From assembly GCF_001261735.1 (NCBI RefSeq), contig NZ_CVRP01000004.1:1-64000 (forward strand): a stretch of 64,000 nt of DNA. The letters are read 5' to 3'. Shown piece by piece: positions 1 to 64,000 of the stretch. Position numbers and translations under genes: made by a program. Below the pieces are notes generated by a model, which saw only the letters and a list, made by a program, of their open reading frames with translations, did no database searches and had not been told where the DNA came from. Origin of the DNA: Dysgonomonas sp. BGC7 (lineage in GTDB: Bacteria > Bacteroidota > Bacteroidia > Bacteroidales > Dysgonomonadaceae). How positions within the stretch are numbered: position 1 is the stretch's first letter; each line of letters opens with the position of its first letter.

Positions 1-29
1 TTGCCTTTAAAATCTTTATAAGAATCCAT
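1..29 (-). CDS. possible 5' end of a gene leaving the window
   Basis: An ATG at 29 on the minus strand opens a frame (MDSYKDFKG) that stays open to the window edge. A TACCTTTG box at 185-192 on the same strand could be its promoter. Only nine codons are visible, so neither the gene nor its function can be confirmed. Confidence 0.3.
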
Positions 30-184
30 AGTTATTATTTATAAAATTTCACCGCAGATAAAGGATGAATTATGCAATAGAGGAAGGCAATACCGTACTC
101 TGTTGCCAATATAGACACAATCTCTATGTTGACTTAATAATAACATCCTGTTATTTCCGGTATTATTGATTAATTAAGGGATTA

Positions 185-192
185 CAAAGGTA
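185..192 (-). promoter_or_regulatory. candidate -7 box for the leftward gene
   Basis: The minus strand reads TACCTTTG, which matches the Bacteroidota -7 consensus TAnnTTTG. No clear TTTG -33 element lies 19-21 nt upstream. If used, it would give a 5' leader of about 150 nt before the ATG at 29. Confidence 0.35.
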
Positions 193-228
193 CAACACAA
201 ACTCTTTATATACAAGAAAAATAAGTTT

Positions 229-246
229 TGTTATAGAGTGTTATCA
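229..246 (+). promoter_or_regulatory. candidate response-regulator site (direct repeat)
   Basis: TGTTATAGAGTGTTATCA contains two TGTTA half-sites 11 nt apart, the geometry used by OmpR-family regulators. It sits just upstream of the -33 position of the two-component promoter. A 16/18 match lies at 6072-6089 upstream of the outer-membrane protein gene. Autoregulation is inference. Confidence 0.45.
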
Positions 247-249
247 CTA

Positions 250-280
250 TTTCATTTAAGGTTTCGATTCCTTATTTTTG
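250..280 (+). promoter_or_regulatory. promoter of the two-component operon
   Basis: A TATTTTTG -7 box lies at 273-280, with a degenerate TTTC -33 element at 250-253 separated by 19 nt. The predicted transcript starts near 287, giving a leader of about 24 nt before the ATG at 311. The weak -33 element would fit dependence on an activator bound at 229-246. Confidence 0.5.
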
Positions 281-310
281 CTGTTATAATAAAACGAAAA
301 TACTCCGGAT

Positions 311-1705
311 ATGAAATTTCGCTTTAAGCTTATATCAGGCACAATACTCAGTCTGCTTATACTTGTATGTATATATCAGATCTATTGGCTTGTCAATTTT
401 CATAACGAACAATATCAGAAGATGGATATCGCTGTGAAGAATGCGATAAGCAATGCAGATTTTAAAGAAATAGCTATGCGAATCATTGACATTCACAGAC
501 TACTAGACTTAGATAGTATTCCAAGACAAAACACAAATGGAATAATGAGTGTTCAGGAATTCATAATGCCCGATGTTGTAGTCAGAATAGAAAGTACCAA
601 GGATGATGGTACTAAAATATGGAACGATGCAAATTCGATGAAAGTTTCAGTACAGCAGGGTTTTCACAGAACCATAGACTCGCTAAAACCAATCAATTTT
701 CAACGATTCGACAGTTTGCTTCACAGCGAGCTGTCTTTATCAGACATCTATATTCCATATTTTTTAGAACATGTTGATATAGTTACAGATTCAGTACTTA
801 TGAGACTTCCCAAGAATCTGGGTAAGATAGATAAAGATAAATACCAGTTATATAGCTTTCCTTTTGCAGAAGACAAGTCAAAAGAATATCACATATACAT
901 AGAATCACCTAGATGGTACATTCTGAAAGAGATGTGGGGGCTTGTTACAGTCTCCGGCTTAATGATCATACTTCTAATAATATCTTACATATATCTATTG
1001 AAGACAATACTGAGACAGAAGAATATAGATGAAATAAAAAGCGACTTCATCAGCAATATGACTCATGAATTAAAAACGCCTATATCTGTTACTTATGCAG
1101 CAGTAGATGCTTTACAAAACTTTGGGCTTGCAGATAACCCCGATACAAGAAATAAGTATCTGGATATATCCAAAGAACAACTCATGTATCTCAACAGCTT
1201 GGTAGAACAAATACTCACAATGTCTGTAGAGGAAAGGAAGAATTTGAAACTATCTTTGACCAACATCCGTTTGTCTGATATATTTGAAGAGCAAAAGAGC
1301 AAATTCCTGCTGACACCATCCAAGCCTACAATATTTGACATAAGTATAGAACCAGACAATCTTAGCATAGAGGGAGACAACCTACACTTCTCCAATGTAA
1401 TAAGTAATCTAATAGAGAACGCTATAAAATATTCAGACGACAGTGTCGTTGTCAAAATTTCGGCATACAAATCAGGAAATTATACATATGTAAGTATTGC
1501 CGACAACGGAATAGGTATTCCCAAAGGAGCATTAGACAAGGTTTTCGATAAGTTTTACAGAGTCTCCACAGGAAATATTCACAATGTAAAAGGATATGGT
1601 CTTGGTCTGTCGTATGTAAAAACTATAGTAGAAAAACATGGATGGAACATAGAGGTAGAAAGTACAGAAGGAGAAGGCACCTGCTTTAAAATACGAATTG
1701 CATGA
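311..1705 (+). CDS. sensor histidine kinase, RprX-like
   Basis: This is the membrane sensor of a two-component system. The N-terminus has one transmembrane helix (about residues 8-28), a periplasmic sensor region to about residue 205 and a second helix (about 208-230). The cytoplasmic part lacks an obvious HAMP domain. A HisKA segment carries His252 in the context SNMTHELKTP, followed by N (ENAIKYS), G1 (DNGIGIP) and G2 (GYGLGLSYV) boxes of the ATPase domain. It overlaps the response regulator by 4 nt, so the two are co-translated. The architecture resembles Bacteroides RprX, but I cannot say it is the orthologue, and the signal is unknown. Confidence 0.9.
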   Translation: MKFRFKLISGTILSLLILVCIYQIYWLVNFHNEQYQKMDIAVKNAISNADFKEIAMRIIDIHRLLDLDSIPRQNTNGIMSVQEFIMPDVVVRIESTKDDGTKIWNDANSMKVSVQQGFHRTIDSLKPINFQRFDSLLHSELSLSDIYIPYFLEHVDIVTDSVLMRLPKNLGKIDKDKYQLYSFPFAEDKSKEYHIYIESPRWYILKEMWGLVTVSGLMIILLIISYIYLLKTILRQKNIDEIKSDFISNMTHELKTPISVTYAAVDALQNFGLADNPDTRNKYLDISKEQLMYLNSLVEQILTMSVEERKNLKLSLTNIRLSDIFEEQKSKFLLTPSKPTIFDISIEPDNLSIEGDNLHFSNVISNLIENAIKYSDDSVVVKISAYKSGNYTYVSIADNGIGIPKGALDKVFDKFYRVSTGNIHNVKGYGLGLSYVKTIVEKHGWNIEVESTEGEGTCFKIRIA

Positions 1706-2379
1706 AGATAGAAGTATTACTTGTAGAAGACGAGCCAGCATTAGCTATGATAGTAAAAGATGCACTCGAAAAGAGAGAATTCCATGTAACCTGTGCCGTT
1801 AATGGCAACGAAGGCTTAGAGTTATTCCATAAGAAGAAGCCCGACATAGTAGTGGCCGATATAATGATGCCAAAACTAGATGGCTTCTCTATGGCTCAAC
1901 TCATTCGCCAAAGCGATAAACAAACTCCTATCCTATTCTTAAGTGCAAAATCGAAAACAGAGGATGTAGTACAAGGCTTTGAGATAGGTGGCAATGACTA
2001 TCTGAAGAAGCCATTTGGTATGGAAGAGCTGATTATACGCATCAAATCTTTATTGAACAGAGTTCAATCGGAAGTCGCCCTAAACAAAGTATATCAAATA
2101 GGAAGTTACTCGTTCGACTCCCTACAGCAACAACTTACCCACCCATCAAAAACAGAGACTCTTTCACACCGAGAAGCTGTCATATTGGAACGATTGTGCG
2201 CCAATCAGAACAATATTGTTGAGAACAAAGCCATCCTCTTGGAACTATGGGGTGATGACAGTTTTTTTAATACACGAAGTCTGCATGTATTCATCGTTAA
2301 ACTCCGTAAAAAGCTATCAGAGGATCAGCGCATTCAAATTATAAACATAAGAGGAATAGGATACAAAATGATATTCTAA
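1702..2379 (+). CDS. OmpR-family response regulator, RprY-like
   Basis: This is the partner of the preceding kinase. The receiver domain has acidic residues Glu9, Asp10 and the phosphoacceptor Asp53 (VVADIMMP), with the conserved Lys in KKPFG. A C-terminal winged-helix DNA-binding domain (about residues 128-225) ends in the typical IRGIGYKM. Its ATG overlaps the kinase stop codon. It ends tail to tail with the permease gene, overlapping by 4 nt. Candidate target sites are the direct repeats at 229-246 and 6072-6089. It belongs to the subfamily of Bacteroides/Porphyromonas RprY but may be a paralogue. Confidence 0.92.
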   Translation: MKIEVLLVEDEPALAMIVKDALEKREFHVTCAVNGNEGLELFHKKKPDIVVADIMMPKLDGFSMAQLIRQSDKQTPILFLSAKSKTEDVVQGFEIGGNDYLKKPFGMEELIIRIKSLLNRVQSEVALNKVYQIGSYSFDSLQQQLTHPSKTETLSHREAVILERLCANQNNIVENKAILLELWGDDSFFNTRSLHVFIVKLRKKLSEDQRIQIINIRGIGYKMIF

Positions 2380-3296
2380 GACCTCTGCTTTCGCAATCCA
2401 AAATGAAAGCCTTTTTCTGCCACATACACCCCAAATAGTATAAATACAGAACCAAGTAGAGCAACTATCGTTATCTGTTCATCTATTATAATCGCCGAAG
2501 TGAGCAAAGTCACCAAAGGAACAAAATAGATATAATTAGAGGTTTGCACCACACCTAGTTCTTTCACCGCACTATTCCACATAACAAAACAGAGCAACGA
2601 TGCAATCAATCCTAAAAAGAGGATATTAACCAATATCACTGGTTGAGTCAACAAAGACGGAGTAATTGTAACCGATGGGCTTAGAAAGATGAATGGCAGT
2701 AAAGTGACAATTCCGTAAAAGAACACTTTTCGTGTAATAAACAGAATGGAGTAACTCCCATTGAGCTGGCGAAGAATGATACCATAGAAAGCCCACGAAA
2801 GAGCAGAAAGAATAGTAAGAATATCGCCTAAAGGACTTATCTGAAGAATAAAACTCCCATTGAAAACAACCAAAGCCACACCTAACAAAGCCATAAACGA
2901 ACCTAATATCAGATGCGATTTCAACTTCTCTTTCCTGTATATTAAGAAAGACAAAAATGCCGTAAATATAGGAGAGGTGCATATTATCAGAGACACATTA
3001 GAGGCCAGAGTTATCTCTAAAGCTGTATTCTCGAAGATAAAATATAGTGAACCTCCACAAAGTCCGGCAGCGACAAACATCAGTTCGTCTTTAATCGATT
3101 TCGACAGTAGCTTTCTTCGTCCCAACAACCAAATACCTGCATAAGCAAGAGTAAACCGATAAAGCAAGATTTCGGCAGGCGAAAGCCCTTTTTGGATAAG
3201 AACTTTAGTAGAAACGAAGGTAGTACCCCACACAGCAACTGTAACTATCGCTATTATATGATACCAATATTTTGGAAAGGTCTTTTCTGTAAACAT
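2376..3296 (-). CDS. DMT-superfamily (EamA) permease
   Basis: About ten hydrophobic helices in two EamA repeats identify an inner-membrane drug/metabolite-type exporter of 306 residues. The first repeat opens with VWGTTFVSTKVLIQKG and the second is around residues 145-290 (SALSWAFYGI). The frame stays open to 3377, but the ATG at 3296 (MFTEKTF) is the better start. A TATATTTG -7 box lies only 17-24 nt upstream of it, and the extra codons fall inside the terminator of the neighbouring gene. The substrate cannot be told from sequence. Confidence 0.85.
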   Translation of the reverse strand: MFTEKTFPKYWYHIIAIVTVAVWGTTFVSTKVLIQKGLSPAEILLYRFTLAYAGIWLLGRRKLLSKSIKDELMFVAAGLCGGSLYFIFENTALEITLASNVSLIICTSPIFTAFLSFLIYRKEKLKSHLILGSFMALLGVALVVFNGSFILQISPLGDILTILSALSWAFYGIILRQLNGSYSILFITRKVFFYGIVTLLPFIFLSPSVTITPSLLTQPVILVNILFLGLIASLLCFVMWNSAVKELGVVQTSNYIYFVPLVTLLTSAIIIDEQITIVALLGSVFILFGVYVAEKGFHFGLRKQRS

Positions 3297-3312
3297 TTTT
3301 ATAAAGAAAATA

Positions 3313-3320
3313 CAAATATA
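3313..3320 (-). promoter_or_regulatory. -7 box of the DMT permease gene
   Basis: The minus strand reads TATATTTG. Transcription would start near 3306, leaving a leader of about 10 nt before the ATG at 3296. This decides the start of the permease gene. No clear -33 element is present. Confidence 0.5.
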
Positions 3321-3339
3321 GTCCTTTTCCAATAAAGAA

Positions 3340-3371
3340 CAGCACGCCAAAGACTCCTCTTCGGAGTGCTG
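3340..3371 (-). terminator. rho-independent terminator of the outer-membrane protein gene
   Basis: On the minus strand the RNA folds into a stem of 6 plus 7 base pairs (one G-U) broken by one mismatch, with a GGAG loop, followed by TTCTTTATT. It lies 34 nt after the stop of the gene at 3405-5765. Confidence 0.75.
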
Positions 3372-3404
3372 AACCAAAATAATATTTGTATAAAGAAAAG
3401 TAGT

Positions 3405-5765
3405 TTATCTTCCAAATCTGGAGGTATCGACGCTCTCCGTCTTAGGCTTCTTATAATTACCGAAACGGTAAGTAAATGCCAGTTTACACAATGGAGCATC
3501 AGGCTTTATGTACATAGTACTATACTGATCCATATAATTGATTGTTGTTGTCTGCTTTCCACTCTTAAATACATCTTCTATCTTAAATACAAGCTCTGCC
3601 TTATTATCCATAAACGTCCATTTTGCACCGCCATTCACATTCCACATTCTACCAATATCATATATACCCTGTATAGCCCCATACATATAAAAACCTGACA
3701 ATTCCAATTTAATATTAGGTTTAGATGAAATATTGAAAGTATTATTCATTTGCACGACAAAGGAATTCATGCTACGCTGATAAGGAGTATCGTAAAAGTT
3801 ATCATCTTTCTGTTCTTGCCGCAAAAAAGTTAATGTACCCTTTGTATCCCATACCTTCTCCACCTTGAAAGGTATAATAAAAAACACGCCGTATTGTTTA
3901 CTATAATCAAGATTGACCATTTGAAACATATTTTCAAGTTTTTCTTGCGACTGATAAGGCAACTGAATATAATGATCGGGAATGTACTTATAAAATATCC
4001 CACTCACATATTTCTGATTGGCAATAAATAGCAGCTGAGTTTCATATTCTCTCGAAAACTTCAATTCAGGATTGCCCTTAACTGATGAATATATATTTAT
4101 TTTCGACACATCACCACTCAAAGCCCAATAAGGGGGATAATTTATATCTGACGAGAAAGAAAATTGGACAATTCTTTTAGGGTTGCAAGTATAAGTGACA
4201 TTAGCATTTACAAATGGTTCAAAATCGTTCCAAAGAGTCCTCTTTTCGCCCATCTTATCCACCAATGCTTTGTAGTAATTAGCAGATACAGAAAGTTGAG
4301 TAGACAGTTTTTCACCAAACGATTTAGAGACTCCGACAAACAACGAAGCTGAATATTCCTTTTGTCTGGTATCACTTATTGAGTCGATGGTAAAACTATC
4401 CGGATTTTTATAATAGTCGTACTTATTGTCATTCTTTGACATCGAAAAATTAGCGCCATAATTAATCTTCCATGCTTCTTTCAGTGTAACAGAATGATTG
4501 GCAAAGAGAATTATTTTGTTTATTTTCTGTTCCGTTTCGGCTTTGAAAGACGACTGTAAGGTATTATCGGACAAATAATCATAATACTTATCTGTCGAAG
4601 GATCCCGATAATATGTATAGTCCAATCCAAAGAGGAAGTCTTTATGAGAATTATATTCCAGCTTTATATTATGCAAATAATCATTTGCTTTTTTATCGCT
4701 CTGCGATCTTATATCTACATAAGGATCAGCATCTTTCAAAAAGATAGTATAAGAAACAGGGTTATTTTTCGAATCCTCTAAATCATTTGTATAAACGGCA
4801 CTTATTTTATCCTTATTTTTCAAAGAATATCCTAAACCGAACCGAACATTTATCTTTTTATTCTCTATAGTCGATCTGTTTTTTTGAGATATATCATATT
4901 TATGACCAGCAAACTTATGTATAGCAAACATATCGTTGCTCCACAGGTTTCTGGATTTATACACTCCAACGGTTAAGTCACTACTAAAAGCTGATTTTGC
5001 ATAAAGTAAATTTCCTCGGGCACTATAACCTTCATAGAAAGCCTGTCTGTACTCTAATGTACCCTCGCCTTGCAGCGCTGACAAACCGATTATTTGCTCA
5101 TTGAAGATTACATTTATAGCTGCACCCCTTACATTATATTGAGGAGGAGCACTATACATCACCTCTATATTTGCTACTCGCGAAGGAGGTGTAGATTTCA
5201 GTAAATTAATAAGCTGTTCCGTACTCAGACTTGTTTTTTGTCCATTAATAAGAATTGTAAACTTTGAAGCTCCTACCAACTGAATATTATCACCCATCCC
5301 CATTATCCCCGGCACATTATGTAAAGCTTCGAAAGCGTTAGACACGGCTTTGTCTTTTATCAACAGAGGTGCATCGTAGATTAGTTTTCCTTCTTTTGCC
5401 TTAACAATCGGTCTTTCGCCCTTTATAACAATTTCGTTCAGGCTCTTATCCAAAGACCTTAAGATGAAAGGTGGCAGTTCCAAATTAGTATTATCAATTG
5501 CTACAGTATGGCTCTCTGTTTCATATACCATATGCCGTATAGTCAATATATAATTTCCTGTCGATAAGTTGGAAAACAGGATACTCCCCCCATCTCCCGA
5601 AATTACGGTTTTCATAGACAAACTATCCTGTACGCTTCTAAGAATACAAGTGGCGGCCGCAACAGGCTGATTAGATTCATCCATAATAATACCGGACAAA
5701 GAATAGCTTTGTGAATAAACAAAAGATGAAATAAAAATAAAAAATACCAATAATTTTGCTTTCAT
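3405..5765 (-). CDS. TonB-dependent-receptor-like outer-membrane beta-barrel protein
   Basis: The protein has a signal peptide (about residues 1-18, cut after VYSQ). A carboxypeptidase-regulatory-like Ig domain follows (about 20-105), then a plug-like segment with LEALHNVPGI-type sequence and an INVIFNE stretch (about 115-225), then a long beta-barrel ending in TYRFGNYKK. This matches the Bacteroidota outer-membrane beta-barrel family 3, which lacks a SusD partner. No SusD gene is next to it. The substrate is unknown. Its 530-nt upstream region holds a possible response-regulator site (6072-6089) and a hairpin-forming element shared with aroB (5842-5940). It has its own terminator, so it is probably monocistronic. 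Confidence 0.88.
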   Translation of the reverse strand: MKAKLLVFFIFISSFVYSQSYSLSGIIMDESNQPVAAATCILRSVQDSLSMKTVISGDGGSILFSNLSTGNYILTIRHMVYETESHTVAIDNTNLELPPFILRSLDKSLNEIVIKGERPIVKAKEGKLIYDAPLLIKDKAVSNAFEALHNVPGIMGMGDNIQLVGASKFTILINGQKTSLSTEQLINLLKSTPPSRVANIEVMYSAPPQYNVRGAAINVIFNEQIIGLSALQGEGTLEYRQAFYEGYSARGNLLYAKSAFSSDLTVGVYKSRNLWSNDMFAIHKFAGHKYDISQKNRSTIENKKINVRFGLGYSLKNKDKISAVYTNDLEDSKNNPVSYTIFLKDADPYVDIRSQSDKKANDYLHNIKLEYNSHKDFLFGLDYTYYRDPSTDKYYDYLSDNTLQSSFKAETEQKINKIILFANHSVTLKEAWKINYGANFSMSKNDNKYDYYKNPDSFTIDSISDTRQKEYSASLFVGVSKSFGEKLSTQLSVSANYYKALVDKMGEKRTLWNDFEPFVNANVTYTCNPKRIVQFSFSSDINYPPYWALSGDVSKINIYSSVKGNPELKFSREYETQLLFIANQKYVSGIFYKYIPDHYIQLPYQSQEKLENMFQMVNLDYSKQYGVFFIIPFKVEKVWDTKGTLTFLRQEQKDDNFYDTPYQRSMNSFVVQMNNTFNISSKPNIKLELSGFYMYGAIQGIYDIGRMWNVNGGAKWTFMDNKAELVFKIEDVFKSGKQTTTINYMDQYSTMYIKPDAPLCKLAFTYRFGNYKKPKTESVDTSRFGR

Positions 5766-5841
5766 AGTTGCTCTTAAATTATTTATGCAAACCGAAGACT
5801 TAGTCTCTAAGAAAGATTCTCTTTGTGTGTCTCGAAGTGGA

Positions 5842-5940
5842 GTAACTTTAACTAAAAAGTAACGAAAGTTACACTTCTCAATCGTTTTTTACTTGTTACT
5901 TTTAACACTATTTCTTAAAAGAGATTTTCTTTATAGATAA
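5842..5940 (-). repeat. conserved hairpin-forming upstream element, copy 1
   Basis: A core of about 20 nt reading (minus strand) ACTTTCGTTACTTTTTAGTT recurs exactly upstream of aroB. In both copies an arm 40-50 nt away can pair with the GTTACTTTT part, and both end near TATAGATAA on the plus strand. This copy also has a GTAACTTT/AAAGTTAC inverted repeat at 5842-5849 and 5865-5872. It lies 77-175 nt upstream of the outer-membrane protein ATG. It could be a protein-binding site, a structured leader or a small repeat. Confidence 0.5.
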
Positions 5941-6021
5941 AGTCTAGAAAATAGCATAGCTGACTCTCATGTCTTGCATAAAACAGAATTTAGATAGTTG
6001 ATTTGCATTATTTTTCAAAAG

Positions 6022-6029
6022 CAAAACTA
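6022..6029 (-). promoter_or_regulatory. candidate -7 box of the outer-membrane protein gene
   Basis: The minus strand reads TAGTTTTG, matching TAnnTTTG. Use of this box would give a long leader of about 250 nt that contains the repeat element at 5842-5940. A promoter closer to the gene cannot be excluded. Confidence 0.35.
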
Positions 6030-6071
6030 AGGATAATACAAGAACAAGTATGTTTTCGTTCTGCTATTTAG

Positions 6072-6089
6072 TGTTACCGAGTGTTATCA
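6072..6089. promoter_or_regulatory. candidate response-regulator site, second copy
   Basis: TGTTACCGAGTGTTATCA matches the site at 229-246 in 16 of 18 positions and keeps both TGTTA half-sites at 11-nt spacing. It lies between the divergent outer-membrane protein and topA genes, about 45 nt upstream of the candidate -7 box of the former. Confidence 0.4.
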
Positions 6090-6212
6090 AAAGAAAAATT
6101 CAAAACTATAGAAACAGCCATTTCTGGGGTTTTTAGTTAAAATACACATTAATATATATATAAACAAATAGGTTATAAAAGTTTTTATTCTGATTTTTCA
6201 AAACAAAATGAC

Positions 6213-6220
6213 TACTTTTG
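6213..6220 (+). promoter_or_regulatory. -7 box of the topA operon
   Basis: TACTTTTG matches the Bacteroidota -7 element exactly and lies 76 nt before the topA ATG. No good TTTG was found 19-21 nt upstream. The rest of the 530-nt gap (5766-6295) holds the elements listed separately and no other gene that I can see. Confidence 0.6.
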
Positions 6221-6270
6221 CGGTTCAATAAAAAACTTTTATCCGTACCGATTATAAGAAATTAGTACAG

Positions 6271-6303
6271 ATGCTTAAAGATAAGCCTTACATATATGCA
6301 TAA
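6271..6303 (+). CDS. possible upstream ORF overlapping the topA start
   Basis: An ATG at 6271 opens a ten-codon frame (MLKDKPYIYA) whose stop at 6301-6303 lies just after the topA ATG at 6296 in another frame. Such an overlap could couple translation. It may equally be chance, since short frames are common in this sequence. Confidence 0.2.
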   Translation: MLKDKPYIYA

Positions 6304-8638
6304 AAATTTAGTCATAGTCGAGTCTCCGGCAAAAGCCAAAACAATAGAAAAGTTTCTTGGAAAAGATTTCAAGGTAATGTCCAGCTATGGACATATCAGA
6401 GATCTGAAGAAAAAGGATTTGGGAATAGATCTGGAGAATGACTATACACCGATATACGAAATACCGAGCGACAAAAAAAAGGTTGTAGACGAGCTTAAGA
6501 AAGCAGCTAAAGAAGCAGATATAGTTTGGTTGGCTTCCGATGAAGACCGTGAGGGAGAAGCCATATCGTGGCATTTGTATAAGACCTTAAAGTTGGACGA
6601 AAAAAAGACGAGAAGAATTGCATTTCATGAAATCACAAAAGACGCAATACTTCATGCAATAGAGAATCCTCGTAAAATAGACGTGAACCTCGTAGATGCG
6701 CAACAGGCAAGAAGAGTGCTCGATCGTATTGTCGGATTTGAGCTATCGCCCGTATTGTGGCGTAAAGTAAAACCGGCACTATCGGCAGGACGTGTACAGT
6801 CTGTAGCCGTAAGGCTCATTGTAGAGCGCGAACGCGAAATACAAGCATTCCAGACAGAAGCATCCTATAGAATTACGGCTATTTTCTCAAAAAAAGAGAA
6901 TGGAAATGTTTCTGAAATAAAAACAGAGCTCAACAAAAGGCTAAAAAGTAAGCAGGAAGCCCTTGATTTTCTCGAGAAATTGAAAGAAGCCAATTTCACT
7001 GTCGAAGATGTGGAAACAAAGCCAATGAAAAAATCACCGGCTGCACCGTTCACCACTTCTACCCTTCAGCAAGAGGCGTCACGCAAATTAGGTTTTCCCG
7101 TATCATTAACGATGATGGTAGCCCAAAAGCTATACGAATCAGGAAAAATCACATACATGCGTACCGACTCCGTAAATCTGTCCGGCTTAGCTATAAACAC
7201 AACTAAAAGTGAGATAGAAACTATATACGGAAAACAATATTCGAAAGTACGTCAGTTCTCTACTAAGAGCAAAGGAGCACAAGAGGCGCATGAGGCCATC
7301 CGCCCTACTTATATGTCTGAGCATACTGTATCGGGAACCGCACAAGAGAAAAAGCTGTACGACCTTATATGGAAAAGGACTATTGCTTCGCAAATGGCTG
7401 ATGCTGAATTAGAAAAAACTACCATTACAATAGGCATATCCAATAATACAAATCTCAAATTCTCTGCAGTAGGAGAAGTTATTAAGTTTGACGGATTCTT
7501 ACATGTTTATCTGGAAGGAACGGACGAGGAAAACATAGACAGTGAGACAAGCCTGTTGCCTGCCGTTAAGATAAAAGAGGCAATGGATATGCAGGAAGTG
7601 ACTGCTATGGAACGGTTTACTCAACGCCCGAGCCGCTACAGTGAGGCTGCTTTGGTTCGAAAACTGGAAGAATTGGGGATAGGCCGTCCCTCAACCTATG
7701 CACCGACCATCTCTACTATCCAGAATCGTGAATATGTAGAAAAATCGAATATTGAAGGTACCGAGCGCAAATACAATGTCCTTATCCTGAAAAAAGATAA
7801 AATCTCAGACACCGAAAAAACAGAAATAACAGGTACTGACAAAGGAAAATTGATCCCTACCGATACAGGTATGGTAGTAAACGATTTTCTTACAGAATAC
7901 TTTCCGGGAATACTCGATTATAACTTTACAGCAAATGTAGAAAAAGAATTTGACCAGGTTGCCGAAGGTGAAGAAAACTGGACAAAGCTCATTGATAAAT
8001 TTTACAAAGTATTCCATCCCGTTGTAGAGTCGGCAACGAATATGCAAACCGATCACAAGATAGGGGAACGCATCTTGGGAGTAGATCCTAAATCAGGACG
8101 ACAGGTTTCTGTTAAAATCGGACGATTCGGTCCAATGGTGCAAATAGGCACACAGGAAGAAGAAGAAAAGCCTAAATTTTCGGGACTTCAGAAAACACAG
8201 TCCATAGCTACTATCACACTCGAAGAGGCGTTGAAGTTATTCGAACTACCCCGTTCGATAGGCGAATATGAAGATAAGGATGTGAGTGTGGGTACAGGTC
8301 GATTTGGCCCTTACATCAAGCACGACGGAAAGTTCATATCTCTACCTAAAGGATACGATCCTTATGAAGTAAGTATTGAAGATGCAGTTCCTTTGATAGA
8401 AGACAAACGAAAAAAGGATGCGGAAAAAGTCATCAAAATATTTTCAGAAGATACAGACTTGCAAATACTGAATGGGAGATATGGTCCATATATAGCCTAT
8501 AAAAAAAGTAATTATAAAATACCGAAAGGTACAGCTCCGGAAAGTTTGGATCATGAGGCTGCTATGCAAATAGTAACAGAAACCGATACCAAAGCCGGAA
8601 GCAAAACTAAAACCAAAGCAAAAGGTAAAAAGAAATAG
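6296..8638 (+). CDS. topA: DNA topoisomerase I
   Basis: Type IA topoisomerase relaxing negative supercoils by cutting one strand. The TOPRIM domain opens with VIVESPAKAKTIEKFLG and carries the acidic DEDREGE motif near residue 80. The catalytic tyrosine lies in ITYMRTDSVNLS (about residue 285). The C-terminal part has three short repeats of the GRFGPM/GRFGPYI/GRYGPYI type (about 610-750) instead of cysteine zinc ribbons, then a Lys-rich tail. The 780-residue length is normal for Bacteroidota. It heads a plus-strand run of six genes. Confidence 0.97.
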   Translation: MHKNLVIVESPAKAKTIEKFLGKDFKVMSSYGHIRDLKKKDLGIDLENDYTPIYEIPSDKKKVVDELKKAAKEADIVWLASDEDREGEAISWHLYKTLKLDEKKTRRIAFHEITKDAILHAIENPRKIDVNLVDAQQARRVLDRIVGFELSPVLWRKVKPALSAGRVQSVAVRLIVEREREIQAFQTEASYRITAIFSKKENGNVSEIKTELNKRLKSKQEALDFLEKLKEANFTVEDVETKPMKKSPAAPFTTSTLQQEASRKLGFPVSLTMMVAQKLYESGKITYMRTDSVNLSGLAINTTKSEIETIYGKQYSKVRQFSTKSKGAQEAHEAIRPTYMSEHTVSGTAQEKKLYDLIWKRTIASQMADAELEKTTITIGISNNTNLKFSAVGEVIKFDGFLHVYLEGTDEENIDSETSLLPAVKIKEAMDMQEVTAMERFTQRPSRYSEAALVRKLEELGIGRPSTYAPTISTIQNREYVEKSNIEGTERKYNVLILKKDKISDTEKTEITGTDKGKLIPTDTGMVVNDFLTEYFPGILDYNFTANVEKEFDQVAEGEENWTKLIDKFYKVFHPVVESATNMQTDHKIGERILGVDPKSGRQVSVKIGRFGPMVQIGTQEEEEKPKFSGLQKTQSIATITLEEALKLFELPRSIGEYEDKDVSVGTGRFGPYIKHDGKFISLPKGYDPYEVSIEDAVPLIEDKRKKDAEKVIKIFSEDTDLQILNGRYGPYIAYKKSNYKIPKGTAPESLDHEAAMQIVTETDTKAGSKTKTKAKGKKK

Positions 8639-8678
8639 AAACACCTCCTCTGCAAAACTTTTATAAATACATTACGAT

Positions 8679-10061
8679 ATGAGTAAATTCTTAGGGAGGA
8701 TATTTGGCTACAAAGCATTTAAAATAACAATGCCTATATTAGACTTACTTCTAATACATGGGGCATATATACTTTCTTTTTACATACTAAAGGATTCTCT
8801 CGATAATTTCTGGATCAACTACCAGTCTTATTGGGCTATATTACCATATATAATCATAAGCTTTATCCTACTCGAACATATTTTTGAACTGGATAAACCC
8901 AAAGACTTCTCTTTCTTTGGGAATGCTTATACCGTAATACTTACAATAGGCTCGTTATTATTTATAACGATGGCCATAAGCTTCTTCTTCCGAGAATTTG
9001 CCTTTCCCCGCAGTATACTTTTACTAAGCTCCAGCATTCAGATATTGGCAATCACTCTTTTACACCTGATTGCAAACCGTTCCTATTTCAAAGTCAATAA
9101 AGGAAAGTCTGTATTGGTTATTGGATATGAAAAATCGGCTCAGGCACTTGCCTATAAACTATTAGAATCGAGAGGTATGTGGTCTCATATAAAGCATGTG
9201 TGTGCACCCGATTATCCGAAAATGTACGAACTGATAGACGACTCAGATATAACTTTTCTTACCGAAGACGTAAACGAGATAGACAAACAAAGTATTCTTT
9301 TCTACTGTGTAGAAAGAGACTATACTGTTCTTTATCAGCCCAAGAATTCTGAAATACTTCAATTCAACGCTAACTTCTTGCAAATAGACGACTCTCCCGT
9401 ATTGGATGTAAGAGAACTTGGATTATCACCTGGTAGTGAGACCATAAAACGAATTGTAGACGTAGTATTAGCTAGTATTGCTTTTGTAGTGTTCATTATT
9501 CCTATCGTCATTATTTATCTGATATTGAAGATAGGTGGAGGCTCTGCGTTTTATGTACAAGAAAGAGTTACCCGCGACAATAAAGTTTTCAAGATATATA
9601 AGTTCAGGACTATGGTAAAAAATGCAGAAGCCATGTCCGGCCCTGTTCTGGCTACCGAAGTAGACAAACGTATAACCAAGATCGGACGCATCCTCAGAGC
9701 TACACGCCTCGACGAAATACCTCAGGTTTACAATATACTTATAGGAGATATGAGTATTGTCGGTCCCCGTCCCGAACGGCCTTTTTTTGTAGAACAATTC
9801 AACAAAGAGATGCCCGAATATAACCTACGCCACAGGGTTAAAGCAGGGCTAACCGGTTTGGCTCAGGTACAGGGAAAATACAATACTTCGGTAAAAGACA
9901 AATTGAAATATGATCTTCTATATATAAATGGCTATACTCTGGCTTTAGACCTTAAGCTGGTTATGCAAACCCTGAATATACTACTGCGGATGAGCAGTAC
10001 AGAAGGGGTTAAAGAAGTATCGGAACTAGAAAAAGAAATTGAAAATCTAACAAGACGCTAA
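8679..10061 (+). CDS. polyprenyl-phosphate glycosyl-1-phosphate transferase (exopolysaccharide sugar transferase)
   Basis: This integral membrane enzyme probably starts a surface polysaccharide by moving a sugar phosphate onto undecaprenyl phosphate. Four N-terminal helices (about residues 12-125) are followed by a nucleotide-fold domain (GKSVLVIGYEKSA, about 140-245). A hydrophobic reentrant segment and the bacterial sugar-transferase catalytic domain come next, with KIYKFRTMVKNAE, RLDEIPQVYNIL and MSIVGPRPERP. The 460-residue length is typical of WcaJ/WbaP-type enzymes. No other glycan assembly genes are adjacent, so the glycan is unknown. Confidence 0.9.
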   Translation: MSKFLGRIFGYKAFKITMPILDLLLIHGAYILSFYILKDSLDNFWINYQSYWAILPYIIISFILLEHIFELDKPKDFSFFGNAYTVILTIGSLLFITMAISFFFREFAFPRSILLLSSSIQILAITLLHLIANRSYFKVNKGKSVLVIGYEKSAQALAYKLLESRGMWSHIKHVCAPDYPKMYELIDDSDITFLTEDVNEIDKQSILFYCVERDYTVLYQPKNSEILQFNANFLQIDDSPVLDVRELGLSPGSETIKRIVDVVLASIAFVVFIIPIVIIYLILKIGGGSAFYVQERVTRDNKVFKIYKFRTMVKNAEAMSGPVLATEVDKRITKIGRILRATRLDEIPQVYNILIGDMSIVGPRPERPFFVEQFNKEMPEYNLRHRVKAGLTGLAQVQGKYNTSVKDKLKYDLLYINGYTLALDLKLVMQTLNILLRMSSTEGVKEVSELEKEIENLTRR

Positions 10062-10073
10062 TACAACTTCATA

Positions 10074-10622
10074 ATGAGTAATTTCCACGAACTAATAAAA
10101 AAACGCCGCAGTATAAGAAAATTCACAGAAGAGCCAATCAGCCCGGAGGATGTAGAATCTATTCTAAAAGCCGCATTAATGTCACCATCTTCAAAAAGTA
10201 CAAATCCATGGCAATTCGTATTAGTAGAAGATAAAGAAATATTAGAGAAATTATCTTATTGCAAAAAATCGAGCAGTAAACTTATTGCAGGTTGTGCTTT
10301 AGCTGTTGTCGTACTGGCAGATCCTCTATCCAGCGATGTATGGATAGAAGATTCTTCTATAGCTTCCATCATGATGCAATTGCAAGCCGAAGACCTCGGA
10401 CTAGGTAGTTGTTGGGTACAGGTACGGGAGCGTTATACTGCAGAAGATACCCCTTCGGAAGAATATGTAAGACTATTATTAGATATTCCCTTACAACTAC
10501 AAGTATTGTCTGTAATTGCATTCGGACATAAGGCACAGGAAAGATCTCCTTTTGATGAAGAAAAATTACAGTGGGAGAAAATTCATATAGGCAAGTTTAA
10601 TATAAATCAATTAACAGATTAA
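10074..10622 (+). CDS. nitroreductase-family flavoprotein
   Basis: A 182-residue FMN-dependent NAD(P)H oxidoreductase of the nitroreductase superfamily. The N-terminus has the FMN-binding RRSIRKF and the SPSSKSTNPWQF motif, and a later LGSCWVQVRER segment contributes to the flavin pocket. The physiological substrate is unknown. It starts 12 nt after the sugar transferase and ends 3 nt before the next gene, so all are probably co-transcribed. Confidence 0.9.
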   Translation: MSNFHELIKKRRSIRKFTEEPISPEDVESILKAALMSPSSKSTNPWQFVLVEDKEILEKLSYCKKSSSKLIAGCALAVVVLADPLSSDVWIEDSSIASIMMQLQAEDLGLGSCWVQVRERYTAEDTPSEEYVRLLLDIPLQLQVLSVIAFGHKAQERSPFDEEKLQWEKIHIGKFNINQLTD

Positions 10623-10625
10623 TTT

Positions 10626-10964
10626 ATGGCCTCTACATCAAATAAATCAAATGATCGCCTTTCGTATGGCATCACTATCTTAATTTTTGGAATATTATTC
10701 TTATTAGATAAAATAGGATTTTTAGACAAGATACCTTATGCTGAAAAACTGATAAGTGTCGGTGTATTTTTCCTGATTGGGGGCGTTGTATTTTTATGCA
10801 CCCAGCCAAAAAAAGTGTTAGGCTGGATATTTCTGGGAATTGGTATATTATTAAATGCCGATCTGTTTTTCGGTTGGATGAGTAATTATTCAAATCTAAT
10901 CGTGCCATTAGGGTTAATTATTGCCGGTGTAGCAATGGTACTAACATCTAAAAGGAAAGACTGA
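10626..10964 (+). CDS. small four-helix membrane protein
   Basis: The 112-residue product is almost all hydrophobic, with helices around residues 14-28, 40-58, 64-80 and 88-105 and a basic C-terminus (SKRKD). It resembles the N-terminal membrane domain of LiaF/DUF5668-type proteins, but I cannot assign a role. Its stop codon overlaps the start of the next gene by one base (TGATG), showing translational coupling. Confidence 0.75.
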   Translation: MASTSNKSNDRLSYGITILIFGILFLLDKIGFLDKIPYAEKLISVGVFFLIGGVVFLCTQPKKVLGWIFLGIGILLNADLFFGWMSNYSNLIVPLGLIIAGVAMVLTSKRKD

Positions 10965-11725
10965 TGAAAGTAGTATTTATAGGTGCGGGAAATGTAGCTA
11001 CCAATCTGGCTAAAGCTCTATTCCTAAAATCGTTCGACATCGTACAGATATATAGCCGTACTACAGAGGCTGCTACAGCACTAGCAAAAGAAGTAAATGC
11101 TGAGCCGGTAACAGACCTTCCGCTTGTTTCGGCAGACGCCGACCTTTATATATTTTCGCTTAAAGACTCTGTTCTGGAAGGAGTAGCATCGCAAATACCA
11201 TCTAACTCCGGACTATGGGTTCATACTGCCGGAAGTATTTCCCTAGATGTTTTGTCAAACTACACATCTCACTATGGTGTATTATATCCATTCCAAACCT
11301 TTAGTAAAAATAAAACAATAGATTGGACAGATATCCCCATTTTCATAGAAGCTTCTGACAGTCATAGTTTAAGTATAATAAGAGATATTGCCCAACAATT
11401 GTCTGACAAGGTAGATACATTAGTCTCTGATGAGAGAAAACTGTTACATCTTGCAGGAGTTTTTGCATGCAACTTTGTCAATCATATGTATTCTATTTCA
11501 AAAACATTTTTAGATAAAATCAATCTGCCTTTCGAAGTCTTACTACCTCTGATAAACGAAACTGCGAAAAAGGTGCATACCATGTCACCTCAGGAGGCTC
11601 AAACAGGCCCGGCACTTCGCTATGACGAAAATGTAATAGAAAAGCATTTACATCTGATAGAAGACGACAAGATCAAAGAAATATATAAACTCCTGAGTGA
11701 GAATATACACAGAATGTCCAAATAA
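10964..11725 (+). CDS. Rossmann-fold dehydrogenase-like protein with DUF2520 domain
   Basis: The N-terminus has the dinucleotide-binding motif [16 protein letters not shown] and a fold like ketopantoate or pyrroline-5-carboxylate reductases. The C-terminal helical half ([13 protein letters not shown], then [11 protein letters not shown]) matches DUF2520. The substrate is not known for this family. The gene is coupled to the preceding one by a 1-nt overlap and ends 7 nt before the kdsC start. Close linkage to a KdsC-type phosphatase is common in Bacteroidales. Confidence 0.85.
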
Positions 11726-11732
11726 AAACTTT

Positions 11733-12254
11733 ATGAGTACAATTAATTACGACCTAAACAAGATAAAATCATTTATATTCGATGTGGACGGAGTATTATC
11801 ACCCGATTCTATCCCCTTGTCGCCCGAAGGAGAACCCATGCGAATGGTAAATATAAAAGACGGATATGCTATAAACCTGGCTGTAAGACACGGCTATGGC
11901 GTTGCCATTATAACAGGAGGAGACACAGAAGCTGTACGCCTAAGATTTGCTCGTCTGGGCATAAAAGATATTTATATGAAGTCGAGAATAAAAATTACTG
12001 ATTTCAACGATTATATCCAAAAGACAGGGTTCAAGCCTGACGAAATAATGTATGCCGGAGACGACCTGCCCGACTATCACGTTATGCAGTCGGTTGGTTT
12101 ATCTGTAGCCCCTGCGGATGCAGCACACGAAATAAGAGCGATAGCAAAATACATATCTCATTGCAAAGGGGGACATGGTGTTGCCCGCGATGTAATAGAG
12201 CAGGTGATGAAAGTTCAAGGCAAATGGATGAAAGAAGAAGCCTTTGGTTGGTAG
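11733..12254 (+). CDS. kdsC: 3-deoxy-D-manno-octulosonate 8-phosphate phosphatase, KdsC-type HAD hydrolase
   Basis: This 173-residue C0-type HAD phosphatase would dephosphorylate KDO-8-phosphate for lipid A core synthesis. It has the nucleophile motif [11 protein letters not shown], the ITGG motif ([11 protein letters not shown]), a conserved Lys in KSRIKITDF, and the acidic MYAGDDLPD motif, with no cap domain. The frame stays open upstream to an ATG at 11697, but the ATG at 11733 fits the family length and avoids overlapping the previous gene. Only 3 nt separate it from the convergent permease gene, so there is no room for a terminator. Confidence 0.85.
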
Positions 12255-12257
12255 CTT

Positions 12258-13355
12258 TTAGTTTGGTGCTTTTGTGTATAAATAAGCAGCAATAAAGATA
12301 AACACAATGTTAGGTACCCATACCGCAAGCATAGGCGACATAGTGCCTGACACGGCAAATGAAGAACTTACGGTTTGAAATAAGATATATGATACGCTGA
12401 GCAACAAACCAATACCAATATTAAGTCCCATCCCTCCTTTTATTTTACGAGCAGAAAGAGACGCACCTATTATAGTAAGGATAAATGCTGAGAAAATAGA
12501 TGCAAAACGTTTGTGATACTCTATCTCAAATTGAGTAATACTGACATCTCCAACATTTGACAACCCCTTCTCTTTTTGTCGCTGAATATACTTATAAAGC
12601 TGAGGAGTAGTCATTTGTTCAAAGTCGTTTACTGAAACAAGGAAGTCGCTCGGCACTACATTAATAGTTGTATCCAGTTTCGTTCCGGCAGTTATAACCT
12701 CTTTCATTCCTTGAAATTCACGTATTGAATAGTTATTCAACGTCCAATGATATGCACTATCATATTCGATGCGAGATGCAAGAAGTCTCGATTTTAGTTC
12801 TTTACCATCGAAGCTATCAAGAGATACATTCGTCCCTTTTTTTGTTTTATTGTCGAAACTCTCCATAAAGAGAATAACACCCTTATCTACCTGTAAATGA
12901 ACTCTTGTAGCATATTCTACACTCTTATCTTTTACATATTTGTTTTGAAAATTGATACGGGTTACATTTGCCGGAGGTATTATGAAGCTACTTAGAACAA
13001 ATGAAAACAGAGCCACTATTCCCGCTGATATCATATATGGCTTCATCAGCCGCTTAAAACTCATTCCGTTAGATAGCATAGCTATGATCTCAGAATTATC
13101 AGCAAGTTTAGATGTAAAGAAGATAACAGCTATAAACACAAAGAGAGCGCTGAACAGATTAGTATAATAAGGAATAAAATTGAGATAATACTCGAAGACA
13201 ATAGCACTCAAAGGAGCCTTCTTATCAAGAAATTTATCTAGCTTCTCGTTAATATCAAATACTACAGCAATAGATATAATAAGCATAATGGAAAACACGT
13301 AAGTTCCCAAAAACTTTTTAATAATATACCTATCCAGTATTGATAATAATTTCAT
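12258..13355 (-). CDS. LptF/LptG-family permease (YjgP/YjgQ)
   Basis: This inner-membrane subunit of the lipopolysaccharide transport machinery has 365 residues with three N-terminal helices (about 10-115). A large periplasmic beta-jellyroll region follows (about 130-255), then three C-terminal helices ending in a short cytoplasmic tail. MKLLSILDRYIIKKFLGTY is the usual start of the family. Only one such gene is here, so whether it acts as LptF or LptG cannot be told. It is the last gene of a minus-strand set with tgt, an arrangement common in Bacteroidales. Confidence 0.9.
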   Translation of the reverse strand: MKLLSILDRYIIKKFLGTYVFSIMLIISIAVVFDINEKLDKFLDKKAPLSAIVFEYYLNFIPYYTNLFSALFVFIAVIFFTSKLADNSEIIAMLSNGMSFKRLMKPYMISAGIVALFSFVLSSFIIPPANVTRINFQNKYVKDKSVEYATRVHLQVDKGVILFMESFDNKTKKGTNVSLDSFDGKELKSRLLASRIEYDSAYHWTLNNYSIREFQGMKEVITAGTKLDTTINVVPSDFLVSVNDFEQMTTPQLYKYIQRQKEKGLSNVGDVSITQFEIEYHKRFASIFSAFILTIIGASLSARKIKGGMGLNIGIGLLLSVSYILFQTVSSSFAVSGTMSPMLAVWVPNIVFIFIAAYLYTKAPN

Positions 13356-13378
13356 CTGCTTCCTATTAGCTTATACAA

Positions 13379-14509
13379 TTATATTCTTCGCGATACATTT
13401 TCAATAACAGATTTCTTCCATTTAGTAAAATCACCGGCAATAATATGTCGACGGGCTTCCTTTACCAACCACAAGTAAAATGCCAAATTGTGAATAGAAG
13501 CTATCTGCAACGCCAATATCTCATTTGTAATAAACAAATGACGAAGATATGCTTTTGTATATAAAGAATCAACAATAGACGCGCCATTCTCTTCCACAGG
13601 AGAAAAATCGTTCGCCCATTTCTTATTTCGCATATTCATTATGCCATCACGTGTGAAGATTTGGCCGTTGCGCCCATTACGTGTAGGCATAATGCAGTCG
13701 AACATATCCACCCCTCTTTCTATTGCTTCTAGCAAATTAGCAGGAGTGCCAACCCCCATCAGATAACGAGGTTTGTCCTGAGGCAATATTTCATTCACCA
13801 CCTCTATCATTTCATACATCTTTTCAGTGGGTTCGCCGACCGCTAAACCGCCGATTGCATTTCCGTCTGCACCCTTCGATGCCACGTTTTCTGCTGCACG
13901 CTTACGCAAATCGGAATATACACAACCTTGTACTATAGGAAAAAGAGTCTGTTTATATCCATACTCACACTCCGTTTCATTGAAGCGGGTTAAGCAACGG
14001 TCGAGCCACCTCTCGGTGAGATCCAATGACTTTTTCGCATAATTATAATCCGCATCACCGGGAGTACACTCATCAAAAGCCATAATAATATCGGCTCCTA
14101 TTACCCGCTGAATATCCATTACAGATTCAGGAGTAAAGAAGTGTTTCGAGCCGTCTATATGAGAGCGAAATATGGCTCCTTCTTCAGTCAACTTTCTGTT
14201 TTCAGCTAACGAAAATACCTGAAAACCTCCACTATCGGTCAATATGGGTTTGCTCCAACCGTTAAACTTGTGAAGTCCTCCTGCCTGCTTCAAAATATCA
14301 AGCCCGGGACGTAAGTATAAATGATAAGTGTTTCCTAATATAATCTGAGCTTTTATATCGTTTTCCAGCTCTGTCATATGTACAGCCTTCACCGCCCCTT
14401 GTGTGCCAACAGGCATAAAGATGGGAGTTTCTATCTGTCCATGATCTGTTGTTATTATTCCTGCTCTAGCCTTCGAATGGCTATCGGTATATTGAAGTTT
14501 AAAGTCCAT
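13379..14509 (-). CDS. tgt: queuine tRNA-ribosyltransferase
   Basis: This enzyme exchanges guanine 34 of GUN-anticodon tRNAs for the queuine precursor. Its TIM-barrel motifs are clear: DSGGFQVFSL, the HIDGSKHFFTPE segment, FDECTPGD, the substrate loop GGLAVGEPTEKMYE and the catalytic VDMFDCIMPTRNGRNG. The zinc-site region is unusual. The three cysteines usual before the YxxAYLRHL motif are Gly, Ser and Asp here, although the HN motif of the histidine ligand (SIHNLAFY) remains. I recall the same loss in other Bacteroidales enzymes. Length is 376 residues. Confidence 0.95.
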   Translation of the reverse strand: MDFKLQYTDSHSKARAGIITTDHGQIETPIFMPVGTQGAVKAVHMTELENDIKAQIILGNTYHLYLRPGLDILKQAGGLHKFNGWSKPILTDSGGFQVFSLAENRKLTEEGAIFRSHIDGSKHFFTPESVMDIQRVIGADIIMAFDECTPGDADYNYAKKSLDLTERWLDRCLTRFNETECEYGYKQTLFPIVQGCVYSDLRKRAAENVASKGADGNAIGGLAVGEPTEKMYEMIEVVNEILPQDKPRYLMGVGTPANLLEAIERGVDMFDCIMPTRNGRNGQIFTRDGIMNMRNKKWANDFSPVEENGASIVDSLYTKAYLRHLFITNEILALQIASIHNLAFYLWLVKEARRHIIAGDFTKWKKSVIENVSRRI

Positions 14510-14519
14510 TACAAGTTTC

Positions 14520-15863
14520 TCAAATTTGAGTAGTTTTTGGCTGTTCCGATTCTTCCGATTCCTCTTTCCTTATCAAATCTTTGAGCTGAACAACTACAAT
14601 AGATGTCTTATTCTTCTTCAATACGGTAAACTGATATCCTTCAGCTTCAAGTTTATCGTGGGTATTTGGAATTCGTCCAAATTTATCTATCAGATAACCG
14701 GCAAGGCTATCATACTGCTTGTCTTTATCAATAGAGTGAGGAAGTTCGTCATTAATATCAGAAATGGCTGCGGTGGCAATTACCGAATATGTATATTCTC
14801 CTGTTTGTTCTACAAAAGGGATCTCATTGTCATATTCATCCTGTATTTCGCCAACAAGCTCTTCCAGAATATCTTCCATCGTAATAACACCTTCTACCCC
14901 ACCGTACTCATTCAGCACTACGGCTATTTGCTGATGTTTTACCTGAAATTCTTTCAATAATTGCCCTATGCGCTTGGTTTCAGGAGTAAACGATACAGGA
15001 CGTACAATAGAGCGTATGTCGACAGTGCCGCTTACACGCATCTTTTTCAGAATATCTTTGAGGTGAACTACTCCGATTGTATTGTCTATACTATCTTCGT
15101 AGCATGGGATACGAGAATAACCTTCTTCTATAACAAACTCCAGAGTCTGTTCATTATAGTCATTCACGTCAATAGACACGACTTGCGTACGAGGAACCAT
15201 TACCTGACGAGCGGTACGTTCCGAAAAATCGAAAGCATTTTGTATTATATCGAACTCGGTTTCATCTACCCGTCCGCTTTCTTTAGCCTGATCGACCAGA
15301 TAACGTAACTCATCGCTACTATAAGCCTCTTGTTCAGAAACAGTATGCAATCCCACTGCTTTGAGAACAAGGTTTGCGATACCATTGAGCAACCATATAG
15401 CAGGCCGACAAACCCAATAGAATGCATGAAGCGGATAGGCAACAGCAAGAGTTGTTTGTTCCGAACGCTGTATGGCTAGGGATTTAGGTGCCAATTCACC
15501 TAATACGATATGAAGGATAGTTATTATAATAAATGCTGTAGCCAAAGAAATAAATGACAAAGTACTAGGTTCCAATGTGATACTAAATACAGCAATCAAT
15601 TCTTTGATAATTTTCGATACCACAGGTTCTCCAATCCACCCTAAAGCAAGGCTGGAAAGAGTGATACCAAACTGAGTTGCAGCAAGGTAGGAGTCTAAGT
15701 GAGTAACAATATGCTTAGATAGTACTGCTGTACGGCTTCCGCCCTGAGCACGTAATTCTAATTGAGAAGATCTTACTTTTACAATGGCGAACTCGGCCGC
15801 CACAAAAAAACCATTAAAAAAGACAAATAATAAAGTAACTAATATTGATAAAAAAATGTCCAT
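14520..15863 (-). CDS. CNNM/CorC-type membrane transporter with CBS pair (hemolysin family)
   Basis: The N-terminal DUF21 membrane domain (about residues 1-190) opens with FFNGFFVAAEFAIVKVR and has four helices. Two CBS domains follow (about 205-330, including EYGGVEGVITMEDILEELVGEI), then a C-terminal CorC/HlyC domain (about 345-430). The family includes magnesium/cobalt transporters and the gliding-linked GldE. The role here is inferred as divalent-cation efflux or regulation. It is the first gene of the minus-strand set with tgt and the Lpt permease, 10 nt from tgt. A TATCTTTG box lies at 15888-15895. Confidence 0.87.
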   Translation of the reverse strand: MDIFLSILVTLLFVFFNGFFVAAEFAIVKVRSSQLELRAQGGSRTAVLSKHIVTHLDSYLAATQFGITLSSLALGWIGEPVVSKIIKELIAVFSITLEPSTLSFISLATAFIIITILHIVLGELAPKSLAIQRSEQTTLAVAYPLHAFYWVCRPAIWLLNGIANLVLKAVGLHTVSEQEAYSSDELRYLVDQAKESGRVDETEFDIIQNAFDFSERTARQVMVPRTQVVSIDVNDYNEQTLEFVIEEGYSRIPCYEDSIDNTIGVVHLKDILKKMRVSGTVDIRSIVRPVSFTPETKRIGQLLKEFQVKHQQIAVVLNEYGGVEGVITMEDILEELVGEIQDEYDNEIPFVEQTGEYTYSVIATAAISDINDELPHSIDKDKQYDSLAGYLIDKFGRIPNTHDKLEAEGYQFTVLKKNKTSIVVVQLKDLIRKEESEESEQPKTTQI

Positions 15864-15887
15864 ATTTCAATATGAATGATAATGATG

Positions 15888-15895
15888 CAAAGATA
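15888..15895 (-). promoter_or_regulatory. -7 box of the CBS transporter-tgt-lptF/G set
   Basis: The minus strand reads TATCTTTG, 25 nt before the ATG at 15863. A TTTG lies 22 nt further up, slightly longer spacing than usual. The remainder of the 15864-16045 gap shows no gene. Confidence 0.5.
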
Positions 15896-16045
15896 ATATA
15901 ATTGTGTTTTCCTTTAACAAAAAACTATCTAAACAATAATATTTTAGATATATTTCAGATATTGAGTTCTAAAAATAAATTATCCTGTAGGAGTTGTGCT
16001 TCCCTCTGTACATCTAATAGGGGGCAACCGTAAACGAAATGTGAG

Positions 16046-17944
16046 CTAAAGAAGCTTTATCTTGTCCAAGTTAAGGCTAACTTCATTCCGGTCGGCTAAG
16101 AATCTGATTACATACGTTATATCTTTCGAACTATGATCAGGTAATGCATTTACAACACTACTTAAAGAGAGTTCTCCTGTTGCCAATAGTTCTTTTATAG
16201 AAGACGCCAATCGTTTATATTTTTCATTTGTAATTCCTGCATCTCTCTTCGCCAGACAAACATCACATTGTCCACATTCTTCTGTTTCATTTTCTCCAAA
16301 ATAAGAAAGTAATATCTGACTGCGACAGCGTTCTATTTGTTCGGCGTAATGATTCATTGCTCCGATACGCTTTTCGAAACGATCTTTTCGATCTTCGTTA
16401 ACCACTTGAGGGATTGTTAAGAACTTACTCTCTACGCGAGGACGAGCATATGCGATCAAAGGTGTTTTCTTGTGAGGAATATAATCTATAATATTACGCT
16501 TAGACAATACTTTAAGGCTCTCGTATACTTCTTTTCTTGTTTTACCAACCCTTTGTGCAATCTCAGCTTCGTCGATAGTAGTATAGTTCGTAAACAAACC
16601 TGTATAAAGCCTCAGTATTGTATTTACAAGCAGCTCTATATCTTTATCGAAATTGTAATGATATAATTCGTCTCTGTAGATAGAAAAAATAAGCCTCGAC
16701 TTGTTGTCAACCTCATCTGTGTACTCTATATAGCCTGCCAGATCGAGTATCTTAAGAGCATTATGTGTAGGTAAAAGCGGAAATTTATACGTTGCACAAA
16801 ATTGACGGATATTGAAATCGAAAATCATACTAAGTCCAAAACCTTCGGCAACCTGAAAAAAATATGCAAGGCTATCATAAACAGTAGAAATGAATTCTCT
16901 ATCGGGAAATTCGTCTCTAATTCGTTTTTTCAGTTTAGTACCATCATTTTTTTCATATAGTATAACAGCATAAGACTTCTTTTCGTCACGCCCGCCCCGC
17001 CCTGCTTCCTGAAAATACTCCTCTATGGAATTGGGCAAGTCCGTATGAACAACTAACCTTACATCAGGCTTATCTATCCCCATGCCAAAAGCATTAGTAC
17101 ATACAATAATCCGCACATCGTTACACTTCCATGCGTTTTGCTTTTTTATTTTATCGGCACTACTAAGCCCTGCATGATAGAAATCGGAAGAAAGACCGTT
17201 CTGAACAAGTAAATCAGAGATTTCCTTCGTACGCTGACGGCTACGAACATACACTATTGCTGTTCCTTTTACTTTTCTAAGCAGTTTAATTAACTCTTCA
17301 GGTTTATTCTCTGTAGTACGGACAATATAGCTCAGATTTTTCCTTTCAAAGCTTTTCCTGAAAACATTTTTCTCTTTAAACCCGAGTCGTTCCTGGATAT
17401 CTTCAATCACATTTTGCGTTGCTGTGGCTGTAAGAGCTAATACGGGAACATTGGGTAAATACTGTCTGATATCAGCTATCTTAAGATAGGAAGGACGAAA
17501 ATCGTAGCCCCATTGCGATATACAATGAGATTCGTCTACCACCAGCAAACAAACTTTCATATCCTTAAGCTTACTCAAAAAAAGCTGAGTAGCAAGTCTC
17601 TCGGGAGATACATATAAGAATTTGAAATCGCCGAAAATAGCATTTTCCAACGTGGTTATAATTTCCTGTCGGGTCATACCCGAATAGACAGCCAAAGCCT
17701 TAATATTTCTCTCCCGAAGATTGTCCACCTGGTCCTTCATCAAGGCAATAAGAGGTGTAACAACGATACAAATACCCTCCATCGTCATTGCAGGCACCTG
17801 AAAAGTCAACGATTTACCTCCTCCTGTAGGCATCAGCCCCAAGGTGTCTTTTCCATTACTTATGGAATGTATAATATCCTCTTGCAACGGACGAAAGTCG
17901 CTGTAACCCCAGTATTGTTTGAGTATTTTGTGATAGATATCCAT
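16046..17944 (-). CDS. recQ: ATP-dependent DNA helicase RecQ
   Basis: This 3'-5' SF2 helicase acts in recombination and repair. It has the RecQ Q-motif region (DFRPLQEDII), Walker A PTGGGKS at residues 39-45, VVDESHCISQWGYDFRPSY (motif II and the aromatic-rich loop), and motif VI QEAGRGGRDEK. A zinc-binding segment with four cysteines (about 530-560, ending ECGQCDVC) and a winged-helix region follow. The C-terminus ends about 70 residues after the zinc segment without an HRDC domain. It lies downstream of recJ and a lipoprotein gene on the same strand. Confidence 0.95.
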   Translation of the reverse strand: MDIYHKILKQYWGYSDFRPLQEDIIHSISNGKDTLGLMPTGGGKSLTFQVPAMTMEGICIVVTPLIALMKDQVDNLRERNIKALAVYSGMTRQEIITTLENAIFGDFKFLYVSPERLATQLFLSKLKDMKVCLLVVDESHCISQWGYDFRPSYLKIADIRQYLPNVPVLALTATATQNVIEDIQERLGFKEKNVFRKSFERKNLSYIVRTTENKPEELIKLLRKVKGTAIVYVRSRQRTKEISDLLVQNGLSSDFYHAGLSSADKIKKQNAWKCNDVRIIVCTNAFGMGIDKPDVRLVVHTDLPNSIEEYFQEAGRGGRDEKKSYAVILYEKNDGTKLKKRIRDEFPDREFISTVYDSLAYFFQVAEGFGLSMIFDFNIRQFCATYKFPLLPTHNALKILDLAGYIEYTDEVDNKSRLIFSIYRDELYHYNFDKDIELLVNTILRLYTGLFTNYTTIDEAEIAQRVGKTRKEVYESLKVLSKRNIIDYIPHKKTPLIAYARPRVESKFLTIPQVVNEDRKDRFEKRIGAMNHYAEQIERCRSQILLSYFGENETEECGQCDVCLAKRDAGITNEKYKRLASSIKELLATGELSLSSVVNALPDHSSKDITYVIRFLADRNEVSLNLDKIKLL

Positions 17945-17958
17945 TTAACGATTTAAAT

Positions 17959-18024
17959 GAGCCAATATAAAAAGCGAGCCAATATGCCAATGATTAAAAA
18001 TAATAAATACATTGGCACATTGGC
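17959..18024 (-). repeat. clustered GCCAAT repeats with terminator-like inverted repeat
   Basis: Five copies of GCCAAT or its complement occur in 66 nt. GAGCCAATAT is repeated at 17959-17968 and 17976-17985. GCCAATATGCCAATG at 17978-17992 forms an inverted repeat (14 of 15) with 18010-18024 across a 17-nt AT-rich loop. It lies just after the stop of the lipoprotein gene and 15 nt before recQ. On the minus strand TCGCTTTTT follows the stem, so it may terminate or attenuate transcription into recQ. Confidence 0.55.
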
Positions 18025-18049
18025 ACGTGAAGATATTAATATATAATAA

Positions 18050-18838
18050 TCAGTTCTTCATTGGACGGATTTCTATTTTAGTATTCACTTCCTTCAAAGC
18101 ATTACCAATTTTTTCCTGATCGAATTCCGACATATGATATGGATACAGCACTTTTGGCTGCACCTTTTTTACTGCATCTACAAACATTTCATCATTCATT
18201 GTATAAGGCAGATTTTTAGGCATAAAAGCAATATCTATTTTACCTTTCAAACTATCCATTTCAGGAATGTTTTCCGTATCGCCAGCTACATATATTCTTT
18301 TATCTCCAAATGTAAAGATATACCCATTGCCCCGGCCTTTAGGATGATACGCCTCTCCGTCAGGCTTTTTGTTGACAATATTGTATGCCGGAACAACATC
18401 TATTGCAATATCACTCCACGCGGTTTTGTCTCCATTTTTTACTACATCTCCATATCCAAGAATCTCATTACAAACTTTAGATACAATAAAATGAGTATCA
18501 GACTTTCTTACAGCATTAATCGCTACAGTATCTAAATGATCGGCATGCTCGTGAGTAAGAATAATAAGATCAGCCTTTAGTAATCTCGAGTAATCTGCTA
18601 CTTGGGAATACGGATCAACATGAATAATCTTTCCTGCATAATCGAAGATAAGAGAACCATGTCCGACAAGTGTCACAGCCAAACTACCTTTGTTTGTCTC
18701 GTAAATATCCGACTTGATATACTCTGTCTGTTCCATTTGTAAAGAATCTTTACCTTTACTATCTTCCATAGCCTTAGACTTATTGCCACAGGCTGAGAAA
18801 ATAAACAAAACAATAAATACGGGTAATAAGTTTCTCAT
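18050..18838 (-). CDS. metallo-beta-lactamase-fold lipoprotein, UlaG-like
   Basis: A lipoprotein signal peptide ends in the lipobox FSAC (Cys at about residue 17), followed by a Lys/Glu/Ser-rich linker. The rest is a metallo-beta-lactamase fold of the UlaG/YhfI type with the metal motif LTHEHADHLD, a later AGDTEN motif and a final histidine in LYPYHMSEFD. It should be a hydrolase anchored to the membrane on the periplasmic side. The substrate is unknown. It sits between recJ and recQ, 26 nt from recJ, with no obvious functional link. Confidence 0.85.
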   Translation of the reverse strand: MRNLLPVFIVLFIFSACGNKSKAMEDSKGKDSLQMEQTEYIKSDIYETNKGSLAVTLVGHGSLIFDYAGKIIHVDPYSQVADYSRLLKADLIILTHEHADHLDTVAINAVRKSDTHFIVSKVCNEILGYGDVVKNGDKTAWSDIAIDVVPAYNIVNKKPDGEAYHPKGRGNGYIFTFGDKRIYVAGDTENIPEMDSLKGKIDIAFMPKNLPYTMNDEMFVDAVKKVQPKVLYPYHMSEFDQEKIGNALKEVNTKIEIRPMKN

Positions 18839-18864
18839 AAGCTCATAGTTTTATAATATTCTAA

Positions 18865-20592
18865 TTACACTAATTGGCCTGTATCTATATCTTTTACATA
18901 CAACTGTATATTTATCTTTCCATTATGCACATTCTCTTCCAGAGTGTAACAAATATCAAATGGCTCTCCACTTTTCACTTTATCAAAACTGTCTCCTTGT
19001 CGAAAGGCTATACCGTTAACTGGCGTTGCACAAGAATCATCTATCATCTCCAATTTGAGATGAACATTATCTTTTCCTACAAGTTTACTTGTTCCATAAT
19101 CCATAACGTTGCACGAAACGAATATAGGATTCAGATTTTCAGGGCCAAAGGGGGCGAAGCTTTTCAGGTCTTCTATAAAAGTGCTATTTATATCTTTGAA
19201 TTTAAGTTCGGCATCTATCAATATCTGAGGACGCATCATTTCCGGAGCTATCTTTTCCACAGACATTTCATCGAAACGGCGTTTAAATTCTGCGAGATTT
19301 TCCTCTTTCAAAGAAAGACCTGCAGCATAGGTATGCCCACCAAAATTCTCCAATATATCTTTACATGCTTCTATAGCTTTATAGACATCAAATCCCATGA
19401 CAGAACGAGCCGAGCCTGTTATTAACCCATGAGATTTGGTCAGCACAACAGCTGGGCGTAAATATTTTTCGGTAAGGCGGGATGCCACAATACCAATAAC
19501 ACCTTTATGCCAATTTTCATTATAGATAACAATACTCTTTTTCTTTTTCATATCCACTGTTTCGTCTATGAAAAGGATAGCCTCATCTGTTATCCGCTTG
19601 TCTAATTCGCGGCGATTATCGTTATAATGATCAATATTTGCGCTTTTCTCGCGGGAGTCTTCAATGGTGCTAGCTAAGAGCAAATCAACAGCTTCTTTAC
19701 CTTTCATCATACGCCCCGAAGCATTTATCCGTGGACCTATCTTGAAGATAATATCATTGACAGTAATGCTTTTATAAGTCAGCCCGCAAATTTCGATGAT
19801 TCCCTTAAGCCCCAGACTGGGATTAGAATTTATTTGTTTCAGCCCAAAGTAGGTTAAAACCCGATTCTCTCCCGTAATGGGAACAATATCGGAAGCCACA
19901 CTCACTGCCACCAGATCAAGTAAATCTGTCAATTCTGAAAAGTCTATTTTATTATTTTGAGCTAATGCCTGCACTAATTTGAAGCCAACTCCACAACCTG
20001 AAAGGTGTTCGTAAGGATACGTCGAATCTACACGTTTAGCATCTATGACCGCAACAGCATCGGGAAGAATATCATCGGGCATATGATGATCTCCAATAAC
20101 AAAGTCTATTCCTTTACTCTTTGCATATGCTACTTTTTCTACAGCCTTGATACCACAATCTAAAGCAATAATCAGCTTCACTCCGGTTTCTTCGGCATAA
20201 TCAATTCCTTGCTCTGATATACCATAGCCTTCATCGTAACGATCGGGAATATAATAATCGAGATTAGTAGTAAATTTCCTCAAAAATTTATAGACTAATG
20301 CAACAGCTGTAGTGCCATCTACATCATAGTCTCCGTATATTAATATACGTTCCTTTTGCCCCAGAGCTTTTTCTATTCTTTTGATAGCCTTATCCATATC
20401 AGGTAGCAAGAAGGGATCGTGTAAATCTTTCAGACTCGGATGAAAGAATTTGTTAGCTTCTTCTACTGAATATATTCCTCTCTGTATCAAGAGCTGGCAA
20501 AGAACAGGACTAACGCCTAATTTCTTAGCAAGCTCATCTCTCTGCTCTTTTTGCTGGGTTGTTAGGTCTTCGTAATTCCATTTGTAAATCAT
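18865..20592 (-). CDS. recJ: single-stranded-DNA-specific exonuclease RecJ
   Basis: This 5'-3' single-strand exonuclease of the DHH phosphoesterase family acts in recombination and mismatch repair. The metal motifs are ILIYGDYDVDGTTAVAL, IALDCGIKA, IGDHHMP and the GCGVGFKLVQAL segment. The DHHA1 domain includes GGHTYAAGLSL (about residue 405), and an OB-fold C-terminus follows. The 575-residue length is standard. It is the first gene of the recJ-lipoprotein-recQ set. The 248-nt gap upstream (20593-20840) holds no gene; a TATCTTTA sequence near 20726-20733 may be its -7 box. Confidence 0.95.
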   Translation of the reverse strand: MIYKWNYEDLTTQQKEQRDELAKKLGVSPVLCQLLIQRGIYSVEEANKFFHPSLKDLHDPFLLPDMDKAIKRIEKALGQKERILIYGDYDVDGTTAVALVYKFLRKFTTNLDYYIPDRYDEGYGISEQGIDYAEETGVKLIIALDCGIKAVEKVAYAKSKGIDFVIGDHHMPDDILPDAVAVIDAKRVDSTYPYEHLSGCGVGFKLVQALAQNNKIDFSELTDLLDLVAVSVASDIVPITGENRVLTYFGLKQINSNPSLGLKGIIEICGLTYKSITVNDIIFKIGPRINASGRMMKGKEAVDLLLASTIEDSREKSANIDHYNDNRRELDKRITDEAILFIDETVDMKKKKSIVIYNENWHKGVIGIVASRLTEKYLRPAVVLTKSHGLITGSARSVMGFDVYKAIEACKDILENFGGHTYAAGLSLKEENLAEFKRRFDEMSVEKIAPEMMRPQILIDAELKFKDINSTFIEDLKSFAPFGPENLNPIFVSCNVMDYGTSKLVGKDNVHLKLEMIDDSCATPVNGIAFRQGDSFDKVKSGEPFDICYTLEENVHNGKINIQLYVKDIDTGQLV

Positions 20593-20840
20593 TATATATA
20601 GTTTTTCTTTCTTCTTTCTTAGACAAGCCGACAGATATTTCTGTAGTCAATAATCAGTAATATTAAACAATCAGCTTGGTTGTAATATGCATTTAGCAAC
20701 AATAAGTGCGCATATTACGAATATGTAAAGATAATATATATAACTGAAATCACTGTGTCTGATTTTATTTTTTATTAGCAATAATACTATAATAATTTAT
20801 AAAGTAATATGATATATTAACCTATCGATACTTAGGTTTT

Positions 20841-21626
20841 TCATTTAATATTACTAGCTTTCAATCCTTTTATTACAGAAGAAGTAAACCCAGCATGCTC
20901 CATCTCATTCAATCCTTTAATGGTAATACCTCCCGCTGTGGTTACCTTATCTATTTCAGCTTCGGGATGATCGCCCGTAGCTTCTAACAACTCTATTGCG
21001 CCCCGCAGAGTTTGCAACACAGCCTTTTTCGCCTGTGCTGGATATACTCCCATTTCTATACCACCTTCCATAGAAGCTCTTATATAACGAAAAGCAAAGG
21101 CGATACCGCAAGAAGTAAGAGAAGTAATGGCCGGAATCATCTTTTCCTCTACAAACTCAGCTTTACCCAATAGGGAAAATATACGAAACACCTGATTTTG
21201 TTGATTCTTATCAGCCTGTTGTGAAGCTATATAAGTCATACTTTGCCGAACAGCAATTGCAGTATTAGGTACTACTCTGAAAACAGGCTTGTTCGGGGAT
21301 GTCCATTGCTGAAGCTGAGCAAGAGTAACCACAGCAGCCACAGATACTATTAGTTGATCGGAATTTGACAGTGAAGAATTATGCGTTTTCAATACATTTT
21401 CAACATTCCATGGCTTTACTGCTATTATAACAACGTCAGCATTAGACAAAGAAGTGTAATCATCTACCACTATATTCAGACTATCGCTTACAGCCTTCAG
21501 CCTTGGAACATTTTCACCTCTATGATCTATCACTGTAATATTCTGAGGTTCTACACTACCGCTAACAACTAATCCTGAAGCTATTGCCCCACCCATATTG
21601 CCGGCACCTATAATTGTTATTTTCAT
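20841..21626 (-). CDS. proC: pyrroline-5-carboxylate reductase
   Basis: This enzyme catalyses the last step of proline synthesis, NAD(P)H-dependent reduction of 1-pyrroline-5-carboxylate. The Rossmann motif IGAGNMGGAIASGL, the FRVVPNTAIAVRQSMT segment and the C-terminal dimerisation signature around TTAGGITIKGLNEMEHAGF are intact. The 261-residue length is normal. It starts 4 nt after the DUF488 gene and is probably co-transcribed with it. Confidence 0.95.
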   Translation of the reverse strand: MKITIIGAGNMGGAIASGLVVSGSVEPQNITVIDHRGENVPRLKAVSDSLNIVVDDYTSLSNADVVIIAVKPWNVENVLKTHNSSLSNSDQLIVSVAAVVTLAQLQQWTSPNKPVFRVVPNTAIAVRQSMTYIASQQADKNQQNQVFRIFSLLGKAEFVEEKMIPAITSLTSCGIAFAFRYIRASMEGGIEMGVYPAQAKKAVLQTLRGAIELLEATGDHPEAEIDKVTTAGGITIKGLNEMEHAGFTSSVIKGLKASNIK

Positions 21627-21630
21627 CTAT

Positions 21631-21996
21631 TTAGCTTTTGTTTAAAATCTGTTCAATATAATTTTTCAGTATAATAGCATGATTATGCTCCAGCTCTTTA
21701 GAAGCATATAAGAGTGTAACAGTCTGACGATTCTTTATTGTATCTATAAACCTTTTCATAGCATCAGACTCACTAAGTTCCTTATTGTATAAAGCAACAA
21801 AACTATCCCAGTTAGCTTCTACGTTTTGATGAAACCATTTCCTCAATTCGGGAGATGGGGTTATATCCTTTGCCCATAAATCATAATGCATATACTCCTT
21901 CTTCATTCCTCTTGGCCACAACTTATCTACGAAAACCCGAAATCCATCGTCAGGCATCACTTCTTCATACACTCTTTTTAGTTTAATCTTTGTCAT
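21631..21996 (-). CDS. DUF488 (YeaO-like) family protein
   Basis: A soluble 121-residue protein with the family hallmarks VDKLWPRGMKKE, LWAKDITPSPELRKWFHQ and the final VTLLYASKELEHNHAIIL. The biochemical role of the family is not established. It precedes proC by 4 nt. The 270-nt gap upstream (21997-22266) contains only the promoter of the divergent permease gene. Confidence 0.85.
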   Translation of the reverse strand: MTKIKLKRVYEEVMPDDGFRVFVDKLWPRGMKKEYMHYDLWAKDITPSPELRKWFHQNVEANWDSFVALYNKELSESDAMKRFIDTIKNRQTVTLLYASKELEHNHAIILKNYIEQILNKS

Positions 21997-22243
21997 ATCT
22001 GTTCCTCCTCATCTATTTTAATAAAACAAGCCTTTTCTATCTTTTGTTTTATTTTTTACCTATCAGTAGCTACAGTTACATCTGTAAAACATCATAATCC
22101 GATTAATCTTTTTCTGTTAAGCAAGATTATAATATATACAACATAAAGAATGAATTAAAGGTAGTAAAAATACACAAAGTTAAGACTCATACTATTTTTT
22201 GTTTAATAAATCTCAAAAAATTAGCTATCTATTACAATTTACT

Positions 22244-22251
22244 TACTTTTG
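22244..22251 (+). promoter_or_regulatory. -7 box of the amino-acid permease gene
   Basis: TACTTTTG is identical to the -7 boxes of topA and of the M23 peptidase gene in this window. It lies 16 nt before the ATG at 22267, so the leader is only about 10 nt. The -33 region is AT-rich without a clear TTTG. Confidence 0.6.
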
Positions 22252-22266
22252 CATAAATTTTAATTT

Positions 22267-23718
22267 ATGCTCGATAAACTATTTAAGAAGAAAGACATAT
22301 CTGTAATCCTTAACGAACCCGACTCTTCAACCAGTGGACTGAAAAGAAGTCTGTCTGCAACAAATCTTATAACTCTAGGCATTGGAGCCATCGTTGGCAC
22401 CGGAATTTTTGTTATCACTGGACAAGCTGCGGCCATGTATGCAGGTCCCGCACTAACTATTTCCTTTGTTATTTCGGCACTAGGATGCGTTATGGCAGGA
22501 TTATGTTATGCCGAATTTGCTGCAATGATCCCTGTTTCGGGCGGTGTATATTCCTACAGTTACACTACAATGGGTGAAGTCCTAGCTTGGTTCGTAGGAT
22601 GGATTCTTATTCTCGAATACCTTTTTGCATGCTCTAGCGTTGCTGTAGGATGGTCCGGATATATGCTAAGCCTGCTGGATGGATGGGGAATCAATTTTCC
22701 CGATCAAATATCAGGAGCAACATTCGATCACCTAAAGGATGGTAGCTGGGTATGGACAGGACGTATGATAAACTTTCCTGCCGTTTTCATTGTAGCTATC
22801 GTCTCCTCTTTTCTTATAGGAGGTGTGAAGCAATCGGCCTTTGTCAACAATATAATAGTGGTTATAAAAGTAAGTGTCATCTTATTATTCATCGGCTTTG
22901 GGTTATCTTATATAGACACCTCCAACCTTGTGCCGTACATACCTGAAAACACAGGTGAGTTTGGTCATTACGGATGGAGTGGTATATTTAGGGGAGCAGC
23001 AGTAGTTTTTTACGCATATCTCGGATTCGATGCTCTATCTACAGCCGCAGGAGAGGCAAAAAACCCTCAGAAAGATATGCCTAAAGGGATTCTGATCTCC
23101 CTCCTGATATGTGCACTTCTATATATTTCGGTTACAACAGTGCTTACCGGTATAGTAAATTATAAAGAATTGAATGTAAATGCACCTATTGCCCTTGCCA
23201 TAGACCGTGTTGGTGCAGGTTTAGCCTGGTTGAGCCCATTTATTAAGCTGGGTGCAATTGCCGGATTGAGCAGTGTTATATTAGTTATGATGCTAGGACA
23301 ATCCCGTATATATTATTCGATATCTAAAGATGGATTACTACCTAAAACTTTCTCAAAAGTACATCCTAAACATGGAGTTCCTCATAACGCAACCATTTTC
23401 GCTTGTGTTATTACTGCATTGATAGCAGGGCTATTCCCCTTGCATGTACTAAGTGAACTCGTTTCTATAGGTACCCTCGTGGCATTCACAATTGTCTGCA
23501 TATCTATTGTTGTATTAAGAAAGACTCAGCCCAACTTGAAACGTCCATTTAAAACCCCTTGGGTTCCATTCATTCCTCTGTTGGGAGCTGCCATCTGTAT
23601 TATACAAATGTTATCTCTTCCTTGGAGTACATGGTCGAGGCTCATAGGCTGGTCTATACTTGGATTTATTATATATTTCACCTATGGGATAAAACACAGT
23701 AAACTAAATAACAAATAG
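22267..23718 (+). CDS. APC-family amino-acid permease
   Basis: A 483-residue inner-membrane permease with about 12-14 helices. The first helix pair carries the APC motif LGIGAIVGTGIFVITG, and the FYAYLGFDALSTAAGEAKNPQKDMPKG segment is typical of cationic amino acid transporter-like members. The amino acid carried is unknown. It is a single gene with its own promoter and a bidirectional terminator shared with the convergent DUF1080 gene. Confidence 0.9.
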   Translation: MLDKLFKKKDISVILNEPDSSTSGLKRSLSATNLITLGIGAIVGTGIFVITGQAAAMYAGPALTISFVISALGCVMAGLCYAEFAAMIPVSGGVYSYSYTTMGEVLAWFVGWILILEYLFACSSVAVGWSGYMLSLLDGWGINFPDQISGATFDHLKDGSWVWTGRMINFPAVFIVAIVSSFLIGGVKQSAFVNNIIVVIKVSVILLFIGFGLSYIDTSNLVPYIPENTGEFGHYGWSGIFRGAAVVFYAYLGFDALSTAAGEAKNPQKDMPKGILISLLICALLYISVTTVLTGIVNYKELNVNAPIALAIDRVGAGLAWLSPFIKLGAIAGLSSVILVMMLGQSRIYYSISKDGLLPKTFSKVHPKHGVPHNATIFACVITALIAGLFPLHVLSELVSIGTLVAFTIVCISIVVLRKTQPNLKRPFKTPWVPFIPLLGAAICIIQMLSLPWSTWSRLIGWSILGFIIYFTYGIKHSKLNNK

Positions 23719-23719
23719 C

Positions 23720-23747
23720 AAAAGCTCCGGTTGTATCCGGAGCTTTT
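23720..23747. terminator. bidirectional terminator
   Basis: An 11-bp perfect stem (AAAAGCTCCGG with its complement) and a 6-nt loop end in TTTT on both strands. It lies between the stops of the permease and DUF1080 genes. Confidence 0.85.
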
Positions 23748-23760
23748 ACTATAATATCAC

Positions 23761-25116
23761 TTATGGTAGTTCTTTGATTTTTATATTTTTGAACCACACT
23801 TCATCACCATGATCCTGTAGAAGAATATTTCCTTCTGTAGCATTTCCGAAATCAGGCCAATTCGCATACTTACTGTATGCCACCAGTGCATTCCACATCT
23901 GATTGTTGCGTTCGTATTCTATCAGTTTCACTCCGTTGAGCCAATGCTCTACTTTATTATCTTTTACTATTACCATAGCCGTATTAAACTCACCTTTTTT
24001 GAAAGGCTTATTGTCCGGGGCAGGTATCAGATCGTATAAAGCGCCTAGCTTACGGTTACCTTTCACTCCCAGTTTTGCATCAGGGTGTTTATCATCATCC
24101 AATATCTGAAATTCGCATCCGATAGAAGAACCGGCTCCTTTGTTTGTCTCCGTGTATACAAAGTATTTAATTCCACTATTAGCACCTTCAGTTATTTTGA
24201 AGTCTACTTTGATAATAAAATTCTTGTATTTGCGGGTAGTTACTATATCTCCTCCATTAGCAGATTCTCCTCCTCCGCTTTTCATTACTTTCAGAATCCC
24301 TTCTTCTATAGCCCAACCCTTAGCAGGAAAAGAAGTTAGTTTAGCCCCACGCCACCCGTCAGTGGTTTTTCCATCCCACAAGAGTTTCCAGCCTTCTCCC
24401 GTCTCTCTTGGAGAAATGGTATTTATGATGCAGTTCACCTGAGGTACATTCACCAAAGAAGGAGTTTGATACTTCTCAACATCTGTTGTACAAATATTGA
24501 TATTTTTCCAACTCACAGTTTTACCCTCTAGCTCTTTTTTGCCAATAGAATGTACCTGGAGTGCGATAAAACCGCTCAAAGTCATATCATCCCATATATC
24601 AGCACAAGGGACTCCATTTAGCCATGTACGAACAGATTTACCTATGGCTTCTATACGAACCTTATTCCACACCGCATTCTTGAACGCATTCTGTGATGCA
24701 GGATTAACAGTCATAGGATATAACCATCCCCTTCTAGCCTCATCATATATTCCACCTGACCATGCTCGGGCAGAGGGATCTATCTCGAACTGATAACCAT
24801 GTACCCGTCCATCCTTATATTCTTTATAACTCTGACTACGAAACTGTACTCCGGAGTTAAGCCCATCATCCACTTTGAAATCGAATTCGAGAATAAAGTC
24901 TCCATAATCTTTTTCGGTAGAAAGGAAGGTATTAGGTGTTCCCATTTTCGAAATTCCAACTATAACTCCATCCTCTATTTTATAATCAGCCTTTCCGTTC
25001 AGTTTCTTCCAGCCTTTTAGGTTTTTGCCATTAAACAGCGGCTCCCATTTTTCTTGAGCCTGTAGTCCCACGCCAATGAATAAGGCTATCGCAAACAATA
25101 TTATTTTATTCTTCAT
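23761..25116 (-). CDS. secreted double-DUF1080 protein (3-keto-disaccharide hydrolase family)
   Basis: A signal peptide (cut after LQAQ, about residue 20) is followed by two concanavalin-like DUF1080 domains. The first spans about residues 23-210 ([22 protein letters not shown]) and the second about 235-450 ([24 protein letters not shown]). The family is now linked to cleavage of 3-keto-glycosides made by Gfo/Idh/MocA dehydrogenases. Such an enzyme is encoded 39 nt upstream in the same orientation. The substrate and the role of the second domain are inference. Confidence 0.88.
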
Positions 25117-25155
25117 CTTGAAAATTCTTTATATCTTATTTTATTACTTTTATTA

Positions 25156-26574
25156 TTACACTATATAGAAATCTTCCCAACCTTTTCTTGGCGGTAATCC
25201 GGCTAGCATTGCATTGGCAAACTTATCGTTGGTTATCTGGTTTGTCCGGCTGTCGAAATAAAGCTTCCTGTTCAGGCGCTGAGCTATAACACCAAGAGAA
25301 AATACCTGACTAAGTGGCCCGTGTATCTCGAATGGTGAACGTGTCTTCTCTAGTCCCTGACAGGCCAGCAGGAAGTTCTCGAAATGATTGGACGGGCTTT
25401 TGGGTACTTCGGGTAGTCTGGAAGCCATTTCCTTCGCTTTCGATTCGGGTATAATAGACAGTGTACTGCCATGTGAAGCCCCTTTGAAGGTCAGCTCCTT
25501 ACCATAGATGATCTTGCCGGGATTGATCTTTTGTTTCTTTATCTCTCCCACACTCGATGCAGGTATATTCGGATCTATGGCAGACTCTCCGTAACCTTCC
25601 GGCAATGGAGGCAGGTTGTCCACCCCATCGTACCATGTCACATCGCAAGCCGGCATCTCTCCTCTGGGACCGAATTTGAACAGGATGGTCGAAGACATCG
25701 GATAGAAAAAGTCGTTATGTCCTGTCAGCTTCACAGGGTTGATTTCGTATGGAAGTCCCAGTTCCAGAAATTCATGTACCGTGTCCAGTATATGGGCACC
25801 CCAGTCTCCCATAGCTCCCATGCCATAGTCGAACCAACTGCGCCATTCTCCGTAATGGTATTTCTTGTTGTATTCGTGGTAAGGAACAGCACAATTCCAG
25901 TTGATCCAGTCCAATGTCGGAGGTATAGGCTCTGCATCGGGATATTTATACATGTTCACATCCCATGTATGCCAGCGGCGGGGATTGTTCATATGCGCAG
26001 CAACGGCTGTTATGTCTTTGATGATACCTGCATCCTGCCATGCCTTGAACTGGAAGTAGTTGGCTTCGGAGTGTCCCTGATTACCCACCTGTGTCACTAC
26101 TTTGGAGTATTTACGGGCTGCCTGCATCATCAGGTCGGCCTCGAGAAAAGTACGGGCCATCGGTTTCTCTACAAATACGTGCTTACCATAAGCCATAGCC
26201 ATCATACAGATAGGGAAATGCGAATGGTCGGGTGTGGCTATGGCCACAGCTTCTATCTGATTGCCCATTTTGTCAAACATCTGGCGGAAATCCTGAAACT
26301 GTTTTGCCTTCGGGTATTTGGCCGTTACTTTTTGGGTATGTTTTGCTCCCATGTCTATATCGCACAGGGCTACCACATTTACCATACCTGTTTTCTCAAA
26401 ATCACCGATGATCTGTTCTCCTCTGTTGCCGATGCCGACATAGGCGATGTTGATCTTTCGTGACGAACCGACAATTCTGTTATAGCTTTGGCCGGACATC
26501 GCATTAACGCCGCTTACGGCCAGACCGGCGGAGGCTAACGCCGCCGTCTTTAGAAAATTCCTTCGTGTTTGCAT
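25156..26574 (-). CDS. Tat-exported Gfo/Idh/MocA oxidoreductase, likely glycoside 3-dehydrogenase
   Basis: The N-terminus is a twin-arginine signal (TRRNFLKTAALASAGLAV), implying export of a folded NAD-bound enzyme. A Rossmann domain follows (NIAYVGIGNRGEQII, ATPDHSHF, VFVEKPMARTFLEADLM). The catalytic-type sequence GNQGHSEANYFQ and a C-terminal Gfo domain come next. Length is 472 residues. Pairing with DUF1080 suggests oxidation of the C3 hydroxyl of a glucoside. Base composition is unusual: two 60-nt lines counted gave 31 and 33 G+C, clearly above neighbouring genes. Confidence 0.88.
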   Translation of the reverse strand: MQTRRNFLKTAALASAGLAVSGVNAMSGQSYNRIVGSSRKINIAYVGIGNRGEQIIGDFEKTGMVNVVALCDIDMGAKHTQKVTAKYPKAKQFQDFRQMFDKMGNQIEAVAIATPDHSHFPICMMAMAYGKHVFVEKPMARTFLEADLMMQAARKYSKVVTQVGNQGHSEANYFQFKAWQDAGIIKDITAVAAHMNNPRRWHTWDVNMYKYPDAEPIPPTLDWINWNCAVPYHEYNKKYHYGEWRSWFDYGMGAMGDWGAHILDTVHEFLELGLPYEINPVKLTGHNDFFYPMSSTILFKFGPRGEMPACDVTWYDGVDNLPPLPEGYGESAIDPNIPASSVGEIKKQKINPGKIIYGKELTFKGASHGSTLSIIPESKAKEMASRLPEVPKSPSNHFENFLLACQGLEKTRSPFEIHGPLSQVFSLGVIAQRLNRKLYFDSRTNQITNDKFANAMLAGLPPRKGWEDFYIV

Positions 26575-26637
26575 ATGTATATGATATTAGAATATTGAAA
26601 TATAAGGATTTGAATAGCACAGACTATTGCAAATGAA

Positions 26638-26645
26638 CAAATATA
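26638..26645 (-). promoter_or_regulatory. -7 box of the oxidoreductase-DUF1080 operon
   Basis: The minus strand reads TATATTTG, 64 nt before the ATG at 26574. No TTTG lies at the usual -33 distance. Instead an inverted repeat sits at 26663-26678, so the promoter may need an activator. Confidence 0.45.
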
Positions 26646-26662
26646 ATCTCTTATTTCAAAAT

Positions 26663-26678
26663 ATGTGTTCGCACACAT
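26663..26678. promoter_or_regulatory. inverted repeat, possible operator
   Basis: ATGTGT and ACACAT flank a TCGC centre. The centre lies about 40 nt upstream of the predicted start of the oxidoreductase operon, a typical activator position. No regulator gene is adjacent, so its partner is unknown. Confidence 0.35.
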
Positions 26679-26844
26679 CCTCATCACACATAGACATTAA
26701 AGATCTGCATATAAACCTCTTAAATAAAGCAAAATGTGACAAACAATTAACATGTTGTAAAACATACTATAAATTCAATTTTATTATTTTTACAGAACAG
26801 ATATAGATTGGTGTTTGTTATAGAGATAAAAATTGAGAAAACAG

Positions 26845-27570
26845 ATGAAACTAACATATATTTATCATAGTGGATTTGCAATAGAAGGAGATGGTTTTAC
26901 TATTATCATAGACTACTACAAAGACACTTCTGACAATCCTAATGAAGGATTAGTACACAAAGAGCTCCTGAAAAAAGCAGGCAAATTATATGTATTAAGC
27001 ACCCATTCCCATTACGACCATTTCAACAAGGAAATACTCAAATGGCAAAAGGAACGGAACGATATTATATATATTCTTTCCAAAGACATATACGACAATC
27101 AGAAAGCTGGAGATGATGCAGGTTTGTACATGAATAAACTTGAAACTTATAGAGATAGCACATTATCTATTCAGGCATTTGGTTCTACTGACCTGGGAGG
27201 TTCCTTCTTGATAAGAGTACAGGGCAAAACCATATTTCATGCCGGAGATCTCAACAACTGGCACTGGAACGAAGAGTCAACACCCGAAGAAGTGAAAGAA
27301 GCAGAAGAGTTTTATATGAATGAGCTGAATCTTTTGGCTGATAATGTTAATCACCTCAATTTAGCAATGTTCCCGATAGACAAACGGCTAGGCAAAGACT
27401 ACATGAAAGGAGCAGAACAGTTCGTTAAGAGAATAAAAACTGATATCTTTGCACCAATGCATTTCAGCGAAAACGGGTATGAAAGTGCTGCGGCGTTTGC
27501 CCCGATAGCAGAAGCAAATGGGACTAAATGCATTTGCTGGATGCACAGAGGAGAAAGCATTGATTTTTAA
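26845..27570 (+). CDS. metallo-beta-lactamase-fold hydrolase
   Basis: A cytoplasmic MBL-fold protein of 241 residues with the metal motif LSTHSHYDHFN, an FHAGDLNNWHW motif and a late histidine in FAPMHFSEN. It resembles UlaG-like hydrolases of unknown substrate. The frame also has a TTG at 26833, but the ATG at 26845 (MKLTYIYHSGF) matches the family start better. It is followed after phased A-tracts by a glyoxalase gene, perhaps in one transcript. Confidence 0.82.
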   Translation: MKLTYIYHSGFAIEGDGFTIIIDYYKDTSDNPNEGLVHKELLKKAGKLYVLSTHSHYDHFNKEILKWQKERNDIIYILSKDIYDNQKAGDDAGLYMNKLETYRDSTLSIQAFGSTDLGGSFLIRVQGKTIFHAGDLNNWHWNEESTPEEVKEAEEFYMNELNLLADNVNHLNLAMFPIDKRLGKDYMKGAEQFVKRIKTDIFAPMHFSENGYESAAAFAPIAEANGTKCICWMHRGESIDF

Positions 27571-27580
27571 CATCATAGAC

Positions 27581-27606
27581 AAAAAAAAACAAAAAAAAAC
27601 AAAAAA
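27581..27606. repeat. phased A-tracts
   Basis: The sequence runs A9-C-A9-C-A6, so adjacent A-tracts repeat every 10 bp. This spacing matches the helical repeat and would bend the DNA. It fills most of the 42-nt gap between the MBL and glyoxalase genes. Confidence 0.7.
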
Positions 27607-27612
27607 TAGATT

Positions 27613-27990
27613 ATGGAAATAAAAGGACGATTTGATCATTTCAACATCAATGTAACCAATCTGGACAAGAGTATAGAATTCTACAACAAGGCTTTAGGCT
27701 TAAAAGAAGTAAGACGAAAAGAATCATCTACCGGAGCTTTCATTTTAGTATATCTCGGAGACGGAGTTACGCAGTTTTCTCTCGAACTTACATGGCTCAA
27801 AGATCACACACAACCTTATGAGCTGGGAGAAAATGAAAGTCACCTGTGCATAAGAGTAGCGGGAGACTACGACCAAATAAGAGAATATCATCGCGAAATG
27901 GGTTGCATCGCTTACGAAAATCATGATATGGGACTTTACTTCATAAATGACCCTGACGATTACTGGATCGAGGTGCTTCCTGTCAAATAA
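27613..27990 (+). CDS. VOC-family glyoxalase I-like protein
   Basis: A 125-residue single-module vicinal-oxygen-chelate enzyme. All four expected metal ligands can be placed: His9 (DHFN), Glu58 (SLELTW), His77 (ESHLC) and Glu120 (WIEVL). The FYNKALGLKEVRR and YFINDPDDYWIEV signatures fit lactoylglutathione lyase. This points to methylglyoxal or a similar aldehyde-thiol adduct as substrate. The thiol used by this organism cannot be told. It is convergent with aroB, 14 nt away. Confidence 0.82.
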   Translation: MEIKGRFDHFNINVTNLDKSIEFYNKALGLKEVRRKESSTGAFILVYLGDGVTQFSLELTWLKDHTQPYELGENESHLCIRVAGDYDQIREYHREMGCIAYENHDMGLYFINDPDDYWIEVLPVK

Positions 27991-28004
27991 TATGTAACAA
28001 TATA

Positions 28005-29060
28005 TTACAAGCCCACACTTTCACGAAGGAAATCAATCGAATCGAATATATCTTCTTTTGTAGCGGTTCGGTTGATTTCTACTTTTCCCACATCCGACAG
28101 AAAAGTGAAGTTTATTGTATCAGACTCATTTTTCTTATCGTGCTTCATATATTCGTACAATCGCTCATAGTGATCGCAGTCGAAAGGAAAGCCCTCATAG
28201 TTATCCTTTATAAAATAAACAGTCTTATACAATTTCTCTTTTGGAAACTCTGCATATTTCTGAGACAGATACAATTCGCAAATAATACCCCATGCAACAG
28301 CATAGCCATGTTGAATAGGCTTACCTATTTCATAAGACAAGCTCTCAAATGCGTGACCAATGGTATGTCCCAGATTCAGAGCTTTGCGAATACCATGTTC
28401 GAACGGGTCTATCTCTACAATACGCTCCTTCACTGCGACTGAATCGACCACTAACTGCTTCAGTTTATCATAATCTACCTCTTCTGTATCGAATGAGATG
28501 GTAGCTTTCCATTCCTTATCGCTGTCTATCAGTCCATGTTTTATCATCTCAGCATAGCCCGAAAGGAAATTTGGATGATCGAGACTACGAAAAAATACAG
28601 AATCAATCAGCACTGTCTCGGCAGGAGCAAATGCACCTATTTCATTCTTCAACCCATCGAAGTTAATGCCTGTTTTACCTCCTACAGCAGCATCCACCGC
28701 GCCCAAAAGAGTAGTAGGGATATTTATACACTTAATTCCTCGTTTGAAGCTGGCTGCGGCAAAACCTCCAATATCTGTAAGCATTCCACCTCCAAGATTG
28801 ATAAGCAGCGAATGACGGGTAGCTCCATTTTCGGACAGATATTTCCAAATAGCAGACAGTTGCTCTATATTTTTGTTATTATCTCCAGCCTTTATTATTA
28901 TTTTTCCCGCTTTTGCCACTTGCTCATTATTTTGAACCAGAGGATAACAAAGTTTTTCTGTATTCTCATCTGTAAGAATAAACAGCTTATCGAAAGACAG
29001 TTGGCTTAATATATATGAAAGATCCTTATTCAGATCAGTTGATTTTATTACTTTTTGCAT
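28005..29060 (-). CDS. aroB: 3-dehydroquinate synthase
   Basis: Second enzyme of the shikimate pathway, making 3-dehydroquinate from DAHP with NAD and a divalent metal. NAD-binding and metal motifs are visible: NLGGGMLTDIGGFAAASFKRGI, IPTTLLGAVDAAVGGKTGIN, SGYAEMIKHGLI and ALNLGHTIGHAFE. The 351-residue length is normal. A conserved hairpin-forming element lies directly upstream (29077-29176). No other aro gene is in the window. Confidence 0.96.
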   Translation of the reverse strand: MQKVIKSTDLNKDLSYILSQLSFDKLFILTDENTEKLCYPLVQNNEQVAKAGKIIIKAGDNNKNIEQLSAIWKYLSENGATRHSLLINLGGGMLTDIGGFAAASFKRGIKCINIPTTLLGAVDAAVGGKTGINFDGLKNEIGAFAPAETVLIDSVFFRSLDHPNFLSGYAEMIKHGLIDSDKEWKATISFDTEEVDYDKLKQLVVDSVAVKERIVEIDPFEHGIRKALNLGHTIGHAFESLSYEIGKPIQHGYAVAWGIICELYLSQKYAEFPKEKLYKTVYFIKDNYEGFPFDCDHYERLYEYMKHDKKNESDTINFTFLSDVGKVEINRTATKEDIFDSIDFLRESVGL

Positions 29061-29076
29061 CGTCTATAAATTCTTA

Positions 29077-29176
29077 TTTTAACTAAAAAGTAACGAAAGT
29101 AACCGATTTCATTATATTTCTATTTATTACTTTTTAGACTCTGTTTTTATATTTTGTCTGTTTTTATATAGATAAA
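29077..29176 (-). repeat. conserved hairpin-forming upstream element, copy 2
   Basis: This copy shares TTTAACTAAAAAGTAACGAA and the following AGT with 5848-5869. An 11-bp inverted repeat, CTAAAAAGTAA with TTACTTTTTAG, lies at 29082-29092 and 29126-29136. It fills the gap between fmt and aroB and ends 17 nt before the aroB ATG. It would lie in the aroB leader or promoter. Confidence 0.5.
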
Positions 29177-29179
29177 CTT

Positions 29180-30151
29180 TTATTCAAAGCGAGCTCCTTC
29201 TTCAATCTTATATCCTCTTAACAACTCTTCTGCTTTCATCGCACGCTTTCCCGGAAACTGAATATCTTTAATCCGGATAGTCCCATCAGCACAGACCACA
29301 TCCAAACATGATTTATTATCTGTAAGAATTGTACCAATAGTTTTCTGTGGCAACCTGTCAACAATCTCTGATACATATATTTTTACCATTTGAGGATCTT
29401 TACCCGGCATATATAATTCTGTCCAGGCAGCAGGATAAGGAGACATTCCCCGAACTAGATTATGAATATTTTTTACCGGTTTACTCCAATCTATCCGACA
29501 GGTTTCCTTAAATATTTTGGGAGCAGATTTTAGTTCAGTCTCATCTGCAAAGAAACGGGATTGGTCTATGGCATCTACTTTCTCATCTAGCAACATATCC
29601 ACTGTCTCACAAACCATTTCGGCGCCTAAAACCATCAATTTATCATGAATCACTCCTGCATTATCTTCGTCTCCTATAGGAATTTTCTTCTGAAGAATAA
29701 TTTTACCTGTATCTATCTCATGAGTAAGGAAAAATGTGGTAGCTCCTGTTTCTTTTTCACCATTGATAATGGCCCAATTAATAGGTGCAGCACCTCTATA
29801 CTGAGGGAGTAACGACGCATGCAGGTTAAACGTACCCAAACGAGGCATATCCCATACAACTTCGGGCAACATGCGAAAAGCGACAACAATTTGTAAATCA
29901 GCGTTCAGGTCTTTCAGATCGGAGAGAAAGGATTCTTCTTTCAACTTCTCGGGTTGCAACAAAGGGAGGTTTTGTGTTAATGCATACTCTTTTACAGCGG
30001 AATATTGAATCTTATGTCCTCTCCCACTCGCTTTATCGGGCATTGTAATCACACCCACTACATTATATCCATTCTCCACAAGAGCCTTTAAGCTTTCGAC
30101 AGCAAAGTCCGGCGTTCCCATGAAAACAATCCGCAAATCCCTTTTATCCAT
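29180..30151 (-). CDS. fmt: methionyl-tRNA formyltransferase
   Basis: This enzyme formylates initiator methionyl-tRNA using 10-formyltetrahydrofolate. The N-terminal formyltransferase domain has IVFMGTPDFAVESLKAL, the catalytic FNLHASLLPQYRGAAPINWAI and THEIDTGKI. The C-terminal OB-like domain begins near residue 205 and ends with the usual GYKIEEGARF. Length 323 is standard. It has its own -7 box at 30198-30205. Confidence 0.96.
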   Translation of the reverse strand: MDKRDLRIVFMGTPDFAVESLKALVENGYNVVGVITMPDKASGRGHKIQYSAVKEYALTQNLPLLQPEKLKEESFLSDLKDLNADLQIVVAFRMLPEVVWDMPRLGTFNLHASLLPQYRGAAPINWAIINGEKETGATTFFLTHEIDTGKIILQKKIPIGDEDNAGVIHDKLMVLGAEMVCETVDMLLDEKVDAIDQSRFFADETELKSAPKIFKETCRIDWSKPVKNIHNLVRGMSPYPAAWTELYMPGKDPQMVKIYVSEIVDRLPQKTIGTILTDNKSCLDVVCADGTIRIKDIQFPGKRAMKAEELLRGYKIEEGARFE

Positions 30152-30197
30152 TCCTAATTCTTATTTTATACAAAAATAGCTAAAAAACACTCTCTGA

Positions 30198-30205
30198 CAA
30201 AGATA
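30198..30205 (-). promoter_or_regulatory. -7 box of fmt
   Basis: The minus strand reads TATCTTTG, 46 nt before the fmt ATG and directly next to the terminator of the upstream gene. Confidence 0.55.
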
Positions 30206-30206
30206 C

Positions 30207-30242
30207 AAAAGCGTAAAGGAGAAAAATTTCCTTTACGCTTTT
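30207..30242 (-). terminator. terminator of the small membrane protein gene
   Basis: A 13-bp perfect stem (AAAAGCGTAAAGG and its complement) with a 10-nt loop ends in TTTT on the minus strand. It separates the 72-codon gene from fmt. Confidence 0.8.
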
Positions 30243-30268
30243 CCTGTTTATTTCTTGCTTCGGAGGAT

Positions 30269-30487
30269 TTACTTATTTAACTTATTTGTATTGAAAGGAT
30301 CTTTCTTAAAAAACAGGACACGAACAAGCCACAGTATGAGAAATGTAATACAAACTATAGCTATAGTTGCGCCCGACCGCCAGATTATACTCCACGAAAT
30401 AGGCTGTATATTCCACAATGCAAGAACGGTAAGCGTGGCACCGGTAAGAATTATGACAGCAGACAATACTCCAATAAATAATCTCAT
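30269..30487 (-). CDS. small two-helix membrane protein
   Basis: The 72-residue product has helices at about residues 3-24 and 40-60, then a basic tail (RVLFFKKDPFN). A TATCTTTG box at 30518-30525 and a strong terminator directly downstream support it over the overlapping plus-strand frame. I do not recognise a family and propose no function. Confidence 0.65.
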   Translation of the reverse strand: MRLFIGVLSAVIILTGATLTVLALWNIQPISWSIIWRSGATIAIVCITFLILWLVRVLFFKKDPFNTNKLNK

Positions 30488-30517
30488 ACTGTTTATTATT
30501 TAAATTGTTGATTATTG

Positions 30518-30525
30518 CAAAGATA
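30518..30525 (-). promoter_or_regulatory. -7 box of the 72-codon membrane protein gene
   Basis: The minus strand reads TATCTTTG, 31 nt before the ATG at 30487. Confidence 0.5.
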
Positions 30526-30589
30526 AAAAAGTAACAGATATATACTTTCCTATCATTTCATAAATTAGATTAAAATAAATCGTCAAAAT

Positions 30590-32386
30590 CTATTCTTCTA
30601 CGAAATTCTCGGCCAATACCTCCCTATACACATCCAGAATATTAGACTTAGATATAAAGCCCAGATACACATCTTTTTGGTCTACCACAGGCAAATTCCA
30701 AGCTTTGGTTTCGTCAAAGGCTTTCATTATCGACTCCATTGTCATCCCCACCACAATGATTGCAGGAGGCGAGGTCATAAAGCGAGAAACGGAGAAGCGA
30801 TTGTATAGCTCGGGTCTGAACATTATGTTACGGATATTATCTATCAGAACAATCCCCATAAAACGTTTTTTATCATCTACCACAGGGAATACATTTCGTG
30901 GCGAACGGGATATAAGTTTCACCATGTCTCCCAGTGTCATTTCGGGGTGTACTACCTGAAAATTAGTTTCTATAAGCTTTTCTATATCCATCAATGTAAG
31001 AACGGCCTTGTCTTTATGGTGAGTTATCAGCTCTCCTTTTTTAGCCAAACGCATAGAATAAATACTATGAGGCTCAAATATTTTGATGAAAACATATGAA
31101 GATATAGATACAATCATCAAAGGTAGTAATAACTCATACCCTCCTGTCAATTCGGCAATAAGGAAAGTACCCGTCAATGGGGCATGCATCACCCCTGCCA
31201 TTACTCCTGCCATTCCCATAAGTGCAAAATTTTCTTCGGGAAGAAGAGGCACATAAGTTCTCAACTCGGAATGATTAAGGACAAATGCAAAGACGAAACC
31301 GGCTATACATCCTAAAAAAAGCGATGGAGCAAAAATACCCCCTGTTCCTCCAGCCCCATTTGTAGCACTGGAAGCAAATACTTTTAATAGAAGCACGGCT
31401 GATAAGAATATTATGATAGTCCACCTTGAATCTTTGAACTGAAAAAATATTGTATTATCCAACATGGCTCCATATTCTTTCGATCCGCTAATGAGAGCAT
31501 TTATAGTATCGTAGCCTTCTCCATAGAGGGGTGGCAACAAGAATATAAGAACACTTAAGATGGTTGCACCTATTACAAATTTAGGCCAATAGGTCAACTT
31601 TCGAAACCGATCTTCGAACCATCCCATAGCACGTGTAAAATACAGAGACACTATACCACAAAAAAGCCCTAAAAGAATAACATATGGTATACGTTCCAAA
31701 AGGAAAGCATCGGTATGAGCATATTTAAACATAGCCGTTTGCCCCATAGTCAGATAAGAAAGAGTAGCTGCCGTAACAGAAGTTACCAACAGAGGAAGCA
31801 CTGTAAACGTAGTTAGATCGAGCAATAATACTTCTACAACAAATACGAGCCCGGCAATAGGTGCCTTAAAGATGCCGGCAATAGCTCCGGCAGCACCACA
31901 ACCGATAAGTAACATCAGGTATTTTTGTTCTACTTTAAAGAAGCGTCCCAAATTAGAGCCTATAGCAGATCCGGTTAATACAATAGGAGCCTCAGCCCCT
32001 ACCGATCCCCCAAATCCGATAGTAACCGAACTGGCTATAATAGATGTATAGACGTTGTGTAACTTTATAAAACTCTTTCGCTGCGAAATAGCATACAAGA
32101 TCTTAGTCACCCCATGACTAATATCGTCTCTGACAACATATTTTACAAATAGTCCTGCTATAAGAATACCTATAGCGGGATATATGAGATACATATAGTT
32201 TGCACCTTCTGTCAGGAAAGGGGATGTAAGAATATTTTGAATAAAGTGAATCAGACTCTTTAATATATACGCAGCCAATGCAGTAAATATACCAATAAGA
32301 AAACTCACGAACAAAACCAGTTGCTTTTCTTTCACATTCTTGGCCTTCCATACCAAGAAGTTGTTATATAGCTTTTTAAGTGTCAT
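30590..32386 (-). CDS. ClC-family chloride channel/transporter with CBS domains
   Basis: A 598-residue integral membrane ClC protein. The selectivity region includes GGSVGAEAPIVLTGSAIGSN, where the Glu matches the gating glutamate of H+/Cl- exchangers, and GAGGTGGIFAPSLFLGC. Two cytoplasmic CBS domains lie at about residues 470-525 and 535-590. It may be an anion/proton antiporter, but channel and exchanger cannot be separated here. A TATTTTTG box lies at 32405-32412. Confidence 0.92.
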   Translation of the reverse strand: MTLKKLYNNFLVWKAKNVKEKQLVLFVSFLIGIFTALAAYILKSLIHFIQNILTSPFLTEGANYMYLIYPAIGILIAGLFVKYVVRDDISHGVTKILYAISQRKSFIKLHNVYTSIIASSVTIGFGGSVGAEAPIVLTGSAIGSNLGRFFKVEQKYLMLLIGCGAAGAIAGIFKAPIAGLVFVVEVLLLDLTTFTVLPLLVTSVTAATLSYLTMGQTAMFKYAHTDAFLLERIPYVILLGLFCGIVSLYFTRAMGWFEDRFRKLTYWPKFVIGATILSVLIFLLPPLYGEGYDTINALISGSKEYGAMLDNTIFFQFKDSRWTIIIFLSAVLLLKVFASSATNGAGGTGGIFAPSLFLGCIAGFVFAFVLNHSELRTYVPLLPEENFALMGMAGVMAGVMHAPLTGTFLIAELTGGYELLLPLMIVSISSYVFIKIFEPHSIYSMRLAKKGELITHHKDKAVLTLMDIEKLIETNFQVVHPEMTLGDMVKLISRSPRNVFPVVDDKKRFMGIVLIDNIRNIMFRPELYNRFSVSRFMTSPPAIIVVGMTMESIMKAFDETKAWNLPVVDQKDVYLGFISKSNILDVYREVLAENFVEE

Positions 32387-32404
32387 CTTATTTTAATTGA
32401 ATCC

Positions 32405-32412
32405 CAAAAATA
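32405..32412 (-). promoter_or_regulatory. -7 box of the ClC gene
   Basis: The minus strand reads TATTTTTG, 19 nt before the ATG at 32386 and downstream of the leuB terminator. Confidence 0.45.
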
Positions 32413-32464
32413 TAAAAAATAAGTTACCAAAATAAATAAATCGACTATATCATCATGTTAAAAA

Positions 32465-32496
32465 AAGACGGTGAAGCTTATTGGCCTCACCGTCTT
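32465..32496 (-). terminator. terminator of the leucine gene cluster
   Basis: A 10-bp perfect stem (AAGACGGTGA and its complement) with a 12-nt loop is followed on the minus strand by a run of T. It lies 19 nt after the leuB stop. Confidence 0.85.
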
Positions 32497-32514
32497 CAAT
32501 ATATTCTCAGAAAA

Positions 32515-33585
32515 TCAACCTTTTATATAATTAACAATCCAATCTCCGACTTCGGATGTCGAATGAACTTTACCTCCGTTAAGAGATATATCTTCTGTTA
32601 CCACTCCTGCATCCATAGAGGCGTCAACAGCCTTACGGATAAGCGAGCCTTCTTCATGTAAATTGAAAGCATACTCGAACATCAATGCAGCAGACAGAAT
32701 AGTAGCCAACGGGTTAGCAATATTTTTTCCGGCAGCCTGAGGATAAGATCCGTGTATAGGTTCAAATACTGATGTGTGAATACCTATAGACGCTGAAGGC
32801 AACATTCCTAATGAACCTGTAATAACAGATGCCTCATCGGTAAGTATATCTCCAAACAAGTTTTCTGTAACAAGCACGTCGAAGCGTTTAGGCCATTGTA
32901 TAATCTGCATTGCAGCATTGTCTACAAACATATATTCTGTTTCCACATCAGGATATTGTTTTTCTATCTCCTGTGCCACCTGACGCCACAAACGAGATGT
33001 AGCCAACACATTCGCCTTATCTACAACTGTTACTTTCTTACGGCGCATACGGGCATATTTATACGAAAGGTGCAAGATACGCTCAACTTCCTCACGTGTA
33101 TATACACATGTATCGTAAGCTGTGTCACCGTCCTCACTACGACCTTGAGGACGACCAAAATACATACCACCGGTAAGTTCTCGCACACACATAAAATCAG
33201 CTCCATCTACAAGATCGGCACGTAACGGAGATTTGTGTATCAAAGAAGGGAAAGTAGATACCGGACGGATATTTGCATATAAACCCAGTTTTTTACGCAT
33301 AGCTAAAAGTCCTTGCTCGGGACGTACTTTTGCCGATGGATTATTATCGTATTTAGGATCGCCGATAGCTCCAAAAAGGACTGCATCCGAAGCCATACAC
33401 AATTCATGTGTACCATCCGGGTATGGATTTCCTACTTCGTCTATAGCTGTGGCTCCCACTACTCCGTATTCATAAGACAATTCATGTCCGAATTTTTCAC
33501 AGATAGCCTCTGTTACTCTCAATGCCTGTCCAATTATCTCAGGCCCGATCCCATCTCCGGGAAGTACTGCAATGTTTAATTTCAT
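32515..33585 (-). CDS. leuB: 3-isopropylmalate dehydrogenase
   Basis: NAD-dependent oxidative decarboxylation of 3-isopropylmalate in leucine synthesis; LeuB-type enzymes also act on the methylmalate formed in the citramalate route. Motifs include [40 protein letters not shown] and [19 protein letters not shown]. Length 356 is normal. It starts only 5 nt after the LTA-synthase-like gene and ends the cluster at a strong terminator. Confidence 0.96.
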
Positions 33586-33590
33586 ATGAT

Positions 33591-35624
33591 TTATTTTAAG
33601 TAATTATCAAAAATATAATTTGCACTTCTTATCATTGATTCTGAATAGCACTTCATGCTATCAGCTCTCTTCCTTTCTTCAGTAATCCTGTTTGTGGTTT
33701 CTTTATCGGCTAGTCTATAAAGATATTCATGTTTATATGAAAAATCGTAAAGATAATAATATTCCTTATCCAAACAGGCAAGCTTATTTCCTGTAGAAAA
33801 AAATACATATTTCCTCTCTTGCTTAAAAAGGTCAATTCCGTAAGTATTATAAATAACAGGAAGACCGGCCAATCCCATAACTGTGGGATACACGTCTATC
33901 TGACAGCCCAGATTAGATATTTTCTGAGGTATATTTTCAAATAATGGTGAATAAATAATGAGCGGAATATGAGTCAGCGACAAAGGCATCTCGTAGCTGC
34001 TTGTTGCTTGCGATCCAACCTCATAAGTCTTTCCATGATCTCCCAAAAAGATAAATATTGTATTCTTATACCATTCTTCTTGTGAAGCCTTTTCCATAAA
34101 CTGACGAAAACAATCATCGGCATATGCGATCGCGTTCATATCTTCATACGGGGTGGTATTTTCAAATTCTGCAGGATAAACAAATGGAGGATGATTACTG
34201 ATAGTGAGTATACTTGTAAAAAAAGGCTTATTAAGTTGGGATAAAGAATCTATCTTTTCTAAAGAATGACTCATAAGGGATTTATCAGAAACACCCCAGA
34301 TATTAACTCGTTCCGATTGAGGATAATCCTCTTGACCAAATAATTGATCGAATCCGTTGGCTGGATAGAAGAAATCTATATTATCGAAACTCTTACGGTG
34401 TGTTATCAGCGATATGGTATTATAACCGTATTTTCTCAATTCGTTAGGCAAACCATGATATAGCGGCACATTTTTTCTTACGTCATTTAATTCTTCATTC
34501 CGGCCTTCTTCTATATTCAAAGACACAGGAACTTTCATTAACATATGCTTATCGAATATATTGGGAAAACCATATAAAGTAGAGACTATACCTTGATTGG
34601 TATGTATTCCTTGAGAATAAAAATTATCAAAATAGATAGATTTTTCCGTCAATCCTTTCAGGAATGGGATCAATGGTTTATCATTATCTTTCTTCGCATC
34701 CAGATAATAAGAAGATAATGATTCTACAAAAACAAGGACAATATTAGGTTTATTACTTATAGAATGCTGATTACTATCAATTGAATCCCGTCTGTAATAA
34801 TCGGGTGATGATATATCAAAACCTAGATATTGAGTTGCATGCTCAAGCACGTCTTTTTCATCGTTCCATGATTCCAACTGTGTTATTACTGAAGTCTGAC
34901 CAATAAAAAAAATAGGATTTATAGTCATTTGACGTAGCATAACCTTTTCAAAACAGTTAGATTTTTCTATGATCTTATCCCGTTCTATCAAGCAGGCAAT
35001 ATTCCAAAAAACAAACACATATACCACAATGAGTGAAACGATATATTTAAGCGGTGTTTTTTTAAATTGAACTTCACCGATAAATCGTTTCCGTATTGCA
35101 GATGTAACCTTTATTAAAATAAAAATATAAGCAGAAAAAGAGACTATTATCAATATAAAAAACTTCAGGAATGAGGCATCCTGCAAAATCATACCCGACA
35201 CTTCGTTAAAATAGCCAGCCCATTGAAATACATCAAATTCTATATGTCTTCTGAAATAATGGAAATAGGGTATATCGGCCACTGTAATGGCAAAGACGAA
35301 GAACATACAGATAATTATATAAATATTCGCAATCCTCAACACCTTCTTGTTTAAAGTATTGAAAAGAGCCAATATCGGCAATACCAAAGTAGGCAAAAGA
35401 AGTATAGTACAAATTATAGTGGTATCAAAACTAGCCCCAAGCAAAAATCCTTCTATAATTCTCAGATAATACTCCTTAATAGAAATTTCGATCAAGGCAT
35501 TTGTATAGAAAAAGATCAGTCTGAAGATCGCAAGAAACAATAATGACAGTAATAATATAGATAAAAGATAGACTATCGCCCCTATAAATTTATTGTCTAA
35601 CTTATTTTTTATTTCTTTAATCAT
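33591..35624 (-). CDS. LTA synthase-like membrane sulfatase/phosphotransferase
   Basis: Five N-terminal helices (about residues 10-225) anchor a periplasmic alkaline-phosphatase-superfamily domain. The metal and nucleophile region is visible as [12 protein letters not shown], the [15 protein letters not shown] threonine segment, [10 protein letters not shown] and the PLIIYSP stretch. Homologues transfer phosphoglycerol or phosphoethanolamine to envelope glycans or lipids. The acceptor here is unknown. It is an odd neighbour for leuB, which follows by 5 nt and must share its transcript. Confidence 0.88.
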
Positions 35625-35753
35625 GAAACTTCGTTAATTATCCCTTTTATCTTGCTTCTTTTGAATATCTCCTTGTTTATATCTTTCATTTTTCAAGTCG
35701 ACACAAGCTCTTTTTGCATCTATTCGAGACTAATTGGAAACAGAGTAATATAA

Positions 35754-35774
35754 CAAAGATAGGTAGCAAAGTTA
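35754..35774 (-). promoter_or_regulatory. two tandem -7 boxes before the LTA synthase-like gene
   Basis: The minus strand reads TAACTTTG (35767-35774) and TATCTTTG (35754-35761). Either could drive the LTA-synthase-leuB pair independently of the leuA promoter. The 300-nt gap 35625-35924 shows no gene. Confidence 0.45.
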
Positions 35775-35924
35775 ATAAAATAATTATAACGGGTTTACCT
35801 ATACCTAACTCTGGAAATTATATGAAAAAGATAAGATGACCAATTACGAAGCAAACAATACTTATCTCCTTAAATATATCTAACTATTCAATTCCGATAT
35901 TTGAAGGAATGATAATATTTTACA

Positions 35925-37442
35925 CTACATATCCTCTATTATATTCAACATTTTCTCTGTTGCTTTAACAGCAGCCTCGGTTTGGTCGGCATCTAATCCT
36001 CGCGTTTTGAAGCTCTTTCCGTTAAACTCCCATGTAATAACTGTTTGTACCAACGCATCGGTACGTCCACCCGGTGGGATATACACAGTATAGTTGGTCA
36101 GTATAGGTATTGGTTTGTTCAAACGGGTATATATTTTATACAAGGCCTTAGAGAAAGCATGATATTGTCCGTCGCCCGGAGCAGTCCATTCATACTCTTC
36201 ACCATATATTTCGATACGTACTGTGGCAGTCGGACGAAGACCTTTGGTGAGGACAAATGCAAAAGATAGGATCTTTATCCGTTTTTCCTTCTCATTGTTC
36301 TTCAATACATCAGTAATAATATACGGAAGATCGTCCTGCGTTATTATTTCTTTCTTATCACCAAGTTCAATCACGCGGTTTGTTACCTTCGCCATATCCG
36401 CCTCGTCAAGTTCTATCCCCAGAGCTTCTATATTTTTACGGATATTGGATTTGCCGGAAAGTTTTCCGAGAGCATATTCTCTTACCCGACCAAAGCGTTC
36501 AGGGAACAAGTCGTTGAAATACAGATTATTTTTATTGTCTCCATCGGCGTGTATTCCTGCACATTGAGTAAATACATTATCTCCGACAATAGGCTGATTG
36601 GCCGATATGGTTTGTCCGGAAAAAGATTCTACCACCCGGCTCACCTTATTTATATTTTCTTCTCTTATAGATGTTTCAAGCTTCAACTGATCGTGAAAGA
36701 CTGCTATAACACTAGCCAGCGAAGCATTACCGGCACGCTCTCCAAGTCCGTTCATGGTCACATGTACACCTTTTACCCCAACCTCTGCCGCAACCATTGT
36801 ATTTGCCACAGCCAGATCATAGTCGTTATGCGCATGAAAGTCGAAATGCAGATCAGGGTATCGGTTTATCATCCTACGGCAACAGCGCCATACGCTATGG
36901 GGATTGAGTATTCCCAATGTATCAGGAATCATAAAACGCTTTATTGGTAAGTCCTTCATTCCGTCCATCATAAAATAAACATAATCTTCGGAATGTATTA
37001 TCCCATTCGACCAATCCTCGAGATATACGTTGACCGTTATGCCCATCTTATGAGCCAGCTCTATTTCCGATCTTACATCCGCCAGATGTTGCTCGGGGGT
37101 TTTACGCAACTGCTCGGTTACATGTTTGTATGATCCCTTTGTCAACAGATTGATTGTCTTACAACCAGCATCTTTTATCCATTGCAAAGAAGCTCCTTTG
37201 TCTATGAATCCTAATATTTCTATTTTATCAATATGGCCGGTAGCAGCAGCCCAACTCGCAATTTTCTTTACGGTAGCAAACTCTCCGTTCGATACCCGGG
37301 CGGAGGCTACTTCCAACCTATTGACTCCCAGATCGACAAGAAGTAGGTGAGCTATACTCATTTTTTCCTGAGAAGAGAACGAGACACCTGATGTCTGTTC
37401 CCCATCTCTCAGGGTTGTATCCATTATTTCTATCATCATCAA
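35925..37442 (-). CDS. alpha-isopropylmalate/citramalate synthase family protein, likely (R)-citramalate synthase
   Basis: A 505-residue DRE-TIM enzyme with [27 protein letters not shown] and GLGERAGNASLASV, and a LeuA-type C-terminal regulatory domain (about residues 380-505). It is diverged from the leuA product of the same cluster. Citramalate synthase, condensing pyruvate with acetyl-CoA to feed isoleucine through LeuCDB, is the likely role. The Ile-rich leader upstream of the cluster supports this. A second isopropylmalate synthase or homocitrate-type activity remains possible. Confidence 0.8.
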   Translation of the reverse strand: MMMIEIMDTTLRDGEQTSGVSFSSQEKMSIAHLLLVDLGVNRLEVASARVSNGEFATVKKIASWAAATGHIDKIEILGFIDKGASLQWIKDAGCKTINLLTKGSYKHVTEQLRKTPEQHLADVRSEIELAHKMGITVNVYLEDWSNGIIHSEDYVYFMMDGMKDLPIKRFMIPDTLGILNPHSVWRCCRRMINRYPDLHFDFHAHNDYDLAVANTMVAAEVGVKGVHVTMNGLGERAGNASLASVIAVFHDQLKLETSIREENINKVSRVVESFSGQTISANQPIVGDNVFTQCAGIHADGDNKNNLYFNDLFPERFGRVREYALGKLSGKSNIRKNIEALGIELDEADMAKVTNRVIELGDKKEIITQDDLPYIITDVLKNNEKEKRIKILSFAFVLTKGLRPTATVRIEIYGEEYEWTAPGDGQYHAFSKALYKIYTRLNKPIPILTNYTVYIPPGGRTDALVQTVITWEFNGKSFKTRGLDADQTEAAVKATEKMLNIIEDM

Positions 37443-37522
37443 ATATGTTTAAGTTTGCAGGCCGAACTAATGTCTATAAACATAATCACAGAATGAATTA
37501 TTTCGACATTAAATACGGGCTT

Positions 37523-38455
37523 TTACTTATAGGAAACATCGTGAATAAATTTATCAACCCTGCCTATAAAAGTTTCAAAATTTATAGTTACAGGGCCATC
37601 AGCACCTCCATGTTCTGCATTTTCTACAATCCACAAATCTTTCTTTATTCCTTTAGGTAAAAGATGATATATATTTTCACTCATATAGGGTGGAGTTCTG
37701 TCATCTTCACTTCCTACAATAAGAAAAATAGGTTTATTAAATTCAGAAGCGATATAAATAGGCATTTGGGTTGTAGGAAAATCTTTTGGCACTATTATTT
37801 CTTCATCAGTCTTGTTCTGCACTTTTTTCAGAACAGGTAATAGTTCTTCGAAATTGGAAGGAGTGGCTATGCCGATATAAGCATTTACTAAAGGATTATT
37901 ATTAGCTGTTATCATAGACAAATAGCTCCCTGTAGACCACCCCATAAGAGTTGTTTTGGATTTATCAACAACAGGTTCTTTTGCAATTCTGCTTATTACA
38001 GCATCGTAGTCCAATAACATTTCGGTATAACACATATAATTGGTGTCCATAGGCCATTCTGAACTTTCACCAAAAACCCTCCAGTCAAATGTTACGACAT
38101 TTACTCCCAGCTTAGTTATTTCCTGAGCAAGATGTAAATGTATCCAAGACATATTGCCTGCATCGCTGTCGCAAATAACCAAAGTCGGTCTGGGACTATT
38201 GTCTAATACAATATATTCTTTCTTACTGTTATTAAGCCAAGCCTCCTCTTTTTCTTCATCAGACAAGCTATTCTGAGCAGGAAAAAACCACGTACTAATC
38301 TTCAATCCATCTTTTGTAACAACATCAAGTTCTTTATATATCAATCCCATTTTTTCGGGACGAAAACGATATTTTCTATCAGGCTTTATTGCGTATAAAG
38401 GTGATATTACAAAAAAGGCCAGCAACATTAATAAGAAGTTTTTTCCTTTCTGCAT
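37523..38455 (-). CDS. secreted alpha/beta hydrolase
   Basis: A signal peptide (about residues 1-22, SPLYA) leads into an alpha/beta-hydrolase fold of 310 residues. The nucleophile elbow is LMGWSTGSYLS, an acid is in VGSEDDRTPP, and the catalytic His is probably in ENAEHGG. The substrate is unknown. It lies between leuD and the citramalate-synthase-like gene in the leucine operon, 10 nt after leuD, with no obvious link to the pathway. Confidence 0.85.
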   Translation of the reverse strand: MQKGKNFLLMLLAFFVISPLYAIKPDRKYRFRPEKMGLIYKELDVVTKDGLKISTWFFPAQNSLSDEEKEEAWLNNSKKEYIVLDNSPRPTLVICDSDAGNMSWIHLHLAQEITKLGVNVVTFDWRVFGESSEWPMDTNYMCYTEMLLDYDAVISRIAKEPVVDKSKTTLMGWSTGSYLSMITANNNPLVNAYIGIATPSNFEELLPVLKKVQNKTDEEIIVPKDFPTTQMPIYIASEFNKPIFLIVGSEDDRTPPYMSENIYHLLPKGIKKDLWIVENAEHGGADGPVTINFETFIGRVDKFIHDVSYK

Positions 38456-38465
38456 TGCTTATTCT

Positions 38466-39056
38466 TTACAAAGTATGCTCTTTTTCATACTTCTCTGTCA
38501 CTCCTTTTTTAGAAAGCAAATAGTCTATATCATCAAGACCTTTAAGAAGGCATTCTTTTTTATAAGGATTTATCTCGAAACCTTCCGACCGACCTGTTGC
38601 ATTATTGGTTATTGTCTGCTCTACCAAATTGATGGTTAATGTAGCTTTCGGATCAGAATTTACCGATGCAAATATTTCTGACAGAAATTCGGGAGTAACA
38701 ATAACAGGCAATACCCCATTATTCAGCGCATTGTTTCTGAAAATATCGGCAAAGAAACTCGATACTACCGCCTTAAATCCATATCCGCCGACTGCCCATG
38801 CAGCATGTTCGCGACTGGATCCGCTACCAAAATTTTTTCCGGCAACAAGTATTTCTCCACTATAAGTGGGATTATTCAAAACGAAGTCAGCTTTAGTACT
38901 GCCATCTTTGTTGTAGCGCCAATCGGCAAAAAGATTGTTTCCGAAGCCTTCCTTGTCTGTTGCTTTCAGAAAGCGAGCCGGTATTATCTGGTCTGTGTCC
39001 ACATTTTCGATAGGTAGTGGAACATATGTCGAGGTAAGAGTTTGAAATTTTTCCAT
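38466..39056 (-). CDS. leuD: 3-isopropylmalate dehydratase small subunit
   Basis: The swivel-domain subunit of isopropylmalate isomerase, 196 residues. Visible signatures are VDTDQIIPARFL and the substrate loop GKNFGSGSSREHAAWAV. It partners the LeuC subunit encoded 33 nt upstream and is probably also used in the citramalate route. Confidence 0.96.
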   Translation of the reverse strand: MEKFQTLTSTYVPLPIENVDTDQIIPARFLKATDKEGFGNNLFADWRYNKDGSTKADFVLNNPTYSGEILVAGKNFGSGSSREHAAWAVGGYGFKAVVSSFFADIFRNNALNNGVLPVIVTPEFLSEIFASVNSDPKATLTINLVEQTITNNATGRSEGFEINPYKKECLLKGLDDIDYLLSKKGVTEKYEKEHTL

Positions 39057-39089
39057 AAAAATTAATGTGTAAATTAATGAATTAGCAAG

Positions 39090-40481
39090 TTAAATTGAAC
39101 GTGGATCTGTTATCCGCCCTGTTACTGCTGCTGCTGCTGCAACTAAAGGGCCTGCCAGAATAGTGCGTGCACCTGGTCCCTGACGGCCTTCGAAATTACG
39201 ATTAGATGTCGATACAGCATATTTACCCGCAGGCACTTTATCGTCATTCATAGCCAAGCAAGCTGAACATCCCGGTTGACGTAGTTCGAAACCGGCCTCT
39301 GTAAGTATCGTATCCAAACCTTCTGCTTTTATTTGGTCTACAACCATATGGCTACCCGGAACAAGCCATGCAACCACATTATTGGCTTTCTTCTTCCCTC
39401 TTACAAAATTGGCAAAAGCACGGAAGTCTTCTATACGACCATTTGTACAGCTACCAAGAAAAACATAATCTATCTGTTTTCCTTCTACCTTTTCTCCTGG
39501 TTCAAAACCCATGTAATCCATAGACTTACGGAAAGAGATCCTTCCTGCCTCATCTATCTGATCCAAAGTAGGTATAGATTCATTTATACCCATACCCATA
39601 CCCGGATTGGTACCATAGGTTATCATTGGTTTAATCTCCGAAGCATCGAAAGTAAGCTCTTTATCAAATTTAGCGCCTTCATCTGTTTTTAATGTCTTCC
39701 AATAAGCTAAGGACTTGTCCCATTCCTCGCCCTTAGGAGCAAATTCACGGCCTTTCACATAGCTGAATGTAGTTTCGTCCGGAGCTATAAGCCCTCCGCG
39801 AGCACCCATTTCTATACTAAGATTACAAAGTGTCATACGTTCTTCCATCGACATATTGCGTACCGCTTCTCCTGCATATTCTACAAAATAGCCTGTAGCA
39901 CCACCTGTAGTCAACTTAGATATCATATAAAGAGCCAAGTCTTTTGCTGTTACACCTTCACCAAGTTTCCCGTTGAAAGTAATGCGCATCGTTTTAGGAC
40001 GGCTCTGCAGTACACATTGCGAAGCCAATACCATTTCCACTTCGCTGGTTCCTATACCGAAAGCAATGGCTCCGAATGCTCCATGTGTTGATGTATGGCT
40101 ATCTCCACATACAATAGTCATACCCGGCTGAGTAAAACCATTTTCGGGTCCGATTATATGAACTACTCCATTTTTTCTGTTTCCTAACGCATATAAAGTA
40201 AGACCAAACTCTTCTGCATTTCTAGACAGAGTATCTAATTGGTTCTTAGAAACAGGGTCTTTTACAGGCTGATCCTGATTTATAGTAGGAGTATTATGAT
40301 CTGCCGTCAAGGTTGTTTTATCGGGACGAAACACTTTCAACCCTCTAGTTCGAAGCCCGTTAAATGCTTGCGGACTTGTTACCTCATGGCAAAAATGACG
40401 ATCTATATACAACTGAGTAGGACCATCTTCTACGGCAGACACAACATGTGCATCCCAAATCTTATCGAATAATGTTTTCAT
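39090..40481 (-). CDS. leuC: 3-isopropylmalate dehydratase large subunit
   Basis: The aconitase-like catalytic subunit, 463 residues. The [4Fe-4S] cysteines are in [13 protein letters not shown] and [12 protein letters not shown], and the [16 protein letters not shown] segment is typical. It lies 36 nt after leuA and 33 nt before leuD, consistent with a single transcript. Confidence 0.97.
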
Positions 40482-40517
40482 TCTATTTAATATGTTCTTT
40501 GTTGATTACTATTTAGC

Positions 40518-42008
40518 TTATATTGTAAACTTATTAACTGCATTTATAAATGCTTCTACAGATGCTACAACTATATCTGTATGTGCAGAGAATCCATAAT
40601 AATTTATACCATCATGCGATACCTGCATATGCACTTTACCCGTATCATCACTACCTTTATTTATAGCTTGAATAAGAAACTCCTCTATTACCATCTGACG
40701 CTTTATGATTTCCTTTACTGCTTTTATTGCAGCATCTACAGGACCGTTCCCTGTAGCCGAAGCCTGAAACTTCTCTCCCGCTATATCGAGTCCGACAACT
40801 CCTATACATTTCACTCCAATACCGGAAGTAACCTGCATATAATCCAATTTTATACGGTGCATCTTATCTGTTTCTTTTCCGGCAAGTATCAGAATATCCT
40901 CATCAGTAATATCTTTCTTTCTGTCGGCAAGCTCTAAGAAACGTTGGTACAATTCGGATAATTGATCGTCATTAACATCAATATTCAACAAATTCAATCG
41001 GTTCTTTAGAGCAGCTCTTCCGCTACGGGCAGTCAAAACAATAGCATTATCATCAATTCCGACTTCTTTGGGATCAATGATTTCGTATGTAGAAAGGTTC
41101 TTCAATACACCATCCTGATGTATTCCTGATGAATGGGCAAAAGCATTACGCCCAACAATAGCTTTATTCGGCTGCACAGGCATATTCATCAGACTGGATA
41201 TCATACGGCTGACAGGATATATTTTTTGTGTATTGATATTCGTCTCAATATCCAACTCCTTATGGCTCTTTATAGCCATCACAACCTCTTCTAAAGAAGT
41301 GTTTCCGGCGCGTTCACCAATTCCGTTTATTGTAACTTCTACCTGACGAGCTCCATTCAAAACCCCCATAATGGAGTTTGCTGTAGCCATCCCCAAATCT
41401 TGATGGCAATGAGTAGAAAGAATAGCATTCTTCATATCCACATTGTCAATAAGGTATTTTATTTTTGCACCATATTCCGTTGGCAAACAATAGCCCGTTG
41501 TATCAGGAATATTGACTACAGTAGCACCTGCATTGATAACAGCCTGTACAACGCGAGCTAAATAAGCATTATCTGTGCGTCCTGCGTCTTCGGCATAAAA
41601 CTCCACATCTTCTACAAATCGTTTAGCATATTTTACAGCTGCAATAGCTCGTTCGACGATTTCATCGGGTGTAGAGTTAAACTTATGACGTATATGATAT
41701 TCAGATGTACCTATACCTGTGTGTATTCTCTTCTTTTTTGCGTACTGTAAGGCTTGAGCCGCAACTTCAATATCTTTTTCTACAGCACGGGTCAATGCAC
41801 ATATAGTAGGCCAAGTCACAGCTTTTGATATTTCGACTACCGATTTAAAGTCGCCCGGGCTCGACACCGGAAAACCTGCTTCGATAACGTCTACACCGAG
41901 CGATTCGAGGGCTTTAGCCACCTCTATTTTTTCAATAGTATTCAACTGGCAACCAGGAACTTGCTCTCCATCTCTCAATGTAGTGTCAAAAATAAATAAC
42001 TTGTCCAT
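40518..42008 (-). CDS. leuA: 2-isopropylmalate synthase
   Basis: First committed enzyme of leucine synthesis, condensing 2-ketoisovalerate with acetyl-CoA. It has [14 protein letters not shown], the metal-binding [14 protein letters not shown] and [15 protein letters not shown]. The C-terminal regulatory domain (about residues 385-496) should bind leucine for feedback control. Length 496 is normal. It is the first structural gene after an attenuator carrying an Ile/Leu leader peptide, so transcription should depend on charged tRNA-Ile and tRNA-Leu. Confidence 0.97.
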
Positions 42009-42050
42009 AATTTTTTTAATTGATTTATAATACTTTTTTACATAAAAAAA

Positions 42051-42078
42051 CCTTTCTCATCTTTACGAGTGAGAAAGG
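42051..42078 (-). terminator. attenuator terminator in the leuA leader
   Basis: On the minus strand a perfect 9-bp stem, CCTTTCTCA with TGAGAAAGG, and a 10-nt loop are followed by seven T (42044-42050). It stands between the leader peptide and leuA and would stop transcription before leuA. Confidence 0.9.
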
Positions 42079-42166
42079 CTCTAGTTTTTCTTTATATATA
42101 CTACATAGCAATGCTCACCCTAAATTTCTCCAGAGGATAATGAGTGAACTAATAATAATACTATGT
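42062..42166 (-). promoter_or_regulatory. attenuator folding regions (antiterminator and pause hairpin)
   Basis: TTTAGGGTGAG (42114-42124), which includes the leader stop codon, can pair with CTCACTC-G-TAAA (42062-42073), with one bulge and one G-U. This would block the 5' arm of the terminator. The same GGGTGAG can instead pair with TTCACTC inside the leader (42142-42148), closed by ACATAG (42161-42166) with CTATGT (42103-42108). These are the 1:2, 2:3 and 3:4 pairings of a classical attenuator. Stalling at Ile or Leu codons would favour 2:3 and read-through. Confidence 0.75.
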
Positions 42167-42174
42167 GTGATCAT
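42115..42174 (-). CDS. leucine/isoleucine operon leader peptide
   Basis: A 19-codon frame reads MITHSIIISSLIILWRNLG and stops. Six of 19 residues are Ile, including ATT ATT ATT and ATT ATC runs, and three are Leu; there is no Val. It starts about 16 nt after the predicted transcription start and ends 37 nt before the attenuator terminator. Its likely role is ribosome stalling to sense Ile and Leu supply, not a product function. Confidence 0.82.
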   Translation of the reverse strand: MITHSIIISSLIILWRNLG

Positions 42175-42197
42175 TGTAATCTTTTCTATATGATTGA

Positions 42198-42228
42198 CAA
42201 AGTTATTTCAAATTTTGACAAACACAAA
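42198..42228 (-). promoter_or_regulatory. promoter of the leuA operon
   Basis: On the minus strand TTTG (42225-42228) and TAACTTTG (42198-42205) are separated by exactly 19 nt, a full match to the Bacteroidota sigma consensus. The predicted start is near 42190. Confidence 0.8.
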
Positions 42229-42294
42229 TAAAAAGCTAAGTTTTTTACGTTTTTATGACTTTTATTCTATTTAGGCTATCTCAAAGAATAAAAC

Positions 42295-42302
42295 TATCTT
42301 TG
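42295..42302 (+). promoter_or_regulatory. -7 box of the HAD hydrolase gene
   Basis: TATCTTTG lies 27 nt before the ATG at 42329. No clear -33 element is present. Confidence 0.5.
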
Positions 42303-42312
42303 CAATAACAAC

Positions 42313-42347
42313 GAATACTTCTTTTGAAATGAATACTTCTTTTGAAA
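42313..42347 (+). repeat. 18-bp tandem duplication across a start codon
   Basis: GAATACTTCTTTTGAAA occurs at 42313-42329 and again at 42331-42347, period 18. The second copy encodes NTSFE after the start Met; the first encodes the same residues in frame after an ACG codon. The ATG lies at the junction. Confidence 0.85.
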
Positions 42348-43063
42348 ACTATCTGACAAAAAACAACTATACTAATTTCAATCTCAAGGCTGTACTTTTC
42401 GATATGGATGGAGTGCTCTACGATTCCATGAAATGGCACGCTAAATCGTGGAAAGAGACAATGGACGAGTTTGAAATACCAAGTACTCCCGAAGAGTTTT
42501 ACCTGTACGAAGGAATGGTAGGCAGTACAACTATCAATTATCTGATGAATAGAGAGAAAGGCCGTGACGCTACCTCCGAAGAAAAAGAAGCAATATACAG
42601 GAGGAAGACTGAGCTATTTACCAAATACAATGATGGGGGACTAATACCTTATGCGTATGATTTTGTAAAAAAGGTACATAACCAAGGGCTTTTATGTATT
42701 ATTGTCACAGGTTCGGGGCAACCAACTCTCATTAATAAAATTGAGCATAATTTCACAGGACTGTTTAGTAAGGACAAAATGGTAACAGCCTTCGATGTAA
42801 AACACGGCAAACCTCATCCCGAACCTTATCTTATGGGATTAGAGAAAGCCGGAGATCTTTTGCCAAATCAAGCTATAGTAATAGAAAATGCTCCACGTGG
42901 AGTAGAAGCTGCCGTTGCTGCGGGAATATTTACTATTGCCGTAAATACAGGACCTATGCCCGACTCTGTACTGGCAGATGCAGGAGCGAATATCGTATTA
43001 CCATCAATGAAAGCTCTCTTCGATAATTGGGAAGAGTTTAAGAGTATCTTAGTCAATAAATGA
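42329..43063 (+). CDS. HAD-superfamily phosphatase, beta-phosphoglucomutase-like
   Basis: A 244-residue HAD hydrolase with a helical cap. The nucleophile motif is AVLFDMDGVLYDS (Asp25 and Asp27). The threonine motif is IIVTGSGQPTL, the Lys is in HGKPHPEPYL, and the acidic motif is IVIENAPRGVEAAVAAG. It probably acts on a sugar phosphate or is a broad phosphatase. The start lies within an 18-bp tandem duplication. Confidence 0.88.
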   Translation: MNTSFENYLTKNNYTNFNLKAVLFDMDGVLYDSMKWHAKSWKETMDEFEIPSTPEEFYLYEGMVGSTTINYLMNREKGRDATSEEKEAIYRRKTELFTKYNDGGLIPYAYDFVKKVHNQGLLCIIVTGSGQPTLINKIEHNFTGLFSKDKMVTAFDVKHGKPHPEPYLMGLEKAGDLLPNQAIVIENAPRGVEAAVAAGIFTIAVNTGPMPDSVLADAGANIVLPSMKALFDNWEEFKSILVNK

Positions 43064-43145
43064 CATCACTTTCTTAACTCTTGAGAACAAACAAAATATC
43101 ATCTGAAATGTTAGAATAGTATTATAAACTTAATATTATAGAATC

Positions 43146-43598
43146 ATGCTAGATGGTATTTTAGATCTTGTAAAAGATCAGGCTATGCAAGCCATAACAA
43201 ACAATACTGATGTTCCAGCCGAAAAGAAAGATGCTGCTATAGAAACTACAACCTCTACTATTGTAGACAGCCTAAAAGGGCAGTTGTCTTCTAACAATCT
43301 TGGCAGCATAGTGAGTCTGTTCGGAGGCAACGACAACTCAGACATCGCAAACAGTCCTTTAGTTTCTTCCATACAAAGTTCAGTAGTATCGGCTCTTAGC
43401 CAAAAGGTTGGATTAAGTTCGAGTGTAGCCAACAGTATTGCATCTGCTGTAATACCGGCTCTGATAGGACTAATTTCTAAGAAATCGAACGACCCGAACG
43501 ATTCTTTCAGTATAGAATCTCTTGTTGAATCATTCTCGGGACAAGGAAATAAAAAAGGGGGCATACTCGGTGCATTAACGAGTTTGTTTGGGAAATAA
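43146..43598 (+). CDS. DUF937-like protein
   Basis: A 150-residue protein rich in Ser, Asn and Ala, with LVKDQAMQAITNN at the start, a central SSVANSIASAVIPALIGLISKK helix and the C-terminal GGILGALTSLFGK. It resembles DUF937/YidB-type proteins, which have no settled function. It is followed by a bidirectional terminator. Confidence 0.7.
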   Translation: MLDGILDLVKDQAMQAITNNTDVPAEKKDAAIETTTSTIVDSLKGQLSSNNLGSIVSLFGGNDNSDIANSPLVSSIQSSVVSALSQKVGLSSSVANSIASAVIPALIGLISKKSNDPNDSFSIESLVESFSGQGNKKGGILGALTSLFGK

Positions 43599-43616
43599 GA
43601 CATGTTTGGTAACATG

Positions 43617-43644
43617 AAAAAGAGTGGCTCTTATGCCACTCTTT
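43617..43644. terminator. bidirectional terminator
   Basis: An 11-bp perfect stem (AAAAGAGTGGC and its complement) with a 6-nt loop ends in T-runs on both strands. It sits between the convergent DUF937-like and radical SAM genes. Confidence 0.85.
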
Positions 43645-43648
43645 TCTT

Positions 43649-45343
43649 TTATATCAGAACTTCATCGGGAGGCATTGTATAACGAAATGTACGATGTTTT
43701 TGGGGACTGTTTTCCACATCAAAAAAGGTTAGCATTATCTCCTCATCCGATAATAAATCGACAGCCATCTGTTTCTCTATTTGTTTACGAGTTAAGCCCT
43801 GCTCTTTAAGAAAGTCTTTATCTTGTCCTATCAGATACAGCAGTTGCTTTCTTTTTTTCTTACCTAAAGAATCTTCCCAAAATCCTTGTGGCCTTCTCGA
43901 AAAATTATTGTAATAATCGGTACGTAAAAACTTAAACAAATCTATTCCCTTTTCTATAAGAAACAGATGCAGGTTACGAAATAAGTCTTCTAACTGATAG
44001 CCTCTGTGCGGGTATTGGTTATCATTGTAAAACTGTCCTATTTCGTCAAACAATTCGAAATATCTTCCTGTATAGTATTCAGAGAATAACACCTCCATTG
44101 TATTTTTAAAGCGACCGCTATTCCAAAACTTTTCGAGCGCATGTTCCGCATCGTGAATTTGATCGAGATCTGCCCGGGAAATATCAGTATTGTATTCTAT
44201 TTCGTATGGAGCCTCGGTATCATATTTATAACCATACTTTTCAGCATCGCGCCGCAGATTTGTCCCTCTCAGCATTTTTAGAAAACCGAGCTGTACTTCT
44301 TTTGCCCCTAAAGCAAAGACATCATTAAACGACCGGATAAAACGCTCCAGTGTTTCGTAAGGCAAGCCGGCTATAAGATCGAGATGAAGATCAATTTTAC
44401 CTCCATCCATTATTTTCTTTACATTACTTGCCAATAACGGAAAATCTTGTTTCCGCCTCACTGCAATATTAGTAGGTTCGTATGTTGACTGAATACCTAT
44501 CTCGAAACGAAAAAAGTCTTTTGGTACTTCTCTATTCAGATAGTCAATCATATCATCCTTAAGCAGATCAGCATAAACTTCAAACTGGCAACTAAGATTT
44601 GGACGATAATTATCTATCAGAAAATCAAAAACAGTATGAGTATGATCTTTATTAAGATTGAATGTGCGGTCTAGAAATTTGATTTGCTTCGCACCATTAT
44701 CTATAAGGTATTTCAGATTTTGTAAAATATGACCTGTAGGATAATAGCGCACACCTTTCTCCAATGAAGACAAACAATATTGGCACTGATAGGGACATCC
44801 TCTCGATGTTTCGAAATAAACCAATCTGTTTTTAAGGTTTTCAATATCTTCCTCCAACATATAAGGAGATGGTAATACTGACAGTTTTTCGAGATCGGCT
44901 CTTGCAATTTGCTTGCTTATCTTACCTTTCCTCGAAACACCTCCTATTTCTATTTCCTCACCTTTCTCTATAGCTTGGAGCAAATCTCCTAAAACAAATT
45001 CGCCTTCTCCACTTATAATATAATCTATCGGCCAGTTCTCGAGGAAAAACTCAGGTTCATACATCACCTCCGGCCCTCCTAATATAATTACAAGAGAAGG
45101 ATTCTTTTTTCTGAGCAGTGATATCAGCTCTCGGGTATGATTAACATTCCAAATATAAACGCTTAGTCCAAGCACATCGCAATCAAGAGTCAGCAATTCC
45201 TCTGCAACCTTTCCCACATTCTCTTTTATTGTATATTCCCTGAATGAAATATCGCACCTCTCTTTATTAGCTACATATAACCAACGAAGAGCTAGAGAAG
45301 TATGTATATATTTGGCATTGAAGGTTGTAACAACCGTTTTCAT
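43649..45343 (-). CDS. B12-binding-domain radical SAM protein (DUF4080 type)
   Basis: The N-terminal cobalamin-binding-like domain (about residues 1-140) includes LGLSVYIWNVNHTREL and IILGGPEVMYEPE. The radical SAM core follows with the cluster motif TSRGCPYQCQYCLSS (CxxxCxxC), and the C-terminal DUF4080-like region runs from about 380 to 564. The B12-binding His motif is not obvious. The reaction is unknown. A TATTTTTG box at 45367-45374 gives it its own promoter. Confidence 0.9.
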   Translation of the reverse strand: MKTVVTTFNAKYIHTSLALRWLYVANKERCDISFREYTIKENVGKVAEELLTLDCDVLGLSVYIWNVNHTRELISLLRKKNPSLVIILGGPEVMYEPEFFLENWPIDYIISGEGEFVLGDLLQAIEKGEEIEIGGVSRKGKISKQIARADLEKLSVLPSPYMLEEDIENLKNRLVYFETSRGCPYQCQYCLSSLEKGVRYYPTGHILQNLKYLIDNGAKQIKFLDRTFNLNKDHTHTVFDFLIDNYRPNLSCQFEVYADLLKDDMIDYLNREVPKDFFRFEIGIQSTYEPTNIAVRRKQDFPLLASNVKKIMDGGKIDLHLDLIAGLPYETLERFIRSFNDVFALGAKEVQLGFLKMLRGTNLRRDAEKYGYKYDTEAPYEIEYNTDISRADLDQIHDAEHALEKFWNSGRFKNTMEVLFSEYYTGRYFELFDEIGQFYNDNQYPHRGYQLEDLFRNLHLFLIEKGIDLFKFLRTDYYNNFSRRPQGFWEDSLGKKKRKQLLYLIGQDKDFLKEQGLTRKQIEKQMAVDLLSDEEIMLTFFDVENSPQKHRTFRYTMPPDEVLI

Positions 45344-45366
45344 ATTCTATCTTAAATAAGAAGCTA

Positions 45367-45374
45367 CAAAAATA
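45367..45374 (-). promoter_or_regulatory. -7 box of the radical SAM gene
   Basis: The minus strand reads TATTTTTG, 24 nt before the ATG at 45343. Confidence 0.5.
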
Positions 45375-45420
45375 CAATATAAAAGCAGATTAATAAAATG
45401 AGAATATCAGGTAAACTTGA

Positions 45421-45466
45421 ATTCAGGCAATGAACCGAGATCTAGGACTTCGTTTATTGCCTGAAT
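45421..45466. other. long inverted repeat after the DUF3857 genes
   Basis: ATTCAGGCAAT (45421-45431) pairs with ATTGCCTGAAT (45456-45466), and the 24-nt centre can pair further but imperfectly. No T-run follows on the minus strand. It may be a terminator without a U-tract or a structured RNA 3' end. Confidence 0.5.
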
Positions 45467-45532
45467 TAGAAAACAAATCAGCATTATTTTCAACAAACTG
45501 CTAATTAATTTATATAGTCCCTCTTCAGCTTT

Positions 45533-47710
45533 TCAATTCTTTTTCAGAACAATTGATTGTGAGTAGAAGTTAACGCCCGCATCTAGTATCTGCAAGAGTC
45601 TATCCCAATTTTGAAGAGGTTCAATCAGAGTTTTATAAGTTTTACAAGCTTCTATTGTTATTGTTTTTCCATTGATGCTTGCTGATGAAGTGAACGAAGC
45701 CACTTCATTATCTAGACTGATATTGAGGTTATCCACATTATCGACTGTATATCCATCCGGAATTGTGATTTGAATTTCGTGTTTAAACATCCGAGAAGAT
45801 AGAAAATACATGTCGATACTACGTTTACGATCATCTCCCTTTAAGTCTAATTGGCGGCCAATCAACTTCCCTGCATTTAGGATATAGTTCTTTCCTGCTT
45901 TTTGCACAAGACCTTCTTGGAGGTAGTGAACACTGGTTTCCAAATTTGGATTCTGAGAAGTTACACCTAAATGTTTAACTTCATAATTCAAGACCTCTTT
46001 CGGATCTGCCTGATGATACTCAGAGATAATTTTCTTTATCTGATCCTCCTGATCTTTTTGCTCTTTCGTTATAATTTCATTGTAGTCATCTAATTGCTTA
46101 CGCATACTTTTCTTCGATTTCATATACTCTTCGAAACTATCCTTCAAGCCAAGGCTCTGCCGTATTTCTTCGTGCCATTTTTGTAGCGTCACATAGTTTC
46201 CTACATCTTGAGATTTAAGAGCACCTTTTGTGAACGACTCCATGGCAATATCCAATATCATAGGATCTTCAGAAAGAGAGACTCTTATCTTCTGCAATAA
46301 AGAATTTTTATCAGGACTGCTTATTGGAGTTTTGAATGAGCCTTCTGTCCCTTGTAACATATCATTCTTGAATTTATAATTGGCATAGGTGATAACCGAC
46401 TCGCCTTCAAATTCGGGACGAATCTCACCTCCGATACCAAATGGCATATTAGAGTTGAAGAATTGAGTATTGTTATTTGCCAAAACAACAAAATAAAGGT
46501 CATACCTGTTGAATAGTTCATTCATTGGTACATCGAAGCGACTTGTTGTAAGTGCAAATTTGTGTTCTATTTTAAATTCTTTAAACAATGTAGCGAGATA
46601 TTTAGGAAAACCAATATAGGTATAACCTCCGCCATCAATAAACCAGTTATATTGTAACGCGTTGAAGATATAACAAGCAAGATCCTCCTTGCTTACCTGA
46701 GGATTCTCTTTTATATAGTTTTTGGCCATACTTCTTGTCATCTTGTAGATATCTATTGTACCAGCCATAATTTCGCCTCCTACACTGCATTTAGCATCAG
46801 CGATAATGGTTTCGGGCGGCACATCTTTAAATACTCCGCTTTTACGTGCTGTTTTCGGTTTCCATATATTACCCGATCCGTTGTTGAGAATAGCCAAACG
46901 TATGATCGGATATTCACGAAAGGCTGATGACCATCTATTCATGCCTTCTACTTTAGCTATATTTTCTTTCTTAACGTCCAATACAATTTCTTTGTCCTCG
47001 TTGGTAGATTCTTTAAACTCAGGAGCACCATTGACAGAGCGGTATTCGGTAGTTAAATTTTTATTTATTTCGCAATGAACACTATATGAAAATATTGGAT
47101 ATTTATCCACAAAGGCAATAGTAATGAAAGGAATATTTTCGGAATCAATATGCCCTTCGTTGCAAATAAAATAATCAAGGATGTCGCCTACCTGCAAGTC
47201 TGGTATCGCCACTTTTTTACTTTCTTCTTTTTCATCGACAGTTACAGCTTCTGCTTTGATATCCACTTCATTGATAGTGCCATCTGCTTTGATAATGCGA
47301 ACCCCTACTATAGTTTTATATTTGCTACTCATCCAAACACCCCATCTTTTTTCCTGGCTACGAAAAGACAGGCTCGAATAATCATCAAGTGAGACTTTAT
47401 CGTTAATCTTTATCATCTTGCGAAGAATATGACTATACACTACTTCTTTGTTGACACCTATGCTACCAAAAGCACTAAAACGCAAACGTTTTTGTCTTTT
47501 AGCCTCTATCTGTTCATGTATAGCAATTAGCACGGCCGACTCATTTTTGTATTTGTCAGGTACTGAATAGTTTTTGAACTCAGGGCGATTCCATCCCCAC
47601 ACTTCAGATCGCACTTCTTTTGCATATTCATCATACTTTTGCGCCATTATGTGTTGTGTGCAAATGAAGGTAATGGCAAACAATAATAGTTTGGATAAGG
47701 TTCTTTTCAT
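45533..47710 (-). CDS. secreted DUF3857 protein with degenerate transglutaminase-like domain
   Basis: The protein has a signal peptide (about residues 1-23, HIMAQ), a DUF3857 beta-rich domain (about 55-270) and a transglutaminase-fold region (about 330-440). Where the 621-residue upstream paralogue has YGDCKGMANL, this one reads YTYIGFPKYLATL, so the catalytic Cys appears absent. The His/Asp positions are also not evident. A coiled segment around residues 535-570 and a DUF3858-like C-terminus follow. It starts 8 nt after its paralogue. The role is unknown. Confidence 0.85.
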   Translation of the reverse strand: MKRTLSKLLLFAITFICTQHIMAQKYDEYAKEVRSEVWGWNRPEFKNYSVPDKYKNESAVLIAIHEQIEAKRQKRLRFSAFGSIGVNKEVVYSHILRKMIKINDKVSLDDYSSLSFRSQEKRWGVWMSSKYKTIVGVRIIKADGTINEVDIKAEAVTVDEKEESKKVAIPDLQVGDILDYFICNEGHIDSENIPFITIAFVDKYPIFSYSVHCEINKNLTTEYRSVNGAPEFKESTNEDKEIVLDVKKENIAKVEGMNRWSSAFREYPIIRLAILNNGSGNIWKPKTARKSGVFKDVPPETIIADAKCSVGGEIMAGTIDIYKMTRSMAKNYIKENPQVSKEDLACYIFNALQYNWFIDGGGYTYIGFPKYLATLFKEFKIEHKFALTTSRFDVPMNELFNRYDLYFVVLANNNTQFFNSNMPFGIGGEIRPEFEGESVITYANYKFKNDMLQGTEGSFKTPISSPDKNSLLQKIRVSLSEDPMILDIAMESFTKGALKSQDVGNYVTLQKWHEEIRQSLGLKDSFEEYMKSKKSMRKQLDDYNEIITKEQKDQEDQIKKIISEYHQADPKEVLNYEVKHLGVTSQNPNLETSVHYLQEGLVQKAGKNYILNAGKLIGRQLDLKGDDRKRSIDMYFLSSRMFKHEIQITIPDGYTVDNVDNLNISLDNEVASFTSSASINGKTITIEACKTYKTLIEPLQNWDRLLQILDAGVNFYSQSIVLKKN

Positions 47711-47718
47711 TATAAATA

Positions 47719-49584
47719 CTAATTAATTTTTGTTAGTGTTACTTGCTCCATATATGCTTTTCGCAACGATGAAATATCATCGTTCCATTGATTAAAGCTA
47801 TCCTTCTTAAGATAGTCGGATGGAATATTTATTATTTTCTTATATATAAGCCTGTTATCCTGCTGTTTATATTCTATAGAAAAAGTATATCCTTCACGTT
47901 CTATACGTAAATCTTTGGGGATAGATGTTATTTTATAGCCTTGAGGAATATTTAAAACTGTTTGACGTACAACATAGTAATGATAAGAAAAATCTATGTC
48001 ATGTACTCGTTTTTCAATATTAATATTATTATTACTGAAATCTTTTTGCAAATCAAGATCTATGTAATACTCATTGTCGATACTTTGAAGTCCTTCTTTA
48101 GTTTCTAGGTTATAACAGATTTCTACTTCCTGAGATTGAGAGGAAGCACCTCGTATCTGAATGTCATCAGCCTTACTCTGCGAGCTGTTATTCTCCAGAA
48201 ACACCTTTAAAACACTGTTAAGTTTATCTTTTGGTGTAGCATCCATTAGTGAAAGTAAAATCTGCTTGGATTCACCCATGTAATAATGTTTCGATTTCAT
48301 TTGTAAGATGTCCCCATCTACGTGTATTTCACTATAGAGACTATCTGTATTCATCAGGGAAGGAAAAACGGGTATTCTGTTAAGTAAGTATTCACTATTG
48401 TCTTTGTCTTCTACAAGTGTTTGTCGGCCTTGTATATGATGAGAGTATTCGCCTAATGGTATATATTTCACCGTAGCATCCAGATAATAAGTCTTTCCCT
48501 TAAAGAATAAGGCACAAATCATATGATTGTCATTAGATAATGATGGTGTCGTATAGTCGTATGCTATATGATTGGTGCCTAACCATGCCAAACGCGCATC
48601 GAAACCTTCCGATTGTAATAAAGCTTTTGTTAGGTTTGCCATGCCTTTGCAGTCTCCATATTTCTTTCTCAAAACCTCTTGTGCATCATCGGGTTTAAAT
48701 GCTGCTAAACCATCTTCGAAGGCAATGTACCTTATATTGTCTTGCACCCATGCAAACAAGGATTTGATTTTTTCTTCGTCTGTTTTAGAGTCTTTAGTTA
48801 TTTCCTTTGCTTTAGTACGAATAATTGTCATATCGTTATTCACATCTTTGACAATATTATGATACCATGCATACTGGTCGTTGAGAGTTTCAAAAAAAGT
48901 TACCTTTTCTCCATCTATATTCGCCGATTTACATATAACCTGTATATGAGGATAAGTTTGAGTATATCCTCGCATGTTACTTTCTCTCTTTTCGGCCGGC
49001 TGATTGATTACCTTATAACTATAAATGCGATCCTGACTCTTTGGGTCTATACTAATATTTTTACTGATATTTTTATCTATACTATATTCGAGTAGTTCTA
49101 CATTCATCCATTGAGGGACCCTCACGGTTACTTCCATTTCTTTAATAAATAAATCGTCACTTAACGGAATTATTGTGAAATAACGTGGATCTAAATATTT
49201 CTTTTTGAATTTCAATTCATTCGTTGCTCCTTTACGTTCGAAATAAAGGTCTATATAACAAATATTCAGATCCGTGTAGAACATATTATCTGAAGTATAA
49301 AGTTTATATTCAGGTTTAGATGAATATCTGCCTTTTCGGTCTATATCTGTAAGTTTAGTTTTGTTATTATAGCTTTCGGTCATAGTATATGTTTCACCCC
49401 ATTTACTACATTCATAATAGATTGCATTTTTCTCGTTCACTACAATGCCTTCTTTTTCTCTATCGAAAGAGAAAGATGATATTTTTTTATTTATCAGTAT
49501 ATTATCCTCTGATGTTTGCGCCTGAGCTTTTAAAATACAAAAAGCAATAAGAATTGTCGTGAGAATGCAAAGATGTGATTTCAT
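47719..49584 (-). CDS. secreted DUF3857 transglutaminase-like protein
   Basis: The protein has a signal peptide (about residues 1-22, KAQAQ), then a DUF3857 domain (about 45-255). A transglutaminase-like core follows with the catalytic Cys in KKYGDCKGMANL, His in NDNHMICAL and Asp in YYLDATV. A beta-rich C-terminus ends the 621 residues. Similar proteins in Bacteroidetes are periplasmic or surface proteins of unknown substrate. It is the first of two tandem paralogues. A TATATTTG box lies at 49608-49615. Confidence 0.87.
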   Translation of the reverse strand: MKSHLCILTTILIAFCILKAQAQTSEDNILINKKISSFSFDREKEGIVVNEKNAIYYECSKWGETYTMTESYNNKTKLTDIDRKGRYSSKPEYKLYTSDNMFYTDLNICYIDLYFERKGATNELKFKKKYLDPRYFTIIPLSDDLFIKEMEVTVRVPQWMNVELLEYSIDKNISKNISIDPKSQDRIYSYKVINQPAEKRESNMRGYTQTYPHIQVICKSANIDGEKVTFFETLNDQYAWYHNIVKDVNNDMTIIRTKAKEITKDSKTDEEKIKSLFAWVQDNIRYIAFEDGLAAFKPDDAQEVLRKKYGDCKGMANLTKALLQSEGFDARLAWLGTNHIAYDYTTPSLSNDNHMICALFFKGKTYYLDATVKYIPLGEYSHHIQGRQTLVEDKDNSEYLLNRIPVFPSLMNTDSLYSEIHVDGDILQMKSKHYYMGESKQILLSLMDATPKDKLNSVLKVFLENNSSQSKADDIQIRGASSQSQEVEICYNLETKEGLQSIDNEYYIDLDLQKDFSNNNINIEKRVHDIDFSYHYYVVRQTVLNIPQGYKITSIPKDLRIEREGYTFSIEYKQQDNRLIYKKIINIPSDYLKKDSFNQWNDDISSLRKAYMEQVTLTKIN

Positions 49585-49607
49585 TTAGCTTTGTTTGGGT
49601 TAAAGAA

Positions 49608-49615
49608 CAAATATA
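49608..49615 (-). promoter_or_regulatory. -7 box of the DUF3857 gene pair
   Basis: The minus strand reads TATATTTG, 24 nt before the ATG at 49584. Confidence 0.5.
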
Positions 49616-49667
49616 TTAAATAAGTTTTAATGAATGCAATAAAATATTTTTGTTATAAAAAAACCGC

Positions 49668-49703
49668 CCAATTCTGTCATTCTATTGAGAATGGCAAAAT
49701 TGG
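49668..49703 (-). terminator. terminator downstream of the pseudogene
   Basis: CCAATT pairs with AATTGG (49668-49673 and 49698-49703), and an inner 8-bp stem lies at 49676-49683 and 49688-49695. On the minus strand the stem is followed after GGCGG by seven T (49657-49663). Confidence 0.65.
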
Positions 49704-49809
49704 ACTATTAATTGAATAAACTCTGCTATTTAAAACAGTGTAGGGTCGAATATTTATTCGCCCCTACACCAGATACTAAAAATATATCATTATTTATAAT
49801 ATCAAGGAC

Positions 49810-51644
49810 TTATTTCTTTGTCCCGGCAAAAAACTTTTCTACACGATCGGTCCTAAGCATCTGCCATAAAGATGCAACAGTCCACCCGGGAGCAAAAATA
49901 TCGTTGTAAAAGCCTTTACCGTTTTTTCCATAATCCCAGTTTGTATGTTGTACAACTTCGGGATAATACCCCACTTTACCAATATTGAACATATGTCCTT
50001 TAATCGGCATCAGTTGCAACATAGAACTTTTATAACAGAAGAGAAGTCTGAGAATCTCTTTTCATTACGCTCTTTTGCCAACCAATCTAACACTGTGGCA
50101 AACTCAAAGATAAATACATCGACATGATTGTTCTCTACTGAAACATTCCCCCAACCACGAGACTGAAAGCCAACATCGCCGAGCATTTGCCCTTGTGCAA
50201 AAGGCACATTCCACGTATAGTACCATGACAGACTAAAATATGCTGAACGCTTAGCCAGATCTATATAGTGTTCTCGTTCTTTTCCTTTAGTCACCATAGA
50301 TAAGTAATACATCGCCGTAGAGGCATAGAGAGAAGCCTCTTTATCTTCGCAATTAGCATCTAGTGTCGATGAAAAATAGTCCGCCTTAGAAATCAGTTCT
50401 TTCTCGAGATAAACAGATGTCTTTCGTGCGCTTTCCAGATAAGTATTATCCTTGAAATAACTATATGCCATCGTGAGAGGCAAAGTAGCAGAAGGCGTAC
50501 TTCCTCCCGAAGAATCTAAAAGACCGAACTGGTCATTAAATTTTCGAGGAAAACTACCGTTTCCTTCTTGAAGTTTCATGAAGTTTCCGAGTATTACTTT
50601 GATCTTTTCCTCCCATTCAGGATGCTTACGCCCTTGTTTCTTTTCGTAATCTAAATAATTGAGAATGGCAAACACTCCTTCGGACTGACGACGTATGCTA
50701 TAAATATTTGTTTCGCTATTCTTATCGTAATTTACAAATTCGCGGAAGAAACCATTAGGAGTAAATCCATGATTCAGATAACTATCGAATATACTATTAG
50801 CATTTTTCACGAGTTCCGGACGATTATTCTGCTCTCCATTTCCAGTGCATTAAAAGCATTGAGCAATACTCGTCCCACGAAGCCAACCTCAACCGAACCT
50901 GTACTTGAGCAATCGTCTGTACGCATGTGCACACCGGAACAGTATTTCAAATCATATTTATCTACATAACTTTCTACAAAAAAATTAGAAAGAATTTTCT
51001 TTGCACTTTCCACATTCCATTGAGTTTTTACTTCCTGTGGTTTATATCTGTCATAGCTATATTCCCAAGTTTGGGCAACAAATGCAGAAAAGTCAGAGGC
51101 AGTTCCATTCGCAATCTCCCAGCAAAGCTCACGTTTTTCTCCTTTTTCGAGCTTTTCAAAAGCCTGTACAGAAGGAGCCAATGTCAGTTTACGCAGATAA
51201 GTTTTTGGAGCTTCGCTATATGGGAACCCAAAAACTAGCGCAGTATGACCATTCAGATTTTTGAACCCTGTAAAACCAATAGATGTTTTCCTCCTAAAAT
51301 AACCTCACCTGCCTGATGAGTAGTCAGGCTTTCCCTAGCGAATTCATCCAAGCGGAGAACAATATAGTAATTTCCTGTCTTTTCATTGAATATACCTGTA
51401 AGCGGTGTACTAAGCCTGTCTTCACGCACCTGCTAACTATCACTGGTGTGAAATGAAGGGGCTTCCTTAGGTGAGCGCAGATTATGACGATACCAGAAGC
51501 CTGGCATATAGAACTGACAGTCGTTATGATCGATCTGATTCAATTCATATATTGAATGTTATGATATGACTCCAAAAGAGTTTATTCGTAAGAATTCGGA
51601 GAACTCTTCTCCAAAGGATTAAGATTATCATCTGAATAAAGGAC
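49810..51644 (-). pseudogene. decayed large gene, toroid glycosidase-like
   Basis: Joined minus-strand frames make one recognisable protein broken at several points. Segments include VLYSDDNLNPLEKSSPNSYE (51644 down), FYMPGFWYRHNL and SFHTSDS followed by TAG where Trp is likely. Further on come AGEVILGGK then a shift to KTSIGFTG near 51290, another shift near 50840, and another near 50020. A stop also occurs near 51560. The helical part (SIRRQSEGVFAILNYLDY, GDVGFQSRGWGNVSVENN) looks like an alpha/alpha-toroid carbohydrate enzyme, but I cannot name the family. Recent decay is likely. Confidence 0.8.
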
Positions 51645-51769
51645 TATCAGAATTTATAAAAGTCAAAGCGGAAACATTAGCTGGCAGTTAAAGATAAATC
51701 TTTTAATTATTTATAACTTCCATAACTCATAAACAAGACGAGCGATCTTCTAAAACAAGTAAAAATAGT

Positions 51770-51777
51770 TAACTTTG
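51770..51777 (+). promoter_or_regulatory. -7 box of the double phosphoesterase gene
   Basis: TAACTTTG lies 27 nt before the ATG at 51805. The open frame begins inside this box with a TTG, which supports the downstream ATG as the real start. Confidence 0.5.
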
Positions 51778-51804
51778 AAATTCCATCTAAACACATACAA
51801 TAAA

Positions 51805-53667
51805 ATGAAAAACAGAATCTTATTTGCTGTGTTATTATTTTCAGCAGTTATTCCACTACTTTCCTTTGCACAAAGCATACCTGCAAAAGAAGACAATTCT
51901 CTCCGCATCATGTCATACAATGTACACAACTGTATAGGTATGGACAATAAAATGGACTATCAAAGAATAGCAAATGTTATTACCTCAGTAAATCCTGATG
52001 TAGTAGCCCTTCAAGAATTAGATAGTGTAACCCAACGAAACAAAGGAATTTTTGCTTTGAAAGAAGTAGCAAATCAAGCTCTAATGCACTACACTTATGC
52101 ACCTGCTATCAGTTTTCAAGGAGGTAAATATGGTATTGGCATTTTGTCGAAAGAAAAGCCTCTGAATTTCCGTATCATTCCTCTTCCCGGAAAAGAAGAG
52201 CAAAGAACTTTTCTTATTGCCGAATTTGAGAAATACATCTTTTGCTGTACGCATCTTTCTTTGACAGAAAAAGACAGAGACACATCTGCATCTATAATCT
52301 TGAATTCTGTAAAACAGTATGCGAAACCATTATTTCTTGCAGGCGATATGAATACAGAACACGATTCGGAAACTCAGAAAATATTAAGTGATAAATTTAC
52401 TATACTCAACGATTATAAAGTAAATACCTTTCCCTCCATAAAGCCCGATTCGTGTATAGACTTTATTTACGGATACAACAATGAAGACAAATACTCTTTA
52501 CTACAACGCAGGGTTATAGACGAGGAAATTGCATCGGATCATCGTCCATTATTTGTTGATGTTAGGCTTAAAGCTGATGAATCTCAAATAATAAAAACAA
52601 AGCCTTACCTACAAAACCCCACAAACAACGGTATAACCGTATCTTGGTTATCAAACGTACCTACACATAGCTGGGTAGAATATGGGACAGACAAGAGCTT
52701 GGGCAACAAAGCTGAAACTTTAGTAGATGGTCAGGTAATAAGTAACAACAGACATCATAAAATACGGCTAACCGACCTTAAGCTGGGAGCAACTTATTAC
52801 TACAGAACATGTTCACGAGAAATAACATTGTATGAAGCATACAAGAAGGATTTTGGCAAAACAGCATATTCCGAAGTATATTCATTTACCATGCCTTCGC
52901 CCGATAACCAAAACTTTACGGCAATTATTTTCAACGATTTGCACAAAAAGAAAGAGCTAATAGATGCTCTTATGGGGCAGCTAAAAGATGTAAAATATGA
53001 CTTTGTTGTCTTCAATGGAGACTTCGTTGATGATCCTAAGAATGAAGATGTCGCTGTAGACTTTCTTTCATACATGAATGAAAAAGCCGGAGTAGAATCC
53101 GTTCCTGCATTTTATTTAAGAGGAAATCACGAAATACGGAATGCGTACTCTATACAAATGCGTGACCTATTCGATTATGTAGGAAATAAAACTTATGGTT
53201 CATTTAACTGGGGAGATACCCGCATTGTAATGCTCGACTGTGGAGAAGACAAACCCGACAGTACTCCTGTCTATTATAACCTTAACAATTTTGAACAATT
53301 ACGTAAAGACCAAATTGGCTTTCTGAAGCAAGAAACTACTTCTGAAGAATTTAAGAAAGCGAATAAACGAATATTGATACATCATATACCGATCTACGGA
53401 TCAGGAGACAAATACAACCCATGCCTCGACCTATGGCATCCAATATTAAAAGATGCTCCGTTCAATGTAGCAATAAATGGGCATACTCATAGTTTTGCCT
53501 ATCATCCTAAAGGTGAATTGAAAAACAATTTTCCTGTAGTAATAGGAGGAGGAAACAGAATGGAGACTTGTACAGTTATGATTCTAAAAAAAGAAGGTAA
53601 TAAAATGACATTAAATGTACTGAACTCTGAAGGAAAACATCTTTTAGACTTAGACCTAAGTAAATAA
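51805..53667 (+). CDS. secreted endonuclease/exonuclease/phosphatase fused to a metallophosphatase
   Basis: The ATG at 51805 opens a clear signal peptide (MKNRILFAVLLFSAV, cut near LSFAQ). Residues about 30-255 form an EEP (DNase I/sphingomyelinase-like) domain with IMSYNVHNC, ALQELDS, LAGDMNTEHD and SDHRPLF. A fibronectin-like domain as in purple acid phosphatases follows (about 265-365, YLQNPTNNGITVSWLSN). The calcineurin-like phosphoesterase (about 375-600) has FNDLHKK, FNGDFVDD, RGNHEIR, HHIPIYG and NGHTHSF. It would be periplasmic or secreted. Both sites look complete. The substrate is unknown. Confidence 0.88.
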   Translation: MKNRILFAVLLFSAVIPLLSFAQSIPAKEDNSLRIMSYNVHNCIGMDNKMDYQRIANVITSVNPDVVALQELDSVTQRNKGIFALKEVANQALMHYTYAPAISFQGGKYGIGILSKEKPLNFRIIPLPGKEEQRTFLIAEFEKYIFCCTHLSLTEKDRDTSASIILNSVKQYAKPLFLAGDMNTEHDSETQKILSDKFTILNDYKVNTFPSIKPDSCIDFIYGYNNEDKYSLLQRRVIDEEIASDHRPLFVDVRLKADESQIIKTKPYLQNPTNNGITVSWLSNVPTHSWVEYGTDKSLGNKAETLVDGQVISNNRHHKIRLTDLKLGATYYYRTCSREITLYEAYKKDFGKTAYSEVYSFTMPSPDNQNFTAIIFNDLHKKKELIDALMGQLKDVKYDFVVFNGDFVDDPKNEDVAVDFLSYMNEKAGVESVPAFYLRGNHEIRNAYSIQMRDLFDYVGNKTYGSFNWGDTRIVMLDCGEDKPDSTPVYYNLNNFEQLRKDQIGFLKQETTSEEFKKANKRILIHHIPIYGSGDKYNPCLDLWHPILKDAPFNVAINGHTHSFAYHPKGELKNNFPVVIGGGNRMETCTVMILKKEGNKMTLNVLNSEGKHLLDLDLSK

Positions 53668-53680
53668 TCAATAGTATAAT

Positions 53681-53724
53681 AAAATAGAAAGAGCCAATGT
53701 GAAAACATTGGCTCTTTCTATTTT
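53681..53724. terminator. bidirectional terminator with 20-bp perfect stem
   Basis: A perfect 20-bp stem (53681-53700 with 53705-53724) is closed by a GAAA loop, with T-rich ends on both strands. It lies between the double phosphoesterase and alaS stops. Confidence 0.9.
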
Positions 53725-53736
53725 ATATCCGCTTCT

Positions 53737-56352
53737 TTATTTTATTTTTTCCATTATTTCATGTAGGGCATTTGTCAACCCTTCTACATTTTTCCCTCCT
53801 GCTGTAGCAAAGTGAGGTTGTCCTCCGCCACCACCTTGTATATGTTTGGCTGCATCACGTATTATCTGAGAAGCATTCAACCCATGATCTTTTACAAGGT
53901 CATCACTTAGCATGAGAGTAAGTAACGGCTTATTTTCCGAATCGGTAGCACCTATGAAAGCCGAATTCTGAGGGAACTGTCCTTTCAATTGGAATGCAAT
54001 ATCTTTCACCACTTCTGCCGGAATAGAATTAGTCAACACAAAAATATCTACTCCATTATGCACCTGTTTCTTTCTTATAAGGGCATCTTTTACTTGCACG
54101 GTTTTTTCTTTAACAAACTCTTCCATTCTCTTTTTCAAATCTGCATTTTCGTCAAAGAACTTACGGAGAGTCTGAGCTAGATTCGGTGCATTATTAAGCA
54201 TTGTTTTCATTTCATTGAGAACATCTTGTTGTGTGTAGAAATAATCTTCACAAACATCCGCCGTAATAGCTTCTATACGACGAATACCCGCTGCTATCGA
54301 GCTTTCGTTGATTATACGGAACGAACCGATACGCCCTGTAGATGAAATATGTGTACCGCCACACAACTCCACAGAATCACCAAACTTGATAACCCGTACA
54401 TCGTCTCCATATTTTTCGCCAAACAGAGCCATAGCCCCCATAGCCTTAGCCTCGGCAATAGGCATATGCCGCATTTCCACACGTGGTATATCTTCTCTTA
54501 TACGGGCTGTTACGTAACGCTCTACTTTTCGTATTTCTCTATCTGTCAATTTCTGAAAATGAGAAAAGTCGAAACGAAGTACATTTGGCGATACATACGA
54601 TCCTTTTTGCTCTACATGACTGCCCAAAATTTCTCGCAACCCTTCGTGCAACAAGTGAGTGGCAGTATGGTTACACTCGGTAGCCGTCCGACTCTTAATA
54701 TTGATACGCGCAAGAAATGTAGCGGTCACATCCTTAGGTAGCTTTTCGGAGATATGAACAGCCAAATTATTTTCACGCTTAGTATCTGTTATAATTATTT
54801 CCTCTCCTTCATTCATCAACCAACCACTATCGCCAACCTGTCCTCCCATTTCGGCATAGAAAGGAGTGTGAGCCAATACAATCTGATAATATTCTTTATT
54901 TTTTTGCTTTACCTTACGATAACGCAATATCTCTGTTTCATATTCTGTAAAATCGTACCCGACAAAATCGGTATTCCCTTCTTTCAAAGTAACCCAATCT
55001 TCTGTCTCCACTGCTGCTGCATTGCGAGCACGGTCTTTTTGCTTTTGCATTTCTGCATTGAATTCACTTTTATTGACAGTCATTTCGTTCTCTCTAAGAA
55101 TAAGCTCTGTCAAGTCGAGAGGAAAACCATAAGTATCATACAATGTGAAGGCATCAGCACCACTCAGCACTGTAGAGTTTTTAGCTCTTGTCTCTGCTAT
55201 TTGTTTGTCCAGCAATTTTATACCTGTCTCCAAAGTACGAAGGAATGATTCTTCCTCTTCTTTTATTACTTTTTCAATCAGTGTTTTTTGCTGAATAAGT
55301 TCTGGATAGGCATCACCCATAGTATCTATCAGCGCAGGAATAAGTTTGTACATGAAAGATTTATGCTGATCGAGAAATGTGTATCCATAACGCACGGCAC
55401 GACGAAGAATACGGCGAATCACATAACCTGCCTTAGCATTCGACGGCAACTGTCCATCGGTTATAGAGAATGCAATAGTACGTATATGATCGGCAATAAC
55501 ACGCATAGCAATGTCTTTTTTCACATCTTGTCGGTATGTGCTGCCTGTTAGTTCCCCGATTGCTTTTATTATCGTCTGAAAAACATCTGTATCGTAGTTT
55601 GACACTTTTCCTTGAACAGCCATACACAGACGTTCGAATCCCATACCTGTATCTATAACTTTTGCAGGCAAAGAATCCAGTGATTTGTCTGCTTTACGGT
55701 TATACTGCATGAATACCAGATTCCAGATTTCTATTACATCAGGATCTATGTTTACCAACTGAGCGCCATCTACTTTTGCTCGTTGCTCATCGGAACGAAT
55801 ATCTATATGTATTTCCGAGCATGGGCCACAAGGTCCTGTATCTCCCATTTCCCAGAAATTATCTTTTTTATTTCCATTGATAATCCTCTCTTTAGGAAGA
55901 TATTTTTCCCAGTATCCTGCTGCCTCATCATCTCTTGACAAACCTTCTTCGGGACTACCTTCAAAGACTGTAACATACAAGCGTTCTTTATCCAGCTTTA
56001 TAACTTCTGTCAAGTATTCCCACGCCCACTCTATAGCCTCTTTCTTAAAGTAGTCTCCAAAAGACCAGTTACCCAGCATTTCGAACATGGTATGGTGATA
56101 TGTATCATGCCCTACCTCTTCCAGGTCGTTATGCTTTCCGCTTACACGCAAACACTTTTGAGAGTCGGCCACCCGCGGATACTTAATGGGGGCATTGCCT
56201 AGGATAATATCTTTAAACTGATTCATCCCCGCATTGGTGAACATCAATGTCGGATCATCTTTTATTACCATCGGTGCAGACGGCACTATCTGATGTCCCT
56301 TTGAAGCAAAGAAAGATTTAAAAGAGTCGCGGATTTCTTTAGAAGTCATCAT
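53737..56352 (-). CDS. alaS: alanyl-tRNA synthetase
   Basis: This enzyme charges tRNA-Ala. The class II catalytic domain begins [20 protein letters not shown] and includes [20 protein letters not shown] and GMGFERL. The editing domain has [14 protein letters not shown] and the [10 protein letters not shown] motif, and a DHHA1/C-Ala domain with [15 protein letters not shown] ends the protein. Length 871 is normal. A second Met at codon 2 is an alternative start. The TATTTTTG box at 56398-56405 overlaps the promoter region of the divergent M23 gene. Confidence 0.97.
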
Positions 56353-56393
56353 TTTCTGTTACAATCGTTTTTCGGTTTCTTTAATAAATACAA

Positions 56394-56425
56394 TTTGCAA
56401 AAATAGCTCAAAAACTTTACTTTTG
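56394..56425 (+). promoter_or_regulatory. M23 peptidase promoter, overlapping the alaS -7 box
   Basis: TTTG (56394-56397) and TACTTTTG (56418-56425) are spaced by 20 nt. On the minus strand TATTTTTG at 56398-56405 is a -7 box for alaS. The two divergent promoters interleave, so polymerase could not occupy both at once. Confidence 0.65.
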
Positions 56426-56462
56426 TCGAACTCGTGTGATAAAAAAAGCGAGATGTTGCAAA

Positions 56463-57434
56463 ATGAAGAGAAAAGTCTTTTATCGGTACAATCCTCAAAC
56501 TCTCACTTATGAAAGGATTTATCCCAGTACGAAGGATAAAATATTTACTATTTTCAGACATCTCATATCAGGTATCGTAGTAGGAATAGCCGCATTAGTT
56601 GCATTCGTATACTTTTTTGGCACGCCTTGGGGCGAGGCTCAGAAAAAAGAGATGCAGCTGATGAGAACACAATATGAAATATTATCGAAACGGACTGACG
56701 AAATCTCAAAAGTTTTACGCGACATCCAGCAACGTGACGACAACCTCTACAGAGCAATATTTCATGCAGACCCAATTCCTTCTTCCATCCGCTATTCGGG
56801 CATAGGGGCTCCTGCCAGATACGATTATCTTATAGATCTTAGCAGTTCCGACTTAATTATACAAACTACAAAGAAAATCGACTACCTGTCCAAACAGATT
56901 TATATACAGTCTAACTCCTTTGATGATGTTTTAAAAATGGCTAAAAACCAAAAAGACAGGCTGAAACATATCCCCAGCATTCAACCTGTACCCGACAAAT
57001 ACCTTAAACAAGTGGCTTCGGGTTACGGTACTCGCATAGACCCTATATACGGAACAGCCCGTTTCCATGCGGGAATGGACTTTGCCTCTAACATAGGAAC
57101 GCCAGTCTATGTTACAGGAGACGGAACTGTTACTCTTGCCGACTGGAAGCAGGGATATGGAAAATGTATAATCATAGATCACGGATACGGATATCAAACT
57201 CTATATGCTCACTTGAACGATTATAAAGTACGTCTCGGACAAAAAGTAACACGAGGTGAACAGATTGGAGAAGTAGGAAACACAGGAAAATCAACGGGCC
57301 CTCACTTGCATTACGAAGTACATGTGAAAGGACAACCCGATAATCCGGCTAAATATTATTTCATGGACTTATCTCCTGAAGAATATGACAAGATGTTGCA
57401 GATAGCAGCAAATCATGGACAGGTAATGGATTAA
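56463..57434 (+). CDS. M23-family metallopeptidase (peptidoglycan hydrolase)
   Basis: A single-pass inner-membrane protein of 323 residues. The ATG at 56463 (MKRKVFYRYNPQTLTYERIYP) is preferred over a GTG at 56436. A helix at about residues 30-52 is followed by a coiled coil (about 60-90) and a LytM domain (about 195-300). That domain has Zn ligands His and Asp in FHAGMDFAS and His in GPHLHYEVH. It should cleave peptidoglycan cross-links or activate other hydrolases. The MerR-like gene follows 7 nt later. Confidence 0.92.
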   Translation: MKRKVFYRYNPQTLTYERIYPSTKDKIFTIFRHLISGIVVGIAALVAFVYFFGTPWGEAQKKEMQLMRTQYEILSKRTDEISKVLRDIQQRDDNLYRAIFHADPIPSSIRYSGIGAPARYDYLIDLSSSDLIIQTTKKIDYLSKQIYIQSNSFDDVLKMAKNQKDRLKHIPSIQPVPDKYLKQVASGYGTRIDPIYGTARFHAGMDFASNIGTPVYVTGDGTVTLADWKQGYGKCIIIDHGYGYQTLYAHLNDYKVRLGQKVTRGEQIGEVGNTGKSTGPHLHYEVHVKGQPDNPAKYYFMDLSPEEYDKMLQIAANHGQVMD

Positions 57435-57441
57435 CTACATT

Positions 57442-57786
57442 ATGAAAATAGATTTGGACAACAGCACCCGCTTATATTATTCCATAAGAGAGGTAGCCTC
57501 ACACTTTGGAGTGAACGAGTCTCTTCTCCGTTTTTGGGAAACAGAATTTGACATTATCAACCCAAGGAAGACCGAGGGAGGTGCACGCCAATATAAAAAA
57601 GAAGATATAGAGACAATAGCATTGGTCTATCATCTTGTAAAAGAAAAAGGGATGACCCTTGAAGGAGCAAGACAGACATTGAGTCATAAAAAAGATGAGA
57701 CTCTTCGTAAAGTACAAGTTATAGAGAAACTGGAAAAGATAAAAAAAGAATTGGAGGATATGGAACGAGAGTTCGATACAGAGTAA
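57442..57786 (+). CDS. MerR-family transcriptional regulator
   Basis: A 114-residue protein with an N-terminal winged helix (residues about 12-75; IREVASHFGVNESLLRFWE and GGARQYKKEDIETI) and a short C-terminal coiled coil (about 85-112), without an effector domain. Short MerR proteins linked to M23 peptidases are common in Bacteroidota. Co-transcription suggests a link to envelope or cell-wall control, but the target is unknown. Confidence 0.88.
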   Translation: MKIDLDNSTRLYYSIREVASHFGVNESLLRFWETEFDIINPRKTEGGARQYKKEDIETIALVYHLVKEKGMTLEGARQTLSHKKDETLRKVQVIEKLEKIKKELEDMEREFDTE

Positions 57787-57796
57787 ATCCACAATT

Positions 57797-57846
57797 AAAA
57801 ATACAAAGCCCGAAGAATATTGATATTCTTCGGGCTTTGTATTTTT
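57797..57846. terminator. bidirectional terminator with 24-bp perfect stem
   Basis: Positions 57797-57820 and 57823-57846 are perfectly complementary, with a GC-rich core (GCCCGAAGAAT) and A/T tails on both sides. It ends the M23-MerR transcript and the convergent VOC gene. Confidence 0.9.
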
Positions 57847-57867
57847 AAACAGAATCTAACTTTGAAA

Positions 57868-58224
57868 TTATTGTTGATAGTCTGTTAAGCCTAAACGATT
57901 TCCTGAAGGATCTGTTAATTCAACTGCCCATCCTGTTTTTATCTTAAATGGTTCAGACAAAAATACGACACCTTTATCCATTAACTCTTCATATATATTT
58001 TTCACATTTTCTACTTCAAACCATATCGTAGGCTTCATATCCGGAAAATGTGTAACATCTTTTAGTATAATAGCAGGCTCTTCGTCTCCTATGTTATATG
58101 CAACCATACCTTTAGCAGAAAAGTCAAACTTTAGAGATAACCCTAACACTTCAGCATAAAAGTCTTTACTTTTTTGCATATCCTGTGATGGTAAGAAAAA
58201 ATTATCAATGTTTTTAATTTTCAT
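57868..58224 (-). CDS. VOC-family protein
   Basis: A 118-residue glyoxalase/bleomycin-resistance fold. FYAEVLGLSLKF and VELTDPSGNRLGLTDY are typical. The usual first His position is NFFLPS and lacks His, so at least one glyoxalase metal ligand is missing, unlike the protein at 27613-27990. It may bind a ligand without catalysis. The function is unknown. The gap to the MBOAT gene is 31 nt. Confidence 0.8.
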   Translation of the reverse strand: MKIKNIDNFFLPSQDMQKSKDFYAEVLGLSLKFDFSAKGMVAYNIGDEEPAIILKDVTHFPDMKPTIWFEVENVKNIYEELMDKGVVFLSEPFKIKTGWAVELTDPSGNRLGLTDYQQ

Positions 58225-58255
58225 TATTCTTTATTTTGAGATGTATTAATAAAAA

Positions 58256-59815
58256 TTAGAACTGAAAATATATAAATGGCTGAGGGCCACTAGATGCAGT
58301 TGCAAATATCAGCCAAAACACAAGACCTGCCAATAACGCCTTTATAAACAATGGCGTGCTATTAAATCCTGATTTAATCTTATTCACAAAGTTTTCGGGT
58401 AAGAAATGCATTACATATCCTATTACTATCAGGATGAATACATTCTTATAGCCCTCAAGTATAGTCAACCACTCGTCCGGGGCAAAAGTAAGATTACCAA
58501 TATTGGCAATCACTTCTCCTGCCTGCTCGAAAGTGTTCGCTCTGAAGAATATCCAACAAAATGCAACAAAGTGGAAAGTAAGCAGAATACAGATAATACG
58601 AGTAAAACGATTATCTGGTACTTTAATATATTGCTTAAAGAATCTTTCTACAGCCAATACTGCTCCATGTAAACCACCCCACATAACAAATTTCCATGAT
58701 GCTCCATGCCAAAGCCCTCCAATAAGCATTGTAAGGAATAGGTTGACATAAGTTCTTACCTTACCCTTTCGGTTGCCACCTAGCGAAATATATAGGTAAT
58801 CCCGCAGCCACGAGGATAAAGAGATATGCCAGCGGCGCCAAAATTCTGTTATCGACTGCGATTTATACGGAGTAAGGAAGTTTGGAGGGATAGTAAATCC
58901 CATAAGAAGAGATAAGCCTATAGCAATATCAGAATAACCTGAAAAATCACAGTATATCTGTAAGGTATATCCATACACAGCCATCAAATTCTCAAATGCG
59001 GTATAGCTCATTGGTGCATCAAATACCCTATCTACAAAATTGGTAGATATATAGTCCGATATAACGGCTTTCTTTATCAATCCTATAAGGATAAGAAAAA
59101 GAGCCATACCTGCTTCTTCTTTCGTCAGATGAAGTTTATTTTTCATCTGAGGTAAAAAGTCTTTCGCTCTGATGATAGGCCCTGCAACAAGCTTAGGGAA
59201 GAATGTAATATAGAAACAGAAATCGAGAAGCGAATCGGCAGGCTTCATCTGTTTACGATAGAGGTCTACTCCATAGCTTATAGCTTCAAAGACGAAAAAA
59301 GATATACCAATAGGTAGAATTATATTGTGTAATGCAAAATCACCATTGAATAAAGCATTCAGATTCTGAATAAAGAAATTGGTGTACTTAAAGTATGCCA
59401 GCATCAGCAAGTTTCCCACAATAATAAATGTAAGGTAAAGTTTGCGGACAGATTGTTTTTCTGACTTGTATAATCTTACGGCCAGCAAGTGTGTGACGAC
59501 AGCACAGACTACCAGTAATATGAAATAGTTGAGAGTAAAATGAAAACCAAATAAATTGATATCCATTGTATCTCCTCCTGCTAGATAATAAAAATATAAG
59601 GAGAAAGCAATAAGATAAACTTTCCTGAAATGATCATGATTGCGACTTAAGACATAGACAGTATAGAAAATTAAGAAAAAGCCCAGAAAAAATGCACTAT
59701 TAAACAGCAAACGATGTTCAGGGTTAAAAATAAACAAAGAAGATGTCTCGTTTATTACTTTATCTATATAATCAGGCAAATAAAAATTGCTGATTTCATC
59801 AATCAATGTTTTCAA
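58256..59815 (-). CDS. MBOAT-family O-acyltransferase, AlgI-like
   Basis: A polytopic inner-membrane acyltransferase of 519 residues that moves acyl (usually acetyl) groups across the membrane. Family signatures are FPKLVAGPIIRAKDFLPQ, FCDFSGYSDIAIGLS, RRWHISLSSWLRDYLYI and the catalytic-His segment GGLWHGASWKFV. Its start overlaps the stop of the LysM-SGNH gene by 4 nt. With two SGNH esterase-fold proteins it forms an O-acetylation unit like AlgI/AlgJ/AlgX or PatA/PatB. Confidence 0.93.
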   Translation of the reverse strand: MKTLIDEISNFYLPDYIDKVINETSSLFIFNPEHRLLFNSAFFLGFFLIFYTVYVLSRNHDHFRKVYLIAFSLYFYYLAGGDTMDINLFGFHFTLNYFILLVVCAVVTHLLAVRLYKSEKQSVRKLYLTFIIVGNLLMLAYFKYTNFFIQNLNALFNGDFALHNIILPIGISFFVFEAISYGVDLYRKQMKPADSLLDFCFYITFFPKLVAGPIIRAKDFLPQMKNKLHLTKEEAGMALFLILIGLIKKAVISDYISTNFVDRVFDAPMSYTAFENLMAVYGYTLQIYCDFSGYSDIAIGLSLLMGFTIPPNFLTPYKSQSITEFWRRWHISLSSWLRDYLYISLGGNRKGKVRTYVNLFLTMLIGGLWHGASWKFVMWGGLHGAVLAVERFFKQYIKVPDNRFTRIICILLTFHFVAFCWIFFRANTFEQAGEVIANIGNLTFAPDEWLTILEGYKNVFILIVIGYVMHFLPENFVNKIKSGFNSTPLFIKALLAGLVFWLIFATASSGPQPFIYFQF

Positions 59816-61236
59816 TTTATTTTAAATTTCTTAAAGTTATTATATGCGTCGATAAAATCGGATGCGAACAATTGCCCCTGAGCTACATATCCTCCGGCCG
59901 TATAGTGCACCTTATCACGTGCAATCATACGCGAATATTCTCCTTTAGGCCCTATACCCGAAGCACCCCCCATACGGGTATACAAATCCCACACAGGCAG
60001 ATTGGCCAAACCCATCAGAGCAACGCTATAGTCTGACACATAAGTATTTGTGCGACGACGACGAAACATAGATGGCGGCGGAGTCATAACCAACACTATG
60101 GCATTAGGATTTAACTGCTTTATTTTGTTCACAAGCTCTCTCAATTGATATATATAGTCTGTATCCGATATCTTCCCAAAAGATTCATTTGTACCGAAGG
60201 ATAGAATGATAAGATCGGGTTGCAATATAGGTAACTGCTGAAAGAACAAGGGATATTTACTATAATCGGTCAACTTAGCGCCATTCACGCCAATGGAATG
60301 ATATATAATTCCAGGTTTGTCATTTTCGAGAACGAAACCATTAAGGTTATACATAGCCTGCTTCTGAGCAGGTAGTATAGTAATTCTACTCATAGCAGTA
60401 TCGCTTGTATATGACGAATAATAAGGCTTCGATACCAAATCAACGTAATTTAAACTATCCTTTTGGATGTTTGTTTTTTCTGTTTTCTTAGGTTGTACCC
60501 CCCCACCCTTTACGGGTATTTTAAGACGCTGAGCCGGACGTATCATATTCGATTTCAAACCATTTGTCTTCTTTAACTGAGTAACTGTAACTCCATACTT
60601 ACGCCCAATTACAGAGAGGCTTTCTCCACTTTTCACTTTATGATATTTATATCCTGTGGCAATACCGCCACTTACTGTTGCTGCTGCAACCAAAGGCTCT
60701 GCTGTTGTTGAAATTATATATTGAGGCTCTTTAGTCGGATAAATGATTTTTATTTTATTAAAATCGCAGCCTTCTATTGTAGACAACTGTAATACAAAAT
60801 CTTCATCAGAAGTGTATAAAGCTATACCACTAAGCCCTACACCTACATCTGCTACCGGAAAAACATTCAAAAGGCTTTGCCAAGGTGCATTACTTACATA
60901 TTTCACATAACGGGGCCCATTTGTCTTAACCAGACTATAGGGAAAAGTAAAACCGACACCCCCGTTTCCGAATTTTCCTTGTAGAGCCACACGAATAGCA
61001 TCTGTAAAAAAATCGGCCTGAATATGTGAGTCTCCGATATGCACTATATTGATTTTACCTTTATGGTTTTTCTCTAGATTTTGTAATTTTTGGAAAAGTG
61101 GATTTAATAATGCCTGATTAGAAAAAATATCTTTATTGCCATCTGCTTTCTCTTTTATTTCTTTACCATAGACATATCCGACTGACATAAAAAGAAATAG
61201 CAAACTACAAATTATTGTATTTTTCAAAATCATCAT
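59812..61236 (-). CDS. secreted SGNH hydrolase with internal LysM domain
   Basis: The protein has a signal peptide (about residues 1-24). SGNH block I is VHIGDSHIQADF, with Asn/Gly blocks later (ILSFGTNES) and the catalytic Asp-His in RDKVHYTAGG. A LysM domain (about 200-245, YHKVKSGESLSVIGRKYGV) is inserted within the fold and points to peptidoglycan binding. The linker after LysM is coded by seven G in a row. It is coupled to the MBOAT gene and is probably the acetyl transfer or esterase partner. Confidence 0.88.
   Translation of the reverse strand: MMILKNTIICSLLFLFMSVGYVYGKEIKEKADGNKDIFSNQALLNPLFQKLQNLEKNHKGKINIVHIGDSHIQADFFTDAIRVALQGKFGNGGVGFTFPYSLVKTNGPRYVKYVSNAPWQSLLNVFPVADVGVGLSGIALYTSDEDFVLQLSTIEGCDFNKIKIIYPTKEPQYIISTTAEPLVAAATVSGGIATGYKYHKVKSGESLSVIGRKYGVTVTQLKKTNGLKSNMIRPAQRLKIPVKGGGVQPKKTEKTNIQKDSLNYVDLVSKPYYSSYTSDTAMSRITILPAQKQAMYNLNGFVLENDKPGIIYHSIGVNGAKLTDYSKYPLFFQQLPILQPDLIILSFGTNESFGKISDTDYIYQLRELVNKIKQLNPNAIVLVMTPPPSMFRRRRTNTYVSDYSVALMGLANLPVWDLYTRMGGASGIGPKGEYSRMIARDKVHYTAGGYVAQGQLFASDFIDAYNNFKKFKIN
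60498..60504 (-). repeat. G7 homopolymer in the LysM-SGNH gene
   Basis: Seven C on the plus strand (seven G in the coding strand) encode the Gly-rich linker after the LysM domain. Slippage here would shift the frame and remove the second half of the SGNH fold. Confidence 0.9.
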
Positions 61237-61255
61237 TTATATTCACTCCTCTATT

Positions 61256-62647
61256 TTATCGGTTAGTTTTATATTTCTTATACCCGTTATCTATTTCACC
61301 ATATATGAGCTTAGCTATCTTCTTAGAGCCAGCTCCATTAAAGTGAGTATAATCCTTACCTGCTAGATGATTGTCCACCCATTTCACCATAGATCCATTA
61401 CCTCCCATAAGGTCATATAAGTTAATATAACCTGAAGATGTTTTTCTGGCATAATTTCGCTGGGCTTTAGCTAATGGGGTAACAGCAGGGTCGGTCTGCA
61501 TCACTCCTTCTATTTTAGATGCTTTATCGGCAGTAGAAATTATCAATATATCGGCATTAGGAAAACACTGACGAAGGTTGTTGACAACAGTAGTCATATT
61601 TTTCTCATACCAGTTGTAGTTAAGAGAACCATATCCAAGAACATTAGCACCATAGTGAAGCACAACCAAATCATAATTCAATACATTATCAAAAGCATTC
61701 ATCAACGCCGGACTTAAGATAGAAAGAGGAAGCCCTGAATTTCCCCGGGTAGAAAAATTATCTACGTGGACACCTCTACCATCATCGAAATTAAGTCCAT
61801 AGATAGGTATAGAATCTGCTCTATGAAAATCGACTTGTAGCGATTTAGCATTATGTGGAGTCAGTTTTAATGTATTTAATAGTTTGTTGGGTTCTAAAGG
61901 CTTACTGTGAACAGAATCTTTATCTGCTTTTATGGTTACATAACCTTTTTCGTTTCGGGAACTACCATAGAATAATGTAGGATTGTTCAATGCAGTGGAA
62001 TGCAACTGTGACTGAGCCTTATATCTCACCCAATATGTTTGAGAAGGATCTTTGGCAAAAAACACCTGTCCATCTATACCAAATGGGCGGCTAGGCTTTT
62101 TCACTTTTAGGAATGACTGAGAATACCAGTTTTTCGAGAATTGATGGGAAATAGATCCGCGGGCCCCAGCAGACAGAGATGACACAGCTACAAAACCAAC
62201 TCCTTCGCCACCATAATCGGATTGAAATTCGCTACGAACATCCTGAACAATATAATCTCCATCATTCATCGAATCGCCAAAATAAGCGACTCTCACTGTT
62301 CCTGATTGAGTTTGTTCCAAATTGTGAAGCTTTGCATAAAATCGTTTTAGGTTTTGATAACCATCACTCTTCAGAGCCGGATCAAAATTTGCATCTACCT
62401 CCTCCATTTGTCCCGCTTCTCCTTGTATACTATCCGTATTCTGTGCTTCAACAACCATCGCTGTAGTATCGCTCTGTGCGGCAATGGCCAGACTATCCAT
62501 TACAATATTATTAGTAACCGTGACTTTCTCAGGGAAAAGGCGGGGTGGTAATATATTCTTAAATAAAAGAAAGGTGGCAATGGCCAATATGAGAAAAAGT
62601 ATTATTTTCCCAAAATAGGAGTTGCTAGATGTGTTCACGACCAACAA
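61256..62647 (-). CDS. membrane-anchored SGNH hydrolase-like protein
   Basis: One N-terminal helix (about residues 12-30) anchors a periplasmic SGNH fold of 463 residues. Block I is VAYFGDSMNDGDY. A later VVLHYGANVLGYG takes the place of the Asn block, and the catalytic Asp-His is in KDYTHFNGAG. It is the first gene of the three-gene MBOAT operon, 19 nt from the LysM paralogue. A TAGCTTTG box lies at 62785-62792. Confidence 0.86.
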   Translation of the reverse strand: MLVVNTSSNSYFGKIILFLILAIATFLLFKNILPPRLFPEKVTVTNNIVMDSLAIAAQSDTTAMVVEAQNTDSIQGEAGQMEEVDANFDPALKSDGYQNLKRFYAKLHNLEQTQSGTVRVAYFGDSMNDGDYIVQDVRSEFQSDYGGEGVGFVAVSSLSAGARGSISHQFSKNWYSQSFLKVKKPSRPFGIDGQVFFAKDPSQTYWVRYKAQSQLHSTALNNPTLFYGSSRNEKGYVTIKADKDSVHSKPLEPNKLLNTLKLTPHNAKSLQVDFHRADSIPIYGLNFDDGRGVHVDNFSTRGNSGLPLSILSPALMNAFDNVLNYDLVVLHYGANVLGYGSLNYNWYEKNMTTVVNNLRQCFPNADILIISTADKASKIEGVMQTDPAVTPLAKAQRNYARKTSSGYINLYDLMGGNGSMVKWVDNHLAGKDYTHFNGAGSKKIAKLIYGEIDNGYKKYKTNR

Positions 62648-62784
62648 TTTATCTAATGTTTAACTATTTGTAAAACGTTCCCTATTAGGGTTCTGTACTA
62701 TTTACCGATACATTATTCAGCATCAGAATGTATATCATTCTGTCCGAAAAACATCGACAAATAGGCCTGTGACCTTAAAGTTTG

Positions 62785-62792
62785 CAAAGCTA
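62785..62792 (-). promoter_or_regulatory. candidate -7 box of the O-acetylation operon
   Basis: The minus strand reads TAGCTTTG, about 138 nt before the ATG at 62647. The 184-nt gap 62648-62831 shows no gene. Confidence 0.35.
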
Positions 62793-62831
62793 GTTACTTT
62801 TATCCAAAATATTTATTGTGTAGAGGATATT

Positions 62832-63314
62832 TTATTGATATTTTGCTTTTGCTGTAATATGGTCTATACCAATACAAAAAACAGATGTTCTATTCCAAGA
62901 TTTAGCCATATATTTTTCACCAATATCTTCATATCCCTGCGAATATTTTTTGACTAACAAGCGGAGAGCCTTACGCTTTTCGTCATCGGATAAGTTGAGA
63001 TCTACGCGCCCGAATGCTATAACACTTTCGTACAATGTGGTAAACTGATCTGCGATCGGTTTGGTTACTCCTACTACACAAAATGAAACCTTATCATTGT
63101 TCTTCATCACATCCAGCTTCTCTCCTTCAGGAGCACAGTGAAAGTAAAGATTCTGAGAATCGGAATCGTATGCATAGCTGATAGGAAGACCATATGCATA
63201 ACCATTATCGGACATACCAAGACTAAGAAAACCAAATTCTGAGGTCTTTAATAATTCCTGTATACGATTCTCATCTTCGAGTATCCTATTTTGCCTTCTT
63301 ACTTCTCTAAACAT
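62832..63314 (-). CDS. pyridoxamine-5'-phosphate-oxidase-like flavoprotein, Nim-type
   Basis: A 160-residue split-barrel protein. It has the family start REVRRQNRILEDENRIQELL, the GFLSLGMSDNGYAYGLPISYAYD strand pair and LYFHCAPEGEKLDVMKNNDKVSF, which are typical of NimA-like proteins. These bind FMN or heme; some members reduce nitroimidazoles. The natural substrate is unknown and resistance should not be assumed. It is preceded by the DUF3316 gene on the same strand, 12 nt away. Confidence 0.85.
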   Translation of the reverse strand: MFREVRRQNRILEDENRIQELLKTSEFGFLSLGMSDNGYAYGLPISYAYDSDSQNLYFHCAPEGEKLDVMKNNDKVSFCVVGVTKPIADQFTTLYESVIAFGRVDLNLSDDEKRKALRLLVKKYSQGYEDIGEKYMAKSWNRTSVFCIGIDHITAKAKYQ

Positions 63315-63326
63315 AGTATTCGTTTT

Positions 63327-64000
63327 TTAATATCCGTTCCAATAATCGTTACGAGCTTTTACCTTTGGCACTTTCACCCCTTCGATAGGAAATCCTATGA
63401 CAAATCCGTTAGTGTAATGGTGTGTCTGAATATCGTGTACCTTTGTCTGATACCACGAACCCAGATAACCGACTCTGATCGTATATTTATGTATAGGTAT
63501 ATCTACTGTAATATAGTTACGCAAAGCACGCTGATTGTGTAAAGAAGCAAAATTGACAACATCGACAGAATTACCCAACGATATTTCATAATAAGATTGT
63601 CCGAAACGTGGAGAAAACAGCATACCCATAAAAGGTGTATCTATCTGCCAGCGAACAGCAAACCATTTCAACTTATAAGATGCAGTAACCGAAAGATTAA
63701 GATTAGTGTAAGCCCTTGCTGTAGCGGGGTTATTACCATTTCGCTCGTTATAAAGAACTCCTCCGTTTATATCCCAGAATCCACCTACACCCAAACGAAA
63801 AGCATCTGTATTATAGAATCGATAATGTCCTCCAATCCTATAGCTGGCCAACAACCAATATTCCGATACATTCTTTGCAGGATTGTCTCCTTTAGCCAAG
63901 TCGAGTTCGAATACTTGTTGCTTATAAAATTTATAGTCGAACCATGTGGTACGGCGCATTTGTTCGTACATCAGACGAACGGACGTTCCTTTATATTCGA
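63327..64000 (-). pseudogene. DUF3316-type protein gene, apparently frameshifted, leaving the window
   Basis: The frame from 63971 down matches the C-terminal three quarters of DUF3316 proteins (FRLGVGGFWDINGGVLYNERNGNNP, SPRFGQSYYEISLG), which are exported beta-rich proteins. The expected upstream sequence EYKGTSV occurs in a different frame (63994-63974) and runs into TGA, and the current frame has TAA at 63987-63989. Adding four bases (one more GTCC) would join them as EYKGTSVRLMYEQ. Either the gene is broken or the ATG at 63971 is used without a signal peptide, which is less likely. Confidence 0.6.

Follow-up and report, generated by a model that had tools for sequence, protein, structure and literature searches.

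Organization of the leuA locus

The window, by which we mean the whole analysed stretch of 64,000 nucleotides from Dysgonomonas sp. BGC7, carries on its minus strand a leuA gene for 2-isopropylmalate synthase (40518–42008; NCBIfam TIGR00973 and NF002086). Downstream of it on this strand come leuC (39090–40481; TIGR00170), leuD (38466–39056; TIGR00171), a hydrolase-like gene, a citramalate-synthase-like gene, a phosphoglycerol-transferase-like gene and leuB (32515–33585; TIGR00169). All matches of the leu genes lie above the family cut-offs, whereas those of the three remaining genes lie below them. The cimA-like gene (35925–37442) had as its top match the citramalate synthase of Leptospira type (NF042433) with 653 bits at a cut-off of 950, and a homologue is located downstream of leuA in 51 of the 58 loci with more than 7.5 kb of downstream DNA. 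The gene between the cimA-like gene and leuB (33591–35624) resembles a phosphoglycerol transferase or lipoteichoic acid synthase, and only 2 of 58 loci carry a homologue.

Where isoleucine is made by way of citramalate, LeuB, LeuC and LeuD take part in its synthesis too. Since the operon carries a citramalate-synthase-like gene, it probably feeds isoleucine as well as leucine, and the presence of isoleucine codons in a leu leader makes sense for the same reason. The initial annotation had placed a leucine operon under attenuator control; the leu genes are indeed found downstream, but isoleucine should probably be added to its products. Citramalate may not be the sole route to isoleucine, because the genome also holds a threonine-deaminase-like gene (305 bits, below the cut-off of 378.75).

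Upstream of leuA, whose start lies at 42008, the minus strand contains a predicted promoter of the Bacteroidota type, TTTG-N19-TAACTTTG (42198–42228, with TTTG at 42228–42225 and TAACTTTG at 42205–42198). Downstream of it a leader peptide frame, MITHSIIISSLIILWRNLG with its stop codon (42115–42174), can be read from the sequence; its 19 codons include six for Ile and three for Leu. The putative control codons are Ile6-Ile7-Ile8 and Leu11-Ile12-Ile13-Leu14 (42133–42159), as judged from the sequence and from masked folding. An intrinsic terminator hairpin with a tail of seven T (42044–42078) separates the frame from leuA, with nine base pairs between CCTTTCTCA (42078–42070) and TGAGAAAGG (42059–42051) and the T tract at 42050–42044. 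Promoter motif, frame and hairpin had all been described in the initial annotation and were found at these positions, the promoter being a prediction from the sequence. A generic terminator scan of the minus strand did not list the hairpin because its loop is longer than the limit of 8 set in that scan. A promoter scan with a model of another type than the Bacteroidota TTTG promoter returned three sites in comparison to a shuffle mean of 2.9.

Between promoter and terminator several segments are able to pair in alternative ways. Strand 2, GGGTGAG (42114–42120), contains the leader stop codon and would form the 5' strand of an antiterminator. It is complementary, with G-U pairs allowed, to CTCACTC (42073–42067) within strand 3, CCTTTCTCACTC (42067–42078), which is common to antiterminator and terminator, and likewise to the inner strand TTCACTC (42148–42142), with which it can pair in the predicted fold of the window. 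An outer or protector stem is predicted between ACATAG (42166–42161), within the leader frame, and CTATGT (42103–42108).

Recurrence of the leader layout upstream of leuA

Judging an attenuator from the window sequence only was rejected: the pairing of strands 2 and 3 was equalled by 7.5% of 40 mononucleotide shuffles and the outer stem reached a shuffle z of 0.5, neither of which is significant. We analyzed 134 leuA upstream regions, consisting of 80 named loci (the best 80 of 592, an uneven sample) and 54 family regions, the latter comprising 29 loci of relatives, 24 further stretches and the window. A leuA match was present in 55 of 61 family genomes; G054, an end fragment, was left out. 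At least three genomes occur in both sets (L004/L083, L005/L087 and L007/L093). Among the matches listed, LeuA is 90–95% identical to the nearest records labelled Dysgonomonas.

As anchor we used a terminator of the same form, which was placed automatically in 108 of the 134 regions and by hand in seven more (L031, L061, L063, L066, L080, L082 and L123). Anchors were thereby obtained in all 54 family regions and in 61 of the 80 named loci, leaving 19 named loci that had none after automatic and manual anchoring. The weak anchors of L054, L056 and L071 were counted but excluded from the representative set. At the expected place of the leader upstream of leuA in L024, a tRNA-gene-like sequence was seen by eye. 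In some loci the generic terminator scan chose other hairpins or none, and anchors were then set with a loose pyrimidine motif. As such a motif makes CCTTTC look more conserved than it may be, a stricter detector was run without any motif, requiring a terminator and a frame of 12–40 codons dense in Ile, Leu and Val. The motif-free detector was positive in 47/54 family and 44/80 named regions, compared to 3/4257 random windows from the named loci (two of them at one place) and 1/1340 shuffled upstream regions. The combination of a terminator with an Ile/Leu/Val-rich frame at leuA, as predicted from these sequences, is therefore more than chance, and the recurrence of the Ile/Leu-rich frame that the initial annotation had proposed to look for by aligning leuA upstream regions is borne out.

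Removal of eight near-identical sequences reduced the 115 anchored regions to 107, and exclusion of the incomplete L080 to 106. Seven of these yielded no frame under our frame rule, resulting in 99 leaders; L015 and L056 among them seem to have been given a wrong frame. Of the 99, 91 lay within a range of 14–24 nt and were used for folding. Alignments A1, A2 and A3 contain 22, 34 and 30 of the 107 sequences. An RNA model with the terminator as its sole structure (R1) matched in 36 of 119 genomes of the order and 34 of 198 of the class, denominators that disregard the presence of leuA and hence give no prevalence.

Composition and probable translation of the leader frame

In the 99 leaders the start codon is ATG in 96 cases, GTG in one and TTG in two, both of which look wrongly framed. 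Ile, Leu and Val account for 43% of leader residues in comparison to 25% in 78 LeuA genes. Codon choice differs as well: Ile is encoded by ATT in 81% of cases in leaders versus 34% in leuA, and Leu by CTA in 30% versus 3%, with kinship among the sequences ignored in all three comparisons. The leader of the window itself contains no CTA codon. We also compared the eight-codon core pairwise at each codon position, which was possible for 79 of the 99 leaders. In all four groups differences were fewest at position 2 and most frequent at position 3, most clearly in the A1-like (0.30/0.13/0.36 at positions 1/2/3) and A2-like (0.30/0.11/0.35) groups, the comparison being one among the frame's own positions. 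These biases suggest that the frame is probably translated.

A TA-N1-2-TTTG box was present 5–60 nt upstream of the start in 88 of 99 leaders as opposed to 4 of 93 segments, each 55 nt long, taken as control. Initiation without Shine-Dalgarno pairing, as assumed in the initial annotation, fits the leader starts: a Shine-Dalgarno-like motif (GGAG, GAGG or AGGA at −20 to −4) precedes only one of the 99, and the stretch ahead of them consists of 48% A.

Pairing of antiterminator, terminator and protector

In the 22 Dysgonomonas-like rows, 96.6% of the cells of strands 2 and 3 were paired, as were 98.7% in 34 further rows, mostly from other family members, while slid registers of the antiterminator reached at most 72.1%. 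Across 106 sequences strand 2 scored 21.5 with its own strand 3 and 18.2 with foreign partners. No covariation was detected in antiterminator or terminator within the 22 Dysgonomonas-like rows, since the strands hardly vary there. At position 8 of strand 3, the triple formed by strands 2, 3 and 4 is U-A-U in 78 sequences and C-G-C in 4, a change that may reflect one or two events. An intrinsic terminator thus lies between the leader frame and the first gene, and the predicted antiterminator shares strand 3 with it.

The outer stem scored 18.2 with its own partner and 14.9 with foreign ones, with a median shuffle z of 1.3; a matching stem exists in the 34 relatives of the further set, where 70.0% of cells were paired. 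Taking protector and terminator together in these 34 rows, 83.0% of cells were paired versus at most 51.3% in slid registers, the covariation score was 0.170 versus 0.135 in shuffles and at most 0.088 in slid registers, and 32 cells had changed on both sides versus 18.0 in shuffles. Two of five measures did not exceed shuffles in this set. Slid registers nearly matched the two-sided changes (up to 31 cells versus 32, and up to 9 pairs versus 8), so that on these alignments the actual register appears clearly separated from them solely by the fraction of cells paired and the covariation score. RNAalifold applied to 30 sequences recovered the terminator alone and not the protector stem.

The inner stem (42148–42142 with strand 2) was paired in 83.1% of cells in the actual register and at most 63.6% in slid ones. 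In the 22 close relatives it showed no two-sided change, and three of its seven pairs were broken in 7, 8 and 10 of them, so it was rejected as a general feature. The conserved protector, as predicted from these comparisons, is the outer stem (42161–42166 with 42103–42108), the inner stem being lineage-specific. Of the alternative pairings attributed to the stop-codon region in the initial annotation, the complementarity is thus present in the window, but the inner pairing is not general among relatives.

Distance of the control codons to strand 2

Relative to strand 2, the reading frame of 52 of the 99 leaders is in register 2, that of 26 in register 1 and that of 21 in register 0, with differences among lineages. 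The last Ile or Leu codon starts 17–21 nt upstream of the G in the GTGAG core of strand 2 in 85 of 99 leaders; when codons less than 14 nt from the core are ignored, the number rises to 91. In the framed leaders the first nucleotide of the stop codon lies −3 to +30 nt from the core, a range whose lower bound is partly set by the frame rule, which admitted no stop more than about 9 nt upstream of the core. Of the seven leaders dropped by this rule, six have frames that end −1 to +3 nt from where strand 2 begins; for L022 strand 2 was misplaced in that comparison. A ribosome covers about 12 nt of RNA in front of its A site. The distances fit a ribosome that would barely clear strand 2 while waiting at the last Ile or Leu codon and would cover strand 2 upon arrival at the stop codon.

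Folding of the predicted states

We determined minimum-energy folds of the 91 leaders for transcripts that stop behind strand 3, with a mask on the upstream RNA to imitate a stalled ribosome. With the stall at the last Ile or Leu codon the antiterminator formed in 91/91 folds; moving the stall 9, 18 or 27 nt further upstream left it in 88, 85 and 79, respectively. With the ribosome at the stop codon it formed in 0/91, a result given largely by construction as strand 2 is masked. Without a ribosome the antiterminator was present in 19 leaders and absent in 72; after shuffling of the RNA upstream of strand 2 it was present in 448 of 546 folds and absent in 98. In the family subset the corresponding values were 8/42 and 211/252. 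This rise upon shuffling indicates that in the folding model the upstream RNA is holding strand 2 away from strand 3. Folding with its shuffle control and the pairing of the outer stem thus both point to a protector that would hide strand 2 when the leader is not translated.

In the window, stall masks at Ile6, Ile8, Ile12, Ile13 or Leu14 gave the antiterminator if the transcript ended after strand 3. In the complete transcript the terminator formed under every mask tried, including those of stalled ribosomes. Hence, if the folds are taken at face value, antitermination must be kinetic and depend on order and timing. Known attenuators likewise depend on order and timing.

Proposed mechanism and alternative explanations

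We consider it very probable that the leader represents a ribosome-mediated transcription attenuator ahead of leuA which senses charged Ile and Leu tRNA, a prediction drawn from comparison of sequences and from modelled folds. Transcription would start near 42190, as the promoter motif suggests, and a ribosome would initiate at the A-rich, Shine-Dalgarno-less AUG at 42174. When Ile and Leu are plentiful, the ribosome would reach the stop codon within GGGTGAG and cover strand 2, whereupon strands 3 and 4 would form the terminator and leuA would not be transcribed. When Ile or Leu is short, it would stall at codons 6–8 or 11–14 and keep the 5' half of the protector open, which would let strands 2 and 3 pair with each other; the terminator would not form and the Leu/Ile operon would be transcribed. 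In the absence of a ribosome the protector would hide strand 2, with termination as the default. We infer in this scheme the transcription start, the translation of the frame, the speed and coupling of the ribosome and the response to amino-acid supply. The short frame is rich in codons for the end products, and its stop codon is placed such that a terminating ribosome would cover strand 2. The 1:2, 2:3 and 3:4 arrangement of a ribosome-stalling attenuator claimed in the initial annotation is supported by the conserved codons, their spacing, the stop position, the pairings and the protector.

A 5' leader with mutually exclusive stems would equally be expected if another ligand or a protein governed the terminator (a riboswitch, a T-box or an RNA-binding repressor) and the frame were incidental, and the 19 of 80 named loci that are devoid of an anchor agree with this as well. 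We nevertheless give this explanation little credence. None of the 4227 families of Rfam 15, T-box and riboswitch families included, matched in the window at the gathering score, and a search of L007, L069 and L012 at E values up to 1 returned one weak match, to SNORD46 (E 0.1), that lies off the leader. Moreover, the content of the frame, its codon-position bias and the codon-to-strand spacing are kept despite shifts in register. Still less probable, in our estimation, is that a small hydrophobic protein with a function of its own is encoded here and a terminator just happens to follow the frame: the peptide is hydrophobic and its composition conserved, yet its length, its stop and the residues outside the Ile/Leu/Val stretch vary between lineages, and base pairs link codons of the frame to the segment beyond strand 2. 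The coincidence of an ordinary constitutive terminator with a chance frame deserves equally scant weight. It would account for pairing scores that are not significant in the window alone, but the detector counts against random and shuffled controls given above refute it as a general account, with 47 of 54 family regions satisfying the same two-part definition. Attenuation by a stalling ribosome hence remains the reading we adopt.

Relation to known attenuators

Enterobacterial leu, ilv, his and trp attenuators consist of control codons, protector, antiterminator and terminator, and the rare Leu codon CTA is enriched in E. coli leuL. The enterobacterial leu leader has an Rfam family. The leuA leaders described here share this set of elements and, over the leader set, the enrichment of CTA. 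They differ from their enterobacterial counterparts in mixing Ile and Leu, in some lineages with Val, and in the lack of a Shine-Dalgarno motif in 98/99; the window moreover gives no Rfam match at the gathering score and its own leader is free of CTA.

Attenuation of this kind is not new to Bacteroidota. The genome itself contains, on another contig, one copy of RF01692 (Bacteroid-trp, the Bacteroidete tryptophan peptide leader RNA), which PMC2864571 lists as a probable cis-regulatory motif of Bacteroidetes. This copy has, by eye, the frame MNFLLTNTFWWWLLQLKKS and precedes a trpB-like gene. Like the leu leader, RF01692 combines a leader peptide rich in the amino acid of the operon with a subsequent terminator; unlike it, RF01692 has Trp codons, and its model found no match in the window or in the leu loci L007, L069 and L012. 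In Flavobacterium psychrophilum, a member of the same phylum, PMC9723704 presents strong indications that operons for amino acids are preceded by leader peptide attenuators, similar to what we propose here; section 19 of that paper names structured 5' elements including those of hisG and pheA, leuA not being among the ones named there. Long 5' UTRs of B. thetaiotaomicron hold short frames reminiscent of leader peptides, according to PMC7366714, and leader genes close to structural genes, in Bacteroidetes among others, are treated in PMC4833913. Among the matches listed in the main text of open-licence PMC papers, no title announced a leuA attenuator in Bacteroidales. On this background the leu leader appears, on comparative sequence evidence, as a well-supported further case of known leader-peptide attenuation.

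Leaders of similar layout were noticed before other genes. In the same genome an Ile/Leu/Val leader, MTNCFLHILIIDILLVDQNK by eye, precedes ilvD (G000:C10:260821-260949; L142, L148). It shares with the leu leader the CCTTTCTCA terminator core and a AATGAGAAAGG strand and is the second-best R1 match in the genome (57 bits); it differs from the leu leader of the window in containing a Val codon and in its position before ilvD. A His-rich leader, MNNNTHHHHFILLPLGK, with a terminator lies before hisG (G000:C7, L143), and in the family (hisG loci L188–L215) frames with at least three His precede this gene in 25 of the 26 loci in which its start was located, out of 29 given, as a raw count. By eye we further observed, in the same class, a Cys-rich frame MKTINFNTCSSLVCCCKNSGRALIVFK with a terminator before a serine acetyltransferase-like gene (L165), possibly a cysteine attenuator, and Ile/Thr- or Ile/Val-rich leaders with terminators before aspartokinase-, ilvN- and ilvE-like genes (L161, L164 and L172). 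L162 contains, also by eye, two Ile/Val-rich leader frames with terminators, seemingly in tandem. Inspection of some 150 nt upstream of the aspartokinase-homoserine dehydrogenase gene revealed no leader.

Implications

We lean slightly towards the view that one common, Shine-Dalgarno-free scheme of leader-peptide attenuation operates in Bacteroidota, comprising Leu/Ile, Ile/Leu/Val, His and Trp leaders, with Thr, ilvE/ilvN and Cys represented by single examples seen by eye. If this is true, the first ribosome trails RNA polymerase closely in Bacteroidota, and control codons track the wiring of the pathway, as exemplified by Ile in the leu leader via the citramalate synthase of the operon.

The leu leader itself would represent a regulatory RNA family that recurs widely across the leuA loci of Bacteroidales analysed here and has no Rfam 15 match at the gathering score. 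This family would control the synthesis of branched-chain amino acids in common gut bacteria. Because the switch requires immediate loading of a ribosome that then keeps up with RNA polymerase, it would allow transcription-translation coupling and Shine-Dalgarno-free initiation in Bacteroidota to be tested directly.
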